Origin: Sulfurimonas xiamenensis
GTDB taxonomy: Bacteria > Campylobacterota > Campylobacteria > Campylobacterales > Sulfurimonadaceae
Assembly: GCF_009258045.1 (NCBI RefSeq)
Contig: NZ_CP041166.1
Location: 186,001 to 250,000 of the forward strand
Direction: 5' to 3'
DNA: 64,000 bases
Shown: positions 1 to 64,000 of the stretch, in pieces
Position numbering within the stretch: the stretch's first letter is position 1
Layout: every line of letters begins with the position of its first letter
The notes under the pieces: model-generated
Databases searched by the model: none
Told to the model about the DNA's origin: nothing
What the model saw: only the letters and a program-made list of their open reading frames with translations
Position numbers and translations under genes: made by a program

Positions 1-61
1 TCATCTACAAAACAATTTTAGTGGTTTTGGGAAAAAAAGGGATGTAAGGCTTTACTTTTTA

Positions 62-190
62 GAGACCCTTCGCTCTGCTCAGGGTGACATGCGACTCCGT
101 CATTCTGAACAAAGTGAAGAATCTAGTTCAAACCAATGAGACCCTTCGCTTCACTCAGGGTGACGGGAAGGGGAGGCTCAGGGTGACGGG
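62..190. repeat. Interspersed repeat cluster 1 (units A and B)
   Basis: Two repeat units recur in the first 2.5 kb. Unit A (29 bp, reading CGTCATTCTGAAC...GAATCTAG) is at 98-126. Unit B (30 bp, reading GAGACCCTTCGC...GTGACGGG) is at 138-167, with a diverged copy at 62-88 and a truncated one at 177-190. The reverse complement of B resembles A, with many differences that become G-U pairs in RNA, so an A-B pair can fold into one long imperfect hairpin with a loop of about 11 nt. No gene is seen in 1-267. Confidence 0.85.
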
Positions 191-216
191 AGGGGATTAG
201 GTTGATGTTAAATAAT

Positions 217-238
217 GTAAACAAATTTACGATAAAAT
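217..238 (+). promoter_or_regulatory. Possible operator and -10 box of the toxin-antitoxin operon
   Basis: A short inverted repeat (GTAAA, 4-nt spacer, TTTAC) at 217-230 lies next to a -10-like TAAAAT at 233-238, about 30 bp before the antitoxin start. Antitoxins usually repress their own promoter through such sites, so an operator role is plausible. The arms are only 5 bp and there is no convincing -35. Confidence 0.3.
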
Positions 239-267
239 AGAGAAAATTCAAGCCAAAGGAGTTTGAG

Positions 268-489
268 ATGCATACGATAAAATTAGAAATGGGTGATACA
301 GTTTATTCTCATATTATGTTTTTATTGAAAAACCTTAACTCAAAAGAGTTGAAAATTATAGAAGAGCCTGAAGTCAAATCCAAAAAATCAGTTTCTGCTG
401 ATGAGCTAGAGACGAAAATGTTTTCTAATCATACAGTAAATACGATAGAGGACTGGAAGGATTCTACAGAGGATGAGATATGGAAATAG
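268..489 (+). CDS. Putative type II antitoxin partner of a MazF/PemK-like toxin
   Basis: A 73-residue acidic protein that I do not recognise by sequence. It is called an antitoxin from context: it is small, directly precedes a PemK/MazF-like toxin and overlaps it by 10 bp, the usual layout of a co-translated type II pair. The C-terminal half is acidic and Trp-containing (about residues 40-73), as expected for a toxin-binding tail. The N-terminal region shows no clear ribbon-helix-helix or AbrB signature. A strong Shine-Dalgarno (AAAGGAG) precedes the ATG. The pair lies between two repeat clusters, which fits an acquired cassette. Confidence 0.6.
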   Translation: MHTIKLEMGDTVYSHIMFLLKNLNSKELKIIEEPEVKSKKSVSADELETKMFSNHTVNTIEDWKDSTEDEIWK

Positions 490-824
490 CTCAAGGGGAT
501 ATAGTCTTATGTGAGTTTTATTTTAGTGACTTGCAAGCATCAAAAAAGAGACCCGTGCTCATTTTAAAAGATAATCTTCCTTTTAATGACTTTGTGGCTA
601 TTCCAATAAGCAGTAAAGTCGAAAAACTACACGATGATGAGGTTATCATAGATGATTTTGATTTTGAAAATGGCAATATACCTAAAAAATCAAAAGTGAT
701 GATTCGCAAGACTTTTGTGGTGTCAAAAAGTGTGGTGTTAAAAAAATATGGAGTCCTTAGTAAAAAGAGTTTTGAAAAATTTCATCAAAGTTTTTGTATG
801 TACTTTAAATGCTCCAAACTATAA
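480..824 (+). CDS. MazF/PemK-like toxin (endoribonuclease family)
   Basis: This 114-residue protein has the opening of the MazF/PemK fold: a Gly-Asp-Ile-Val strand near residue 6 (QGDIVLCEF), then KKRPVLIL near residues 22-29, and an AIPISSK strand near residue 41. Family members are mRNA-cleaving toxins held inactive by the upstream antitoxin. The gene overlaps the antitoxin by 10 bp, so translation is probably coupled. The length fits the family (about 105-120 residues). Activity and cleavage specificity cannot be judged from sequence. Confidence 0.7.
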   Translation: MEIAQGDIVLCEFYFSDLQASKKRPVLILKDNLPFNDFVAIPISSKVEKLHDDEVIIDDFDFENGNIPKKSKVMIRKTFVVSKSVVLKKYGVLSKKSFEKFHQSFCMYFKCSKL

Positions 825-848
825 TAAGCGTTGAAGAATCTCCCCCGT

Positions 849-973
849 CCCTCATTCTGAACAAAGTCCGTCATTCTGAACAAAGTGAAGAATCTAGTTC
901 AAAACACAGAGACCCTTCGCTTCACTCAGGGTGACGGGAGAGTTCGTCATTCTGAACAAAGTGAAGAATCTAG
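849..973. repeat. Interspersed repeat cluster 2 (A'-A-B-A)
   Basis: Unit A is complete at 869-897 and 945-973 and truncated at 851-867. Unit B is at 909-938 between the complete A copies. The cluster begins 25 bp after the toxin stop and ends 22 bp before the promoter of the next gene, so it forms the boundary between two accessory genes. The A and B copies match those of cluster 1 almost base for base. Confidence 0.85.
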
Positions 974-994
974 GTGTGTGGCACATTATATGTA

Positions 995-1023
995 TTGCAT
1001 TACATATAATATTTTGATATAAT
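995..1023 (+). promoter_or_regulatory. Promoter of the AAA ATPase gene
   Basis: A -35 TTGCAT (995-1000) and a consensus -10 TATAAT (1018-1023) are separated by 17 bp. The predicted transcript starts near 1030, so a TTG at 1023 cannot be the start codon and the ATG at 1053 is preferred. Confidence 0.6.
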
Positions 1024-1052
1024 TGGATTATAAAACATTCAAAGGTTATATT

Positions 1053-2294
1053 ATGTTAGAAGAACTTTTTGTTAAGAGTAGAGATTTTATCAGCATCAAT
1101 AACCAAGAGTACAAAAGATACTTTATTAAAACAAAAAAACTAGAGCATAGATTATCTATCATAATCGGTTCAAGGGGTATCGGTAAAACTACTACAGTCG
1201 CACAATATATCAATGAGAACTACAAAGCAAACGAAGCATTATATGTCAACCTTGACGATATACAAATCTCTTCAAAATACACAATGACAACTATTGCCGA
1301 GGAGTTTGTACTCAATGGCGGTAAACTTCTTTGTTTTGATGAGATACACAAATATTCGAACTGGTCGGCGGAACTTAAAAACATCTATGATAGGTTTGAT
1401 AAGTTAAAGATAATCGCAACCGGTAGTTCAGCTCTGCAAATAAATCAAGGGAGTCATGATTTAAGCAGAAGAGCTATTGTTTACAATATGGTAGGCATGA
1501 GTTTTAGGGAGTTTTTAGAGCTTCACTATAAATATAAGTTTGAAGCAGTTACTTTAGAAGATGCTGTATCAAACCATATAGACATAGCAACCAATATCAA
1601 AAATACAATAGAACAAAATGACCAAAAGATAATTCCTCTCTTTAAAGAGTATTTAAAACACGGTTACTACCCATATTTTTTGTCTATGCCAAATGAAGTG
1701 ATGTTTTTGCAAACACTGCAACAAAATATCAATGTATCAATCGAGAGTGATTTACTGAGTATCTACCCAAAACTAAATGGTAATAGTGTAAAGAAAATCA
1801 AAATGCTTCTCTCTGTCATAATTAAAAGTGTACCGTTTGAGCCAAAAATAAGTGAACTCAAAATTGCTGCCGATATAAAAGATGACAGAACACTAAAAGA
1901 TTATCTAGCAAAACTTGATGATGCAGGTCTAATCAAACTTTTAATGCAAAATTCACTCAGCATGAAAGCATTTGACAAACCTGAAAAAATCTTTTTAGCT
2001 AATCCAAATTTGATGTACACAAAAGAGCCAAATATTGGAAATTTAAGAGAAACATTCTTTGTAAATCAATTGGATAATTACTACAAGAACAAACAATCAC
2101 TCAGCGACGAAGGTATTTTTGCAAGTAACAACGGTGATTTTTATTGCCAAGAGAAATATACATTTGAAGTTGGCGGCAAAAGTAAAGGATTTAACCAAAT
2201 CAAAGATATACCAAACTCTTATGTTGCTAGTGATGATTTAGAAGTTGGCATTGGCAATAAAATCCCACTTTGGCTTTTTGGGTTTTTGTATTAA
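1053..2294 (+). CDS. AAA ATPase, AAA_14/DUF4143-like
   Basis: A 413-residue ATPase of the AAA family usually annotated ATP-binding protein (AAA_14 N-domain, often with a DUF4143-type C-domain). Visible motifs are a Walker A (GSRGIGKTT), a Walker B ending in Asp-Glu (LLCFDEIHKY) and a sensor-like ATGSSAL, followed by the typical YNMVGMSFREFLE segment. The C-terminal part (about 270-413) would hold the wHTH and nuclease-like region, but no catalytic motif is assured. The ATG at 1053 is chosen because AAAGG lies 7 nt upstream and the promoter -10 covers the alternative TTG at 1023. The cellular role of this family is poorly known. The gene stands alone between two repeat clusters. Confidence 0.8.
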   Translation: MLEELFVKSRDFISINNQEYKRYFIKTKKLEHRLSIIIGSRGIGKTTTVAQYINENYKANEALYVNLDDIQISSKYTMTTIAEEFVLNGGKLLCFDEIHKYSNWSAELKNIYDRFDKLKIIATGSSALQINQGSHDLSRRAIVYNMVGMSFREFLELHYKYKFEAVTLEDAVSNHIDIATNIKNTIEQNDQKIIPLFKEYLKHGYYPYFLSMPNEVMFLQTLQQNINVSIESDLLSIYPKLNGNSVKKIKMLLSVIIKSVPFEPKISELKIAADIKDDRTLKDYLAKLDDAGLIKLLMQNSLSMKAFDKPEKIFLANPNLMYTKEPNIGNLRETFFVNQLDNYYKNKQSLSDEGIFASNNGDFYCQEKYTFEVGGKSKGFNQIKDIPNSYVASDDLEVGIGNKIPLWLFGFLY

Positions 2295-2310
2295 ATAGCA
2301 GAATCAGAGC

Positions 2311-2437
2311 CCGTCATTTTGACATGCAAGTCCGTCATTCTGAACGAAGTGAAGAATCTAGTTCAAAACACAGAGACCCTTCGCTTCGCTCAGGGTGACG
2401 GGAGGGTTCGTGATTCTGAACAAAGTGAAGAATCTAG
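2311..2437. repeat. Interspersed repeat cluster 3 (A-B-A)
   Basis: Unit A is at 2333-2361 and 2409-2437, with unit B at 2373-2402 between them. A degenerate start of A (CCGTCATTTTGAC) precedes them at 2311. The order and spacing match cluster 2. It begins 16 bp after the ATPase stop and ends about 80 bp before malic enzyme, the first core gene. Confidence 0.85.
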
Positions 2438-2480
2438 TTCGAAGGTTGGAATCTCCTCTATAAAGTAGACAACATTTTGA

Positions 2481-2486
2481 TACAAT
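2481..2486 (+). promoter_or_regulatory. -10 box of malic enzyme
   Basis: TACAAT at 2481-2486 follows TTTTGA and lies 33 bp before the ATG. There is no -35 match at the expected distance, which is common in Campylobacterota promoters. Confidence 0.4.
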
Positions 2487-2518
2487 AATACAAAAAACAA
2501 AAAACAGGAGTGTCAAAA

Positions 2519-3787
2519 ATGTCCATAATCAAAATTACAGATGAAGAGGCGCTCTCTTACCATCAGTATCCTCGTCCGGGGAAGATCTCAGTAGAGACCA
2601 CAAAACCAGTCGATACATTGAAAGATTTGAGCATGGCATATACGCCCGGAGTGGCAGTGCCGTGTCTGGCGATAGAAAAAAATCCGCAGGATGCGTATCT
2701 CTACACTGCCAAGAGCAACCTTGTTGCTGTTATCTCCAACGGTACGGCGGTTTTAGGGCTTGGCAACATAGGCGCTCTTGCTTCCAAGCCTGTTATGGAG
2801 GGAAAGGGCGTTTTGTTTAAAAAATTCTCCGGCATTGACTGCTATGACATAGAGGTAGATACGCAGAGTATCGATAGATTCTGCTCTGTTGTGAGTGCAA
2901 TTGCACCTACTTTTGGAGGAATCAATCTCGAAGATATAAAAGCTCCCGAGTGTTTTGAGATAGAGAGACGCCTGACAGAAGAGCTTGATATCCCAGTAAT
3001 GCATGATGATCAGCACGGTACAGCGGTTATCTCCGCCGCCGCTATATTAAATGCATGCGAGCTTACTCACAAAAAGCTGCAAAATCTTAAAATTGTTGTA
3101 GTTGGGGCAGGAGCTGCGGCTATCTCATGCGCACGGTTATACCGTCACATGGGGGCGGAGAAAATTATTATGCTTGATTCCCGCGGTGTGGTGCATAATG
3201 GGCGTAGCGATCTCAATGAGTACAAAAGAGAGTTTGCTTCATCTGAGTATCTTACACACTCTCAGGCTTTTGAGTGTGCGGATGTGGTAGTAGGACTCTC
3301 CAAGCCCGGAAGTTTTACTATAGAGGATATTATGCGCATGGATAACGATCCGATTATCTTTGCTCTTGCAAACCCAACGCCCGAGATATTTCCAAAGGAT
3401 ATCAAAAAAGCGCGTCCAGATGCCATAGTGGCAACAGGCAGAAGCGACTTTGCAAACCAGGTAAACAATGTTTTAGGCTTTCCTTTTATCTTCCGCGGGG
3501 CTTTGGATGTAAGGGCAAAAAAGATAAATATAGAGATGAAAGTAGCAGCTGCAAAGGCTTTGGCAGAGCTTGCCAAGCAAAAAGTTCCAGACTATCTGCA
3601 TAAGCTTTACGATACAAAGTTAAAATTTGGCAGGGAGTACATCATCCCAAAACCTTTTGACAAAAGGCTTATAGTTGAGGTCTCAAGCGCGGTAGCTCAA
3701 GCGGCGATAGAGAGCGGATCGTCAATGATGAAAAATTTTGATATACAGGCCTATAGAGAGGAGCTTAAAAGAAGAATCAACGAGTAG
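2519..3787 (+). CDS. Malic enzyme (NAD(P)-dependent, decarboxylating)
   Basis: This enzyme oxidatively decarboxylates malate to pyruvate, a cytosolic link between the TCA cycle and pyruvate. The 422-residue length fits the short bacterial form without a phosphotransacetylase domain. The N-terminal malic domain shows AYTPGVAVPC and the DDQHGTA catalytic segment. The Rossmann domain shows VVVGAGAAAISCARL. The ATG at 2519 is chosen over a GTG at 2510 because CAGGAG ends 8 nt before it. The stop overlaps the convergent mqnA gene by 11 bp. Cofactor preference (NAD or NADP) cannot be read with confidence. Confidence 0.93.
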   Translation: MSIIKITDEEALSYHQYPRPGKISVETTKPVDTLKDLSMAYTPGVAVPCLAIEKNPQDAYLYTAKSNLVAVISNGTAVLGLGNIGALASKPVMEGKGVLFKKFSGIDCYDIEVDTQSIDRFCSVVSAIAPTFGGINLEDIKAPECFEIERRLTEELDIPVMHDDQHGTAVISAAAILNACELTHKKLQNLKIVVVGAGAAAISCARLYRHMGAEKIIMLDSRGVVHNGRSDLNEYKREFASSEYLTHSQAFECADVVVGLSKPGSFTIEDIMRMDNDPIIFALANPTPEIFPKDIKKARPDAIVATGRSDFANQVNNVLGFPFIFRGALDVRAKKINIEMKVAAAKALAELAKQKVPDYLHKLYDTKLKFGREYIIPKPFDKRLIVEVSSAVAQAAIESGSSMMKNFDIQAYREELKRRINE

Positions 3788-4439
3788 TTGAAACTTTTGG
3801 AATCTCTTTGTAAAATTTGGCGAGACCTTTTTTCGCTTTTGTATCGAGTCTGTATGAGATATAATTGAGATAGCTTAGTATCTCTTTTTCGCCGATTCCC
3901 GTTCTCTCAGCAGCCTCTTGAAGGATGTAGCGTGGAATCTTTACTCTTCGTTTGAGAAAGTGCTGCTCAATCTTTTTGTAAAGTTTTTTATCTTTGTGGT
4001 AGCACAGCAGCGCAAATACAAAAGGGAGATTGTGCTTTTTATGCCACATCTTTGCCAGATCGGTATGAGGCTTGTTTTGCAGATAGTACTTTAGCGCTTT
4101 GTCCCCTATAAGTACTTCGCCTTGTACTTTTAGTATCTTTGCAAGCATGTTTGAAGTCTCCGACTCCACATCGCTTATGTTGTCACTTCCCGGAGCAACC
4201 AAAACACTCAAAACCTCTTTTCTTGCGATAATTCCCAGATTTACATATTTTTGGTTTTTTGCTCTAATGCTTGAGATAAAAGCGGCGTCCACTTTTCTAG
4301 AGATAAATTTTTTGTTTGTTTTTGCCGGAACGCCTTTGTAGTAGTTCATGCTCATGCTCTGCTGAGAGCTTTTGGTAAATCGTTTCATAAAAACATGAAA
4401 TGGCAAAAGATTTAGATACTCGATTTTTCCAAAAATCAT
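3777..4439 (-). CDS. mqnA: Chorismate dehydratase MqnA (menaquinone, futalosine pathway)
   Basis: MqnA removes water from chorismate to give 3-[(1-carboxyvinyl)oxy]benzoate, the first step of the futalosine route to menaquinone used by Campylobacterota. The 220-residue protein has the periplasmic-binding-protein-like fold of the family, with GDKALKYYL (about 105-113) and the DLAKMWHKKHNLPFVFALL block (about 120-138). A GGAGG lies just upstream of the ATG. It is slightly shorter than some family members. It overlaps malic enzyme tail to tail and no other mqn gene is in the window. Confidence 0.88.
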   Translation of the reverse strand: MIFGKIEYLNLLPFHVFMKRFTKSSQQSMSMNYYKGVPAKTNKKFISRKVDAAFISSIRAKNQKYVNLGIIARKEVLSVLVAPGSDNISDVESETSNMLAKILKVQGEVLIGDKALKYYLQNKPHTDLAKMWHKKHNLPFVFALLCYHKDKKLYKKIEQHFLKRRVKIPRYILQEAAERTGIGEKEILSYLNYISYRLDTKAKKGLAKFYKEIPKVSTTR

Positions 4440-4504
4440 TTATTCCTCCACTCTGTTATAAATCAAATTATACATCTCTTAACTTATAAAAAAGATGAGT
4501 TTGC

Positions 4505-4510
4505 TATAAT
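4505..4510 (+). promoter_or_regulatory. -10 box of the moaD-moaE-moeA genes
   Basis: A consensus TATAAT at 4505-4510 lies 33 bp before the moaD start, in the gap between divergent mqnA and moaD. No good -35 is seen. Confidence 0.45.
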
Positions 4511-4543
4511 CTCAGCAGTAAAAAAAGTTTATGGAGCAATCTT

Positions 4544-4765
4544 TTGGTAAGAGTAGAATTTTTAGGACCGATACAAAAAGAGCCTTTGGATTTGGAGATA
4601 ACAAATCTCAATGAGCTGGCAAAAATACTGCAAAATGATGCACAGATGCAGGAGTGGCTACAGAATTCTGCCGTTGCTGTAAATGACACGCTTGTAAGCA
4701 GCAGAGACATAGAGCTAAAAGATGGTGACAGAGTTGTGCTTCTGCCGCCGGTCTGCGGGGGGTGA
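4544..4765 (+). CDS. moaD: Molybdopterin synthase small subunit MoaD
   Basis: A ubiquitin-like sulfur carrier of 73 residues. Its C-terminal Gly-Gly is adenylated, thiocarboxylated and then donates sulfur to precursor Z within molybdopterin synthase. The ending LLPPVCGG is diagnostic. It starts at TTG (4544), with TGGAG 7 nt upstream; the ATG at 4531 is out of frame. moaE begins 3 nt after the stop, so the two subunits are co-translated. The N-terminal strand (VRVEFLGPI) and the KDGDRVVLLPP strand fit the family. Confidence 0.9.
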   Translation: MVRVEFLGPIQKEPLDLEITNLNELAKILQNDAQMQEWLQNSAVAVNDTLVSSRDIELKDGDRVVLLPPVCGG

Positions 4766-4768
4766 GAA

Positions 4769-5206
4769 GTGTTGTCCCTCTATAACGGCCCTTTGAATGT
4801 TGCTGAAATCTTAAAAGAGTGGTATGAGCAGGAAGCCAAAAGCAACTATGGCGCATATATCTCTTTTGTCGGAACCGTCAGAAGTGAAAACAGTATCGAC
4901 GGCTTGAGCTTTGATATCTATGAGCCGATTCTTCAAAGCTGGTTTGAAGCATGGCAGGCAAAAGCCAAAGAGAGAGGTGCCATTATCAAAATGGCGCATG
5001 CGCGCGGCGATGTTATGCTTCACGAATCCTCCTATATATCTGCTGTCTTTTCTCCAAAACGCCGTGTCGCTTTGGATCTTATAGATGAGTTTGTAGAGGA
5101 TTTTAAAGCATCTGCTCCTATCTGGAAGTATGATTTAAGAAGCGGTGACAGAGTTTATGCGCTTGACCGCTCAACAGCCATAAAGGGTAGCGGGTTATTA
5201 TCTTAG
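4769..5206 (+). CDS. moaE: Molybdopterin synthase catalytic subunit MoaE
   Basis: MoaE pairs with MoaD to insert the two dithiolene sulfurs that form molybdopterin. The 145-residue protein shows the family blocks GAYISFVGTVR (about 28-38), a central ARGDVMLHE region, and the C-terminal APIWKYD segment with its catalytic-site Lys. It starts at GTG (4769), 3 nt after the moaD stop, with a G-rich Shine-Dalgarno inside the moaD end. It is followed after 59 bp by moeA. Confidence 0.9.
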   Translation: MLSLYNGPLNVAEILKEWYEQEAKSNYGAYISFVGTVRSENSIDGLSFDIYEPILQSWFEAWQAKAKERGAIIKMAHARGDVMLHESSYISAVFSPKRRVALDLIDEFVEDFKASAPIWKYDLRSGDRVYALDRSTAIKGSGLLS

Positions 5207-5265
5207 AATAAGAACTTTTAGGAACAAAGCCCTAAACTGAACTAATAAAATTAAGGATTTTTAAA

Positions 5266-6477
5266 ATGAGTCTGTTGCCTTATGAAATAAGTCAAAAAAT
5301 GCTTGATATGCTGCATGTAAATGCATCAAGAAACGAAAATGTGCCGCTTAGCTGCTCTTTGGGAAGAGTTTTGGCGGAGGATATCGTAGCAGAGCACAGT
5401 GACCCGCAGTTTCCGACTGCTTCTATGGATGGATATGCCGTAATGCACAGTGATTTGGACGGCAGAAGCATAACCATACTTGGAGACAATCCTGCCGGCA
5501 GCTATGAACAGCGTACCATCAACAGCGGAGAGTGCATCAAAACCTTTACGGGTTCTAAAATGCCCGGAGGTGCCGATACGCTTATCCAGATAGAAAATGT
5601 TACGGTGGAAGATGGGAAGATTATCATAAATGAGAGTGTTCCCAAAGGTTCATCCGTTCGTCCGATAGGAGAGGGATATAGAGCCGGAGATGTGCTTATA
5701 AAAAAAGGCACAAAGATAGGTTTTGCGCAGATAGGTGTTATGGCAGCGCTTAATCATGTAATGGTAAAAGTCGCGCTTAAACCTCGTGTCGCAGTTATAT
5801 CTACAGGAAGCGAGATACTTGATCTTGGTGCAAACAGCAGCAATCCCGCACAAATCAGAAGCTCAAACAACTACACTTTGGCGGCTCTTTTTGAGCAATC
5901 AGGCGCAGAAGTTATACAGCTTGGAACAGTAGGCGACGATAGAGACTCTATCATGCATATATTTCAAAATGCACTCAGTTGTGCCGATATAGTAGTGAGC
6001 ACCGGCGGTGTAAGCGTGGGGGATTATGACTTTGTAAAAGATGTTATTCCGGGTCTTGGAGCCGAGGTTGTCTTTAAAGGTGTGGCAATTAAGCCGGGCA
6101 GACATGTTTTAGTGGCAAAAAAAGAGCAGAAGTTTGTTTTGGGGCTCCCCGGATTTGCTTACTCATCAACCGTAACGGGGATTTTATATGCCCTGCCACT
6201 TATTGCAAAGATGCTTGGCAGAGAGAGAGCATACAATATTGTTGAAGCGGAGCTGAGCGAAGATTTTAAAAAAAGAAGCTCTTTTACTGAGTTTACTGCC
6301 TGCAATGTTGAGATAGTAAAGGGCAGATACTTTGTAAATTTCAAAGATAAAAAAGTTGGAAGCTCGGCAATACTTACAAATATGCTAGATTCAAGCGCAC
6401 TGATGATTACAGGCGAAGAAGATGGCAACCTTCTAAAAGAGACGCGCGTTAATGTGATTTTGCTGGAAAACTTTTAA
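5266..6477 (+). CDS. moeA: Molybdopterin molybdenumtransferase MoeA
   Basis: MoeA inserts molybdate into adenylylated molybdopterin, the last common step of molybdenum cofactor synthesis. The 403-residue protein has the typical N-terminal PTASMDGYAV motif (about 50-59), the MPGGADT segment near 105, the MoCF-domain VSTGGVSVGDYDFV (about 245-258) and the LPGFAYSS region. AAGGA precedes the ATG. With moaD and moaE it forms a cofactor cluster that would serve molybdoenzymes such as nitrate or formate enzymes, none of which is in the window. Confidence 0.92.
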   Translation: MSLLPYEISQKMLDMLHVNASRNENVPLSCSLGRVLAEDIVAEHSDPQFPTASMDGYAVMHSDLDGRSITILGDNPAGSYEQRTINSGECIKTFTGSKMPGGADTLIQIENVTVEDGKIIINESVPKGSSVRPIGEGYRAGDVLIKKGTKIGFAQIGVMAALNHVMVKVALKPRVAVISTGSEILDLGANSSNPAQIRSSNNYTLAALFEQSGAEVIQLGTVGDDRDSIMHIFQNALSCADIVVSTGGVSVGDYDFVKDVIPGLGAEVVFKGVAIKPGRHVLVAKKEQKFVLGLPGFAYSSTVTGILYALPLIAKMLGRERAYNIVEAELSEDFKKRSSFTEFTACNVEIVKGRYFVNFKDKKVGSSAILTNMLDSSALMITGEEDGNLLKETRVNVILLENF

Positions 6478-6554
6478 AACAATAAATAATCTGCTACATT
6501 TATGGCAAGCTTTTCTAAAGAAACTTCGTTTTGCGCCATAGCGGCCAGCGAAAA

Positions 6555-6578
6555 CTATATGGGCTTTTGCTTATATAG
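6555..6578 (-). terminator. Weak hairpin between moeA and rnhB
   Basis: CTATAT and ATATAG (6 bp) flank a 12-nt loop, just beyond the rnhB stop. On the minus strand it is followed by only four T residues, so it would be a weak terminator. The 104-bp gap shows no gene. Confidence 0.3.
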
Positions 6579-6581
6579 TGA

Positions 6582-7127
6582 TTAAAATAGTGTAGGCATA
6601 AGCGCTTTTAGCTTGTAGCTTCTTCTGTGGATATCGCAGTAGCCATGTTTTTTGATTAGCTCTATATGTCTGGCAGTTCCATACCCTTTATGTTTTTCAA
6701 ACTCATAAAGCGGGTATCTTTTTGCATCTTTTATGATATTTCTGTCATGCGTCACTTTTGCCAAAATCGAAGCCGCACTCACCTCCGGCACTTTTCCATC
6801 CGCTTTTACCATGGTTTGAAGCCCGTTTACTCCAAAAGTGGAGTTTCCGTCAAAAAGGTACTCGCTGCATTTTAGAGTATTTATAATCTCCAAAAGAGCT
6901 TTTTTCATGCAGGATGAGATGCCGTGATCATCAATCTCTTTGGAAGAAAACTGCACTATATGGTATGCAGAGTTTTTGATTATCGTCTCATACAGAATCT
7001 CTCTTTTTTTCTCATTCAGTTTTTTTGAATCACACAACTCCTCAATCGGAGAGTGCAAAATACATCCTGCTATCACCAAATCACCCGCAATCGGTCCACG
7101 GCCCGCTTCATCTATGCCGCATAACAT
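6582..7127 (-). CDS. rnhB: Ribonuclease HII
   Basis: RNase HII cuts RNA in RNA-DNA hybrids and starts removal of single ribonucleotides from DNA. The 181-residue length fits the family. The N-terminus carries the catalytic motif IDEAGRGP (Asp6, Glu7), and VKADGKVPEVSAASILAKV (about 107-125) holds the conserved substrate-binding and metal region. AAAGGA precedes the ATG. It is convergent with moeA and lies just downstream of the ATPase gene on the same strand. Confidence 0.93.
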   Translation of the reverse strand: MLCGIDEAGRGPIAGDLVIAGCILHSPIEELCDSKKLNEKKREILYETIIKNSAYHIVQFSSKEIDDHGISSCMKKALLEIINTLKCSEYLFDGNSTFGVNGLQTMVKADGKVPEVSAASILAKVTHDRNIIKDAKRYPLYEFEKHKGYGTARHIELIKKHGYCDIHRRSYKLKALMPTLF

Positions 7128-7155
7128 ATAACAATCCTTTATTTTATTTATAATC

Positions 7156-8220
7156 TTAATCTCCTAACGCCCAAATATCAAAGGGAACCATCTCAATGCG
7201 TGAAAACGGATGGTTTACACTCCCTTCTTTGCTCATAGTGACAGCGGTTATCTTTTTAACTTGGTATCTAATGATAAATGCTTCTATGGCTTCTATCTTT
7301 TTAAAAAGTGCTCTCTCATCTGCAAAAGGCGTTGCTAAAATTACCTCGCTGTTTTGCGGAAGGTAAAAATCAATGCCGTCGTCATAAAAGGATTCTCTGT
7401 TTGATTTTAAAATCTCTAAATATATCATATTTTCAAAGATTCTGCCAAAATGTTTGTCAATTGTAAGGGCAGATTTGAGTGATATGTCGCAGAGATAAAT
7501 TTTTGCTATGGCTTTTGGATGGTTTGTTTTTTGAAGCTGATGCAGATACCCTTTTTTACAGAGCATATCAAAAGAGCTGTAGAGTTTGTCTTTGGAAATT
7601 TTCCGTGTCTGTTTTAGTCTTTCATATATAGAGTAGGGAGAAATTTTTTGTGTCATTGTTTTTGTGCAAAAAACTAAAATATCAAGCTCTGTTTCGCTTA
7701 ATGCGCTTTTTAGTACTTTTTGCAGATAGATAATTTTTTCATCACTGTTTATTTTATGCATAAAAGGAAAACCGCCAAGCTGAAAAAAATGGTTGAGCGC
7801 GGTTGAGTCGTACTTATGTTCGTAAGCCAAAAACTCTTCATAGTCAAGCGGATAGAGCCGCAGAGTTTTTAAAGAGTTTATTTCATAATGTACTTCGCTG
7901 CAAATAATCAACTGCTTTACATTTACAAAGTGCAAAGCAGGTATATAGTTGTCAAAAACAACTGTTTCAATCTTATTGTCGCTGCAAAATTTCGGCATCA
8001 GCGCGTTAAAGAGATCTGCTTCTATGCGCAAATCATTGCAATCCACATAAAGATAGCTGCTTTTTTTAAGCCCTAAGAGGTAGTTTTTTACCAGTTTTGT
8101 TTTTCCGCTTTGCGTTATGCCGTTTATCTGATAGCTTATATTTTCCAAAAACAGTTTTCTAAAGTGAAATTTATCAACAATTATGTCGGTTTTATATAGC
8201 TCTTCTAGTAATATTTCCAT
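7156..8220 (-). CDS. ATP-binding protein, AAA_14/DUF4143-like, diverged
   Basis: A 354-residue protein with the architecture of the AAA ATPase at 1053-2294 but clearly diverged from it. It has a Walker A GITQSGKT (about 33-40). The Walker B-like strand reads TVVFDNY, with Asn where Glu is expected, so hydrolysis may be weak or lost. The LRLYPLDYEEFLAYE block (about 138-152) matches the family's conserved region, and the C-terminal portion has an IYERLKQTRKISKDKLYSSF winged-helix-like stretch. Function is unknown. The gene diverges from the S10 operon promoter. Confidence 0.65.
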   Translation of the reverse strand: MEILLEELYKTDIIVDKFHFRKLFLENISYQINGITQSGKTKLVKNYLLGLKKSSYLYVDCNDLRIEADLFNALMPKFCSDNKIETVVFDNYIPALHFVNVKQLIICSEVHYEINSLKTLRLYPLDYEEFLAYEHKYDSTALNHFFQLGGFPFMHKINSDEKIIYLQKVLKSALSETELDILVFCTKTMTQKISPYSIYERLKQTRKISKDKLYSSFDMLCKKGYLHQLQKTNHPKAIAKIYLCDISLKSALTIDKHFGRIFENMIYLEILKSNRESFYDDGIDFYLPQNSEVILATPFADERALFKKIEAIEAFIIRYQVKKITAVTMSKEGSVNHPFSRIEMVPFDIWALGD

Positions 8221-8292
8221 ATTGTAATTTTACTGTTTCCTTATTAAAAGGAAATAAATTTATGTAAATTCCAACTTTTAGCCCATAATTTC

Positions 8293-8321
8293 TTGAATAT
8301 TTGAAGCAGTTTAGGTACAAT
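8293..8321 (+). promoter_or_regulatory. S10 operon promoter
   Basis: TTGAAT (8293-8298) and TACAAT (8316-8321) are separated by 17 bp, giving a good sigma-70 promoter. Transcription would start near 8328 with a leader of about 48 nt before rpsJ. The leader is too short for an E. coli-style L4 attenuator hairpin. Confidence 0.65.
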
Positions 8322-8375
8322 TCCGCTCCCTTAAATAGTTAGGCAAGACCTGACGAGTTCTTTAGAAGGAAAAAC

Positions 8376-8687
8376 ATGGAAAAAATTCGTTTAAAATTGA
8401 AAGCTTATGATCATCGTGTACTTGATAGATCTGTAGCATCAATCGTAGAGGCTGTTAAGCGTACAGGAGCTGCTATTCGTGGTCCGATACCTTTACCAAC
8501 AAAGATTCGTAAATACACTGTATTGAAATCTCCGCATATCAATAAAAGCTCTCGTGAACAGTTCGAAATTCGTACACACGCTAGAGTAATAGATATTGTT
8601 TCTGCAACGCCGGAAACTGTAGATTCATTAATGAAACTAGATCTTGCACCTGAAGTGGACGTTGAAGTTCGCTCTATGGATAACTAG
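8376..8687 (+). CDS. rpsJ: 30S ribosomal protein S10
   Basis: S10 sits in the 30S head and, as NusE, pairs with NusB in antitermination. The length of 103 residues is standard, and [10 protein letters not shown] (about 36-45) and the C-terminal [10 protein letters not shown] strand are recognisable. It is the first gene of the long ribosomal operon, with a purine-rich site (AGAAGGAAA) just upstream of the ATG. Confidence 0.97.
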
Positions 8688-8696
8688 GAGGTCATG

Positions 8697-9272
8697 ATGG
8701 AATATATTGTTGAGAAAATCGGTATGAGCCGTACTATCACAGTACCTAGTAAGCCTGTTACTCTTTTAAGAGTGTTGGATGCTAAAGTATGTGAAGTTAA
8801 TGAAAATGGCGCAATTGTAGCTTACAATAGCGGTAAAAAAATGAATAAGTCAATTGAAGGTCAGCAAAAAAAATACAGCCTTTCATCTGAGTTTAACCGT
8901 TTTGTTACTTTAGAGGTAGCAAATACTGAAGCTGGTGATTTAGATTTAACTCCTTTGGCAGAAGCTAAAGTTTTAAAATCTTCTTTTACTACTAAAGGTC
9001 GCGGTTTTTCTGGTGCGATGAAGCGTTGGAACTTTTCTGGTGGTCCTGCATCTCACGGTCATAGATTTGGTCGTAGAACAGGTTCTATCGGTAATGCAGA
9101 GTGGCCAGGTCGTGTAATGAAAGGGCGTAAAATGCCTGGACAATACGGAAATACACAAAATAGTGTTAAGAATGAGATAGTTTCTTATGATGCTGAAAAC
9201 AAAATCATTGCGGTTTTAGGTTCAGTTTCTGGAGCTAACGGTTCTTTAGGTCGTGTAAAGGTAGCTAAATAA
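8697..9272 (+). CDS. rplC: 50S ribosomal protein L3
   Basis: L3 is an early 50S assembly protein that reaches the peptidyl transferase centre. The 191 residues contain the conserved loop segment [18 protein letters not shown] (about 120-137). Two ATGs are adjacent; the second (8697) is preferred because AGGAGG ends 5 nt before it. The stop overlaps the rplD start by one base, so translation is coupled. Confidence 0.97.
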
Positions 9273-9886
9273 TGAGCGCAATAGTTCTAAATGAAAAAAT
9301 GGAAAAAGCTTCTGAGTTAGCTTTACCGGAGAGTTTTTCCGGGATTAATCCTCATAACTTATACCTGTATGTAAAGTCTGCACAGGCAGCTCAAAGAGCT
9401 AACAGTGCAACAGCGCTTACTCGTGCACAAGTTAGAGGCGGTGGTAAGAAGCCATGGGCTCAAAAAGGCGGCGGTCGTGCTCGTGCCGGCTCTCGTCGTT
9501 CACCTGTATTTGTTGGCGGTGGTAAAGCATTTGGTCCTAGCAACAACCGTAACTATGACCTTAAAGTGAATAAAAAGCAGAAAAAACTTGCTCTTAACTT
9601 CGCTTTAGCAGAACACGCACAAAATGGTAGTCTATTCATCGTAGACAGCATTGAGATAGCATCTGGTAAAACAAAAGATGCTGCAGCAATGTTTAAAGCG
9701 TTAAACCAAAGAGATACTCTTTTTGTAAAAACGATTTTAGATGAAAAAACTTATTTAGCATTTGAAAATATCTCAAGCACATATGTGATTGAAGAGAATG
9801 AATTAAATGCTTATTTAGCTGCAAATTATCGTTCAGTAGTGATCGAGAAAGCGGTATGGGAAAATCTTGTAGGTGAGGCTAAATAA
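9272..9886 (+). CDS. rplD: 50S ribosomal protein L4
   Basis: L4 lines the exit tunnel. Its extended basic loop is visible as [18 protein letters not shown] (about 56-73). The 204-residue length is normal. In E. coli L4 represses its own operon through a leader hairpin. The leader here is short and shows no such structure, so that control may be absent. The gene shares one base with rplC before it and one with rplW after it. Confidence 0.97.
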
Positions 9887-10167
9887 TGGCAGATATTACA
9901 GATATTAAATCTATACTATATACAGAGAAGACTCTTGGCATGCAAGAAGAGGGGATAGTTGTTGTTCAAACTTCTCCTCGTATGACTAAGACAGGTCTTA
10001 AAGAGGTTTTTCGTGAGTACTTTGGAGTAATTCCTTCAAGAGTCAACTCACTTAATCAAAGCGGAAAAACAAAAAGATTCCGTGGTGTACAAGGTAAACA
10101 AAACGACTTTAAAAAGTTTTATGTGAAGTTACCTGAGGGTGCACAAATAGAAAGTTTGGCGGTTTAA
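9886..10167 (+). CDS. rplW: 50S ribosomal protein L23
   Basis: L23 is at the tunnel exit and is the docking site for trigger factor and SRP. The 93 residues fit the family: the YTEKTLGM start replaces the usual P-TEK, and the basic stretch [17 protein letters not shown] (about 64-80) is the tunnel-reaching loop. It overlaps rplD by one base and precedes rplB by 1 nt. Confidence 0.95.
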
Positions 10168-10168
10168 C

Positions 10169-11008
10169 ATGGCAATTAAAACTTATAGACCGATAACTCC
10201 GTCTCGTCGTTTTTATACGAATGTTGAAAATAGTGATATCACTGCTAAGGCTAGTGTTCGTTCATTGCTTGTAAAACTTCCTGCTCATGCTGGTCGTAAC
10301 AACAACGGACGCATTACATCTCGCCATAAAGAAGCTGGTGCAAAAAAACTTTACCGTATCATCGATTTTAAAAGAAATAAATTCGGTATTCCTGGTACAG
10401 TAACTACAGTTGAGTATGATCCATACCGTAACTGTCGTATTGCACTTGTTACTTATGCAGATGGTGATAAAAGATATATCCTTTTACCAAAAGGTTTAAA
10501 TGTAGGCGATAATGTAATGTCTGCAGAGTCTGGACTGGATGTAAAACCTGGTAATGCAATGAAACTTATGAATATACCTGTCGGTACGGTAGTTCATAAT
10601 ATTGAGCTAAAAGTAGGTAAGGGTGGACAGATGGTTCGTTCTGCTGGAACTTCAGCTCAAATTATGGGTCGTGACGGCAAGTATGTTTCACTTCGTATGC
10701 CTTCTTCTGAGATGCGTTTAGTGCTTGGTGAGTGTATGGCTACTGTGGGAACTGTTGGAAATGAAGAGTATATCAACATTGTAATAGCAAAAGCAGGTCG
10801 TAGTCGTCATATGGGTATTCGTCCTCAAACTCGTGGTTCTGCTATGAACCCAATCGATCACCCGCATGGTGGTGGTGAAGGTAAAACGAATTCAGGTCGT
10901 CATCCAGTTACTCCATGGGGTAAACCAACGAAGGGTTCAAAAACTCGTCGTAAAAAAGCAAGTGATAAACTTATTATTACTCGCCGTAAATCTAATCCGA
11001 AGAGGTAG
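10169..11008 (+). CDS. rplB: 50S ribosomal protein L2
   Basis: L2 bridges the subunits and supports the peptidyl transferase centre. The essential histidine lies in [13 protein letters not shown] (about 227-239). The protein has 279 residues, a normal length, with the basic C-terminal tail ([13 protein letters not shown]). It starts 1 nt after rplW. Confidence 0.97.
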
Positions 11009-11012
11009 TTAA

Positions 11013-11288
11013 ATGGCAAGAAGTGTAAAAAAAGGTCCATTTGTTGATGATCATTTAATGAAAAAAGTGGCTGCAGCCAAATCTGAAGGAAATAAAAAAC
11101 CTATCAAAACATGGTCTCGCAGAAGTATGGTTCTGCCTGATATGGTTGGCTTAACTCTTAATGTTCATAATGGGCGTCAATTTGTTCCGGTATTTGTAAC
11201 AGAAAACCATATTGGTTATAAACTAGGTGAATTCGCACCAACTCGTACATTCAAGGGCCATAAGGGCTCTGTACAGAAGAAAGGTTAA
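11013..11288 (+). CDS. rpsS: 30S ribosomal protein S19
   Basis: S19 binds the 30S head with S13. The 91-residue protein has the typical [15 protein letters not shown] start, WSRRS (about 35-39) and the [12 protein letters not shown] ending. It lies between rplB and rplV with gaps of 2-4 nt. Confidence 0.97.
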
Positions 11289-11290
11289 TC

Positions 11291-11608
11291 ATGGCTAGAG
11301 CATTATTAAAATTTATCCGTGTTTCACCGATTAAATCTCGTCTTATTGCAAGAGAGATTCAAGGTATGAACGCTGAAGAAGCATTGGCAGCTTTAGAGTT
11401 TACACCAAACAAAGCAGCAAAAATTATCTACAAAGTACTTGCGTCAGCAGTTGCAAACAGTGGTAATGAAGCTAGTGATTGTACAGTAACATCATGTCGT
11501 GTTGATAATGGTCCGGTACTAAAGAGATTTCGTCCGAGAGCTCGTGGTATGGCATCAGGCATCAGAAAACCGACAGCGCATATATTAGTAGAAGTAGAGG
11601 GTAAATAA
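11291..11608 (+). CDS. rplV: 50S ribosomal protein L22
   Basis: L22 lines the exit tunnel with L4. The 105 residues carry the conserved [16 protein letters not shown] start and the C-terminal hairpin region ([17 protein letters not shown]), the site of macrolide-resistance changes in other bacteria. It is in tight operon spacing, 1 nt before rpsC. Confidence 0.97.
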
Positions 11609-11609
11609 T

Positions 11610-12326
11610 ATGGGTCAAAAAGTTAATCCTATTGGTTTACGTCTTGGTATCAACCGTAACTGGGAGAGCCGTTGGTTTCCTAACTTTAAAACTGCACCAG
11701 CAGCTTTAGGTGAAGATCACAAAATTCGTACATATTTGAAAAAAGAGCTTTACTATGCTGGTGTTTCTAACATTATCATAGAGAGAACTGTTAAGAGACT
11801 TCGTGTAACTATCGTTGCTGCTCGTCCTGGTATTATTATCGGGAAAAAGGGTGCAGATATTGAGAAGTTAAAAACAACTCTTCAAGATCTTGTTGGTAAA
11901 CCTATTTCGGTTAACATCAAAGAAGAGAAGAAAGCTCAAATTTCTGCTCAGTTAGTTGCTGAAAATGTAGCTACTCAACTAGAGCGCCGTGTTGCATTTA
12001 GAAGAGCTATGAAAAAAGTTATGCAAAATGCACAAAGAGGCGGAGCTAAAGGTATCAAGATATCTGTAAGCGGTCGTCTTGGCGGAGCTGAAATGGCTCG
12101 TACAGAGTGGTATTTAGAGGGACGCGTTCCACTTCATACACTTCGTGCAAAGATAGACTACGGTTTTGCTGAAGCACATACTACATACGGTTGTATCGGT
12201 GTTAAAGTATGGATATTCAAAGGTGAAGTACTTACTAAAGGTATCCCGGCTGAAGTAAAAGAAGAGAAACAAGAGCGTGCTCGTAAGCGTGCTCCAAAAC
12301 GCGAAAATAGCGGAAAGGCGGAATAA
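11610..12326 (+). CDS. rpsC: 30S ribosomal protein S3
   Basis: S3 guards the mRNA entry channel. The 238-residue protein has the [14 protein letters not shown] start, a KH domain with the GxxG-type loop [13 protein letters not shown] (about 75-87), the conserved [14 protein letters not shown] segment, and a charged C-terminal tail. Confidence 0.97.
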
Positions 12327-12328
12327 TC

Positions 12329-12754
12329 ATGTTGATGCCTAAGAGAACTAAATATCGTAAAGTAATGAAGGGCCGTAACCGTGGTTACGCTCGCTCGGGT
12401 TATACATTGGCATTTGGTGATATAGCTATAAAAGCTGTAGAAGCAGGTCGTATTAACTCTCGTCAAATTGAGTCAGCTCGTATTTCAGCTACTCGTCATA
12501 TTAAAAGAAATGGTAAGATCTGGATTCGTGTATTCCCTGCTAAGCCACTGACTGCTAAGCCTCTTGAAACTCGTATGGGTAAAGGTAAAGGTTCAGTTGA
12601 TCAATGGGTTATGAATATTAAGCCGGGTCGTATCATTTTTGAAATGGCTGGTGTTCCAGAAGAGCTTGCTCGTGAAGCATTAACTCTTGCTATGCATAAA
12701 TTGCCTTTCAAAACAAAAATAATTACTGCGGAGATGAGCAATGAAATATTCTGA
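12329..12754 (+). CDS. rplP: 50S ribosomal protein L16
   Basis: L16 contacts the A-site tRNA and helps order the 50S. The 141 residues begin [11 protein letters not shown], the normal form, so the first ATG is kept (GGCGGA is about 7 nt upstream). [10 protein letters not shown] and the [11 protein letters not shown] helix are family blocks. Its end overlaps rpmC by 14 bp. Confidence 0.96.
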
Positions 12755-12926
12755 TTTAGCAGATAAAAGCACAGCAGAACTTCAAGCAATGCTTAAAGAG
12801 AAAAAAACTGAGCTTTTTACTTTAAAAATAAAAAAACAGATGATGCAACTACAAAACACTAGCGAACTTCGTATCGCTAAAAAAGATGTTGCTAGAATCA
12901 ACACTGCACTTAGTGCAGCGAAATAG
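12741..12926 (+). CDS. rpmC: 50S ribosomal protein L29
   Basis: L29 is a two-helix protein near the tunnel exit. It has 61 residues, with [16 protein letters not shown] and [13 protein letters not shown] as the two helices. The ATG lies inside the end of rplP (14-bp overlap), so its translation is probably coupled to L16. Confidence 0.94.
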
Positions 12927-12935
12927 GGGCCGGCA

Positions 12936-13184
12936 ATGACACATAAGCGTGAAATTCAAGGTAATGTAGTTAAAATTGCAGGTGACAAAACAGCGACAAT
13001 CGTTGTTGAGCGCCGTGTAATGCACCCTCGTTACCACAAAGTTGTGAAGCGTTTCAAAAAGTACTTGGTACACGATGAGCGCAATGAGTTAAAAGTTGGT
13101 GATGAGATTGTTGCAATCGAGTGTCGCCCGCTTTCTAAGACTAAATCTTTTAGACTTAAAACAGTAGTATCAGGAGCAGAGTAA
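12936..13184 (+). CDS. rpsQ: 30S ribosomal protein S17
   Basis: S17 is an OB-fold protein that binds 16S rRNA early in assembly. The 82 residues contain the conserved [19 protein letters not shown] strand pair and [17 protein letters not shown]. It overlaps rplN by one base. Confidence 0.96.
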
Positions 13185-13552
13185 TGATTCAAGCTTTTAC
13201 TCGTCTAAATGTAGCTGATAATACAGGTGCAAAAGAGGTTATGTGTATTAAGGTACTTGGCGGTTCCAAGCGTCGTTATGCAAAAGTAGGCGATGTTATC
13301 ATTGCTTCTGTAAAAAAAGCGACTCCTACTGCTAAAGTTAAAAAAGGTAAAGTTGTAAAAGCTGTTGTTGTTAGAACTGCTAAAGAGATTCACCGTGAAA
13401 ACGGCTCTTTAATCCGTTTTGATGATAATGCAGCTGTTATACTTGATGACAAGAGAGAACCAATCGGTACTCGTATTTTCGGACCGATTGCTCGTGAAGT
13501 TCGTTATGGCGGCTTTATGAAGATCGTATCTCTTGCACCGGAGGTTGTTTAA
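13184..13552 (+). CDS. rplN: 50S ribosomal protein L14
   Basis: L14 lies at the subunit interface. Its 122 residues start [17 protein letters not shown], with the small-subunit-facing segment [11 protein letters not shown] near the end. It overlaps one base with genes on both sides. Confidence 0.97.
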
Positions 13553-13782
13553 TGGCAAAGTTTAAATTCAAAAAAGGCGATACTGTAGAGATCATCGCCG
13601 GTGACGATCGCGGAACAAAAGCTACTGTACTTGAAGTATTACCGAAGAAAAACAAGGTAATAGTTGAGGGTTGTAAAATAGCTAAAAAAGCAATCAAACC
13701 AACAGAAGAGAACACTAAAGGCGGACATATCAACAAAGAGATGCCTATAGATGTTTCAAATGTTCGTAAAGTGGAGGCATAA
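13552..13782 (+). CDS. rplX: 50S ribosomal protein L24
   Basis: L24 starts 50S assembly and contains a KOW motif ([21 protein letters not shown], about 5-25, shown in part). At 76 residues it is shorter than the 100-odd residues of gammaproteobacterial L24; short forms are usual in this phylum as far as I recall. Confidence 0.95.
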
Positions 13783-13786
13783 GTAA

Positions 13787-14332
13787 ATGACTCGTATGAA
13801 AGAAAAATATTTAGGTTTAAAATCTGAACTTCAAGCTGACCTTGGGATAAAAAATCCAATGCAGACTCCTGCATTAGAGAAAATCGTTATCTCTGTAGGT
13901 GCAGGTTTTGCAATGAAAGATAATAAACTTATTCAAAATATTGAAGATACTATTACTGCAATTGCAGGGCAAAAAGCAAGTACTGTAATAGCTAAGAAAT
14001 CTGTTGCTGGATTTAAAGTTCGTGAAGGTATGCCTGTAGGTGTTCGTGTAACACTTCGCGGTGAAAAAATGTACGGATTTCTTGATCGTCTTGTTTCTAT
14101 AGCTCTTCCGCGTGTAAAAGACTTCCGTGGAGTTCCAAGAAACGGTTTTGATGGTCGTGGTAATTACAACTTTGGTTTGCAAGAACAATTGATTTTCCCG
14201 GAAATTAGTTATGATTCTATTATGCAAATCCATGGTATGAACATCACAGTTGTTACAACAGCTGAATCAGACAAGGCAGGATTTGCTCTTTTAGAGAAAT
14301 TGGGTATGCCTTTTACTAAAGGGAGCAACTAA
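13787..14332 (+). CDS. rplE: 50S ribosomal protein L5
   Basis: L5 binds 5S rRNA and contacts the P-site tRNA. The 181-residue protein has the family blocks [32 protein letters not shown] and the C-terminal [15 protein letters not shown]. It overlaps rpsN by one base. Confidence 0.97.
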
Positions 14333-14517
14333 TGGCTAAGAAATCGATGATTGCTAAAGCAGCAAGAGAGCCAAAGTTTAAAGTTCGTGGTTATACAAGA
14401 TGTCAGATTTGTGGTCGTCCACACTCTGTACTTCGTGACTTCGGTATCTGTCGTGTATGTTTTAGAAAAATGGCAAATGAGGGATTAATCCCAGGCGTTA
14501 GAAAGTCAAGCTGGTAA
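14332..14517 (+). CDS. rpsN: 30S ribosomal protein S14, zinc-binding form
   Basis: A short 61-residue S14 of the zinc type: a CxxC pair (RCQICGRP) and a second CxxC pair (ICRVCFRK) form one zinc site. The usual C-terminal [10 protein letters not shown] is present. A 47-bp gap to rpsH is the largest inside this part of the operon. Confidence 0.97.
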
Positions 14518-14564
14518 GCAAAAGCTTATCTTTGAAACTTCTAATGATTAGCAAAGGAAAATAA

Positions 14565-14960
14565 ATGATAAATGATTTAGTATCGGATGCGTTAACTCGT
14601 ATTCGTAATGCTGGTATGAGAAGATTGGATGTTACTACGCTTGTTCACTCTAAGAGTGTTGAAGCGTTAGCAAACATTTTAGTTGAAAAAGGTTATATTG
14701 AGAGTTGTAATGTTGTTGAAGACGGCGTTAAAAAAACTATTAATGTTGTACTAAAGTATGATGAAAATGGTAAAACTGTTATCAATGAAATGAAAAGAGT
14801 ATCTAAACCTGGCCGTCGTGTATACAAAGGCAAAGAAGATATTAAACGATTCAAAAATGGTTACGGAACTATTATTGTTAGTACATCACACGGCGTTTTA
14901 CCAAACGATAAAGCTTACGAGCTTGGTATCGGCGGTGAAGTAATGTGTACGGTTTGGTAG
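14565..14960 (+). CDS. rpsH: 30S ribosomal protein S8
   Basis: S8 binds the central domain of 16S rRNA and in E. coli is the translational repressor of the spc operon. The 131-residue protein has the start [17 protein letters not shown] and the rRNA-binding [12 protein letters not shown] near the C-terminus. Confidence 0.97.
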
Positions 14961-14969
14961 GGAGATAGC

Positions 14970-15506
14970 ATGTCAAGAATTGGTAAATTACCTGTAGAAT
15001 TTGCATCAGATATTACTGTAAATGCAAATGGAAATGTTATAACTTTTGCTAAAGGCAAAAATAGTGTTGATTTAGATACAAAAGGAAATGTTGCTTTCAA
15101 TATCGACGGCAATGTATTGACTTTTGCTACTCTTTCAGATTCTCGTGAGCATAGAGCTTTCTGGGGAACATATCGTGCATTGGCTCAAAACATCGTTACT
15201 GGTTTAACAACTGGCTATACAAAACAGTTAGAGATCAATGGTGTTGGTTACCGTGCTGCAGTAAACGGCAGAGTGCTTAACCTACAACTTGGATTTTCTC
15301 ACGATATCAACTATGAGTTGCCAGATAGTATCGAAGCAAGCGTTGAAAAGAATGTTATTACTTTAAAGAGCCATGACAAGCAAGCGCTTGGTCAAGTTGC
15401 TGCAGAAGTAAGAGGATTCCGTCCACCAGAGCCGTATAAAGGCAAAGGTGTTAAATATGTTGAAGAGCATATCGTGCGTAAAGCCGGTAAAACTTCTAAG
15501 AAATAA
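14970..15506 (+). CDS. rplF: 50S ribosomal protein L6
   Basis: L6 has two similar domains near the factor-binding site. Its 178 residues begin MSRIGKLPVE, with the conserved C-terminal FRPPEPYKGKGVKY (about 152-165). Confidence 0.97.
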   Translation: MSRIGKLPVEFASDITVNANGNVITFAKGKNSVDLDTKGNVAFNIDGNVLTFATLSDSREHRAFWGTYRALAQNIVTGLTTGYTKQLEINGVGYRAAVNGRVLNLQLGFSHDINYELPDSIEASVEKNVITLKSHDKQALGQVAAEVRGFRPPEPYKGKGVKYVEEHIVRKAGKTSKK

Positions 15507-15519
15507 GGGAGGAGTATAG

Positions 15520-15876
15520 ATGAAAGCAAAAGTACTAAAAAGCAAAATTGCTAATCGCTTAAAAAGAAAGCGTCGTATTCGTGCAAAAATATCTGGTTGT
15601 GCTTCACTTCCTCGTGTTTCTGTGTTTCGTTCAAATCGTTATTTGAGTGTTCAAGCTATTGATGATGCAACAGCAACAACATTGGCTGCTCTTAACTCAA
15701 AAGCAATAGGTCAAAAAGCAAACAAAGATGGTGCAGCTGCACTTGGTGCGGCATTTGCTGCTACGCTAAAAACAGCTAACATCACTTCGATTGTATTTGA
15801 TCGTAATGGTTACCAATACCACGGTGTTATAGCTGCATTTGGTGACGCACTTCGTGCAAACGAAATTAAGTTCTAG
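15520..15876 (+). CDS. rplR: 50S ribosomal protein L18
   Basis: L18 carries 5S rRNA into the central protuberance. It has 118 residues, with a basic N-terminus, the [17 protein letters not shown] strand, and [20 protein letters not shown] near the end (positions about 93-112). Confidence 0.96.
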
Positions 15877-15884
15877 GGGTTAAA

Positions 15885-16325
15885 ATGGAAATCAATAGAG
15901 AAGATTTTGAAGAATCAATTGTAAATATAGGTCGTGTTACAAAAGTTGTAAAAGGTGGGCGTCGTTTTCGTTTTACAGCACTTGTAGTTGTTGGTGATAA
16001 AAAAGGTACTATCGGTTTTGGTGCTGGAAAAGCGAAAGAAGTTCCAGATGCTATCAAAAAAGCTGTAGATAATGCGTTTAAAAACCTAAGTAAAGTAAGT
16101 ATCAAAGGTACTACAATTGCACATGACATTGAACATAAGTACAATGCAAGTCGTGTTCTTTTAAAGCCGGCATCAGAAGGTACAGGGGTAATCGCGGGTG
16201 GTGCTACTCGTCCTGTTCTTGAGCTTGCAGGTATTCAAGACATACTTACAAAGTCAATAGGTTCAAACAATCCAAATACACTAGTGCGCGCAACAGTTGA
16301 AGCACTAGGTCGTTTAAAAGGATAG
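15885..16325 (+). CDS. rpsE: 30S ribosomal protein S5
   Basis: S5 takes part in decoding accuracy and mRNA unwinding at the entry channel. The 146 residues contain the dsRBD-like block [18 protein letters not shown] and the [16 protein letters not shown] segment. rplO follows immediately, with no rpmD (L30) between them. Confidence 0.97.
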
Positions 16326-16727
16326 ATGATGGGTATTGAAAATTTAACGCCGGCAGAGGGTTCTGTAAAGAATCGTAAAAGAGTCGGTCGCGGACAAGGT
16401 TCGGGAACAGGTAAAACTGCTGCTCGCGGATCTAAAGGTCAAAAAGCTCGTACTGGTTACAAGAGAAAAAGAAACTTTGAGGGTGGACAGCAGCCACTAG
16501 CAAGAAGACTTCCAAAAATCGGATTTACTTCTCGTGTAATCAAGCCGTATGTAATCAATGTAGAGAAAATAAAAGCAGTTGCTGAACTTTCTGAAATTAC
16601 TATGGAGAGTATCCGTAGTGTTCATAAAATAGCTGCTTGTGTTACTAAAGTTAAGTTGGTTGGTGCATCTGCAAAAGATTTAGCATCAAAAATTAAAGAC
16701 GACAGCGTTACTACTACAGGTAAATAG
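16326..16727 (+). CDS. rplO: 50S ribosomal protein L15
   Basis: L15 is a late 50S assembly protein. The 133 residues show the Gly-rich basic N-terminal region ([20 protein letters not shown]) that winds into 23S rRNA. It starts at the base after the rpsE stop; a second ATG at 16329 is an equal alternative. It ends 2 nt before the secY GTG. Confidence 0.96.
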
Positions 16728-16729
16728 TC

Positions 16730-17992
16730 GTGAATAAAAATCTAGTAAATAAGATACTTATTACTATCGGGTTTTTATTTATTTATCGCCTACTGGCATA
16801 TGTGCCAGTTCCAGGCGTAGATGCTTCTGTTATCGCTTCATTCTTCGACTCACATCAATCAGATGCCCTTGGACTTTTTAATATGTTTAGCGGTAATGCT
16901 GTTGAGAGAATGTCAATCATAGCTCTTGGAATTATGCCTTATATTACTGCTTCTATCATTATGGAGCTTTTAGCAGCTACATTTGCCCCTCTTGGACAGA
17001 TGAAAAAAGAGCGTGACGGAATGGTTAAGTATATGCAAATTATCCGCTATGCGACAATTGTAATTACAATCATTCAAGCAATAGGTATCAGTGTCGGACT
17101 TCAGAGTCTTACAGGACCAAATGGTAACAGTGCAATATTGGTTGATCATAACACATTTATAATGCTTTCTGCTGTTTCTATGGTAGCAGGTACCATGCTT
17201 CTTATGTGGATAGGCGAGCAGATCACACAAAACGGTATCGGCAATGGTATCTCTTTGATTATCTTTGCGGGAATCGTATCAGCTATCCCAAGTGCAATCG
17301 GTCAAACGATTACAATGGTAAATACAGGTGCAATGAGTTTTCTAACTGTGCTTGCAATTCTTGCTTTGATACTTGGAACTGTCGGTGTAATTATTTATGT
17401 TGAACTTGGCGAGCGCCGTGTACCTGTTACATACGCTAAAAAAGTTATAATGCAAAACCAAAATAAAAGAGTTATGAACTATATCCCTATCAAAGTAAAT
17501 TTATCGGGTGTTATTCCGGTTATCTTTGCGAGTGCGATACTTATGTTTCCTATGACTGTTTTATCAAGCAGTACAAACCCTACTGTTATGGCAATTGCAG
17601 ATCATCTAAACCCGAATAGTTATTTCTTTAACTTTTTGACATTTGTTTTTGTTGTTTTCTTTGCATTTTTTTATGCATCGATTACTTTTAACTCAAAAGA
17701 TATTGCAGAAAATCTGAAAAAACAGGGTGGATTTATTCCTGGTATTCGTACCGGTAATGCAACTAGTGAATTTTTAAATACAACAGCAAGTAATCTTACT
17801 TTTACAGGTGCACTCTATCTTGGTTTAGTTGCAACGCTGCCGTTTATGATTATAAAAGGGATGGGTGTTCCATTTTTCTTTGGCGGTACTGCGGTGTTGA
17901 TTGTTGTTCAAGTCGCGCTTGATACAATGAGAAAAATCGAGGCTCAGGTTTACATGAGTAAATATGAGACACTAAGTGCAGTTGGTCTATAA
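16730..17992 (+). CDS. secY: Protein translocase subunit SecY
   Basis: SecY is the ten-helix channel of the Sec translocon in the inner membrane and works with SecE (54841-55020 here) and SecG. The 420-residue protein has the conserved PGVDAS segment, the MNIF-like plug region (LGLFNMFSGNAVERMSIIAL), and the cytosolic ERRVPVTYAKK loop. It starts at GTG. Confidence 0.97.
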   Translation: MNKNLVNKILITIGFLFIYRLLAYVPVPGVDASVIASFFDSHQSDALGLFNMFSGNAVERMSIIALGIMPYITASIIMELLAATFAPLGQMKKERDGMVKYMQIIRYATIVITIIQAIGISVGLQSLTGPNGNSAILVDHNTFIMLSAVSMVAGTMLLMWIGEQITQNGIGNGISLIIFAGIVSAIPSAIGQTITMVNTGAMSFLTVLAILALILGTVGVIIYVELGERRVPVTYAKKVIMQNQNKRVMNYIPIKVNLSGVIPVIFASAILMFPMTVLSSSTNPTVMAIADHLNPNSYFFNFLTFVFVVFFAFFYASITFNSKDIAENLKKQGGFIPGIRTGNATSEFLNTTASNLTFTGALYLGLVATLPFMIIKGMGVPFFFGGTAVLIVVQVALDTMRKIEAQVYMSKYETLSAVGL

Positions 17993-17995
17993 ATA

Positions 17996-18754
17996 ATGTC
18001 AATTGCGCTTAGAAAACCTGCAGAAATTGAGAAATTAAGAGCTGCCAATAAAATTGTTGGCGGTGCTTTAGAGTTGTTAAGACAAAATACAAAACCTGGA
18101 ATCTCTTTAAAAGAGCTTGATGCAATGGCAGAGGATTTTATCCGCTCTCACGGCGCAAGACCCTCTTTTAAAGGGCTTTACGGCTTCCCAAATGCAGTTT
18201 GTACTTCACTTAATCAAGTTATTATTCACGGTATTCCTACTGATTACAAACTTCAAGAGGGTGATATTATCGGTTATGATATTGGAACAGAACTTGAGGG
18301 ATGGTACGGAGATGCAGCAATAACTGCGCCGGTAGGTAAAATAAGCGCAAAAGATGAAGCGCTTATTGCATGTGCTAAAGATTCTCTTTATGAAGCGATA
18401 GAATCTATAAAAGAGGGTATGAGATTTAAAGAACTCTCAGCTGTTTTAGAAAATGCTATCCGATCAAGAGGCTTTATCCCGCTTCACAGTTTTTGTGGAC
18501 ACGGTATCGGTAGAAAACCTCATGAAGAGCCTGAAATACCAAACTATCTTGAAGGGAAAAACGCAAAAGCGGGACCTAAGATTAAAAATGGAATGGTTTT
18601 TTGTTTGGAACCGATGATTTGTCAAAAGGATTCAAAACCGCTTATTTTAGAAAATAAGTGGGATGTTGTTAGTGCCGATGGTTTAAACGGTTCACACTAT
18701 GAGCATACTGTTGCAGTTATCAATGGTAAAGCTGAAATTTTATCTCTGGCTTGA
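17996..18754 (+). CDS. map: Methionine aminopeptidase, type I
   Basis: Map removes the initiator Met from new proteins using two divalent metals. The 252 residues contain the metal ligands in order: D of [17 protein letters not shown] of [15 protein letters not shown] of CLEPM, and the final Glu in the SHYEHTVAV region. The gene lies between secY and infA, as in related genomes. Confidence 0.96.
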
Positions 18755-18770
18755 GAAAAAAAGGATTAAA

Positions 18771-18989
18771 ATGGCTAAATCAGATGTTATCGAAGTTGAT
18801 GGCAAGATTATAGAGGCTTTGCCAAATGCAACATTTCGTGTTGAGTTAGAAAACGGACATATTATTTTATGTCATATTGCAGGTAAAATGCGTATGCACT
18901 ATATTAAAATACTTCCGGGTGACAAAGTAAAACTTGAATTAACTCCATACTCACTTGATAAAGGTCGTATCACTTACAGATACAAATAA
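18771..18989 (+). CDS. infA: Translation initiation factor IF-1
   Basis: IF-1 is an OB-fold factor that blocks the A site during initiation. The true start is the ATG at 18771 (72 residues, [13 protein letters not shown]...), with AAAGGA upstream. An in-frame start 72 bp further upstream would overlap map and add a non-family extension. The core [19 protein letters not shown] is typical. In most relatives rpmJ follows directly; here a terminator follows. Confidence 0.97.
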
Positions 18990-19013
18990 AAAGAGGTTTT
19001 AAATCCTCTTTTT
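18988..19013. terminator. Bidirectional hairpin terminator after infA
   Basis: A 9-bp stem (AAAAAGAGG with CCTCTTTTT) with an 8-nt loop begins inside the infA stop codon and ends in T residues. It serves infA on the plus strand and the chorismate mutase gene on the minus strand. Confidence 0.8.
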
Positions 19014-19016
19014 ATA

Positions 19017-19319
19017 TTAAAATATTTGTGTATTTCTAAATTCTGATATCTCAGTTTCAACCATCTCGTTGATCATGATTTTAAAAAGATCAGAAATCAT
19101 ATTTGGAGATACATTTTCTTGAATTGCTAAATTACGAACTCTTTGCAGAATAAAATCTATTCTATCATCAGCCTTAACCTCTTCAATACTGTTTTTAAAC
19201 AATACAGCTTGACGCACAAGATGACTTCTTTGAGATATAAGTTTAACAATTAACTCATCTATCTTGTCAATCTCTTCTCTGACCTCTTCTAATGAATTAC
19301 ATTTTTTTACACTCGACAT
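19017..19319 (-). CDS. Chorismate mutase, AroQ type
   Basis: A 100-residue, single-domain AroQ-like helical protein. It shows the typical start EEVREEIDKIDELIVKLISQR (positions about 11-31), the VKADDRIDFILQRVRNLA segment with conserved Arg, and the C-terminal MISDLFKIMINEMVE helix. It would convert chorismate to prephenate for Phe and Tyr. Isochorismate-pyruvate lyases share the fold, so that activity is a weaker alternative. GGAG precedes the ATG. It is a single gene, convergent with infA. Confidence 0.75.
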   Translation of the reverse strand: MSSVKKCNSLEEVREEIDKIDELIVKLISQRSHLVRQAVLFKNSIEEVKADDRIDFILQRVRNLAIQENVSPNMISDLFKIMINEMVETEISEFRNTQIF

Positions 19320-19401
19320 ATAATTTCTCCATTTGGTATAAGAAATATTATCCTAAAAGAGATAATAATTGAGCTTTAAAATATATCTCTATATTGCTAT
19401 A

Positions 19402-20250
19402 TTAGCTCTTTAGGTATATCCCGCTCTCTTTAATCTCAATAGCTCCGCTCTCTTGCAAAGCTGTAAGCGATCTTTTATAAGCTTTTTTGCTTAATCCAAA
19501 TACATTTTTAATCAACTCCGGATCGCTTTTATAGTTATAAGGCATAATTCCGCCGTTTTGTTTTAAAAGAGAGAGGATTTTTTCGTTTGAGGCATCTTTT
19601 TGTTTTGCCCCGCCGGCTTGAAGGCTTAAGTCGATGCAGCCATCTTTTCTAACATTTTTTACAAATGCTTTTCTTTCGCTTCCAATCTCTATCTTTTCAA
19701 AGATCTCATTGTGATAAATCAAACCCTCATATTTATCTTCCACAATACATTTAAATCCAAGAGGTGTTTTTGCAATAATAAGTATCTTAACCTCTTTGTT
19801 TGGAGCGAGTCCTTTCGGTCTTTTATCAAAAAAGTTACCTAGCTTCTCGGTGCCTACAAGACGATGAGTCTTTTCATCATAAACGACTTTTAAAAATCTT
19901 TTGTCACCTATCTTAAATTTCTCTTTTTGAAACATATTTGGGACGAATAGATCTTTGGCAAGCCCCCAGTTTACAAATGCCCCAAAAGGCGCTACATCAA
20001 CGACTTCAAAAAGAGCATATTCATCAAGCATAGCTTTTGGCTTAAGAGTAGTGGCAATAAGTCTGTCCTCTGAGTCGGTATATAAAAATACCTCCAAAAG
20101 AGTATCTTCTTGCATTGCATCAGTTACATATGCTTGAGGCAAAAGCACATCTTTTTCATCAACTGCTTTTAAAAATATACCGTGAGGTGTGTGTCTGTCA
20201 ACTAGCAGGCAGTTTATGCGCCCGAGTTCTAAATGTTGGTTTTGTTGCAA
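19402..20250 (-). CDS. S1-type RNA-binding protein, CvfB/YitL family
   Basis: The 282-residue protein has tandem S1-like OB domains. One is seen at VVDVAPFGAFVNWGLAKDLFVP (about 84-105) and another at LIIAKTPLGFKCIVEDKYEGLI (about 152-173). A C-terminal winged helix (about 218-280) follows, as in CvfB of Gram-positives. It probably binds RNA in the cytosol; its target is unknown. It starts at TTG with AAGGA upstream. A clear -10 lies at 20302-20307. Confidence 0.75.
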   Translation of the reverse strand: MQQNQHLELGRINCLLVDRHTPHGIFLKAVDEKDVLLPQAYVTDAMQEDTLLEVFLYTDSEDRLIATTLKPKAMLDEYALFEVVDVAPFGAFVNWGLAKDLFVPNMFQKEKFKIGDKRFLKVVYDEKTHRLVGTEKLGNFFDKRPKGLAPNKEVKILIIAKTPLGFKCIVEDKYEGLIYHNEIFEKIEIGSERKAFVKNVRKDGCIDLSLQAGGAKQKDASNEKILSLLKQNGGIMPYNYKSDPELIKNVFGLSKKAYKRSLTALQESGAIEIKESGIYLKS

Positions 20251-20301
20251 AATATTTCCTTGTAATTCCGTCTATCTCAATTTTTGAGAATATAATTCGA
20301 C

Positions 20302-20307
20302 ATTATA
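20302..20307 (-). promoter_or_regulatory. -10 box of the CvfB-like gene
   Basis: Minus-strand TATAAT at 20307-20302 is preceded by GG and lies about 50 bp before the TTG start at 20250. Confidence 0.45.
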
Positions 20308-20341
20308 CCTCTTTTAAAGAGAAGAAGGTAAAGAGAAATTT

Positions 20342-20366
20342 GCTCTCTTTTTACATTAAAGAGAGC
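20342..20366 (-). terminator. Stem-loop at the end of the ars operon
   Basis: GCTCTCTTT pairs with AAAGAGAGC around a 7-nt loop, overlapping the arsB stop. No long T-run follows on the minus strand, so termination may be weak or factor-dependent. Confidence 0.45.
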
Positions 20367-21604
20367 AGAACTGCTAAAAGAACCGGCGGTGTAACGATAA
20401 GTCCAAATTTTGTGTATGATAAAAAATCTATTTTTACACCTTTTTTATTGAGCGTATGAAGCCACAGAAGAGTTGCAAGTGAGCCAAAAGGAGTCATTTT
20501 TGGTCCAAGGTTACAACCGATAATATTTGCATAAATCATCGCTTCATTAGCGATATCCTTAAGCGCTATATCCATAATCATAATAGTCGGCATATTGTTC
20601 ATAAGCGCAGAGAGGGCTGCAGCTAAAAATCCTGTTCCGACAATGGCTACAACCTCATTTTGCGCATTGAGGTGCAGCAGTATCTCTGTTAAGTAGTCAG
20701 TCAGCCCTTCATTTTTAAGACCATAAACAACAACATACAACCCAAGCGAGAACCATACAACCTGCCATGGTGCATTTTTAATAATATGTTTGGGCTCAAC
20801 TGTTTTTGTAAAGCCGGCAATTGCCAAAAAGATGATGCCGCCGCCAAGAGCAAATACCGAAACAGGGATGCCGTATGCATCGCCAATAAAATAGCCGCTT
20901 AATAAAAGAGCTAAAAAGAGCCAGCTAAAGTTGAAGAGTGCTCTGTTTTTTATAACTTCTTCTGGTTTTTTAAGTAGATTTATATCAACATGCCCAGGAA
21001 TATCTTTTCTTAAAAGCAGCCAAAGAACAAGCATGCTTATTGTGGTACTTACAAAATAGGGCATAATCATATTTGAAAAAAATGCGCCAAAACCGATGTC
21101 GAAGTAGTTTGCTGTTACGATATTTGTAAGATTTGAAAATACAAAAGGCAAAGAGGCACTGTCGCTGATAAATCCTCCTGCGAGTAAAAATGCAAGAATT
21201 GTTTTTGCATTGAGTCGCAAAATATGCATTTTAGCAAGTAAAATTGGAGTTAAAATTAGCGCTGCTCCGTCATTTGCAAAAACCGCCGAAACTACTGCGC
21301 CAAGAAGGATAGAGTAAAAAAACATTCTCTTGCCGCTCCCTTTTGAGAGCTTTGCCATCTTAAGTGCCGCCCACTCAAAAAAACCTATCTCATCCAGGAC
21401 CATTGAGAGGATAATAATCCCTATAAATGCCAGTGTCGCATCCCATATAATATCAAAAACTGCTACGACATCATTGAAATTAACAACACCCGCAATAAGG
21501 GCAACAACGGCTCCGATAACGGCAGTGGTGCCAATTTGGAGTCCACGCGGCTGCCAGATAACAAAGATAAGAGTTATAAGAAAAATGCTAAAAGAGAACA
21601 ACAT
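20351..21604 (-). CDS. arsB: Arsenite efflux permease, ArsB type
   Basis: A 417-residue ion-transporter-superfamily protein with about 10-12 membrane helices. Conserved blocks include ANDGAALILTPILL (about 110-123), FVFSNLTNIV (about 155-164) and, near the end, MNNMPTIMI and GCNLGPKMTPFGSLATLLW. It expels arsenite across the inner membrane. It begins 1 nt after arsC and is the third gene of the ars operon. The operon context (arsR, arsC) supports an arsenic rather than a Na+/H+ substrate. Confidence 0.92.
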   Translation of the reverse strand: MLFSFSIFLITLIFVIWQPRGLQIGTTAVIGAVVALIAGVVNFNDVVAVFDIIWDATLAFIGIIILSMVLDEIGFFEWAALKMAKLSKGSGKRMFFYSILLGAVVSAVFANDGAALILTPILLAKMHILRLNAKTILAFLLAGGFISDSASLPFVFSNLTNIVTANYFDIGFGAFFSNMIMPYFVSTTISMLVLWLLLRKDIPGHVDINLLKKPEEVIKNRALFNFSWLFLALLLSGYFIGDAYGIPVSVFALGGGIIFLAIAGFTKTVEPKHIIKNAPWQVVWFSLGLYVVVYGLKNEGLTDYLTEILLHLNAQNEVVAIVGTGFLAAALSALMNNMPTIMIMDIALKDIANEAMIYANIIGCNLGPKMTPFGSLATLLWLHTLNKKGVKIDFLSYTKFGLIVTPPVLLAVLLSLM

Positions 21605-21605
21605 A

Positions 21606-22007
21606 TTAAAAGAGCTCGGTTTTTACTACTGGAAGCAGAGCAGTTTTAATAGCGTCAAAAGTTTTAACAAACTCTTCGTACTCTTTTCCATCAGGATCAG
21701 CAAAGCCCACATGTACTACTTTTGCTTTATTTGGAAAAAGAGGACAGCTCTCTTTGGCATTGTCACAGACCGTAACGACGAGGTCAAACTCTATATCTAA
21801 AACTTCATCAAGAGTTTTTGAGTGATAGCTCTCTCTCCATGCACCGTTTTCTTTTAAGACTCTTTTTGCATTAGGATTTACTTTGTTGGTTGCCTTAACA
21901 CCGGCGCTATATGCCTCTACACTTTCGATATTTTGATTTATCAATGCTTCTGCAATTATTGAGCGGCAGCTGTTTCCTGTACATAATACCAAAACTTTTT
22001 TACTCAC
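21606..22007 (-). CDS. arsC: Arsenate reductase, LMW-phosphatase type
   Basis: ArsC reduces arsenate to arsenite for export by ArsB. The 133 residues hold the P-loop CTGNSCRS (catalytic Cys9) and the redox pair Cys81 and Cys88 (VCDNAKESCP), the triad of thioredoxin-coupled ArsC. It overlaps arsR by 8 bp and precedes arsB by 1 nt. Confidence 0.95.
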   Translation of the reverse strand: MSKKVLVLCTGNSCRSIIAEALINQNIESVEAYSAGVKATNKVNPNAKRVLKENGAWRESYHSKTLDEVLDIEFDLVVTVCDNAKESCPLFPNKAKVVHVGFADPDGKEYEEFVKTFDAIKTALLPVVKTELF

Positions 22008-22311
22008 TTTTACATCCTCTTTTTAAAATCGGCAATACAATTCCTAAAGAGTTTATCTCTTTTAAAATCGATTGTCTAAACTCATCTAATGGTGTTCTAA
22101 TGCTGTAGTGTGCCCATCTGCCGCGTCTCTCTACTTTTAAAAAACCTGCATCTTTTAAGATTTTTAGATGTCTTGATATACGCGACTGGATCATATCAAA
22201 AGAGTTTTCTATATCGCAGACACAAACTTCTTTGTATTTATCTATAAAGTGCAAAATTTCAACTCTTGTCTTGTCGTTTACAGCGCCTATCGTATTTAAA
22301 AAAATATCCAT
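22000..22311 (-). CDS. arsR: Arsenic-responsive repressor ArsR
   Basis: A 103-residue ArsR/SmtB winged-helix repressor. The metalloid site is the Cys30-Val-Cys32 pair in EVCVCDIE, matching the ELCVCDL motif of arsenite sensors. The recognition helix region reads MIQSRISRHLKIL (about 40-52). AAAGGAGG is upstream. It is the first gene of arsR-arsC-arsB and should repress its own promoter through the palindrome at 22354-22389. Confidence 0.93.
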   Translation of the reverse strand: MDIFLNTIGAVNDKTRVEILHFIDKYKEVCVCDIENSFDMIQSRISRHLKILKDAGFLKVERRGRWAHYSIRTPLDEFRQSILKEINSLGIVLPILKRGCKSE

Positions 22312-22339
22312 AAAAAGAGCCTCCTTTTTTAACGAGAAA

Positions 22340-22389
22340 ATTGTAGCTAAAAATAATTAATATATCAAGATATGTTGATATATTAATTA
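22340..22389 (-). promoter_or_regulatory. ars operon promoter with palindromic ArsR operator
   Basis: The minus-strand promoter is TTGATA (22368-22363), 17 bp, TACAAT (22345-22340). A perfect inverted repeat with 15-bp arms and a 6-nt centre spans 22354-22389, and its inner arm contains the -35 box. Bound ArsR would therefore block RNA polymerase; arsenite release would open the operon. Confidence 0.8.
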
Positions 22390-22418
22390 AAAACATTTTA
22401 AAAATTTTAAAATGCTTC

Positions 22419-23180
22419 TTATCTGTCGTAGAGATAAAATTTATTGTATCTGATGATTTCGCTTAAGTTTTCTGCATATTTTTCGCCTATTTCAGAGTAG
22501 CTGTCCAATTTTTCTATTAATATATATGGATCATCAGTCTGCATCTTTAGCTCTCTAAAATCTTTATATGCGTAAGAGCGGGCAAGTGTTTTGTAGTAAT
22601 CTCTTATCGAATCTTTAATATCGGAATATTTTTTAAGCCAAATTGTTCTGCTGCCTCTTTGCTGTACTGCTGCAATTCTTGGCTCGTTTTTGTTAAAAGA
22701 CCAGATGCCGTACAGATTATTTGCTTCTACAAAAAATCTTGATTTTGCCCAGGCGCTCTCCATGGCAGCTTGAGCGATAGAAATGCTTACAGGATGGGGT
22801 TTAAGTGCCATAAGCAGCTCTTCATCACTCTCTACTCCATAATACTCTTTTAGCTCTGAAATTTTTTCTTTGTATTCATCATTTTCTAAATTTTGAGCAA
22901 TCTCTTCATATTGCGTTTGAAGTTCATTATGTACCGAATTTATTGCAGGTATTATCAAGGTGTTAAATTGCTTCTTTTTCTGTTCTACGCTTGCTGCTTT
23001 GTTTGCGGATTTTTTCTTCTCTTTCTTGATTTTTTCAGCTTTTTCAATTTGTTTTATTTTTTCAATTTGTTTTATTTTTTCAACTTCTTCAATTTTAGAT
23101 TGTGAAAAAAAAGTGCTTAAAAAGAAAAGAAGCAGCATTACTAAAAAAATTAAAAGTGTGTTTTCATATAAAAATTTCAA
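22419..23180 (-). CDS. Bax-like glucosaminidase-domain protein, membrane-anchored
   Basis: A 253-residue protein with an N-terminal hydrophobic anchor (about 8-26), a Lys/Glu-rich coiled region containing a tandem hexapeptide (IEKIKQ, about 31-55), and a C-terminal glucosaminidase fold (about 120-250). The catalytic Glu is expected in AQAAMESAWAKSRF (Glu near 140), and the YGIWSF and YYKTLARSYAYKDFRE segments are typical of Bax. It would cut peptidoglycan glycan strands in the periplasm. It is the last gene of the envelope operon and overlaps the radical SAM gene by 4 bp. Confidence 0.78.
   Translation of the reverse strand: MKFLYENTLLIFLVMLLLFFLSTFFSQSKIEEVEKIKQIEKIKQIEKAEKIKKEKKKSANKAASVEQKKKQFNTLIIPAINSVHNELQTQYEEIAQNLENDEYKEKISELKEYYGVESDEELLMALKPHPVSISIAQAAMESAWAKSRFFVEANNLYGIWSFNKNEPRIAAVQQRGSRTIWLKKYSDIKDSIRDYYKTLARSYAYKDFRELKMQTDDPYILIEKLDSYSEIGEKYAENLSEIIRYNKFYLYDR
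23041..23084. repeat. 18-bp tandem repeat inside the Bax-like gene
   Basis: About 2.5 copies of an 18-bp unit (TTTTTCAATTTGTTTTAT on the plus strand) encode the IEKIKQ hexapeptide. Being a multiple of three, gain or loss of a unit would change linker length without a frameshift. Confidence 0.7.
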
Positions 23181-24427
23181 ATTAAAAACTCCATATTTAA
23201 TTTTTTAGCATAGGCTCCCAGCATGGCTCTTTCAAAATCATTGTTGGTTGCATATTGGTAACCAAATGTTTCCTTCCACATTTCATGCTCTTCCATGCAG
23301 AGATAGAAAAATACCTCTTTATGCCATGGCGCAAAACTGTTATAAGCATGTTTAAACATCTCTACTTTTATGTCATACGGGTAGGAGCTTTTGCCACTTG
23401 CATCCTCAAAAGGCATTTGGGTGATTTTGCTTCTAAACTCTCTATTTCTTAGCTGCTTAATCACAGGTTTTATAAATGTCAGCGTACCAAAACTAACAAG
23501 TGCGACTTCATAAGCCTGAAACTCTTTGAGTAATCGTTTATAGATCTCTTCGTATTCACTTAAATAGTTCTCATATTCAACAATCGGATGAAAATGAAAA
23601 CCTACTTTCACCCCTTTGTCTGCTACTTTTCTGGCAGCATTGATGCGTTTATCAAGCGAAGCCGTCAAATGCTCCTCGTTTTGTATAATAGTAGGCGTGT
23701 TAAGTGACCAGGTGCATAAAATATTTTTTGGCACTTCATTTTCCAGAAGATAGCTTATGTTGTCTGATTTTGTTTTAAACTCTAAAATTACATTTTTGTT
23801 TTCTCTTGCAAATTCAAACAAAGCATCTAAAATGCCCTCTCTGTTTCCCCACATAAGCGAATCAGAAGCCTGTCCTGTTCCAATGTGATATGTTCTGTTT
23901 TTTTCAAGATTTAAATTTTTTAGTTTTGCTGCAAAACTGCTGTCAAAAGTTATGGTGTTTTGATTGTAAAAAGATTGTATAGAGCAGTAGGAACAGTCAA
24001 ATCCGCAGCTCTCAACAGCGTCAAGAGTCAAAAGGTTGCAGCATCTTGTTTTTTCGCTGGCCACCGGACAGAGTCCTAGACCAAAACCCTCTTTTTTCTC
24101 AGTTTTAAAATGAAACTTCTGCTCTTTTGCACTGTTTTTAAGTTTAAAATTTTTATAAGAGTTAGGTTTTTCTCTTAATGCATTATATGCTTTTATAAGT
24201 CTTGAAAAAACAACTTTTTTTTGAGTGTGATCCGGAAAAAACTCTATAATACTTTTTTCATTCCACATCTCTAAGTCTCTAGCAATGTCAATAATCTGTT
24301 TAATTTCAGAAAATGAAAATTTTAGCTCAAGTGATTTTAGTTTTATAAAATCTTGCTCATTTGAGGTAAGTTTATAAAAAACTGTATTTTTTATAGCCTC
24401 ATTAAATTTATCTAAATATGAATTCAT
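23177..24427 (-). CDS. Radical SAM protein, spore photoproduct lyase-like
   Basis: The 416-residue protein has the Cys141-x3-Cys145-x2-Cys148 cluster (SCGFDCSYCS) used by spore photoproduct lyase relatives rather than the classical Cx3Cx2C with aromatic only at the fourth site. It also has GTGQASDSLMWGN (about 190) and FHFHPIVEYENY (about 290) segments typical of the group. The family includes DNA photoproduct repair enzymes. The host shows no sporulation genes here, so the substrate is uncertain. It overlaps the Bax-like gene and follows the histidine kinase by 33 bp. Confidence 0.72.
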   Translation of the reverse strand: MNSYLDKFNEAIKNTVFYKLTSNEQDFIKLKSLELKFSFSEIKQIIDIARDLEMWNEKSIIEFFPDHTQKKVVFSRLIKAYNALREKPNSYKNFKLKNSAKEQKFHFKTEKKEGFGLGLCPVASEKTRCCNLLTLDAVESCGFDCSYCSIQSFYNQNTITFDSSFAAKLKNLNLEKNRTYHIGTGQASDSLMWGNREGILDALFEFARENKNVILEFKTKSDNISYLLENEVPKNILCTWSLNTPTIIQNEEHLTASLDKRINAARKVADKGVKVGFHFHPIVEYENYLSEYEEIYKRLLKEFQAYEVALVSFGTLTFIKPVIKQLRNREFRSKITQMPFEDASGKSSYPYDIKVEMFKHAYNSFAPWHKEVFFYLCMEEHEMWKETFGYQYATNNDFERAMLGAYAKKLNMEFLI

Positions 24428-24460
24428 GATGGAATTTTAGCAAAAAAATGAAACATTTTG

Positions 24461-25843
24461 TTATTTTGTTATTTTTATTGATACATTTGTACCTATATTA
24501 ACTTTACTTTTAACTTCAATATTGTAATGGTGGATATCTAAAATCATTTTAACAATCGCAAGACCCAGGCCGCTTCCTCCCTCTTTTCGCGAACGAATTT
24601 TGTCGGCTTTGTAAAACTTCTCAAAAATATGCGGCAAATCTTTTTCTTCTATTCCATAACCGTTGTCTTTGATTTTTAAGATGTATTCATTATCATTTTC
24701 ATCCATGTAGATATCTATTTTAGAGTTTTTTGGACTGTAGATAACCGCGTTTTTAAGTATGTTGCTAATAGCAATTTTTAAGAGAGTTTCGTTTGCGTAG
24801 ATTGTTGCGGGGATAATTTTTTTAGCTTCAATAGCTATGTTTTTTGTCAGGGCAAATTTTTTTATCTGCAATATAGTATCCATGATTACTTCATCTAAAT
24901 ATAGTTCTTTAAAATCGTTTTTTAATTCGCTTGTATTCTTTTTAGCAAGAAATAGCAGCTGATTGATTATTTTTTCTATAGCAATGCTCTCTTCTAATAT
25001 ATCTTTTAAAATCTCTTTATACTCTTGAGGTTCTCTCTCATGTTTAAGAGCAACTTCAATTTCCCCGCGGATAACGGTTAGCGGGGTTTTGAGTTCATGG
25101 GAGGCGTTATTGCTAAAATCTGTTACTTTATTAAAAGAGTCTTCGAGATTGTTTAAAAGCTGGTTGAAAGTAGAAATAAGATCTTTAATTTCGCTTGGGA
25201 TATTATTTGTACTTACTCGTTTTGATAAATTTTGCGCTGATATAGATTTAACCGAAGTTATAACCTCTTTAACAGGAGAGAGTATTCTGCTTATTAGTAT
25301 GTTTGCAATAATTGAAAATATAATCAAAACAATAGGAGTTGCAATAATAAGACCGAGCAGAAGCTGTTTTAGATAGGGAGATTCAATATCCTTTTTCATG
25401 GCAAGCTGAATAAAAACTTTGGTATCTTCTTTTTCAAAAATAAGCATAGAGCTTGTGCGATAAGAGTTTTTATCAAAATAGTATATACTCCCCACATGTC
25501 CAATCTCATTTAGAGGTATATCAAAGAGCCAGCTGTGAATTTTTGAAGAGAGTGTTTCATGCTCTATTTTTTTGCTTTTTTTGTTGTAATAGATAATTTT
25601 TACAAAAAGAGGCTCTATAGAAAACTCTTCTATAAGTTCGTTTGCCATGTTAGAAGCATCATCATAACCCTCTTTTTTAAAATCGGGTATAACATCGATA
25701 GAGATCATCTTTAACTGGGTGTCCGTGGTATTTAAAACACCTTTTTTTGCCGTATTATAGATAAAAGCGCCGTAAACAAATAGAACAATTACATTTGTAA
25801 TAAAAAAATAAAAAAGCAGTTTTAATCTTAGACTTTTAGACAT
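24461..25843 (-). CDS. Sensor histidine kinase
   Basis: A 460-residue membrane kinase: one helix at about 9-30, a periplasmic sensor domain (about 31-160), a second helix at about 163-188, a HAMP linker, a HisKA domain with phospho-acceptor His249 (ASHELKTPLT), and a C-terminal HATPase with N-box (ISNILKNAVIYS), DNGYGIEEKDLPHIFEKFYK and a GGSGLGLAIVK G-box. It overlaps the response regulator gene by 8 bp. Its signal is unknown; the neighbouring genes suggest an envelope cue. Confidence 0.93.
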   Translation of the reverse strand: MSKSLRLKLLFYFFITNVIVLFVYGAFIYNTAKKGVLNTTDTQLKMISIDVIPDFKKEGYDDASNMANELIEEFSIEPLFVKIIYYNKKSKKIEHETLSSKIHSWLFDIPLNEIGHVGSIYYFDKNSYRTSSMLIFEKEDTKVFIQLAMKKDIESPYLKQLLLGLIIATPIVLIIFSIIANILISRILSPVKEVITSVKSISAQNLSKRVSTNNIPSEIKDLISTFNQLLNNLEDSFNKVTDFSNNASHELKTPLTVIRGEIEVALKHEREPQEYKEILKDILEESIAIEKIINQLLFLAKKNTSELKNDFKELYLDEVIMDTILQIKKFALTKNIAIEAKKIIPATIYANETLLKIAISNILKNAVIYSPKNSKIDIYMDENDNEYILKIKDNGYGIEEKDLPHIFEKFYKADKIRSRKEGGSGLGLAIVKMILDIHHYNIEVKSKVNIGTNVSIKITK

Positions 25844-26510
25844 CTTGATCGCTTAGCATGTAGCCTAAACCTCGTACGGTATGTATAAGTTTCAGGTCAA
25901 AATCTTTGTCTATTTTGTTTCTCAGCCTGTAGATGTAAACATTTATAATATTGCTCATACTCTCCTGTTCCATGTCGCTTAGATTCTCTTTTATAACTGT
26001 TTCACTTAAGAGCTTTTTGCTGTTTCTTGCCAAAAACTCCAATAATGCATACTCTTTTGCAGTCAATTTTATCTTTTTATCTGCCCGCTTGACCTCATGG
26101 TGTGTGGTGTCTATTGTTAAATCTGCAACCGTTATGATATTTGAAGTAGTTGAGGGGTTTCGTAGTTTTGCCCGGATACGAGCCAGGAGCTCTTCAAAGG
26201 CAAACGGTTTTGTCAGGTAATCATCCGCGCCGCTGTCAAGACCGTCTATCTTATCTTCTACTTTGTCTCTTGCCGTTAACATGATAACAGGGGTAGCTAT
26301 ATTTTTGCTTCTTATATTTTTGCATACATCAATGCCGTTTAAACCGTGAATCATTAAATCGAGCAAAATAACATCATAAGAGTTTGTCTCTATAAGATAA
26401 ACAGCTTCATATCCGTTGTCTGTAACATCGACGCTGTAAGACTCTTCTTGAAGCCCTTTTTTTATAAAAGAGGCTATTTTTTCATCATCTTCAACAACTA
26501 GAATGCGCAT
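25836..26510 (-). CDS. OmpR-family response regulator
   Basis: A 224-residue regulator with an N-terminal receiver (acidic pair near residues 8-9, phospho-acceptor Asp51 in LLDLMIHG, switch Thr in MLTARDKV, Lys in TKPFAFEE) and a C-terminal winged-helix DNA-binding domain (VIKENLSD, VYIYRLRNKID, VRGLGYML). AAAGGA precedes the ATG. OmpR-type proteins bind direct repeats spaced about one helical turn. Such repeats (TTCATC/TTCATA every 11 bp) lie at the head of this same operon, so autoregulation is likely. Confidence 0.94.
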   Translation of the reverse strand: MRILVVEDDEKIASFIKKGLQEESYSVDVTDNGYEAVYLIETNSYDVILLDLMIHGLNGIDVCKNIRSKNIATPVIMLTARDKVEDKIDGLDSGADDYLTKPFAFEELLARIRAKLRNPSTTSNIITVADLTIDTTHHEVKRADKKIKLTAKEYALLEFLARNSKKLLSETVIKENLSDMEQESMSNIINVYIYRLRNKIDKDFDLKLIHTVRGLGYMLSDQDV

Positions 26511-26519
26511 AACTATCCT

Positions 26520-26879
26520 TTACAAAAATTCAGCCAGTACTATCGCCCATGTAACAATAAATACAAAAATACTTAAAAAAACTATAGTGCTCCCCACATC
26601 CTTTGCACGGCCCGCCATATGATGATGCTCAAGCGTAACCAAATCAACTACTCTCTCAATCGCACTATTGACGGCTTCAGCTATAAGCATTCCGCTTAGT
26701 GATATAAACATTAAAGCCTTTTGTGTTAAGTTTATATCTATAAATATAATTATAGGCATTAGAATTATAGCTGCTATAACTTCTATTTTAAAAGATGTTT
26801 CGTTTTGAATCAAGTCTTTTAAACCTTTTAGAGCGTAATTTGTATTTTTAAAAAAGTTATATTTTGGCTGGTTTCTCAA
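26520..26879 (-). CDS. dgkA: Diacylglycerol kinase DgkA
   Basis: DgkA is a small inner-membrane kinase that phosphorylates diacylglycerol to phosphatidate. The 119-residue form starts at TTG 26879, with AAAGGA 7 nt upstream. A longer reading from the ATG at 26924 would overlap the upstream gene and add an atypical tail. The catalytic signature IAEAVNSAIERVVDLV (about 66-81) and GRAKDVGS (about 90-97) are present, with three membrane helices. It follows the transferase by 10 bp, so it can recycle the diacylglycerol that enzyme releases. Confidence 0.92.
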   Translation of the reverse strand: MRNQPKYNFFKNTNYALKGLKDLIQNETSFKIEVIAAIILMPIIIFIDINLTQKALMFISLSGMLIAEAVNSAIERVVDLVTLEHHHMAGRAKDVGSTIVFLSIFVFIVTWAIVLAEFL

Positions 26880-26889
26880 TTTTTTTCCT

Positions 26890-28809
26890 TTATCTATAGA
26901 GTTTTTTATTGTACATGTAATCAAGTGCTACTACAAAAGCCAAAGCATCTTTTTCCAGTTTTTCATCATGATCGCTCAAGGTTAGATGATTGCTTTTATC
27001 AAGATATGTTTTTGGGTCCTTGTATAAAAATGTGAGCGGTTTTTGCCCGGGTCTGACAATCACTACTTTATCATCTGCTCTTAGAGCGTATGATGAGTGA
27101 AACTGCATCAATGAGATATTTTGTTTTTTATCACTAAATATTGAGTGCCCCATTATAGGATATTTTAGATCAATACCTATTAAATCAAGTGCCGTTGCCA
27201 ATACATCAGGTTGAGAAGCAATTTTATCATAAATCATAGGTTGAATGCCACCGCCTAAAATAATACCGGGGATATGAAACATATTGACTGGTACCATATC
27301 GTCTCCGTAGACCCGCACATTATGATCTGCGATTACTACAAAAACCGTGTCTTTATAATAAGACTCTTTTTTTGCCAGTTCAAAAAAGCGACCTATCGCA
27401 TGGTCTGCATATTTAACGGCATTTTTTACACTGTTTTGTGGAACATCTTTTAAAAGTTCGATCTTCTCACACGGGAACTCAAAGGGAGAGTGGTTTGATT
27501 GTGAAAACATAATCGTTGCAAATTTTTGCCCTTTTGCATGTAGCTTTTTAAACTCTTCATTCGCTTTAACTACCAAATCCTCATCACAAACTCCCCAAGG
27601 AGCTACAAATGTGGGGTTTTCAAATTTGGGCTGATCTATTATCTCATCAAATCCGTTACCGCTGTACCATCCACGCATATTATCAAATCTGCTCTCTCCG
27701 CCGTAAATAAACGAAGTGTGATATCCAAACGGTTTAAGAGCCGAAGCTATAGTAAAAAAATCTTTTTGAGATTTGTTTCTTTTTACTACTCCCACACCAG
27801 GAACTGCCAAATTTCCGGCACTTACTGCGGCAAGTCCTCTCACGCTTCTTGTCCCATTCGAGTAGAGATCCTTAAATAGTATTGCCTCTTTGCTTAATCT
27901 GTTAAAGTTTGGCGTTATCCCATCTTCTCCTCCGGCGGCATGTACGAACTGATAACCGAAGCTCTCTTGTACGAATATAACTAGATTTTTAGGCTTATCA
28001 CTCTTAAAATGACTTTTTTCAATTCTTGAAAAAATGGATTTCTTGTCGTCTGACTCAATAGAGAGTCTTTTTTTAACTCGTGCCAAAGCTTCTTTTATAT
28101 CCATTTTTCCATACTGTTTTACCTCACCGCCTTCATGTACGGCATTGCTGTAGATGGCATAACCTATACTATGAAGCGAGTTTTTTGTTATCTCGTTTAC
28201 CATTCTGTTTGTCGAAAACATGGCATCGGATATATTAGCCCCTCTATGTCCAAATGATGAGCGAACACCCATAAAGAGCAGTGCCAAGATAGGTAAAAAC
28301 ATAGCGGCTCTTTTTATATAATGAGTCTCAAAAACATTTAAAAAATCATCTTTTGCATGTTTTTGATAAAAGTATATAAACACTCCTATCATCATAAAAG
28401 TTATAAGCAGTTCTGCTTTATAGTCTGCAAATATCATTGCAAAAACCTCTTTAGGGTATATCAAATACTCTACAAAAAGGTAATTGGGTCTTACATCGTA
28501 TTGCGCTACGAACGGAAACGTCGCATTTTCTATATAAATTACAAGCGAAAATATCACTAAAAGGTAATATTTTAAAAAACCGTTTGCAATATCTTTGAAT
28601 TTTACTGGGGTAAAAGAGAGAATTGTAAGAGGAATAACCAAGAGGATAGATGCCGTAATGGTATCCATTCTCAACCCGTAGATAAATGTCAGCCAGTAAT
28701 CAACACCACTGTTTTTAAAATTGTCGAAATAGAGGACAAATAAAAATAGTCTCCCTATAAAAAATATGGTTATCAAAAGTAAGTAGTACTTAAATAGTTT
28801 TTTTAACAT
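26890..28809 (-). CDS. LTA synthase/OpgB-like lipid head-group transferase 1
   Basis: A 639-residue protein with about five N-terminal membrane helices (1-190) and a periplasmic sulfatase/alkaline-phosphatase-fold domain (about 265-570). The nucleophile is expected to be Thr320 in NGTRSVRGL; metal ligands are in FVQESFGYQF and VIADHNVRV. Family members move phosphoglycerol or phosphoethanolamine from phospholipid to glycans or lipid A and leave diacylglycerol. Acceptor and donor are not known here. It is the first gene of a six-gene operon and is paralogous to the divergent gene at 28983. Confidence 0.85.
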   Translation of the reverse strand: MLKKLFKYYLLLITIFFIGRLFLFVLYFDNFKNSGVDYWLTFIYGLRMDTITASILLVIPLTILSFTPVKFKDIANGFLKYYLLVIFSLVIYIENATFPFVAQYDVRPNYLFVEYLIYPKEVFAMIFADYKAELLITFMMIGVFIYFYQKHAKDDFLNVFETHYIKRAAMFLPILALLFMGVRSSFGHRGANISDAMFSTNRMVNEITKNSLHSIGYAIYSNAVHEGGEVKQYGKMDIKEALARVKKRLSIESDDKKSIFSRIEKSHFKSDKPKNLVIFVQESFGYQFVHAAGGEDGITPNFNRLSKEAILFKDLYSNGTRSVRGLAAVSAGNLAVPGVGVVKRNKSQKDFFTIASALKPFGYHTSFIYGGESRFDNMRGWYSGNGFDEIIDQPKFENPTFVAPWGVCDEDLVVKANEEFKKLHAKGQKFATIMFSQSNHSPFEFPCEKIELLKDVPQNSVKNAVKYADHAIGRFFELAKKESYYKDTVFVVIADHNVRVYGDDMVPVNMFHIPGIILGGGIQPMIYDKIASQPDVLATALDLIGIDLKYPIMGHSIFSDKKQNISLMQFHSSYALRADDKVVIVRPGQKPLTFLYKDPKTYLDKSNHLTLSDHDEKLEKDALAFVVALDYMYNKKLYR

Positions 28810-28843
28810 GTATGTTCTGCCTTTGTCTGTTTTAACGTAAAAG

Positions 28844-28964
28844 AATATACTTTTTTGATTACATCAATATGAACATAGTATGAATTTTTGTTCATACTTC
28901 TTATGAAAAAAAATTCATCTTTTTTTCATCAACATTTCATCTCTTTTTTCTACTCTTTTACAAT
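28844..28964. promoter_or_regulatory. Divergent promoters with 11-bp TTCATC/TTCATA direct repeats
   Basis: Plus strand: TTCATC occurs at 28914, 28925 and 28936, exactly 11 bp apart. The last copy occupies the -35 position, 17 bp before TACAAT (28959-28964). Minus strand: TTCATA at 28884-28879 and 28873-28868, also 11 bp apart, lies about 18 bp before TATATT (28849-28844). A 7-bp inverted repeat (GTATGAA/TTCATAC) spans 28878-28897. This fits a PhoB/OmpR-type activator site controlling both operons. Confidence 0.65.
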
Positions 28965-28982
28965 TTATTTTAAGGATGTTTG

Positions 28983-30905
28983 ATGCAAAAATATATGCGA
29001 AGCAGATGTGCGATTATCGGTTTGTTTTTTTTATTGTTTTTGAGTGTTTCTGCTGTTACTAGAAGCGTTCTTTTGTTTAAATCTATAAATATGATAGATT
29101 TATCTTTTTTAGAGTTGTTGAAAATATATGGTGTTGGAGCATTTTATGATTTTATAAGTGTTGGCTATTTGGCATCACTTTTTGTTCTTTATCTGCTGTT
29201 TTTACCGCAGAAATTTCTTAATCATAAAATCCATCGCTATATCACATATATATTTGTTTATATTTTTCTGTTTGGTATAGTCTTTTTAGCATTTAGCGAA
29301 TGGTTTTTCTGGGATGAGTTTAATGTTAGATTTAATTTTATAGCAGTTGATTATTTAATCTATACAAAAGAGGTTATCGGCAATATTAACGAATCTTACC
29401 CAATGGGTATTTTAATTACTGTTATCTCTTTTATATCCGCACTACTTTTTTATGCGGTTTATAAATTGCAATATATTGAAAATTTTTTAAAAAGCCAAAG
29501 CCTCTTTAAAGAGCGTTTTAAATCATCGCTTATATATCTTTTGATTCCCGCTCTCTCTTTTGCATCTGTAACCGGCGATCTCTCAAAGATATCCAGCAAT
29601 CAATACGATAACGAACTCAGCAAATCTGGCCTGTACTCTTTGTTTGAGGCATTTAGAAACAATACACTCGATTATGATATGTTTTATGTAACGCAAAATA
29701 GTGAAAAAGTTCTTTCAACTTTAAAAAATTCTATAGATTCAAATCCTTCTGTTTTTACGGATACAGAGGATATAACCAGAAATATAATAAAATCCGGCGA
29801 AGAGAAAGATTACAATATTATGATGATAGTTGTTGAGAGCTTAAGCGGTAAGTTTATCGAGTCGCTTGGCGGAGAAAAAAATCTTACTCCAAATCTGGAC
29901 TCTTTGATAAAAGAGAGCCTCTTTTTTAATAATTTTTATGCAACCGGTACTAGAACTGTAAGGGGCATGGAGGCGATTACTCTCTCAGTGCCGCCTACGC
30001 CGGGGCGCTCAATTGTAAAAAGACCTGATAATCACAATATGTACTCAAGCGGATTTATCTTTAAAAACAAGGGGTATGAAACCAAGTTTATATATGGCGG
30101 ACACGGTTATTTTGACAATATGAATGAATTTTTTTCAAATAACGGGTTTGGCATTGTAGATAGAGTAGATTTTAGCGATGAAGAGGATACTTTTCACACG
30201 GTATGGGGAGTTTGTGATGAGGATCTGTTAAACAAGAGTTTAAAAGAGGCTGATCTCTCCTATAAAGCACACAAACCTTTTATGAGTTTTATCATGACAA
30301 CATCAAACCACAGACCTTATGATTATCCGAATGGGCGCATAGATATTCCTTCGCACACCGGAAGAGAGGGCGCTGTTAAATATACTGATTATGCGATAGG
30401 AGAGTTTATAAAAAAGGCCAAAGAGAAGCCGTGGTTTAAAAATACAATTTTTGTAATAGTAGCTGATCACTGCTCGACAAGTGCGGGTAAAATTGAGCTT
30501 CCTCTGGATAAATATCATATTCCTTTGATTGTCTATGCTCCGGAGATTATAAAACCTATGGTTGTCGATAAAGTTTCTAGTCAAATAGATATTATGCCGA
30601 CGCTCTTTGGTATGCTGAATTGGTCATATAAAAGTAAATTTTACGGCAATGATATATTGAGTCCATCTTTTCAGGAGAGAGCATTGATAGGAACATATCA
30701 AAAACTTGGACTTTACAAAAGCAATAAGCTGACTGTTTTATCTGCGGGCAAAAAGATAAAAAGTTACGAGGTACTTGAGCAAGATGTCTTTAGTACAAAA
30801 TATAAAGATATTCAGACAGATACGGAATCTAAAAATAATATTGTAAGTTATTATCAAGGGGCAAGTTCTCTTCATAAAAAGGGGCTGGATAGATATGACG
30901 ACTAA
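28983..30905 (+). CDS. LTA synthase/OpgB-like lipid head-group transferase 2
   Basis: A 640-residue paralogue of the divergent gene, with the same build: about five membrane helices, then a sulfatase-fold domain. The nucleophile is expected at Thr323 (GTRTVRGME); VVESLSGKF and FVIVADHCS carry metal ligands. The ATG at 28983 is preferred over a TTG at 28980 because AAGGA is 6 nt upstream. It overlaps the PAP2 gene by 11 bp. The substrate is unknown; having two diverged copies suggests two acceptors or donors. Confidence 0.85.
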   Translation: MQKYMRSRCAIIGLFFLLFLSVSAVTRSVLLFKSINMIDLSFLELLKIYGVGAFYDFISVGYLASLFVLYLLFLPQKFLNHKIHRYITYIFVYIFLFGIVFLAFSEWFFWDEFNVRFNFIAVDYLIYTKEVIGNINESYPMGILITVISFISALLFYAVYKLQYIENFLKSQSLFKERFKSSLIYLLIPALSFASVTGDLSKISSNQYDNELSKSGLYSLFEAFRNNTLDYDMFYVTQNSEKVLSTLKNSIDSNPSVFTDTEDITRNIIKSGEEKDYNIMMIVVESLSGKFIESLGGEKNLTPNLDSLIKESLFFNNFYATGTRTVRGMEAITLSVPPTPGRSIVKRPDNHNMYSSGFIFKNKGYETKFIYGGHGYFDNMNEFFSNNGFGIVDRVDFSDEEDTFHTVWGVCDEDLLNKSLKEADLSYKAHKPFMSFIMTTSNHRPYDYPNGRIDIPSHTGREGAVKYTDYAIGEFIKKAKEKPWFKNTIFVIVADHCSTSAGKIELPLDKYHIPLIVYAPEIIKPMVVDKVSSQIDIMPTLFGMLNWSYKSKFYGNDILSPSFQERALIGTYQKLGLYKSNKLTVLSAGKKIKSYEVLEQDVFSTKYKDIQTDTESKNNIVSYYQGASSLHKKGLDRYDD

Positions 30906-31560
30906 AAGAGAGATAATAGTCGCATTAGCATCTCTTGCAGCTATTTTCTTTCTTTTTGAGTTTACAAATATCGATATATTTGTGCAAAATTACTTTTATG
31001 ATGAGGTTACACAAAAATGGCTTTTGTTGCATCAGAAAGGAACTCTGCTAGATATGCTTTTTTATACCGGCATTAAAAAAGCAATTATAATTTTTGGAGT
31101 TTTTATTCTATCTTTGTATTTATACTCTTTTAAAGATTCTGCACAGAGATTAAAAGAGTATAGAAGTGGATTGCTGATAGTTTGGCTGAGCATAGCTATG
31201 GTTCCGCTTATTGTCGGTGCTATAAAAGCTGTTTCAAATGTACCTTGCCCATACGATTGTAAATATTTTGGGGGAGAGTATCCATATATAAGAGTTTTTG
31301 ATAGTATGCCCCAGGAGATAGTAAAAAAATTCAAATGCTATCCAGCCGGCCATGCAAGCGGCGGTTTTGCACTAATGTCGCTATTTTTTCTATTTAAGGA
31401 GCGAAAAAACAGATTTATTGCTCTAGGAGTTGCAGTGCTGATTGGCTGGAGCATGGGGTTGTATAAGATGCTGATAGGGCATCATTACTTAGGCCATACT
31501 GTGATAACTATGATTCTGGCATGGTTTTTAATCCTGGTAATTTATAAAATCGTAAAATAA
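30895..31560 (+). CDS. PAP2-family membrane phosphatase
   Basis: A 221-residue integral membrane phosphatase. The phosphatase motifs are CYPAGHASGGF (the PSGH-type motif, about 147-157) and GLYKMLIGHHYLGHT (the C-terminal SRx5H-type motif, about 187-201). There are about six helices. Relatives dephosphorylate undecaprenyl diphosphate, phosphatidate, phosphatidylglycerol phosphate or lipid A. The 11-bp overlap with the transferase implies a joint function in envelope lipids. Confidence 0.85.
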   Translation: MTTKREIIVALASLAAIFFLFEFTNIDIFVQNYFYDEVTQKWLLLHQKGTLLDMLFYTGIKKAIIIFGVFILSLYLYSFKDSAQRLKEYRSGLLIVWLSIAMVPLIVGAIKAVSNVPCPYDCKYFGGEYPYIRVFDSMPQEIVKKFKCYPAGHASGGFALMSLFFLFKERKNRFIALGVAVLIGWSMGLYKMLIGHHYLGHTVITMILAWFLILVIYKIVK

Positions 31561-31632
31561 ATATTGCATTTTGAAATATTATTTGGCAACAAACATTTTT
31601 TTCATTACCATAGTATTTAAAAAAGGCATAAT

Positions 31633-31977
31633 ATGATTTTAGGAAAATGCCCATACTGCAGTGACGGACACATTGAAGTAAGAGACAAAGAGATAAGCGG
31701 TAAAAAAGTTAAACTTTATGCTTGTTCAAATGCGCACTGGAAAACAGAGGATGGAGAGATGTTTGAACTAAGAGAGGATGCTACATGTGATTTTAAAATT
31801 TGGCAGAATAGCCTTGCTAGATATGGGAAGTGGCTTACATATAAAGAAGTGAGGGAACTTTTAGAAAATGAAACGATAGAGGTAGAGCTGCTTAGTAAAA
31901 AATATGGCAAAAAGATCTACTATAATAAATATATAGTTTTAAATCCTGAGTATGGAGTGAGTGTTTTATGGGATTAG
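31633..31977 (+). CDS. Zinc-ribbon protein of unknown function
   Basis: A 114-residue protein not recognised by family. The N-terminus has a CxxC knuckle (GKCPYCSDG, Cys6 and Cys9) and a later Cys31 in LYACSNAHW, with another Cys near 52. This resembles a topoisomerase C-terminal-type zinc ribbon. The remainder contains a KWLTYKEVRELLENE helix. It stands alone, 72 bp after the PAP2 gene and before the structured segment upstream of rpmJ. Confidence 0.6.
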   Translation: MILGKCPYCSDGHIEVRDKEISGKKVKLYACSNAHWKTEDGEMFELREDATCDFKIWQNSLARYGKWLTYKEVRELLENETIEVELLSKKYGKKIYYNKYIVLNPEYGVSVLWD

Positions 31978-32055
31978 GCTGTAGTAAAAAAGAATGAAAG
32001 CAGTTAATATTATACAAAACATAATGCTTTAATAAATCTTTTACATTTATTTGTG

Positions 32056-32285
32056 TATAATCCACATCCGCTTTGTTGTTTTGACATTAAGCTAGAGTAT
32101 TTTTATCTATATAGGGATGTATAGATAAAAGTATTGGCATGCAAACAGAGATGCTTGCCTAAATGCAGCAAAGATTGGGTACCAAAGACAAATAGTGAAG
32201 CTTATAAGAGGCTTGTCCCTCTCACCTTTAGGTGTGGCTTTAGTGACTAATACAAAAGGCTGAGAGTTATCTTAGTTTTTTTGTG
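32056..32285 (+). ncRNA. Unassigned structured transcript or leader upstream of rpmJ
   Basis: The 333-bp gap 31978-32310 has no credible ORF. A consensus -10 TATAAT (32056-32061) is followed by a run of stem-forming segments: a perfect 11-bp stem TTTTATCTATA/TATAGATAAAA around 32101-32130, TTGG/CCAA at about 32176, CACCTTTAGGTG at about 32223, CTCTCA/TGAGAG closing 32220-32266, and an ATCTTA...T-run at 32270-32282. It could be a small RNA or a long leader of the rpmJ-rplQ operon. I cannot match it to a known RNA family. Confidence 0.45.
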
Positions 32286-32310
32286 AGATAAAATAGTATA
32301 AGGACTTTCA

Positions 32311-32424
32311 ATGAAAGTAAGAGCTTCAGTTAAGAAGATGTGTGATGATTGTAAAGTTATCAAAAGAAAAGGCATTGTAAGAGTAATCTGCAAAGTTAAA
32401 AAACATAAACAGAGACAAGGATAA
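32311..32424 (+). CDS. rpmJ: 50S ribosomal protein L36
   Basis: L36 is a 37-residue zinc-ribbon protein of the 50S. It begins [14 protein letters not shown] and has Cys11, Cys14, Cys27 and His32 as zinc ligands. AAGGA is upstream. It starts the alpha-operon block but is separated from infA, its usual neighbour, by about 13 kb. Confidence 0.97.
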
Positions 32425-32426
32425 TC

Positions 32427-32789
32427 ATGGCTCGTATTTCTGGTGTTGATTTACCTAAAAAGAAAAGAGTAGAGTATGGACTAACATACATCTATGGAAT
32501 TGGTTTACATGCTTCTCGCAAGATTTTAGATGCGAGTGGAATAGACTATAACAAAAGAGTTTACGAACTGAGCGAAGATGATGTTGCAGCGATCACAAAA
32601 GAGATTCGTGCAAATCATATCGTAGAAGGTGATCTTCGTAAGCAAGTAGCAATGGACATTAAAGCACTTATGGATTTAGGTTCATACAGAGGTCTTCGTC
32701 ACCGTCGTGGTCTTCCATGTCGTGGTCAAAAAACTAAGACAAATGCGCGTACTCGTAAGGGCAAGCGTAAAACTGTCGGCGCAGCGTAA
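32427..32789 (+). CDS. rpsM: 30S ribosomal protein S13
   Basis: S13 is in the 30S head and forms bridges to the 50S. The 120-residue protein has the [20 protein letters not shown] start, a helix-two-turn-helix region, and the conserved basic tail with [20 protein letters not shown] (about 92-111). It starts 2 nt after rpmJ. Confidence 0.97.
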
Positions 32790-32800
32790 GGATTATACAG

Positions 32801-33193
32801 ATGGCAAAAAGAAAAGCTGTTAGAAAAAAAGTAGTAAAGAAAAATATTGCACGCGGTATATGTCATATCTCTGCATCATTTAACAATACTCTTGTAACTA
32901 TCACAGATGAAATGGGAAATATGATCGCATGGAGTTCAGCTGGTAGTCTTGGTTTTAAAGGTAGCAAAAAATCTACTCCGTTTGCAGCACAAGCAGCTGT
33001 TGAAGCAGCAGTAGAGAAAGCTCAAGTGCATGGAATTAAAGAACTTGGTATTAAAGTTCAAGGTCCAGGTTCAGGTCGTGAAACTGCAACAAAAGCAGTT
33101 GGTTCTATCGAAGGAATTCGTGTTACATTTATGAAAGATGTTACACCACTACCACACAATGGTTGTCGCGCACCTAAGCGCCGTAGAGTTTAA
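32801..33193 (+). CDS. rpsK: 30S ribosomal protein S11
   Basis: S11 shapes the mRNA exit region of the platform. The 130 residues show [16 protein letters not shown] (about 25-40), [11 protein letters not shown] (about 86-96) and the CRAPKRRRV ending. Confidence 0.97.
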
Positions 33194-33204
33194 GGAGATT
33201 ACTG

Positions 33205-33831
33205 ATGGCAAGATATAGAGGTCCAGTAGAAAAAATCGAAAGAAGATTTGGAGTTAGCCTTAACCTAAAAGGGGAGCGCCGTTTAGCAGGCAAATCTGCA
33301 TTAGAAAAACGCCCATATGCTCCAGGTCAACATGGTCAGCGTCGTAAAAAAGTATCTGAGTACGGTTTACAGTTAAATGAAAAGCAAAAAGCAAAATTTA
33401 TGTATGGTGTTTCTGAGAAGCAGTTCCGCGCACTATTCGTTGAAGCTAAAAGAAGAGAAGGAAACACGGGTACAAACCTTGTTACTTTGATCGAGCAGAG
33501 ACTAGACAATGTTGTTTACAGAATGGGATTTGCAACAACTCGTCGTTTTGCACGCCAGCTTGTAACACACGGTCACATTTTGGTAGATGGAAAGAAACTT
33601 GATATTCCCTCATACCGTGTAAAACCGGGACAAAAAGTTGAAGTTCGCCAGAGCAGCAAAAACAACTCTCAAATTGTTCGTGCCCTAGAGCTTACAAATC
33701 AAACTGGCTTGGCTCCATGGGTTGATATCGATGCTGATAAAAAATTCGGTATTTTTACTCGTTTACCTGAGCGTGAAGAAGTTGTTATACCTGTAGAAGA
33801 GCGTTTAATCGTCGAGCTTTACTCGAAATAA
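33205..33831 (+). CDS. rpsD: 30S ribosomal protein S4
   Basis: S4 starts 30S assembly and in E. coli represses the alpha operon. The 208-residue protein has the [11 protein letters not shown] block (about 35-45) and the S4 RNA-binding domain ([20 protein letters not shown], about 93-112). It lacks the N-terminal cysteine cluster, so it is the zinc-free form. Confidence 0.97.
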
Positions 33832-33860
33832 TAGTTAAAAATATAAAAGGCGTAAGAGAC

Positions 33861-34853
33861 ATGAAAAAGATTAAAACTACTCCACTTGCTCCTCAAGAGT
33901 TTGAGGTAGAGCAGATTAGTGAGAATGAAGCCAATATAATGGCGTATCCGTTTGAGACTGGGTATGCTATCTCTTTGGCTCATCCACTTCGCCGTTTTTT
34001 GTTAAGTAGCTCAGTTGGTTATGCTCCAATAGCTATTAAGATTGAAGGTGCTAAACACGAGTTTGATTCAGTACGCGGTATGCTTGAAGATATTTCAGAT
34101 TTTATTTTAAATCTTAAAGAGATTCGCTTTAAGCTGCTTAATGATGTTACAGAAGCAGAAATTAGCTACAGTTTTGCTGGTCCTTGTACTATTAAAGGAA
34201 GTGACCTTACAAATAACGAAGTTGAAGTAGTAACGCCAGAGGCTCACCTTGCTACTTTAAACGAAGACTCTTCACTTAATTTTAGTATTAGAATGGCGAA
34301 GGGAATTGGTTATGTAGCTAGTGAAGACACTTATGATGTACTTGAAGAGGGTTATATTGCACTTGATGCTTATTTTACTCCTGTTCGCAGTGCAACTTAT
34401 AAGATTGAGAATGTGCTTGTAGAAGATAATCCTAACTTTGAGAGAGTAATTTTAAACATAAGAACAGATGGACAGATCACTCCACTTGACGCGTTTAGAA
34501 ATTCACTTGAAGTTATGTATGCACAATTAGCAGTATTTAACAGTGAAATAAGTGTTAAATCTCCGGCTACTATAGAAAGAGCTGAAGAGAGTCCTGATCT
34601 TAAAAAACTAACTATGCATATCGATAACTTAGGTTTAAGTGCGAGAAGTTTTAACTGTCTGGATCGTTCAAATATTAAACTAATAGGTGAGATAGCATTG
34701 ATGAGCACAAATGATCTTAAAAATGTTAAAAACCTAGGTAAAAAATCATATGATGAGATTGTTGAAAAACTTCAAGAGTTCGGTTATGAAGTTGGCGGCG
34801 ATCTTTCAGATGATATCGTTAGTGGATTAAAAAAGAAAATAGAAGCTTTATAA
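33861..34853 (+). CDS. rpoA: RNA polymerase subunit alpha
   Basis: Alpha forms the dimeric scaffold of RNA polymerase and contacts activators and UP elements. The 330 residues divide into the N-terminal domain (about 15-230, with [18 protein letters not shown] near 40) and a C-terminal domain (about 250-315) with [16 protein letters not shown] and [10 protein letters not shown]. The gene sits between rpsD and rplQ as in most bacteria. Confidence 0.97.
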
Positions 34854-34875
34854 GCTGTTAAAAGAGGAATTATAG

Positions 34876-35226
34876 ATGAGACATCGTCATGGATACCGTA
34901 AACTAGGTCGTACAAGCTCACACCGTGCAGCTTTACTTAAAAACCTAAGTATTTCGTTAATTGAACATGGTAAAATTGAAACTACTGTTATTAAAGCAAA
35001 AGAACTTCGTTCTTATGTTGAAAAACTTATCACTATTGCTGGTAAGGGTGATTCTAATGCTCACAAAGCAGTATTTGCGGCGCTTCAAAGTAAAGAAGCA
35101 ACAAAAACTCTAGTAAATGAGATAGCTCCTAAGTATGTTGATCGTGCAGGTGGTTACACAAGAATTACTAGAACTCGTATTCGCCGTGGTGACGCTACGA
35201 CTATGGCATTTATTGAATTAGTATAA
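34876..35226 (+). CDS. rplQ: 50S ribosomal protein L17
   Basis: L17 lies near the tunnel exit. The 116-residue protein begins [20 protein letters not shown] and ends with the [18 protein letters not shown] block. It is the last gene of the block. Confidence 0.97.
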
Positions 35227-35245
35227 TTTATACAAAACAAGCGTT

Positions 35246-35263
35246 CAAGACCTCTCGGTCTTG
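35246..35263 (+). terminator. Stem-loop after rplQ
   Basis: CAAGACC and GGTCTTG form a 7-bp stem with a TCTC loop, 20 bp after the rplQ stop. There is no T-run after it, so it may be a 3'-end stabiliser or a factor-dependent terminator rather than an intrinsic one. Confidence 0.45.
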
Positions 35264-35321
35264 TCGCTACTCCTCAATATTTCCACATCCCAAACTACTT
35301 AAATTATAAAAGTGAGACATT

Positions 35322-36554
35322 ATGAGTAATTTTGCATTTGGAACTTATAGAATAAGTGATATAAATCCGCAACATATTCAAGCCCTAAAAGAGGCTATAG
35401 AATCCGGTATAACAATGATAGACACATCTTCAAACTATATGGATGGCGGAGCAGAACGCGCAATTGCAACTGCTTTTAGAGAGTTAGATGAAGATAAAAG
35501 AGATGAGATAGAGGTTGTTAGCAAATTCGGCTATATACAAGGAGCAAATCTTAAAGCCTATAAAGAGAATCCTTCAACAATTAGAAATAGTGATGAAATT
35601 GTAAAGTATAGTGAGGAGTGCTATCACTCTATATCAAAATCTTTTATGCGTGATGAGTTAAAAGCTTCTCTAGAGCGTTTAGAGATGCAGAAGATTGATT
35701 GCTATTTGATTCACAATCCGGAGTACTATATTTTTGATGCAATCAACAGAGGCATTAGCAAAGATGAAAGACTCGATGAGATGTATAGAAGAGTTCAGAA
35801 TGCTTTTGTAGGGCTTGAAGAAGAGGTTAAAAGCGGAACAATCGGCTCTTACGGGATAAGCTCTAACAGTTTTTCACTTGAACAATCAGATGATGAATTT
35901 TTGCCGTATGAAGATCTTATTACATTGGCAGAGAATGCAGCAGAGATAGCCGGAAATAAAACACACAGCTTTACAACCATAGAACTTCCTATCAATATTT
36001 TAGAAAGAGAAGGGCTTAAATGCGCATCTTGGGCGAAAAAGAGTGGATTAAGGGTTTTGGCAAACAGACCTCTTAATGCAAAGTATAACAATATGATGTT
36101 TCGTTTAGCCGATTATGATGAGAGCAGGGACTATTACCATCATCTTAATGAGTTGATGGAAGTCTGCGATAATGAAAAATTAAGACCTTTGTATAATCTT
36201 TTAGAACAACTTGATGCTACTAAACACAAGTATGGATGGATTGGAGATTATGATGTTTTTTTATTTACTCAGATAATACCTCATTTGAAAAAAACTTTAG
36301 AAAAGGTTGATGAAGAAAATAGCGAGACAATGCTTATTTTTATTGATCTGTTTCTTACAGAATATAGAAAAATGGTTGCATTTGAGTGCTCAAAAAAGAC
36401 AAGAGAGCAGTTAAAAGAGTTTTTTAAAGAGTGTAACAGTACAATGCAAGAGTGTGCGATTAGGTTTTTAATGCAGCAGGAGAGTATTGATTATATATTG
36501 GTAGGGATGAGAAGACCTACATATATCCATGAAATTCTTTCGTTAAAAAAATAA
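35322..36554 (+). CDS. Aldo/keto reductase family protein
   Basis: A 410-residue member of the aldo/keto reductase superfamily, larger than the usual 280-340. The barrel start GTYRISD, the MIDTSSNYMDGGAE segment (catalytic Asp/Tyr), the VVSKFGY strand with catalytic Lys, and the DCYLIHNPEYY strand with catalytic His are visible. An insertion of about 80 residues (about 270-360) lies before the final helix. The substrate is unknown. It follows rplQ by 95 bp and precedes the nifU-like gene. Confidence 0.8.
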   Translation: MSNFAFGTYRISDINPQHIQALKEAIESGITMIDTSSNYMDGGAERAIATAFRELDEDKRDEIEVVSKFGYIQGANLKAYKENPSTIRNSDEIVKYSEECYHSISKSFMRDELKASLERLEMQKIDCYLIHNPEYYIFDAINRGISKDERLDEMYRRVQNAFVGLEEEVKSGTIGSYGISSNSFSLEQSDDEFLPYEDLITLAENAAEIAGNKTHSFTTIELPINILEREGLKCASWAKKSGLRVLANRPLNAKYNNMMFRLADYDESRDYYHHLNELMEVCDNEKLRPLYNLLEQLDATKHKYGWIGDYDVFLFTQIIPHLKKTLEKVDEENSETMLIFIDLFLTEYRKMVAFECSKKTREQLKEFFKECNSTMQECAIRFLMQQESIDYILVGMRRPTYIHEILSLKK

Positions 36555-36635
36555 ATAATCTTTTTTATTACTTGTTAAGCAATATTTGCATATCTTATGA
36601 ATACAATAATATAAATATAACTTTAAAGGATGGAT

Positions 36636-36911
36636 ATGATTCCATTTACAGATGAAGAGCTAATGGCTCCGGTGAAAAATGCAATAGAAAAAATTCGTCC
36701 ATCCCTTGCTTTGGATGGTGGAGATATAAAATTTTTAACTGTTAGAAATTCAAAAGTATATGTACAGCTTAGAGGGGCATGTGTAGGATGTGCCAGTAGC
36801 GGAACAACTCTAAAATACGGTGTGGAGAGACAACTTAAAATTGAAATTCATCCGGAAATAACAGTTATAAATGTACCAATTGGTATGGAAAATGAGATAG
36901 ATAAATTATAA
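36636..36911 (+). CDS. NifU-like iron-sulfur scaffold (NifU C-domain)
   Basis: A stand-alone 91-residue NifU C-terminal domain with the cluster-binding Cys49-x2-Cys52 motif (GACVGCASS). It would assemble or carry Fe-S clusters. The ATG at 36636 is preferred because AAAGGA ends 5 nt before it; an ATG at 36630 overlaps that site. IRPSLALDGGDIKFL (about 20-34) is the family's conserved start. Confidence 0.9.
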   Translation: MIPFTDEELMAPVKNAIEKIRPSLALDGGDIKFLTVRNSKVYVQLRGACVGCASSGTTLKYGVERQLKIEIHPEITVINVPIGMENEIDKL

Positions 36912-36923
36912 AGAAGTATAAAA

Positions 36924-37514
36924 ATGGGAATAAGTAAATATAAAACATTATCACAGGCTAAAGAAAGTTTCTCTAAATCAGATTATAAAAATGCATTAGA
37001 GAAATTTGCCGCGGTTTTGCAAAACTTTCCTAACTCAAAAGAGGCTTACAACGGTGTTATACTGGCAGAGATGGCGCTAAGCGGAGAAGGCGGAGCAGAA
37101 GCTCTTTTTGACTATTATGAGATTTTAAAAGAGGAAGACAAAGAGCAGGCGGACACTATTATGAGTGATATTTTGCAAAACATGGACGGCTCAATGGAAA
37201 AGTTAAGAGAAGTTTTTGCAGAGCCTATCCGTGATAAAATAGAACTTGAAGATGGAATTCTTTATAAAGATTTTAAAGCTTTAATTGATAGCAATGAGAG
37301 TTTTAAAGAGACTTTTGAAAATATTATGTTCTCAACAAAAGTGATTATTACGGAAAAAGAGGATTTTATTGATTTTTTGGAAAATCTTATAGAGCACGGT
37401 TTTGCTGAAATGGCACTCTCATATCTTGAAAATGCTTTAAGTGTTTATCCGAGTGACACACTTCTTAGAAAACTGCTTAAAAAACTAGCAGAGGAAAAAA
37501 CAATTGAAAATTGA
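36924..37514 (+). CDS. TPR-like protein of unknown function
   Basis: A 196-residue helical protein with a tetratricopeptide-like repeat at about 8-50 (SDYKNALEKFAAVLQNFPNS) and acidic helices after it. No catalytic motif is seen. It overlaps the murE start by 11 bp. In related genomes a gene of this kind occupies the same place between nifU-like and murE, which suggests a conserved but undefined role. Confidence 0.65.
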   Translation: MGISKYKTLSQAKESFSKSDYKNALEKFAAVLQNFPNSKEAYNGVILAEMALSGEGGAEALFDYYEILKEEDKEQADTIMSDILQNMDGSMEKLREVFAEPIRDKIELEDGILYKDFKALIDSNESFKETFENIMFSTKVIITEKEDFIDFLENLIEHGFAEMALSYLENALSVYPSDTLLRKLLKKLAEEKTIEN

Positions 37515-38817
37515 GCTTAGCGATGAAGCGTTTAGATATATAACAGAAAATTCAAAAGAGTGCGATAAAGAGACAGCTTTTGTGCTGAGTGCCCAAAACG
37601 AAAAATATCTCCAAGATGCAAAAGATAATGGAGCACATTCGATTATAAGTATAAAAGATGTTGCAAACTTATTTGGAATCGATAAGATAAAAATCGTCGG
37701 AATAACCGGAACAAACGGTAAAACGACAACGGCGAGCGCGATTTACTCATTTTTGCTTGATTTAGGTTATAAAACAGCCATGCAGGGAACTCGCGGCTTT
37801 TTTATGAATGACAAAATAGTAGAAGGTAAGAGTCTTACAACGCCATCAGTGCTCAATACCTACAAACATATTTATCAGGCTGTTGCGGCAGGGTGTGAAT
37901 TTTTTATAATGGAAGTAAGCTCACATGCTATTGCTCAAAAAAGGATAGAAGGTCTTAATTTTGAGTTGAAAATTTTAACAAATATTACGCAAGACCATTT
38001 AGACTATCATAAAACAATAGGTGAATATATAGCTGTAAAAAACAGTTTTTTTGAAGATGAAGGCAAAAAGCTTATAAATAAAGATGAAAAAAAAGCAGCA
38101 TTTAATTTTAAAAATGCCTTTACTTACGGCATAGAAAACCCTTCGACATATAGACTTATGGCATATTCTCTTAATAATGCGACAAGCGGGATAATACAAC
38201 ATTTTCAAGAGGTTGTTCCTTTTACGGCATCTCTGCACGGATTTTTTAATCTTTACAATCTTATGGCAGCTATTGCGGCAACACATATCCTAACCGGAAA
38301 AAAACTTGAAGAGATCGCTGAGGTTGTTGATAATTTTGCCGGAGTAAGCGGTCGAATGGAGCAGGTAAGTGAAGAACCAAATGTTATAGTTGATTTTGCA
38401 CATACGCCTGACGGAATACAACAGGTGCTTAATGCGCTTAAAGAGAAAGAGCTTTTAGTGGTTTTTGGAGCAGGCGGGGATAGGGACAGAACAAAACGCC
38501 CTATAATGGGAAAAGTTGCTGCAAGTTTGGCAAAAAAACTCTATATTACAAGCGATAACCCAAGAAATGAAGATCCTCAAAATATAGTAGATGATATTTT
38601 AGAGGGTATTGAAGATAGAAGTATCGTAAATGTTGAACTCAACAGAAAAAAGGCTATTGAGATGGCGCTTAATGAACAAAAAGATGATGAAGTAGTTGTT
38701 ATACTTGGAAAAGGTGATGAAACATATCAGATTATATATGATAAGCAGTTTCCCTTTGATGACAGAGAAGTGGTTAGGGAACTGCTGAAACAAAAAGATA
38801 CTTCCAAGGTAATTTAA
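37504..38817 (+). CDS. murE: UDP-MurNAc-tripeptide synthetase MurE (meso-DAP adding)
   Basis: MurE adds meso-diaminopimelate to UDP-MurNAc-dipeptide in peptidoglycan synthesis. The ATP-binding loop is GITGTNGKTT (about 67-76) and the DAP-selective motif is DNPR at 351-354. The 437-residue length is shorter than the roughly 490 of E. coli, as usual in this phylum. It starts at TTG inside the upstream gene, with GAGG about 9 nt before. Confidence 0.94.
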   Translation: MKIELSDEAFRYITENSKECDKETAFVLSAQNEKYLQDAKDNGAHSIISIKDVANLFGIDKIKIVGITGTNGKTTTASAIYSFLLDLGYKTAMQGTRGFFMNDKIVEGKSLTTPSVLNTYKHIYQAVAAGCEFFIMEVSSHAIAQKRIEGLNFELKILTNITQDHLDYHKTIGEYIAVKNSFFEDEGKKLINKDEKKAAFNFKNAFTYGIENPSTYRLMAYSLNNATSGIIQHFQEVVPFTASLHGFFNLYNLMAAIAATHILTGKKLEEIAEVVDNFAGVSGRMEQVSEEPNVIVDFAHTPDGIQQVLNALKEKELLVVFGAGGDRDRTKRPIMGKVAASLAKKLYITSDNPRNEDPQNIVDDILEGIEDRSIVNVELNRKKAIEMALNEQKDDEVVVILGKGDETYQIIYDKQFPFDDREVVRELLKQKDTSKVI

Positions 38818-38871
38818 TACTTAAATATAGAGATTAATTATGCGTATAATGAATTCTATGTTTATTTTTGC

Positions 38872-38877
38872 TATAAT
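38872..38877 (+). promoter_or_regulatory. -10 box before the 2Fe-2S protein gene
   Basis: TATAAT at 38872-38877 lies 27 bp before the ATG at 38904. A second TATAAT at 38845-38850 may be an alternative. No clear -35. Confidence 0.45.
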
Positions 38878-38903
38878 TTCGAAAAATATTAAGGATAATA
38901 GTT

Positions 38904-39278
38904 ATGGGTATTCCTCAACCGGCATTTTATATATTTAAGTGTGAACAATCAGCTCCTCCTGGTATGCCGAAACCTTCATGTGTGACGCCAGAAACTCAGG
39001 ATCTTTTTCAGCATTTGGCTCAAAAATTGATGAAAGAGGGCATTATGGGGACAGTACAGCCAATTCGTACTTCATGCTTAAATCGCTGTCTAGCAGGTCC
39101 TGTAATGTTGGTAGAGCCTGGGCATTTTATGTATGCAGCTCTTACAAAAGAGAAGATTGACAGAATTGTAGAAGAGCATATTATCGGTGGAAAAGTTGTT
39201 GAAGAATTTCTTATAGGTGCTGATATGTGGGATGCACCGATCTCTCCATGTGAGATGAAAAAACAGATGGGAATGTAA
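38904..39278 (+). CDS. Thioredoxin-like [2Fe-2S] ferredoxin
   Basis: A 124-residue protein with Cys13, Cys26, Cys58 and Cys62 spaced as in thioredoxin-fold 2Fe-2S ferredoxins ([22 protein letters not shown]). It is probably a cytosolic electron carrier. Its partner is unknown. It ends 1 nt before panD. Confidence 0.82.
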
Positions 39279-39279
39279 A

Positions 39280-39645
39280 ATGACAATAGAGATGTTGTAT
39301 AGTAAAATTCATCGTGCTACGGTAACAGATGCCAACTTAAATTATGTAGGTTCTATTACTATAGATGAGGAGCTTTTAGAAGCTTCAAAGATGAGAGTCG
39401 GACAAAAAGTTGAAATACTCAACATAAATAACGGTGAGAGATTTTCAACTTATGTTATTTTAGGTGAACGCGGCAAAAGAGACATCTGCTTAAACGGTGC
39501 AGCTGCTAGAAAAGTTCATAAAGGCGATAAAGTAATCATAGTTGCTTACGCTACATATGATGAAAAAGAGCTAGAAACATACAAGCCAAGAGTTGTTTTA
39601 GTTGATGAAAACAACGATATCGAAGAAATTTTGGAAGAGATTTAA
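39280..39645 (+). CDS. panD: Aspartate 1-decarboxylase
   Basis: PanD makes beta-alanine for pantothenate and coenzyme A. It cleaves itself between Gly24 and Ser25 (NYVGSITID) to form the pyruvoyl cofactor. The length of 121 residues is typical. [14 protein letters not shown]-like and ICLNGAAAR blocks are present. It abuts ybaB. Confidence 0.96.
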
Positions 39646-39954
39646 ATGTTTGAAAATATGGGCGATATGGGCAAGATGCTTGAAGGAATGCAGGAGAACG
39701 CTAAAAAACTTCAAGCTGAACTTGAGTCTAAAACCTTTAAAGTAAAAAGCGGCGGCGGCATGGTTGAGGTTGCTATTAATGGCAAGGGTGAAGTAACTGA
39801 TATTAATATTGATGATTCACTTTTAGAAGATAAAGATTCACTACAGATTTTGCTTATCGGTGCTATCAATGATGCTTATAAAATGGTTGAGCAAAACAGA
39901 CAAAAAAGCGCTTTGGGTATGTTTGGCGGTATGAATCCGTTCGAGAGCAAATAG
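39646..39954 (+). CDS. ybaB: YbaB/EbfC-family nucleoid-associated protein
   Basis: A small dimeric DNA-binding protein of 102 residues. KLQAELESKTFKVKSGGGMVEVAINGKGEV (about 22-51, quoted in part as the GGGMVEVAINGKGEV core) is the family signature. The gene abuts panD and precedes ispA by 150 bp. Confidence 0.92.
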   Translation: MFENMGDMGKMLEGMQENAKKLQAELESKTFKVKSGGGMVEVAINGKGEVTDINIDDSLLEDKDSLQILLIGAINDAYKMVEQNRQKSALGMFGGMNPFESK

Positions 39955-40092
39955 GTGTTTATTTTATCTTTGCTGCACAACTTCTCTTTTTTAAACCAAA
40001 CACTTAAAATACTACCTTTTTATCGCAATAAAAAAGCACTGAATCTTCTTTATAAAAAAGAAGAATTTCAGTTTTTTGTGAAAGTTAATTAG
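39955..40092 (+). CDS. Possible 45-codon ORF or gene remnant between ybaB and ispA
   Basis: A GTG directly after the ybaB stop opens a 45-codon reading frame ending at TAG 40090-40092. The product is basic and aromatic-rich, with no recognisable domain or clear signal peptide. In related genomes, as I recall, a longer gene (PDZ-type) lies here, so this could be a remnant or chance ORF. It would use the end of ybaB for its ribosome site. Confidence 0.25.
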   Translation: MFILSLLHNFSFLNQTLKILPFYRNKKALNLLYKKEEFQFFVKVN

Positions 40093-40104
40093 ATAAAATT
40101 TCGC

Positions 40105-40953
40105 ATGCAAAACTTTGAAAATTTTTTATTAAATCATCTGCCGATATCAAAAAGTATTCACCCTACATATGAAAAAGCATTACAAAAGATGCTTCTTGCC
40201 GGAGGGAAAAGATTTCGTCCCGCACTGCTGCTTGGTGTTGTAAATGCATACAATCCTCTTTTGATTGAGGGAGCGTATCATGCCGCATATGCCATTGAAC
40301 TATTGCATACATACTCATTGATTCATGATGATCTTCCTGCAATGGACAATTCACCTCTTCGCAGAGGAGAGCCGACTCTGCATATAACATTTGATGAAGC
40401 AACTGCAATTCTCGTTGGGGATGCGCTAAATACATACTCCTTTGAAGTTTTAAGCAATGCCCCATTTTCGGATTATACAAGAGTCGGTTTAATTAGAGAG
40501 CTGGCGAATAACGGCGGTCTTAATGGTATGGTTTTGGGTCAAGCGATTGACTGCTATTTTGAAAATAGACCACTTGGTTTAGATGATGTAAAAATGCTGC
40601 ATATAAACAAAACAGCAAAATTGATTGCAGCGTCGCTTAAAATGGGTGCACTTATTGTTGACCGCGAAGAGGTGGGCGATAAAATATATGATTTTGGCAT
40701 AAAACTTGGACTTTTGTTTCAGATTCAAGATGATATTTTAGATGTTACACAAAGCTCAGATGAGGCAGGAAAACTTACAAACAATGATGAAGCAAAAAAC
40801 AGTTTTGTAACACTGCTTGGGCTTGAAGAAGCGCTAAAAGAAGCTGATACATTGGCAGATGAGTTGATTTTAGAGTTGAAGAGTTTTGATGAGAGTTTAA
40901 AAAATGAGCTTTCATCACTTTTGATAGAGTATATAAATAGGCATAAAAGTTAA
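40105..40953 (+). CDS. ispA: Farnesyl/geranyl diphosphate synthase
   Basis: A trans-polyprenyl synthase that joins isopentenyl diphosphate to allylic diphosphates for quinone and cell-wall lipids. The first Asp-rich motif is DDLPAMD (75-81), and the second is QDDILD (about 212-217). The 282-residue length is normal. No Shine-Dalgarno is seen: TAAAAT (40094-40099) lies 5 nt before the ATG, suggesting a leaderless transcript. Confidence 0.94.
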   Translation: MQNFENFLLNHLPISKSIHPTYEKALQKMLLAGGKRFRPALLLGVVNAYNPLLIEGAYHAAYAIELLHTYSLIHDDLPAMDNSPLRRGEPTLHITFDEATAILVGDALNTYSFEVLSNAPFSDYTRVGLIRELANNGGLNGMVLGQAIDCYFENRPLGLDDVKMLHINKTAKLIAASLKMGALIVDREEVGDKIYDFGIKLGLLFQIQDDILDVTQSSDEAGKLTNNDEAKNSFVTLLGLEEALKEADTLADELILELKSFDESLKNELSSLLIEYINRHKS

Positions 40954-41019
40954 ATTTGATATAAAAATCAAGTTTGTAAAGATCCTCTTGAAGGCATAAA
41001 ATAAAAACAAGGAATTAAT

Positions 41020-42939
41020 ATGAGTGATCAAATGCGTCAGAAAATGGCAAACACTATTAGATTTTTAGCAGCAGATATGGTTCAAGCAGCCAATTCAGGT
41101 CATCCGGGCGCACCAATGGGTCTTGCAGATATTGCAGTTGTTTTGAGTGAGCATTTAAATCACAATCCTAAAAATCCATCATGGCTAAATCGCGACAGAT
41201 TGGTGTTTTCAGGCGGTCATGCGACAGGACTTATTTATTCACTTTATTACCTTTGGGGGTATGGATTAACGATTGAAGACTTGAAAAATTTTCGTCAGCT
41301 GGACTCAAAAACTCCAGGACATCCGGAATTTGGCCATACAGAAGGTATTGAAATTACTACGGGTCCTTTAGGGCAGGGAGTTGCAAATGCCGTTGGTTTT
41401 GCTATGGCTTCAAAGTTTATGGGTGCGCAGGTAAACTCTGATACTGCAAAAGTTATTGATCATAATGTTTACTGTTTATGTGGTGACGGAGATTTGGAAG
41501 AGGGTGTGAGTTATGAGGCGTGCTCGATCGCTGGACACAACAAGCTTGATAACCTGATTCTTATCTATGACTCTAATCGCATTACAATTGAGGGTTCAAC
41601 TGATTTAAGTATAAGTGAAAATATTCGTCTTCGTTTTGAATCGCAAGGCTGGGATGTTTTAGAGTGTGACGGTCATAATTATGGTGAGATAGAGAGTGCA
41701 ATAACAGCTGCAAAAGGCAATAAAAAACCGACAATTATCATTGCAAATACAACTATTGCAAAAGGGGGTGGAAAACTTGAAGGTTCTCACCACTCTCACG
41801 GCGCTCCTCTTGGCGTTGATGTAATAGCTGAAGCAAAAAAAGCAGCAGGATTTGATGCACAAAAAAGTTTTCATGTAGATGAAGATGTAATGGCTCGTTT
41901 TAGATGCGCGATTGAAAAGGGCGATTTGGCAGAAAGAGAGTGGATTCACTCTCTTAAGACGCTTCCTTTAATGGAGCAAAATGAGACTTTAGAAGCTTTG
42001 CAAAATCCTGATTTTTCAAAGATTGTGTGGCCGACTTTTGATAAAGCGGATGCTACAAGAAGTACAAATGGAAAAGTTTTAAATGCAATTGCAAAAGCTC
42101 TTCCGTGCTTTTTGGGAGGCTCAGCAGATTTAAGTCCATCAAACAAAACAGAACTTGTTGACATGGGTACTTATCCAAAGGGAAGAAATATCTATTTTGG
42201 TATTCGTGAACATGCAATGGCTTCTATCGTAAATGCAATGGCGCTTTACGGACCGCTAATGCCGTTTTCAGCTACATTTTTCGTCTTTTCTGATTATCTA
42301 AAACCTGCAGCTCGTATCGCAGCTCTTACTGGAATACAGCACTTCTTTATCTGGACGCATGACAGTATCGGTGTTGGTGAAGATGGACCGACACATCAGC
42401 CGATTGAGCACTTAAGCCAGTTTCGTGCACTGCCAAACTTCTATGTTTGGAGACCTGCAGACGGCGCTGAGAATGTTGAAGCTTGGAAAGTAGCATTAGA
42501 GATGAAAAAATCTCCGTCTGCTTTTGTCTGCTCCCGTCAAAATCTATCTGTTCTTCCTGCAGCTGTAAAAGGGAGTGCTTCAAAAGGCGGTTATCTGCTA
42601 GCAAGTGATGCAGATGCAACTTTGACATTAATGGCTTCTGGTTCAGAGGTAGAACTTGCTCTTAAGGTAAAAGAGGCGCTTAATGCAAATGGTGTAAAAG
42701 CAGATGTAGTTTCTGTTCCATGTTATGATCTCTTTATTGAGCAGGATAAAGAGTATATCGATTCAATCATCAATCCCAATACTAAAAAAATAGCAATCGA
42801 AGCTGCTCGCGGGTTAGAGTGGTACAGACTTGCCGATGAGGTGATAGGAATGGATAGATTCGGTGCCTCTGCTCCTGCTGATAAACTTTTTGAAAAATTT
42901 GGGTTTTCAGTAGAGAGTATTATCTCAAAAATCCAATAA
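41020..42939 (+). CDS. tkt: Transketolase
   Basis: Transketolase moves two-carbon units between sugar phosphates with thiamine diphosphate. The 639-residue protein has SGHPGAPMGLAD (about 25-36), the ThDP motif GDGDLEEGVSYE, the HSHGAPLG segment and the GEDGPTHQPIEH pyrimidine-domain motif (about 451-462). It follows ispA by 66 bp with AAGGA upstream. Confidence 0.96.
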   Translation: MSDQMRQKMANTIRFLAADMVQAANSGHPGAPMGLADIAVVLSEHLNHNPKNPSWLNRDRLVFSGGHATGLIYSLYYLWGYGLTIEDLKNFRQLDSKTPGHPEFGHTEGIEITTGPLGQGVANAVGFAMASKFMGAQVNSDTAKVIDHNVYCLCGDGDLEEGVSYEACSIAGHNKLDNLILIYDSNRITIEGSTDLSISENIRLRFESQGWDVLECDGHNYGEIESAITAAKGNKKPTIIIANTTIAKGGGKLEGSHHSHGAPLGVDVIAEAKKAAGFDAQKSFHVDEDVMARFRCAIEKGDLAEREWIHSLKTLPLMEQNETLEALQNPDFSKIVWPTFDKADATRSTNGKVLNAIAKALPCFLGGSADLSPSNKTELVDMGTYPKGRNIYFGIREHAMASIVNAMALYGPLMPFSATFFVFSDYLKPAARIAALTGIQHFFIWTHDSIGVGEDGPTHQPIEHLSQFRALPNFYVWRPADGAENVEAWKVALEMKKSPSAFVCSRQNLSVLPAAVKGSASKGGYLLASDADATLTLMASGSEVELALKVKEALNANGVKADVVSVPCYDLFIEQDKEYIDSIINPNTKKIAIEAARGLEWYRLADEVIGMDRFGASAPADKLFEKFGFSVESIISKIQ

Positions 42940-42944
42940 TCTTC

Positions 42945-42970
42945 TTGCAGGCTATAAAAATAGCCTGCAA
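42945..42970 (+). terminator. Stem-loop after tkt
   Basis: A perfect 10-bp stem, TTGCAGGCTA with TAGCCTGCAA around a 6-nt loop, 5 bp after the tkt stop. It is followed by an A-rich tract rather than T residues, so it may be a 3'-end stabiliser. Confidence 0.5.
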
Positions 42971-43136
42971 AAATAAAAACTTTCCCTTTTTTATCTCTAA
43001 AATCTTTTATAAATTAATTCATTATGTTGTAAAAAAATAATAAATATAAAATATTTTGTTATATTTTGTTAAAATTAATGTTTTCTTTATATTTAAACAA
43101 GTAAAATTTAACAGTTTTCGTTAAAAGGAGTTAGAA

Positions 43137-43388
43137 ATGAAGTTATTGTCACTACTGATTATTGGAGCTGCTCTATGTTTTGGAGCGGTAGATATTAACA
43201 AAGCAGATAAAGATGAGCTGATGAACATAAACGGTGTCGGTGAAGCAAAAGCAAGCGCTATTATAGAGTACAGAAAAAAGCATAACTGTTTTAGCAGTAT
43301 TGAAGAGCTAAAAGAGGTCAAAGGCTTTGGCGATAAAATGTTAGAGAAAAACAGAAACAATATCACTGCAAGCAAGTGTAAAAAATAG
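43137..43388 (+). CDS. ComEA-like helix-hairpin-helix protein, exported
   Basis: An 83-residue protein with a short signal peptide (about 1-17) and a helix-hairpin-helix pair: LMNINGVGEAKASAIIEYR and IEELKEVKGFGDKML. It starts after AAAAGGAG. ComEA proteins bind incoming DNA in the periplasm during transformation, so a competence role is likely. No other competence gene is near. Confidence 0.82.
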   Translation: MKLLSLLIIGAALCFGAVDINKADKDELMNINGVGEAKASAIIEYRKKHNCFSSIEELKEVKGFGDKMLEKNRNNITASKCKK

Positions 43389-43395
43389 TAATTTT

Positions 43396-43435
43396 TAAAG
43401 CTGCATGCATTTTTTGCTGCAGTTTTATAAAAATT
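43396..43435. terminator. Convergent terminator between comEA-like and magIII genes
   Basis: CTGCA and TGCAG flank an 11-nt loop near 43401-43422, with A/T-rich flanks (TTTTTAAAG and GTTTTATAAAAATTT) that could terminate from both sides. Confidence 0.45.
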
Positions 43436-44102
43436 TCTTTTTTAAGAAACATTCTTCTCCATACGGTTTTTTTGAATAAAATTTTTTACCGTGTTCTACA
43501 ATAAGCGCATGAAACTCCTGATATATTATAATCAGCTCTTTTTTATCTTTTACACTCTCTTTTAGTGAGTTTTGCATCATAGTTTTTATCTCGCTGTATT
43601 TTGTTTTTTCATCAATCAGACCGAGTTCAAGAAGGATTCTTTTTGTATAAGCATCCACTTTAAATTCTAGTTGGTTGTAGCCATATAGAAGCATTGAATC
43701 AGCCGTCTCTTCACCGATACCTATGACATTTAAAAGAGCGTCTCTTGTCGGAACTGCTCCATTTAAACTTTTATAAAACTTGCTAAATTCCAAAATGTAT
43801 CTCGCTTTTTGGTTGAAATAGCCAGAGGGTTTTATGTCTTCTTTTAGCTCATTAATATCCATAGACTCTATAGCGTCAATATTTAGAGCATTTTTTAGAT
43901 GCAGATTTTCTAGTGATCTTACTACTGATGTAAATGTCGTGTTTTGGGTTAGGATGGAGCCTAAACACACCTCAAATATCTCATCGCTGTTTCTTGGAAA
44001 ACTATAATCTTTTTTATGATATCCATATCCCGTAATCGGCCACCACCCTTGCGGGCCGTAAGTATTATAGAGCAGTTTGTAGATGTTGTATATTTTATTC
44101 AT
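43425..44102 (-). CDS. DNA glycosylase, MagIII/endonuclease III family
   Basis: A 225-residue HhH-GPD base-excision enzyme. The YGPQGWWPI segment (about 15-23) is typical of MagIII, the 3-methyladenine glycosylase known from Helicobacter. The hairpin is NVIGIGEETADSMLLYG (about 125-141), and catalytic Asp is expected in FKVDAYTKRIL. The endonuclease III 4Fe-4S cysteines are missing: only Cys near the end (EECFLKKKFL). It overlaps the transporter gene by 4 bp. Confidence 0.85.
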   Translation of the reverse strand: MNKIYNIYKLLYNTYGPQGWWPITGYGYHKKDYSFPRNSDEIFEVCLGSILTQNTTFTSVVRSLENLHLKNALNIDAIESMDINELKEDIKPSGYFNQKARYILEFSKFYKSLNGAVPTRDALLNVIGIGEETADSMLLYGYNQLEFKVDAYTKRILLELGLIDEKTKYSEIKTMMQNSLKESVKDKKELIIIYQEFHALIVEHGKKFYSKKPYGEECFLKKKFL

Positions 44103-45007
44103 AGATATGTTAAAACCTTTACACCCGCAAAAATAGCACCTAGAAAAAGTATTGAGGAGATAAAAACAAGAGCGGTAACAACTTTTGGTTTACAGTCATA
44201 GAGTGAAGCAAAGTTTACATTTGCAATGGCGAGAGGCACCATAAGTTCTATAAAAATAATCCCTTTTATCATAGAGTCCAGCTCAATAAAAGAGAGAATT
44301 AAAAATGCAGCGGCTGGCAAAAAGATAAATTTTAGGCTTATAACCCATAGCGTCAATCTTTTGCTTATCTGTGTTATCTTTGTGCCATAAAGATAGATTC
44401 CAAATAAAAAGAGCTGCATAACGATAGAAGCGTAAGCCCCCATCATAAGCACTTTCATAATCTCTTCGTTTGGTTTGTAATCGTTAACGCTAAGTATAAT
44501 AGCTGCAGCAGCAGCCCAGAGAATAGGAATTTTTACTATGTTTTTCAGTGAAGTTTTAACATCAAAACTTCCTCTTGAATAGTAATAAACTCCAAGAGTA
44601 TAGACTACAAAAACATTCATAAGATTTATAACGGTTGTATAAGGGATAGACTCTTCGCCAAATATAGCTATATTGAGAGGTATGCCTAGATTTCCGGTAT
44701 TTCCGACTATCGCTGCAACAGTTGCTATGGAGTACTCTTTTTTATCTTCAAAAATTTTTTTTGCAACAAAAGCTGAAATAATTAAAACTAAAATAACTAT
44801 AAAAAGATAGATAGAGGGTGCAAAAAACAGGTTTGCATCCACAGGGCGGATAAGAAGCCCCCAAAATGTTAAAAAGATTTGTAAAAAATATACATTTATC
44901 AGTGTTACCGTTTTGTCGTCAATTCTCTCCTTAAAGCTCATCTTTGCGACAAAGCCGATAACAATAAAGATATAAATAGCTAAAATTGAAAATAGTATTG
45001 AACTCAT
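44099..45007 (-). CDS. AEC-family (auxin efflux carrier-like) transporter
   Basis: A 302-residue inner-membrane transporter with about ten helices. The conserved VGNTGNLGIPLNIAIFG segment (about 96-112) marks the family. The substrate is unknown. The start is taken at ATG 45007 (MSSILFSILAIY); the longer reading from 45070 would overlap the divergent thioredoxin gene. TATAAT sits only 6 nt before this ATG with no Shine-Dalgarno, so the mRNA may be leaderless. Confidence 0.82.
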   Translation of the reverse strand: MSSILFSILAIYIFIVIGFVAKMSFKERIDDKTVTLINVYFLQIFLTFWGLLIRPVDANLFFAPSIYLFIVILVLIISAFVAKKIFEDKKEYSIATVAAIVGNTGNLGIPLNIAIFGEESIPYTTVINLMNVFVVYTLGVYYYSRGSFDVKTSLKNIVKIPILWAAAAAIILSVNDYKPNEEIMKVLMMGAYASIVMQLFLFGIYLYGTKITQISKRLTLWVISLKFIFLPAAAFLILSFIELDSMIKGIIFIELMVPLAIANVNFASLYDCKPKVVTALVFISSILFLGAIFAGVKVLTYL

Positions 45008-45013
45008 GGAGCG

Positions 45014-45034
45014 ATTATAGCAAATAGTGTATAA
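45014..45034. promoter_or_regulatory. Back-to-back -10 boxes of the AEC and thioredoxin genes
   Basis: Minus-strand TATAAT lies at about 45019-45014 and plus-strand TATAAT at about 45029-45034, so two divergent promoters overlap within about 20 bp. Use of one would hinder the other. Confidence 0.5.
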
Positions 45035-45060
45035 TTTCCCACAAAAAAAGGCACTAATAT

Positions 45061-45381
45061 ATGCAGACAATAGAAGATATACAAAAAACTCTAAAAGAGA
45101 GTCCAGCCGTTATGCTCTATTTTTCAGCCCCGACATGCAATGTTTGCCACGCACTAAAACCAAAACTTTTAGATGCAATCCAAAGTAATTTCGGTGACTT
45201 CAAAATTATAAGTATAGATACTTCACTGGATCAGGAAGCCGCTGCTTATTTTAGAGTTTTTGCCATCCCTACCGTTTTGGTTTTTCTAGAGGGCAGAGAG
45301 TTTTTAAGAAAATCACGCCATATGAGTGTCGATGAGGTTGTTCGGGAGATAAAACGCCCTTATGAGATTATGATGAGCTAG
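45061..45381 (+). CDS. Thioredoxin-family protein with CNVC active site
   Basis: A 106-residue thioredoxin fold. The active site is Cys26-Asn-Val-Cys29 (SAPTCNVCHALKP) in place of the usual WCGPC, and the cis-Pro is in FAIPTVLVF. It could be a thiol reductase with shifted redox potential. It is cytosolic (no signal). It is convergent with the SpoU gene, 1 nt apart. Confidence 0.85.
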   Translation: MQTIEDIQKTLKESPAVMLYFSAPTCNVCHALKPKLLDAIQSNFGDFKIISIDTSLDQEAAAYFRVFAIPTVLVFLEGREFLRKSRHMSVDEVVREIKRPYEIMMS

Positions 45382-45382
45382 G

Positions 45383-46132
45383 CTAGCGCATAAAAGCGAT
45401 AAGCGAAGCGGTAACTGCGACATTTAAAGATTCTATGCCTCTATTCATTGGGATGCTGATAGAGTCATTACAGAATTTTTCAATCTCTTTTGAGACGCCT
45501 TCGCTCTCGTTTCCTAAAACAAATATGGATTTCTCATTTTTTTTCAAATCATAGATACTGTTTTTGGCATGTGAAGAGAGCAGGTAGATTTTTGCATCAT
45601 GCAACTCTTTTAAAATTTCATCAAGCGTGTTGCAGTAGTAGATTGGAAGTTTAAAAAGTGTTCCCGCACTCGCTTTTATAACAAGCGGAGAGATTTTTGC
45701 ACTGCTTTTTTTAGGAAGAATTATTCCATCAACATATCCGGCAGCGCATGAGCGGATAATCATCCCTAGGTTTTGAGGATTTTGGATGCCGTCAAGTGCT
45801 AAGAGTTTGAAACTTTTTAAATTTTTTATCTCATTTGCACTTTGGTATGAGGAAGCAATAATGTCAATCGCCACACCTTGGTCCTGTTTTGCATTTTTGC
45901 TGATTCTGCTGAGCGCATTTTTATCGTGATAAACTACCTCAATGCCTCTTTTTTTTGCAAGTTTTAGGATGGTTTCTACTGCGCCGTCTGGTTTATTGGA
46001 ATTTGACATGTGAAGTTTGTGAATAGTGATAGTTTCATCTTGAAGAATCTCTATGACGACATTTCTGCCATAAAGCGTGATTATCTTCTCAAAATATGCT
46101 TTTTTGTTTTTGTACTCTTGTGAATCTTCCAA
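45383..46132 (-). CDS. SpoU/TrmH-family RNA 2'-O-methyltransferase
   Basis: A SPOUT methyltransferase of 249 residues, of the TrmH/RlmB kind. The three motifs are IQNPQNLGMIIRSC (about 115-128), VLGNESEGVSKE (about 205-216) and IPMNRGIESLNVAVTASL (about 226-243). An N-terminal substrate-binding domain precedes it. It probably methylates rRNA or tRNA; the exact site is not clear. It starts at TTG with AAAGG upstream. Confidence 0.88.
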   Translation of the reverse strand: MEDSQEYKNKKAYFEKIITLYGRNVVIEILQDETITIHKLHMSNSNKPDGAVETILKLAKKRGIEVVYHDKNALSRISKNAKQDQGVAIDIIASSYQSANEIKNLKSFKLLALDGIQNPQNLGMIIRSCAAGYVDGIILPKKSSAKISPLVIKASAGTLFKLPIYYCNTLDEILKELHDAKIYLLSSHAKNSIYDLKKNEKSIFVLGNESEGVSKEIEKFCNDSISIPMNRGIESLNVAVTASLIAFMR

Positions 46133-46167
46133 AATTTGCCTTTTGTTTATATTGATGCAATTTTACA

Positions 46168-48594
46168 CTATTTATCTGTTTTATTCTCTTCATCAGAATT
46201 GTCACTCTTCTGGTGATAAAAATCTTTTGCGTTTTTTGAGAACTCCTCAAGACGAGCCATTACCATACCGTTTACGCTGGATGACGGATAGATGCCGTTT
46301 TCATCGGCTTTTCCTGCTTCTACGCCGGTTAAAATCTCTATTCCCTCATTGATAGTTTTTACTGCGTAGATCGCAAAGTTTTCTTTTTCTACTGCTTCAA
46401 GAACTTCAGTTTTAAGCATTAGATGCTTGATATTTGCTTCTGGAATAATAACGCCGTAAAATCCATTTTTGTCTCTGCGCATACAGATGTCAAAAAAGCC
46501 TTCTATCTTCTCGTTTACACCGCCTATGGGCTGGATTTCGCCAAATTGATTAACAGAACCCGTAACTGCGATGTTTTGTTTTATAGGCAGGTTTGAAAGT
46601 GATGAAAGAATAGCGTAGAGCTCTGTTGAAGATGCGCTGTCTCCATCAACTCTGCCGTAGGATTGCTCAAATACAAGTGAAGAAGATAGGCTTAAGGGTA
46701 TATTTTTAGCGTATGTTGAGCCAAGATACGAACTAAGAATCATAACTCCTTTTGAGTGAAGAGGTCCGCCCAGTTCAACCTCTCGCTCAATATCTATAAT
46801 CTCGCCTTTGCCGATGCGCGTTCTCGCGGTAATGCGAGATGCTATACCAAAATCGTATCCACCCATTGATATAAAACTTAGTGCATTAATCTTGCCGACT
46901 GCGCTGCCGGTTACACTAATCATTATGGTGCCTTCATCGATCTGCTCATATAGTTTTCTTTGAATACGATTAAGCCGTTCAATGCGAGTTTGAAGCACTT
47001 TATTAATATCATCTATATCTACTACAGAGCGATTCTCTTTTTTCGCCCAATAATCAGCCTCTTTTAACAGATCCGAGAGAGTTCTTAGATGTGTAGAAAA
47101 TTTTGCAGAGTGTGAAACCTCTTTGGAACTCTGTTCTATAATTCTTGCAACAGCCTTAGAAGTAAGTGGAAGCAGATTATGCTTTTTTGCAATAGTTCCA
47201 ATCATCCGAGCGTAGAGATAGATATTATCATTATTTCGTACAATATCATCTTCAAAATCTGCTGTTACTTTAAAAAGTTCTTGAAAATCCGGGTCATAAT
47301 GATGTAAAAGATAGTATAAAATTCTCTCGCCGATAAGTACTACTTTAACATCAATAGGAATAGGTTCAGGCTCTAATGAGGTAGTGCTTATAAAAGAATA
47401 CTGTTGCGCCAATGATTCAATGCGTATCTCTTTTGAACGAAGAGCACGCTTAAGCTCCTCATATGCAAAAGGCTGCATTAAAAGGTTTCTTGCATCAAGA
47501 ACAAGATAACCGCCATTTGCTCTATGAAGAGCTCCCGGTTTAATCATGCTAAAATCGGTTACCAATGTACCGACCTGAGATAAATGTTCAATCTTTCCTA
47601 TAAGATTTTGATGAATAGGATTGTCTTCATAAACGACTGCAGATGTAGCGTTTTCTTCATGGGTAATAAAAAGATTTACTCTATAACGAGAAAAAGATGG
47701 AGTGTATAAATCTTTCATAAAAGGCATAACCGGCATCTCATCAGGTTTTACGAGAAAATCTTGTACATGTCGAATAACATCATTTTGTAAAGCATCAAGA
47801 TACTCAATGATTTTTTTAGAGTAACTGTATTTAGAACGCATTTCATCAATAAGAGATTCTACGGACTCTTGTGTTATTTTTTTCTCAAGAGATTTAAGCT
47901 CTTTTCTTTGGGCTTTGTTAAGCTCATTGACTTTATTCAATCCCTCTTTTACAATTTTTTCAAATTCATTGACTTTTTGATCAATCTTCTCTTTTTCTTC
48001 TCCCTCTATAGCGTTATATTCTGCTGCAGTAATAACCTTTCCATCTACAACAGGCGCAAAAGTGACTCTGTTTCTAGAAGAAGCGTTCATTGAGATATCA
48101 TGTTTTTTTGCTTCATCCTGAAGATTTTTAAAAATTTCAGACTCTGCATCAATATACTTTTGATTAATAATTTCAAATTCATTACGATAGGCATTTCCTT
48201 CAAAAGCGGCAGGAAGTATCTCTTTTAGAAGTTCAATGAGTTCATACATATCATCTTTAAATTTTATTGCCTGACCACATGGAAATTCTATAGCGATTGG
48301 TTTTCTCGGATCTTTGAAATTATTGACATAGCACCAATCGCTGGGAGCTTTTTCTTTTATCGCTTTTTTTTGTAAAAAACTCATAACTGTTGAGTGTTTG
48401 CCGCTTCCTGAGGCTCCCATTGCAAACAAGTTGTATCCGTCTTGTTTAATATTGGCAGCAAAATCGATTGCCTCTAAAGCATTCTTTTGTCCAATGGGAT
48501 CTTCTAATGGTTCAAGTTCTTCTGTAGTAGTGAATGAAAAGAGTGAAAAATCACATTTGTGATATAGCTGTGAAACAGCTAAAATAGGTGTCAT
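46168..48594 (-). CDS. Lon-like ATP-dependent protease (LonB/YcbZ-like)
   Basis: An 808-residue protein with an N-terminal AAA domain (Walker A GASGSGKHS, about 58-66), a long insertion with coiled coil (about 190-270), and a C-terminal Lon protease domain. The catalytic dyad is Ser653 (VDGDSASS) and Lys696 (GVNEKIEGF). It differs from classic Lon by lacking the N-terminal LonSB substrate domain. It would degrade damaged or regulatory proteins in the cytosol. Confidence 0.9.
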   Translation of the reverse strand: MTPILAVSQLYHKCDFSLFSFTTTEELEPLEDPIGQKNALEAIDFAANIKQDGYNLFAMGASGSGKHSTVMSFLQKKAIKEKAPSDWCYVNNFKDPRKPIAIEFPCGQAIKFKDDMYELIELLKEILPAAFEGNAYRNEFEIINQKYIDAESEIFKNLQDEAKKHDISMNASSRNRVTFAPVVDGKVITAAEYNAIEGEEKEKIDQKVNEFEKIVKEGLNKVNELNKAQRKELKSLEKKITQESVESLIDEMRSKYSYSKKIIEYLDALQNDVIRHVQDFLVKPDEMPVMPFMKDLYTPSFSRYRVNLFITHEENATSAVVYEDNPIHQNLIGKIEHLSQVGTLVTDFSMIKPGALHRANGGYLVLDARNLLMQPFAYEELKRALRSKEIRIESLAQQYSFISTTSLEPEPIPIDVKVVLIGERILYYLLHHYDPDFQELFKVTADFEDDIVRNNDNIYLYARMIGTIAKKHNLLPLTSKAVARIIEQSSKEVSHSAKFSTHLRTLSDLLKEADYWAKKENRSVVDIDDINKVLQTRIERLNRIQRKLYEQIDEGTIMISVTGSAVGKINALSFISMGGYDFGIASRITARTRIGKGEIIDIEREVELGGPLHSKGVMILSSYLGSTYAKNIPLSLSSSLVFEQSYGRVDGDSASSTELYAILSSLSNLPIKQNIAVTGSVNQFGEIQPIGGVNEKIEGFFDICMRRDKNGFYGVIIPEANIKHLMLKTEVLEAVEKENFAIYAVKTINEGIEILTGVEAGKADENGIYPSSSVNGMVMARLEEFSKNAKDFYHQKSDNSDEENKTDK

Positions 48595-48748
48595 AATAAT
48601 TGCCTTTAAATAAGTTTGGTAAATAAAATTCTTTTAAAAAGAATCAATGTTAAATTAAACAAGCTTATTTCATGGTTAAACTAGAGTATATTAACTAAAT
48701 TGATAAAAGAATACTGCTATACTATAAAAAAGAAAACTGGAGCATTTG

Positions 48749-49360
48749 ATGGATAACAGGATTGAAGAGATCGCAGCACAGATAAAAAGCCTTGAAGATG
48801 AGCTTATGGAGGAGCTTAGAAAAAAACAAGATGAGTTTTTTTATACGCTTGAAGATAAGAAGGTAAAATTTCAAGAGAGTGTTATAAAAGAGGGAAGATC
48901 AAAAATTATAAGTTCCATAAAATACCTCTCCTCTTTTCCTGTTTTGGCAATTTTTACCATCCCCTTTATCTGGTCTATGATGATACCGGCACTTCTTGTC
49001 GATGTGTTTGTTAGCATCTTTCAAATAGTCTGTTTTCCTATATACAAAATACCTAAAGTTAAAAGAAGCGATTATGTTGTTATAGACAGATACAATCTTT
49101 TTTACTTAGACAGAGTTGAGAAGATAAATTGTTTGTATTGTGAATACTTTAACGGTGTAATAGGCTACACAAGAGAGATAGCAGCCAGAACTGAGCAGTT
49201 TTGGTGTCCCATAAAACACTCAAAACCGCAAATAGATATGCACTCCAGATATGAGAAATTTTTTGATTTTGGAGATTTTGATACATACAGAAAAGAGTTA
49301 AATAAGAGAAGATCTGATTTTAAAGATTTAGAAGAAGAGACAGAGGTGACTCAATCTTAA
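48749..49360 (+). CDS. Membrane protein of unknown function with Cys pair
   Basis: A 203-residue protein that I do not recognise. It has an N-terminal coiled coil (about 1-40), a hydrophobic hairpin (about 55-95), and a C-terminal region with INCLYCEYFNG (CxxC near 125) and a later FWCPIKHSK. The Cys/His pattern could bind a metal or Fe-S. The ATG at 48749 is chosen because CTGGAG ends 6 nt before it. It lies 21 bp before the copper ATPase and may be co-transcribed with it. Confidence 0.6.
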   Translation: MDNRIEEIAAQIKSLEDELMEELRKKQDEFFYTLEDKKVKFQESVIKEGRSKIISSIKYLSSFPVLAIFTIPFIWSMMIPALLVDVFVSIFQIVCFPIYKIPKVKRSDYVVIDRYNLFYLDRVEKINCLYCEYFNGVIGYTREIAARTEQFWCPIKHSKPQIDMHSRYEKFFDFGDFDTYRKELNKRRSDFKDLEEETEVTQS

Positions 49361-49381
49361 TTAAATAAGGATGGCGGTGAT

Positions 49382-51742
49382 ATGAAGATTAGTTTTAATA
49401 GAGAATCCAGTCAGTTAAAAGACCCTGTTTGTGGTATGGATGTGTCTCGTGATTCCAGATACTATTATAATTACTCGGGGAAAGATTACTATTTTTGCAG
49501 TGAGCAGTGTCTTTTGAAGTTTAAACAAAATCCGCAAAACTATTTAAAAGAGAGTGAGTCTATCTGTAATGATAAGCAATCCTGCTCTATAGGTACTCAA
49601 ATAACTCATAAAAAAGATTCTCAAGCCACTCAGTATACATGCCCCATGCATCCAGAAATAGTTCAAGATTATCCCGGAAGCTGTCCAAGATGCGGTATGG
49701 CACTTGAACCGGTTGTCGCAAAAGCAGTAGAAGAAAAAAATGAAGAACTTATAGATATGAGCCGTCGTTTTTGGGTTAGTGCCGTTCTCTCTGTTCCCGT
49801 GTTTATCTTAGCTATGAGTGTAGATATGATGCCATCACTGTTGCCTGATGGAATGAGTATGAAGATGGTTCAATGGATAGAATTTTTGCTTGCTACTCCT
49901 GTTGTTGTTTGGGGAGGTTGGCCATTTTTTGTACGAGGTTACAAATCTTTGCAAACTATGAATTTAAACATGTTTACGCTTATTGCAATTGGTATCTTTG
50001 TTGCATGGGCTTACAGTGTTGTTGCTCTGATAATGCCGCATATTTTTCCGCCTATGATGCAGATGAACGATGGTCTGGTACATCTATATTTTGAAGCGGC
50101 AGCGGTAATCACAACGCTTGTTCTTTTGGGGCAGGTTCTTGAACTTCGCGCCCGTTCACAAACAAACGCAGCAATCAGACTTTTGTTAGAGCTTGCTCCA
50201 AACAGTGCACGGATAGTTAGAGATGACGGCAATGAAGAAGATATAGCACTGGAGATGGTTCAAGTCGGAGATATTTTGCGTGTCCGCCCGGGAGAGAAAG
50301 TTCCGGTAGACGGAGTGGTTATAGATGGTCAAAGCAGTGTAGATGAATCAATGGTTACCGGTGAGCCGGTTGCCGTTAAAAAGTTTGCAGGCGAGAAACT
50401 CATAGGCGCTACAATTAACTCAAGCGGCACTCTGCTTATGAGAACCCAAAAAATCGGCGCAGACACTCTGCTCTCACAAATCATAGATATGGTCTCAAAG
50501 GCACAGCGCTCTCGTGCGCCCATACAAAAACTGGCTGATGTCGTCTCTTCCTATTTTGTTCCTGCCGTTATCGGCATAAGCCTGATAACCTTTTTTATTT
50601 GGTGGATATGGGGAAGTGAACCTCGTTTGGCTTATGCCATCGTTAGCGCTGTTTCAGTGCTTATTATTGCATGTCCATGCGCACTCGGTCTTGCTACGCC
50701 TATCTCTATAATGGTAGCAACGGGACGCGGTGCCACAAGCGGGGTATTAATTAAAAATGCCGAAGCTTTGGAAATAATGCAAAAGGTTGATACTCTGGTA
50801 GTTGATAAAACAGGAACGCTAACGGAGGGAAAACCTAAACTGGTAAATTTACATGCAGAAGATGGATTTAGTGAAGAGGAACTTTTGCGTTTGGTCGCTA
50901 GTTTGGAGAGAGCGAGTGAGCATCCGCTCTCAGAAGCTATTGTAAATGGTGCTAAAGAGAGAGATGTAGAGTTGGTTAAAGTTGAGAGCTTTAACTCTTT
51001 AAGCGGTATGGGAATTACAGGCGAAGTTGACGGACAGAGAGTTGCCGTGGGTAATCTAAAGCTGTTTGAGAGTTTAAATATTAATGCCCTTGAACTATCA
51101 AAAAAAGCAGATATAGAACGCTTTGAGGGCAAAATTGTTATGTTGGTTGCCGTTGACTCAACGGCAGCCGGTTTTATAGCCATTACCGACCCTATCAAAG
51201 AGAGCACAAAAGAAGCTATTCATAATTTGCATGCGCAAGGCATAAAAGTAGTAATGCTGACAGGAGATAGCCGAACCACAGCAGAAATTGTCGCGAAAAA
51301 ACTTGGCATAGATGAAGTACACGCTGAGGTGCTGCCTGAGCAAAAAGCAGAGATTATTAAAAAGCTTCAGGCAAAAGGGCACATCGTTGCAATGGCAGGT
51401 GATGGCATAAACGATGCACCGGCACTTGCTCTTGCACATGTAGGCATTGCCATGGGAACGGGAGCTGATATTGCCATGGAGAGTGCCGGTATTACCTTGG
51501 TAAAGGGTGATTTAAGAGGCATAGTCAGAGCAAGAGTTCTAAGCAGAGCAACAATGCGAAATATCAGACAAAATCTATTTTTTGCCTTCTTTTACAACTC
51601 TGTAGGAATTCCAATTGCTGCGGGAGTGCTTTACCCATTCTTTGGGATACTGCTCTCACCGATGATAGCGGCGGCAGCAATGAGTTTTAGCTCAGTTTCT
51701 GTAATTACAAACTCACTTAGACTTAAAGGAATAAAATTATAA
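49382..51742 (+). CDS. copA: Copper-type P1B ATPase with N-terminal YHS and metal-binding domains
   Basis: A 786-residue heavy-metal export ATPase. The N-terminus holds a YHS domain ([12 protein letters not shown]...CSEQC, about 14-53) and a heavy-metal-binding domain ([10 protein letters not shown] and [10 protein letters not shown], about 80-110) instead of HMA domains. About eight helices follow, with the CPC ion motif at 431-433 (IIACPCALG), phosphorylation site Asp478 (DKTGTLTEG) and [10 protein letters not shown] near the end. Copper is the likely ion; silver is possible. Confidence 0.93.
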
Positions 51743-51744
51743 TT

Positions 51745-52473
51745 TTATTCCATAATATTGTAGATAATTTCTGTTTTGGCTTTTATAACTCTAATCTCTG
51801 CAATACTTAAACCTTCTATCTCAAGAGCCATAAACTCTTTTATAGAGTTTATATTGTTTTGTGCAACTGCTCTTAAAACTAAACCTCTATATGCTTTTGC
51901 CCAGTGACTTACACTCTTGCCGCCTTTTAAAAATTTTAGAGTAGTGTATGGCTTTTTGATCTCATAGAACTTATCGTAGTGCCCTGCGCGCAGATCCAGT
52001 ATCTCACAGTTTGCAAGATAGAGGTCGAGCTGATACGAGAATCTATCCTTGTAAAATTTATCCGGTATAAAACTGCCTATATTGTTTCCCTGTTTTACTT
52101 TGTAGTTTGCTATTGCGTCTCCTCCAAGCAGCGGCCCGTAAAGATTTGAGAAGATAATAGTGTTTAATTTGAGATACTCTTTTGCTTCTGGCTCAAGTGA
52201 ATCAAAATCCAGATACTCATAAGCAACACCGTTGTATCTCTCAATGGCATGCATAAGAGGCGCATCAAAAATATTATTTATGTATGGTTTGCAGTCGCTT
52301 AATCTTTTAAACCCAAAAAGCTCTTTTATAGTATCTTCATTACCGCTATTGACAATATTGACATATTCGTTGAGTATGCCTTCTCTTGCGCCACTGGAGC
52401 CAAAAAGCTCTTTTTTTGACTCTTCGCCTCCTATTTTTTTGCTCTCAGCAGGTGAAAAAAGTATCTTTAGCAT
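51745..52473 (-). CDS. yaaA: YaaA-family (DUF328) peroxide stress protein
   Basis: A 242-residue protein of the YaaA family, linked in E. coli to lowering free iron under peroxide stress. The start MLKILFSPAESK and the NLYGPLLGGDAI and FYKDRFSYQLD blocks fit the family. It is convergent with copA, 2 bp apart. AAAGG lies upstream. Confidence 0.82.
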   Translation of the reverse strand: MLKILFSPAESKKIGGEESKKELFGSSGAREGILNEYVNIVNSGNEDTIKELFGFKRLSDCKPYINNIFDAPLMHAIERYNGVAYEYLDFDSLEPEAKEYLKLNTIIFSNLYGPLLGGDAIANYKVKQGNNIGSFIPDKFYKDRFSYQLDLYLANCEILDLRAGHYDKFYEIKKPYTTLKFLKGGKSVSHWAKAYRGLVLRAVAQNNINSIKEFMALEIEGLSIAEIRVIKAKTEIIYNIME

Positions 52474-52575
52474 TTAAATAAAACCTTTGTGAATGTAAAA
52501 AAGTAGTAAAATATAGGCAAATAATAGCTACTTTTACCTAAAATTTAAAATTTATAAAATTTTAGCTAAAAACTC

Positions 52576-52604
52576 TTGACATTGAAAATATATTGCACTA
52601 TAAT
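52576..52604 (+). promoter_or_regulatory. Consensus promoter of the tRNA-tuf cluster
   Basis: TTGACA (52576-52581), 17 bp, TATAAT (52599-52604): a full sigma-70 consensus promoter, fitting a stable-RNA operon. The first tRNA begins 17 bp later. Confidence 0.85.
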
Positions 52605-52621
52605 TCTGGCTCAAATTCGAT

Positions 52622-52698
52622 GCCGACATAGCTCAGTTGGCTAGAGCAGCTGATTTGTAATCAGCAGGCCCGGGGTTCAAATCCTCGTGTCGGCACCA
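52622..52698 (+). tRNA. tRNA-Thr (anticodon TGT)
   Basis: Cloverleaf with a fully paired acceptor stem (GCCGACA/TGTCGGC), anticodon loop TTTGTAA (TGT) and an encoded CCA. It is the first of four tRNAs before tuf. Confidence 0.97.
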
Positions 52699-52742
52699 TT
52701 GAATTCGAGAATATTAGAAACAGTGTTAGACCGGATAAATCT

Positions 52743-52827
52743 GGTGAGATAGTCAAGTGGCCAACGACGGCGGACTGTAAATCCGCTCCCTACGGGTTCA
52801 GAGGTTCGACTCCTCTTCTCACCACCA
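52743..52827 (+). tRNA. tRNA-Tyr (anticodon GTA)
   Basis: Class II tRNA with a long variable arm (85 nt with encoded CCA). The acceptor stem GGTGAGA/TCTCACC is perfect and the anticodon loop is CTGTAAA. Confidence 0.97.
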
Positions 52828-52841
52828 TTTCAATGGCACAT

Positions 52842-52918
52842 GCGGGCGTAGCTCAGTTGGCTAGAGCGTCAGCCTTCCAAGCTGAGGGTCGAGGGTTCGA
52901 GTCCCTTCACCCGCTCCA
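52842..52918 (+). tRNA. tRNA-Gly (anticodon TCC)
   Basis: Anticodon loop CTTCCAA (TCC) and encoded CCA. The acceptor stem GCGGGCG/CACCCGC has a C-A mismatch at pair 6-67. The 176 bp that follow hold no gene that I can see. Confidence 0.95.
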
Positions 52919-53094
52919 TTGAACATTCTGGAAGCTGAAGTACAAATTCAACCTACTTCTTAATATGTTTATGATTTATATTAATATATAAATATCTTCA
53001 TAGCTGTCTACACAAAAATTTACTAATATTTAAGATATTTTAAAAAATTATGCAATTATTGCTTTTTTTATTGCTGATTATTTATTTTTACTAT

Positions 53095-53169
<75 letters not shown>

Positions 53170-53218
53170 TAAGATAAAGTATAGATAAAATTTAAGCAAT
53201 AATTGAATAATTTTTGGG

Positions 53219-53224
53219 TATAAT
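53219..53224 (+). promoter_or_regulatory. -10 box of tuf
   Basis: TATAAT preceded by TTGGG, 36 bp before the tuf ATG. tuf could therefore be made apart from the upstream tRNAs. Confidence 0.5.
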
Positions 53225-53259
53225 TCCATTTCTATTCACAAATTAAGTCGGAGGACACT

Positions 53260-54459
53260 ATGGCAAAAGAAAAGTTTGAGCGTAATAAACCGCATGTAAA
53301 CATTGGTACTATTGGTCACGTAGATCACGGTAAAACAACACTGACAGCAGCTATTACTGCAGTTTTAGCAGTAACAAACGGTGCAAAAATGATGGATTAT
53401 GATGCAATCGACAATGCTCCTGAAGAGCGTGAGCGTGGTATCACAATCGCAACTTCACATGTAGAGTATGAAACAAATAATCGTCACTATGCGCATGTTG
53501 ACTGCCCGGGTCACGCGGATTATGTTAAAAACATGATTACAGGTGCTGCACAAATGGATGGCGCTATTCTTGTTGTTTCAGCAGCTGATGGTCCAATGCC
53601 GCAAACTCGTGAGCACATTCTTCTTTCTAAGCAAGTTGGTGTTCCTTATATCGTTGTTTTTATGAACAAAGAAGATATGGTTGATGATGAAGAGTTATTA
53701 GAGCTAGTTGAGATGGAGATTCGTGAACTTCTTGACACTTATGATTTCCCAGGTGATGATACTCCAATCGTAGCTGGTTCAGCACTAAAAGCTTTAGAAG
53801 AGGCAAAAAGTGGTACTCTTGGACCATGGTCAGAAAAAATTCAAAAACTAATGGCTGAGGTTGATGCATATATCCCAGAGCCTACTCGTGAAACTGACAA
53901 AGATTTCTTAATGCCAGTTGAAGATGTTTTCTCAATTTCTGGTCGTGGTACTGTTGTAACAGGTCGTATTGAGCGTGGTCTTGTAAAAATCGGTGATACA
54001 ATCGAAATCGTTGGTATCCGTGATACTCAAAAAACAACTGTTACAGGTATCGAAATGTTCCGTAAAGAGATGGATCAAGGTGAAGCAGGCGATAACTGTG
54101 GTATTCTTGTTCGTGGTATCGGTAAAGATGATGTTGAGCGTGGTCAAGTTCTTTGTAAGCCGGGTTCAATCACTCCGCATACAAAATTTACAGCTGAGAT
54201 CTATGTACTAAGCAAAGAAGAGGGTGGTCGTCATACTCCATTCTTTACTAACTACCGTCCACAGTTCTATGTTCGTACTACGGATGTTACAGGTGCAATT
54301 ACACTACCAGAAGGTACTGAAATGGTTATGCCTGGTGACAATGTAAGTATTACTGTTGAATTAATTCACCCAATTGCTATGGAAAAAGGTACTAAGTTCG
54401 CTATCCGTGAGGGTGGAAGAACTGTTGGTGCCGGTGTTGTAGCTGAGATTCTTGCATAA
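53260..54459 (+). CDS. tuf: Elongation factor Tu
   Basis: EF-Tu brings aminoacyl-tRNA to the ribosome. The 399-residue protein has G1 GHVDHGKTT (about 18-26), G3 [11 protein letters not shown] (about 80-90), G4 NKED and domains II and III. It lies between tRNA-Thr(GGT) and rpmG. A GGAGG site precedes the ATG. Confidence 0.98.
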
Positions 54460-54503
54460 TTCGCCTTGTGCGAATATGCAAAATCCTTTAAAAGGTTAAT
54501 AAC

Positions 54504-54656
54504 ATGAGAGAAGCAATACATTTAGGTTGTGAGAAGTGTACTCGTCGTAACTATCACACTACTAAAAATAAAAAAACACATACTGAAAAATTTTCGGTAA
54601 AAAAATATTGTAAGTTTTGTCGTGAGCACACTGTTCATAAAGAGATGAAACTATAG
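54504..54656 (+). CDS. rpmG: 50S ribosomal protein L33
   Basis: A 50-residue L33 with two CxxC pairs (GCEKCTRRNY and YCKFCREH), the zinc-binding form. AAAAGG is upstream. The gene lies between tuf and tRNA-Trp. Confidence 0.96.
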   Translation: MREAIHLGCEKCTRRNYHTTKNKKTHTEKFSVKKYCKFCREHTVHKEMKL

Positions 54657-54702
54657 TTGCAATTTAAGCTATAGTCTTTTGACTTAGCTTTATTGTCTAT
54701 TT

Positions 54703-54778
54703 AGGCGTATAGCTCCAATGGTAGAGCACCGGATTCCAAATCCGGGTGTTGGGAGTTCGAGTCTCTCTACGCCTGCCA
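54703..54778 (+). tRNA. tRNA-Trp (anticodon CCA)
   Basis: Acceptor stem AGGCGTA/TACGCCT perfect, anticodon loop TTCCAAA (CCA), encoded CCA. It lies between rpmG and secE. Confidence 0.97.
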
Positions 54779-54840
54779 CATTAATTATTTGTAAAGCTTT
54801 AGAGCTTTATCGATAATTAATGACTACTAGGAAAGTTTGA

Positions 54841-55020
54841 ATGAATTTAGGTACACATATTAAAAATGCAAAGCTAGAGTTAAGTAAAGTTATTTTTCCT
54901 ACAAAAGGTCAGGTAAAACAAGCTTATATATCAGTTCTAATTGTTGTTGCTGTTATAACTGCTTTTTTAGCTTTAGTTGACTTGGCAATGTCATCAATTA
55001 TGTCAGTAATCTTAGGATAA
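54841..55020 (+). CDS. secE: Protein translocase subunit SecE
   Basis: The 59-residue, single-helix form of SecE that clamps SecY. The amphipathic region LSKVIFPTKGQVKQAY (about 16-31) precedes the membrane helix (about 33-57). It is 9 bp before nusG. Confidence 0.95.
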   Translation: MNLGTHIKNAKLELSKVIFPTKGQVKQAYISVLIVVAVITAFLALVDLAMSSIMSVILG

Positions 55021-55029
55021 GGAGTAGCA

Positions 55030-55572
55030 GTGGAGGAAAAAAAAAGTAATCATCAGTGGTACTCTATACAGACATATGGAAATGAGAGAACAGTTCGTCA
55101 AGCAATTCTAAATATGATAGAAGAGATGGGATTGCAAGATGCTATAACAGATGTTGTAGTTCCAACAGAAGATGTTATTGAGGTAAAAGAGGGTAAGAAA
55201 AAAATATCTGAAAGATCACTCTATTCAGGATATGTTTTTGCAAGAATAGATCTCAACAAAGAAATACAACATCTTATCCAGACCATTCCAAAAGTGTCTG
55301 GATTTATTGGCGAAGCAAATACGCCTACGCCACTAAGCGAGCATGATATCAATGTAATTCTTGATCGTGTTCAAAATCGCGCGGCACCAAAACCAAAAGT
55401 ATTTTTTGACAGAGGTGAAACTGTTCGTATTATTGAAGGTCCGTTTGCAAACTTTACGGCAACTGTGGATGAGTATGATTTAGAGCATGGAACTCTAAAA
55501 CTTAATGTTTCAATTTTCGGTAGAGCAACTCCGGTTGATATCTCTTACACGCAAGTTGAAAAGATAATTTAA
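55030..55572 (+). CDS. nusG: Transcription antitermination protein NusG
   Basis: NusG binds RNA polymerase and Rho and links transcription to translation. The 180 residues show the NGN domain start WYSIQTYGNE (about 10-19) and the C-terminal KOW domain FDRGETVRIIEGPFANF (about 125-141). It starts at GTG with a GGAG 6 nt upstream. Confidence 0.96.
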   Translation: MEEKKSNHQWYSIQTYGNERTVRQAILNMIEEMGLQDAITDVVVPTEDVIEVKEGKKKISERSLYSGYVFARIDLNKEIQHLIQTIPKVSGFIGEANTPTPLSEHDINVILDRVQNRAAPKPKVFFDRGETVRIIEGPFANFTATVDEYDLEHGTLKLNVSIFGRATPVDISYTQVEKII

Positions 55573-55591
55573 ATTTTAAAAAGGAAAAAAG

Positions 55592-56017
55592 ATGGCAAAG
55601 AAAATATTAGGCTACATCAAGTTGCAAATTGAAGCTGGAAAAGCAACACCTGCACCTCCAGTTGGACCTGCTTTAGGACAGCGTGGTGTTAATATCATGG
55701 AATTTACTAAAGCATTTAATGAAAAAACAAAAGATAAAATGGGATTTAAAGTTCCTGTTATTATTACTGTTTATACAGATAAAAGCTTTACTTTTATTAC
55801 AAAACAACCACCGGCATCTGCTCTTTTAATGAATGCTGCAGGACTTAAAAAAGGTTCTGATAATGCACTCAAAAATAAAGTTGCAAAGATTACTCGTGCG
55901 CAACTGATGGAAGTAGTAGATAGAAAAATCGAAGATTTAAATACTGATGATAAAGATATGGCAGCTAATATTATTGCCGGTTCTGCTCGTTCAATCGGTA
56001 TAGAAGTAGTAGACTAG
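55592..56017 (+). CDS. rplK: 50S ribosomal protein L11
   Basis: L11 forms the GTPase-centre stalk base. The 141-residue protein has the Pro-rich [15 protein letters not shown] (about 20-34) and a C-terminal rRNA-binding domain. Confidence 0.97.
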
Positions 56018-56082
56018 AAACAAATATCATCGACCACAATGATATAAAATTTTGTGGCAGAATTTCATAGGAGAATTTGAGA

Positions 56083-56775
56083 ATGAGTAAAAGATATAAA
56101 CAATTAATAGAAAAAGTTGATACTACAAAAATATATAGCGTAGAAGAAGCTTCATCAGTTGTAAAAAACTTAGTAAGTGCAAAATTTGATGAGACTGTTG
56201 AAGTAGCACTAAATCTGAATGTAGACCCAAGACACGCGGATCAGATGATTCGTGGTGCAATTGTTCTTCCACATGGTACAGGTAAAACTGTTCGTGTTGC
56301 AGTTTTTGCTAAAGGTGTTAAAGCTGATGAAGCAAAAGCAGCTGGTGCTGATATTGTAGGTACTGATGATTTAGTACAACAAATTAAAGATGGTATCTTT
56401 AACTTTGACATCGTTGTTGCTGCGCCTGACTGTATGGGTCTTGTTGGTCAAATTGGTCGTATTCTAGGGCCAAAAGGTATGATGCCTAACCCTAAAACAG
56501 GTACTGTAACTCCAGATGTTGCGACTGCTGTTAAAAATGTTAAGGGCGGTCAGGTAAATTTCCGTGTTGATAAAAAAGGAAATATACATGCAGGTATCGG
56601 TAAAGCAAGTTTTGATGCAGATAAAATAGCTGAAAATTTAACATCTTTGATTAAAGCTATCAATAAGCATAAGCCTGCTTCAGCTAAAGGTCGCTATATT
56701 AAGAACGGTGCACTTAGTTTAACTATGAGTCCTGCTATTAAACTTGATATTATGCAACTGGCTGATATTAAATAA
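56083..56775 (+). CDS. rplA: 50S ribosomal protein L1
   Basis: L1 forms the mobile stalk at the E site and in E. coli represses the L11 operon. The 230-residue form starts at ATG 56083, with AGGAGA 8 nt upstream; a TTG at 56077 adds two residues only. [16 protein letters not shown] (about 126-141) is the signature. Confidence 0.96.
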
Positions 56776-56788
56776 AAGAGTGATTTTA

Positions 56789-56910
56789 AGTGCTTTATTC
56801 GTAAAGCACTACTAAGTTACTACTTTGGTAACTGCATTTTATGGACTGAAGATAATAGGTGCGAAAGCTTAATTGCCTATTTGAAGTATTGTCTGGAAAG
56901 GAGATATTCT
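56789..56910 (+). promoter_or_regulatory. L10 leader with UUCG-capped hairpin
   Basis: The rplA-rplJ gap holds a perfect 9-bp stem, AGTGCTTTA/TAAAGCACT with a TTCG loop (56789-56810). A second stem AGTTAC/GTAACT and an ATAGG/CCTAT pairing follow before the rplJ site. L10 complexes bind such leaders to repress rplJL in other bacteria, so translational feedback is likely. No T-run makes it a terminator. Confidence 0.6.
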
Positions 56911-57390
56911 ATGACAAAAACACAAAAAGCTGAAATTATTGAAGTACTTTCAAATGAATTCAAAGATGCTCAAAGTGTGATCTTTTGTGATTACAAAGGA
57001 TTGAGTGTTTCAAATCTTGAGAGTTTAAGAAAAGCTGCTCGTGCAAAAGACGCAAAAGTTCAAGTTGTTAAAAATACTTTAGCAACAATTGCACTAAGCA
57101 ATGCTGAACTAACAGGTGTTGAATTAAAAGATACTAACATTTTAGTATGGGGTTCTGACTCGGTTGCTACTTCTAAAATAGCTGCTGATTTTGCTAAAGA
57201 TAATGAAAAATTTGTAATTAAGTCTGCTTATGTTGATCGTGAACCTGCTGATGCTGCTAAAGTTGAAGCTTTTGCTAAACTTCCTGGTCGTGAAGAGCTT
57301 CTTGCTATGCTTGCTGCTACTTGGATGGCACCAATTACATGTTTCACAATCGGACTTGATGCGTTAAGACAACAAAAAGAAGAGGCGTAG
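56911..57390 (+). CDS. rplJ: 50S ribosomal protein L10
   Basis: L10 anchors the L7/L12 dimers of the stalk. The start is ATG 56911 (MTKTQKAEIIEVL, 159 residues), with AAAGGAG upstream; the longer reading from 56881 lies in the leader. KVVKNTLA-type rRNA contact is seen at VQVVKNTLA (about 48-56). Confidence 0.96.
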   Translation: MTKTQKAEIIEVLSNEFKDAQSVIFCDYKGLSVSNLESLRKAARAKDAKVQVVKNTLATIALSNAELTGVELKDTNILVWGSDSVATSKIAADFAKDNEKFVIKSAYVDREPADAAKVEAFAKLPGREELLAMLAATWMAPITCFTIGLDALRQQKEEA

Positions 57391-57474
57391 ATAGCAGAAC
57401 TATTTCTGATATCGTTAAAAATAGATGAAGGTAATTCTTCATTTTTATAAAATAAAAAATTAAGGAGCTATATT

Positions 57475-57846
57475 ATGGCTATAACTAAAGAAGATGTATT
57501 AGAGTTTATTTCAGGACTTTCTGTATTAGAACTTGCTGAATTGGTAAAAGAATTTGAAGAAAAATTTGGTGTATCTGCTCAGCCTGTTGCTGTAGCTGGT
57601 GGTGCTGTAGCTGGCGGTGCTGCTGCTGAAGAGCAAACTGAATTTAATGTAATTATTACTGATGCTGGTGCTAAAAAAATCGGTGTAATTAAAGTTGTTC
57701 GTGCTCTTACAGGTCTAGGACTAAAAGAGGCTAAAGATGCAACTGAAAACTTGCCATCAACAATCAAAGAAGGTGTTGATAAAGAGACTGCTGAAGATGC
57801 TAAAAAGCAACTTGAAGAAGCAGGTGCAGTAGTAGAAATTAAATAA
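57475..57846 (+). CDS. rplL: 50S ribosomal protein L7/L12
   Basis: The multicopy stalk protein that recruits translation GTPases. It has 123 residues: an N-terminal dimer domain, an Ala/Gly hinge ([15 protein letters not shown], about 41-55), and a C-terminal domain with [19 protein letters not shown] (about 64-82). Confidence 0.97.
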
Positions 57847-57865
57847 TTTCTTTTATCTGCTCGTG

Positions 57866-57949
57866 ACACAGAAAAATATTTTTTTCTGTGTATTCACGCA
57901 TTATTGGGCGCTTTTACGAATGGATTTTTATCTCTTCGTAAAAGTGCCC
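57866..57949 (+). promoter_or_regulatory. Two hairpins between rplL and rpoB
   Basis: The first (57866-57891) is a perfect 11-bp stem ACACAGAAAAA/TTTTTCTGTGT with a TATT loop. The second (57906-57949) is a 15-bp stem GGGCGCTTTTACGAA/TTCGTAAAAGTGCCC with one G-U pair and a 14-nt loop. They sit where E. coli has its rplL-rpoB attenuator and RNase III site, so partial termination or mRNA processing is likely. Confidence 0.65.
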
Positions 57950-58074
57950 TTATGTCGTTTATAAGCACTATTTAAAAAAGCTCTTATTTTTTGAGCTAAA
58001 AATCATCTAGGGACGCCTAGATCCGATACTCTTAATCCTAAAGATTAAGTCTTAAAAACAACTCATCGAGGTAG

Positions 58075-64000
<5,926 letters not shown>

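Follow-up and report, generated by a model that had tools for sequence, protein, structure and literature searches.

Genes at the locus and borders of the island

In the window, a stretch of 64,000 nucleotides from Sulfurimonas xiamenensis, all eight open reading frames listed in an earlier note were found with the coordinates and strands given there. On the minus strand lie a transferase of the LtaS/OpgB class (tr1, 26890..28809), the diacylglycerol kinase DgkA (26520..26879), an OmpR-type response regulator (25836..26510; Pfam Response_reg and Trans_reg_C), a sensor histidine kinase with HAMP, HisKA and HATPase_c domains (24461..25843; the latter two as Pfam matches), an SPL-like radical SAM protein (23177..24427; Pfam SPL) and a Bax-like protein with a Pfam Glucosaminidase domain (22419..23180). 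The plus strand carries, divergently, a second transferase of the same class (tr2, 28983..30905) and a PAP2 phosphatase resembling lipid A phosphatases (30895..31560; PF01569). For dgkA the TTG at 26879, with AGGA ahead of it, was taken as the probable start rather than the longest-ORF start at 26924, which leaves 10 bp between tr1 and dgkA; 9 bp separate dgkA from the regulator gene and 33 bp the kinase gene from the SPL-like gene, and the regulator/kinase and SPL-like/Bax-like pairs overlap by 8 bp and 4 bp, respectively. On the other arm, tr2 most likely starts at ATG 28983 and overlaps the PAP2 gene by 11 bp. Between the arms, a tandem box TTCAT-N6-TTCAT (28869..28884, minus strand) faces tr1 and a triple box TTCAT-N6-TTCAT-N6-TTCAT (28914..28940, plus strand) faces tr2. 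Promoter-like sites numbered 63 (42 expected in shuffles) and terminator-like sites four (6.8 expected); internal promoters were neither shown nor excluded.

Similarity of the flanks to relatives with an empty site, i.e. no island (L125, L130, L139 and L140), stops at about 24445 and restarts at about 31556-31559, delimiting an island of about 7.1 kb (24446..31558) that comprises both arms: kinase, regulator, DgkA and tr1, diverging from tr2 and PAP2. Composition does not mark the island, because the G+C content of 2-kb windows over 24-31 kb (31-37%) resembles that over 32-38 kb (33-38%). Judged by the flanks, the stretch is made up of two units, the 7.1-kb island and an older SPL/Bax neighbourhood, and the island was probably acquired horizontally, as part of the explanation given below.

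The SPL-like and Bax-like genes, which the earlier note had counted as members of one module, are thus part of the pre-island neighbourhood, even though the SPL-like gene follows close behind the kinase gene. Of the 135 genomes of the genus, 102 have SPL, and 96 of these lack the kinase; four relatives have SPL at the empty site, directly adjoining the gene that follows PAP2 here (h114). Bax and SPL are adjacent without the island at six of the 20 SPL loci opened (L125, L130, L132, L133, L134 and L139), and eight kinase loci (L008, L009, L010, L011, L015, L088, L094 and L095) have neither SPL nor Bax within the stretch examined. Both were rejected as module members, since SPL mostly occurs without the kinase and both are found at sites without the island. 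Scattering of the genes among relatives, which the earlier note had named as evidence against a module, was found for SPL and Bax and in part for tr1, which many relatives carry without the kinase (25 of the 36 genus genomes with a tr1/tr2-class gene lack a kinase orthologue).

Transferases, DgkA and PAP2

Both transferases are similar to VP1736 of Vibrio parahaemolyticus (PDB 3lxq; E=1e-101 for tr1, E=6e-77 for tr2), which, together with LtaP/LtaS and OpgB, is a relative in sequence and fold. Both have N-terminal membrane helices and an alkaline-phosphatase-type domain with metal and nucleophile residues, as expected of the LtaS/OpgB class; the AlphaFold model of tr2 (pLDDT 85.5) has helices at 10-161 plus the C-domain, its Foldseek matches are 3lxq, LtaP and LtaS, and its residues E285, T325 (Ser in tr1), H443, D495 and H496 align with EptA/OpgB residues. 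In LtaS, the Trp and Arg of an FWNR segment contact glycerol-phosphate, whereas this segment reads FDNM in tr1, tr2 and VP1736, unlike LtaS proper. Membership in the EptA class was rejected on the alignment, on a Pfam match to Sulfatase (PF00884) only, and on the lack of any match to EptA_B_N (PF08019) in the genome, a domain found in 43 of the 135 genus genomes. LtaS-class enzymes elsewhere decorate glucans or synthesise teichoic acids. VP1736 was not found by name in the literature searched, which takes in few subscription journals, and among the matches listed there no title named an LtaS-class lipid A transferase; PMC10433830 does name an MdoB homologue.

The two transferases share 31% identity over 567 aa (E about 1e-77), while tr1 shares 41% with an Aeromonas protein and tr2 45-49% with Pedobacter proteins and 51% with a protein of a Cyclobacteriaceae record. 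As each is closer to outside proteins than to the other, a local duplication was rejected as their origin; of the paralogy proposed before, the relatedness stands, and by sequence the two look like old subfamilies.

DgkA matches Pfam DAGK_prokar, and the E. coli enzyme aligns with it in the NETSF, EAVNSAIERVVD and AKDVGS blocks. For PAP2, the lipid A phosphatase family NF028538 scores best, with 158 bits against a curated cut-off of 275 that excludes formal membership; because this family scores best, a role for PAP2 in closing a phosphatidate cycle seems less likely than action on lipid A or polyprenyl phosphates. The lipid cycle envisaged earlier keeps its ingredients, with transferases of a diacylglycerol-releasing type, DgkA and PAP2 all in the module, but probably loses PAP2 as its closing step. 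Neither enzyme is a constant companion of the kinase: dgkA is present in only eight of 13 kinase loci (missing from L005, L010, L015, L087 and L151) and pap2 is missing from L087. Among 63 loci outside the phylum (L021-L083), one gave a dgkA match (L058) and two a PAP2 match (L053 and L083).

Two-component pair and TTCAT boxes

The adjacent OmpR-type regulator and HAMP-containing kinase are arranged as in PmrAB/EptA loci. By profile, the pair is nearer to CzcRS/CopRS than to PmrAB, the top NCBIfam profiles being TIGR01386/TIGR01387 (CzcS/CopS-like kinase), both below curated cut-offs; the kinase model (mean pLDDT 69, pTM 0.40) was too weak for naming a sensor fold. Kinase orthologues (at least 55% identity) occur in 11 of the 135 genus genomes, and since all 11 adjoin tr1 and/or tr2, the association of the genes goes beyond chance.

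The triple box is a single site in the 1.9-Mb genome when at most one mismatch is allowed. On the tr1 side, boxes at -69 to -95 were also found in L004, L005, L007, L086, L094 and L095, and at -244 in L087; no exact box precedes tr1 in L009 and L088. Genus-wide, 15 of the 135 genomes contain 18 sites in all, and eight of these sites lie immediately ahead of tr1/tr2 in kinase-bearing genomes. A site anywhere in the genome was found in nine of the 11 kinase genomes (in G008 elsewhere) and in six of the 124 others (Fisher p=8e-9, kinship ignored). Ten of 12 kinase loci tested have an exact box; L008 and L088 have the kinase without one, and in L006, L014 and L103 a box but no kinase was detected (L111 and L112 were left out of the upstream comparison because the stretch ahead of the gene was incomplete or wrongly cut). 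Common control of both arms is well supported, because each transferase is preceded by a box, the genome has no second triple box, and box and kinase are associated across the genus; the regulator itself is predicted to bind there. In this respect the earlier idea of a compact envelope module with its own two-component system, probably under common control, is borne out.

Proposed function and alternatives

In G003, relatives of the regulator (66%) and kinase (41%) with the same boxes diverge from ArnC-like, LAB_N, ArnT-like and LptF/G genes, and a second box pair precedes a weakly LpxE-like PAP2 gene (the ArnC-, ArnT- and LpxE-like matches are all below curated cut-offs). Canonical EptA lies within the cassette in L094 and L095 (tr1-dgk-rr-hk-eptA-pap2) and, in other orders, in L006, L007, L089, L096, L102 and L103. 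Because the boxes precede such genes and relatives' cassettes hold EptA, we interpret the locus, with a probability of about 0.63, as an acquired, self-regulated island for lipid A/LPS decoration of the PmrAB/CarRS-EptA-DgkA-PAP2 kind, with transferases of the LtaS/OpgB class. We infer the acceptor, head group, signal and phenotype as follows. The kinase would sense envelope stress (candidates are a cationic peptide, metal or pH) and phosphorylate the regulator, which would bind the TTCAT repeats, spaced by 11 bp, of the divergent promoter and switch on both arms. PAP2 would take a phosphate off lipid A (or polyprenyl phosphate); on the periplasmic side, tr1 and tr2 would transfer a phospho-head group from PE or PG to LPS, and DgkA would recycle the diacylglycerol so freed to phosphatidate.

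The transferases might instead decorate another glycan (LPS core or O-chain, exopolysaccharide or periplasmic glucan) with phosphoglycerol or phosphoethanolamine in an OpgB-like manner, leaving lipid A untouched. Their best NCBIfam match is phosphoglycerol transferase I, far below its cut-off, E. coli OpgB is 24-27% identical to them (E about 1e-14), and a third paralogue, tr3, has its own dgkA alongside and lies among heptosyltransferase- and glycosyltransferase-like genes (named from sequence reading). Lipid A is favoured, however, by PAP2 and EptA as partners and by the ArnT-like regulon of G003, and MdoG, a protein of periplasmic glucan synthesis, was not found in the genome, so that OpgB-type glucan substitution was rejected for this genome and the wider alternative appears rather improbable. 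Compatible with a lipid A target is a mainly heavy-metal response, in which the CzcRS/CopRS-like pair would sense metal and remodel the envelope. Besides the kinase and regulator profiles, arsenic-type genes found 2 kb away within the window would fit such a role, as would two plasmids on which DgkA-LTA synthase genes have efflux genes for neighbours, CzcA/CDF beside them in Methylophaga and Ni/Co efflux nearby in Pseudomonas. The island itself, however, has no metal efflux gene, and island-free relatives likewise have the ars genes close to SPL; we consider a metal response unlikely, if worth some weight. A single undescribed envelope-lipid cycle that includes the SPL-like and Bax-like genes, as proposed in the earlier note, could draw on their close same-strand spacing and on relatives: the conserved order that the note had asked about recurs in full (bax-spl-hk-rr-dgkA-tr1 diverging from tr2-pap2) in G005 (L086) and without dgkA in L005, and bax-spl-tr1 occurs without the kinase in L093 and L100. 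Against the distribution of SPL and Bax described above, mostly apart from the kinase, this is very improbable.

Lipid A/LPS decoration by such a kit would not be an undescribed system either. CarRS of Vibrio vulnificus controls a dgkA-eptA-mdoB operon (PMC10433830), i.e. a two-component system over DgkA and head-group transferases, one of the MdoB/OpgB class by its name; its half-sites, GACAN6TACA, share the six-base gap of TTCATN6TTCAT in another sequence. The island has the pair, DgkA, an OpgB/MdoB-class transferase and a tandem N6-spaced box with predicted binding, but differs in lacking EptA and in its linked PAP2, two OpgB-class transferases and divergent arms. E. coli eptA-basR-basS (PmrAB) likewise has a head-group transferase in one run with regulator and kinase, although of the EptA class and without DgkA or PAP2 in that stretch. 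Linkage of eptA/mcr to dgkA, pap2 or a two-component pair has been described (PMC10285318, PMC7559476): the mcr-1-pap2 and mcr-3/mcr-7-dgkA cassettes are mobile and combine a transferase, there of the EptA class, with a PAP2 lipid A phosphatase and/or DgkA, and mcr genes seldom have a regulator linked to them (PMC10285318). The kit is thus of a known kind, and what is unusual in the island is the type of enzyme, two LtaS/OpgB-class transferases and no EptA.

Nine of the 11 kinase genomes have tr2 and no EptA and the other two the reverse, which raises the tentative possibility that VP1736-like proteins form a second class of head-group transferases for lipid A/LPS, unrecognised as such, which can replace EptA, in a full kit that crosses phyla and also occurs on plasmids and beside a Tn3-family transposase. 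The argument from EptA rests on shared cassettes; genus-wide the association of EptA with tr1/tr2-class genes is not significant (16/36 vs 27/99, Fisher p=0.06, kinship ignored). Many Gram-negative bacteria have 'LTA synthase family' proteins, and for most of these no function is known; here two of them come with a regulator of their own, a DNA box and lipid A-type enzymes, which makes their substrate testable in an environmental genus. The same hypothesis is offered for the DgkA-sulfatase pair of Tn4652 (PMC4989453), which resembles the pairing in the island, and for similar gene sets on plasmids of the gammaproteobacteria Methylophaga and Pseudomonas. On the P. aeruginosa plasmid CP137941, LTA synthase-DgkA-InaA-methyltransferase-kinase-regulator diverges from LTA synthase-PAP2; this module (21-44% identity) adds an InaA kinase, a methyltransferase and a dual-specificity phosphatase, differs in arm order and has no TTCAT box within the short intergenic stretch shown. 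The host of the island is a sulfur-oxidising bacterium, and the enzymes that the pair most likely switches on would remodel its outer surface.

The island and its older neighbours

An ORF and domain check of the window (G000:C1:186001-250000, within a single-contig genome of 1,916,242 bases) confirmed all eight genes claimed by an earlier note, and its gap and overlap sizes hold with the most likely starts of dgkA (TTG 26879) and tr2 (ATG 28983). The proposal that they form one module including the SPL-like radical SAM gene (SPL; 23177-24427, minus strand) and the Bax-like glucosaminidase-domain gene (Bax; 22419-23180, minus strand) was not upheld, as the genes fall into two units. Alignment of the window with short empty-site junctions, in which SPL lies directly beside h114, places the left boundary at ~24445 and the right at ~31556-31559; therefore the island, as delimited by these alignments, runs only from the kinase to PAP2: kinase (24461-25843), regulator (25836-26510), DgkA (26520-26879) and transferase tr1 (26890-28809), all on the minus strand, divergent from transferase tr2 (28983-30905) and PAP2 (30895-31560) on the plus strand, ~7.1 kb in total. 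G+C content did not single out the island region.

Among 135 genus genomes, many incomplete and counted regardless of kinship, SPL occurs in 102, usually as one copy, in a genus not known to sporulate; 96 of these 102 have no kinase orthologue at a threshold of at least 55% identity. Such kinase orthologues were found in 11 of the 135 genomes, and 18 genomes have a tr2 orthologue above 50% identity. In 20 SPL loci chosen for neighbourhood comparison SPL was always present, Bax adjoined it in the absence of the island in six, and h114 shared the locus in 19. h114 (31633-31977, following PAP2) encodes a conserved, cysteine-containing protein of 114 aa upstream of rpsM; it shows 74-90% identity among relatives and, at E 0.001, matches neither Pfam nor NCBIfam models. 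Except for L142, where tr2 and eptA lie in between, the SPL-h114 loci (18/19) contain no tr gene; SPL and h114 are ~100-140 bp apart in four of them (L125, L130, L139, L140) and 0.5 to ~6 kb in the other 14. Because this spacing varies and the contents differ, the spot appears to accept varied inserts, and the interval (24428-31632 in the window, ~0.1-6 kb in its equivalents in L125-L144) is a possible insertion hot spot. Related sets also occur in stretches without SPL or h114 (L094, L095), and in G013, the source of L094, SPL still adjoins h114 at an empty site (L140). Since SPL begins only 33 bp after the kinase, SPL and Bax may be transcribed by read-through from the tr1 arm.

Transferases, lipid enzymes and EptA

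Both tr1 and tr2 match the Pfam Sulfatase domain and neither matches EptA_B_N; the best PDB match of each is VP1736 (3lxq), followed by LtaP/LtaS. The AlphaFold model of tr2 (pLDDT 85.5) is closest to 3lxq, LtaP, PbgA/YejM and LtaS, with the first MCR-1 chain at rank 49 among the best 50 matches listed. The positions that we take to be metal, nucleophile and general-acid residues align with EptA and OpgB in tr1, tr2 and the paralogue tr3, Ser replacing Thr in tr1 and tr3. In LtaS, the Trp and Arg of the FWNR segment bind glycerol phosphate; this segment reads FDNM in tr1, tr2 and VP1736, so that the head group may be other than phosphoglycerol. The DgkA shares its conserved blocks with the E. 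coli enzyme, and lipid A phosphatase models, below cut-off, are closest to PAP2. Outside the window, tr3 is a third LtaS/OpgB-class paralogue (G000:C1:481487-485353; L002, wider L121). It lies amid LPS-type heptosyltransferase- and glycosyltransferase-like genes and is preceded by a second dgkA, 43% identical to that of the window, with ~30 bp shared between the two reading frames.

The 13 kinase loci (11 genus genomes, with G022 assembled from L004 and L151, plus L010 and L011) contain tr2 in 11, tr1 in nine, PAP2 in 12 and dgkA in eight, the last not being found in L005, L010, L015, L087 and L151. EptA_B_N is present in 43/135 genus genomes and had no match in the genome of S. xiamenensis. 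EptA accompanies the kinase in two genomes (G013, G130), both lacking tr2; the remaining nine of the 11 carry tr2 but lack EptA. Gene orders with eptA include tr1-dgkA-RR-HK-eptA-pap2 (L094, L095), tr1-eptA-pap2-dgkA (L096), tr1-eptA-pap2 (L102), tr1-eptA-dgkA (L103), tr2-eptA-dgkA (L089) and tr1-dgkA-eptA-tr2 (L007, whose EptA scores 667 bits against a cut-off of 500 in the phosphoethanolamine-lipid A transferase model), and tr2 adjoins eptA in L006 and L142. In four loci (L016, L017, L018, L020) the gene for a conserved 'LTTLNSRYTHTA' protein comes immediately after a tr2 relative at 50-52%, and no other island genes are present.

TTCAT boxes and the related regulator of G003

In the 64-kb window TTCAT-N6-TTCAT occurs three times (0.5 expected), each time within the divergent promoter, where a tandem faces tr1 (28869-28884) and a triple repeat faces tr2 (28914-28940); the latter is the sole copy in the genome even allowing one mismatch. 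An exact box lies upstream of tr1, tr2 or dgkA in 10 of 12 kinase loci, at -58 to -95 and once at -244; none was found in L008 and L088. Where no kinase was detected and the upstream region could be read (26 loci), the box is present in five (L004, L006, L007, L014, L103) and absent from 21. L004 is part of G022, in which the kinase and a neighbouring tr1 fragment are found on a separate contig. A remnant of a response-regulator gene start precedes tr2 in L007 (4180-4355), and no kinase orthologue was found in its genome (G058). Across the genus, the triple box occurs at 18 sites in 15/135 genomes (reversed control, two sites): eight directly upstream of tr1 or tr2 in kinase genomes, four in G003 and six elsewhere (G001, G008, G019, G031, G037, G124). 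Nine of the 11 kinase genomes have such a site versus 6/124 others (p=8e-9, ignoring kinship), and the regulator is predicted to bind DNA at the boxes.

In G003 (L149, L150), a relative of the two-component pair (regulator 66%, kinase 41%) with back-to-back triple boxes diverges from genes for an ArnC-like glycosyltransferase, a LAB_N protein, an ArnT-like protein and an LptF/LptG permease, and a second box pair precedes a PAP2 gene. The only NCBIfam match of the ArnT-like protein is lipid IV(A) aminoarabinosyltransferase and the better of the two weak matches of this PAP2 is LpxE; the ArnC-, ArnT- and LpxE-like matches are all below cut-off. The box-linked genes apparently constitute a lipid A glycosylation regulon, and this arrangement offers the best clue that the regulator acts in lipid A modification.

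Reading of the island and its relatives elsewhere

We favour, with a probability of roughly 0.6, an acquired, self-regulated island that would decorate lipid A/LPS via LtaS/OpgB-class transferases. We place slightly lower weight on lipid A/LPS because dgkA is missing in 5/13 kinase loci and most of the distant tr2 relatives stand without partners; the alternative that tr1 and tr2 decorate another periplasmic or surface glycan, leaving lipid A untouched, gains slightly but is still unlikely. In V. vulnificus, CarR is reported to bind GACAN6TACA and to activate dgkA-eptA-mdoB, and an eptA mutant reportedly drops to carR-level polymyxin B resistance once dgkA and mdoB are removed as well (PMC10433830). 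Other papers describe mcr genes with pap2 and dgkA as neighbours and eptA with adjacent two-component systems (PMC7559476, PMC10285318), and place dgkA under ColRS control (PMC2689224). With such precedents the locus is a variation on an already described kind of system, not the undescribed system that had been suspected. What is new here, as judged from sequence, is an island that lacks EptA but has a pair of VP1736-like transferases, whereas the CarR-activated operon includes eptA, together with the mapped island and the footprinted candidate box.

More tentatively, VP1736-like proteins could be a second class of lipid A/LPS head-group transferase replacing EptA, with the complete kit moving between phyla, also on plasmids. 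The nearest named tr2 relatives are mostly Sulfurimonas records, some under the label Sulfurovum. Among 63 more distant tr2 loci (L021-L083, mostly Bacteroidota and Pseudomonadota), most had no dgkA or PAP2 partners; dgkA was matched solely in Desulfobacula (L058, tr2-dgkA-RR-HK) and PAP2 solely in two Burkholderiales (L053, L083; RR-HK-tr2-PAP2, 22-36% identity). A plasmid protein search matched tr1 in 25 records and tr2 in 26, of which 12 were examined at 13 places with incomplete gene tables. An Aeromonas record, unannotated at the site, matched tr1 alone, and the stretches examined in Pasteurella, Mesorhizobium and Cetobacterium had neither DgkA nor PAP2 and no two-component pair next to the LTA-synthase relative; in Cetobacterium a kinase lies 4 kb away. 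DgkA adjoins LTA synthase in Photobacterium and an LTA-synthase-like stretch in P. aeruginosa pHS17-127 (Ni/Co efflux near), DgkA and EptA lie near LTA synthase in Pseudoalteromonas and Glaciecola, and in Marinobacter LTA synthase adjoins HK-RR-GT39-GT2. A Methylophaga pinxianii plasmid has eptA-HK-RR-PAP2-DgkA divergent from LTA synthase and carries metal efflux-DgkA-LTA synthase at another site. In Pseudomonas aeruginosa CP137941 (L163/L164), LTA synthase-DgkA-InaA-methyltransferase-HK-RR diverges from LTA synthase-PAP2, the LTA synthase next to PAP2 being 44% identical to tr2, and a Tn3-family transposase adjoins; P. veronii (L165) has the same set, its parts split by transposase and reverse-transcriptase genes.
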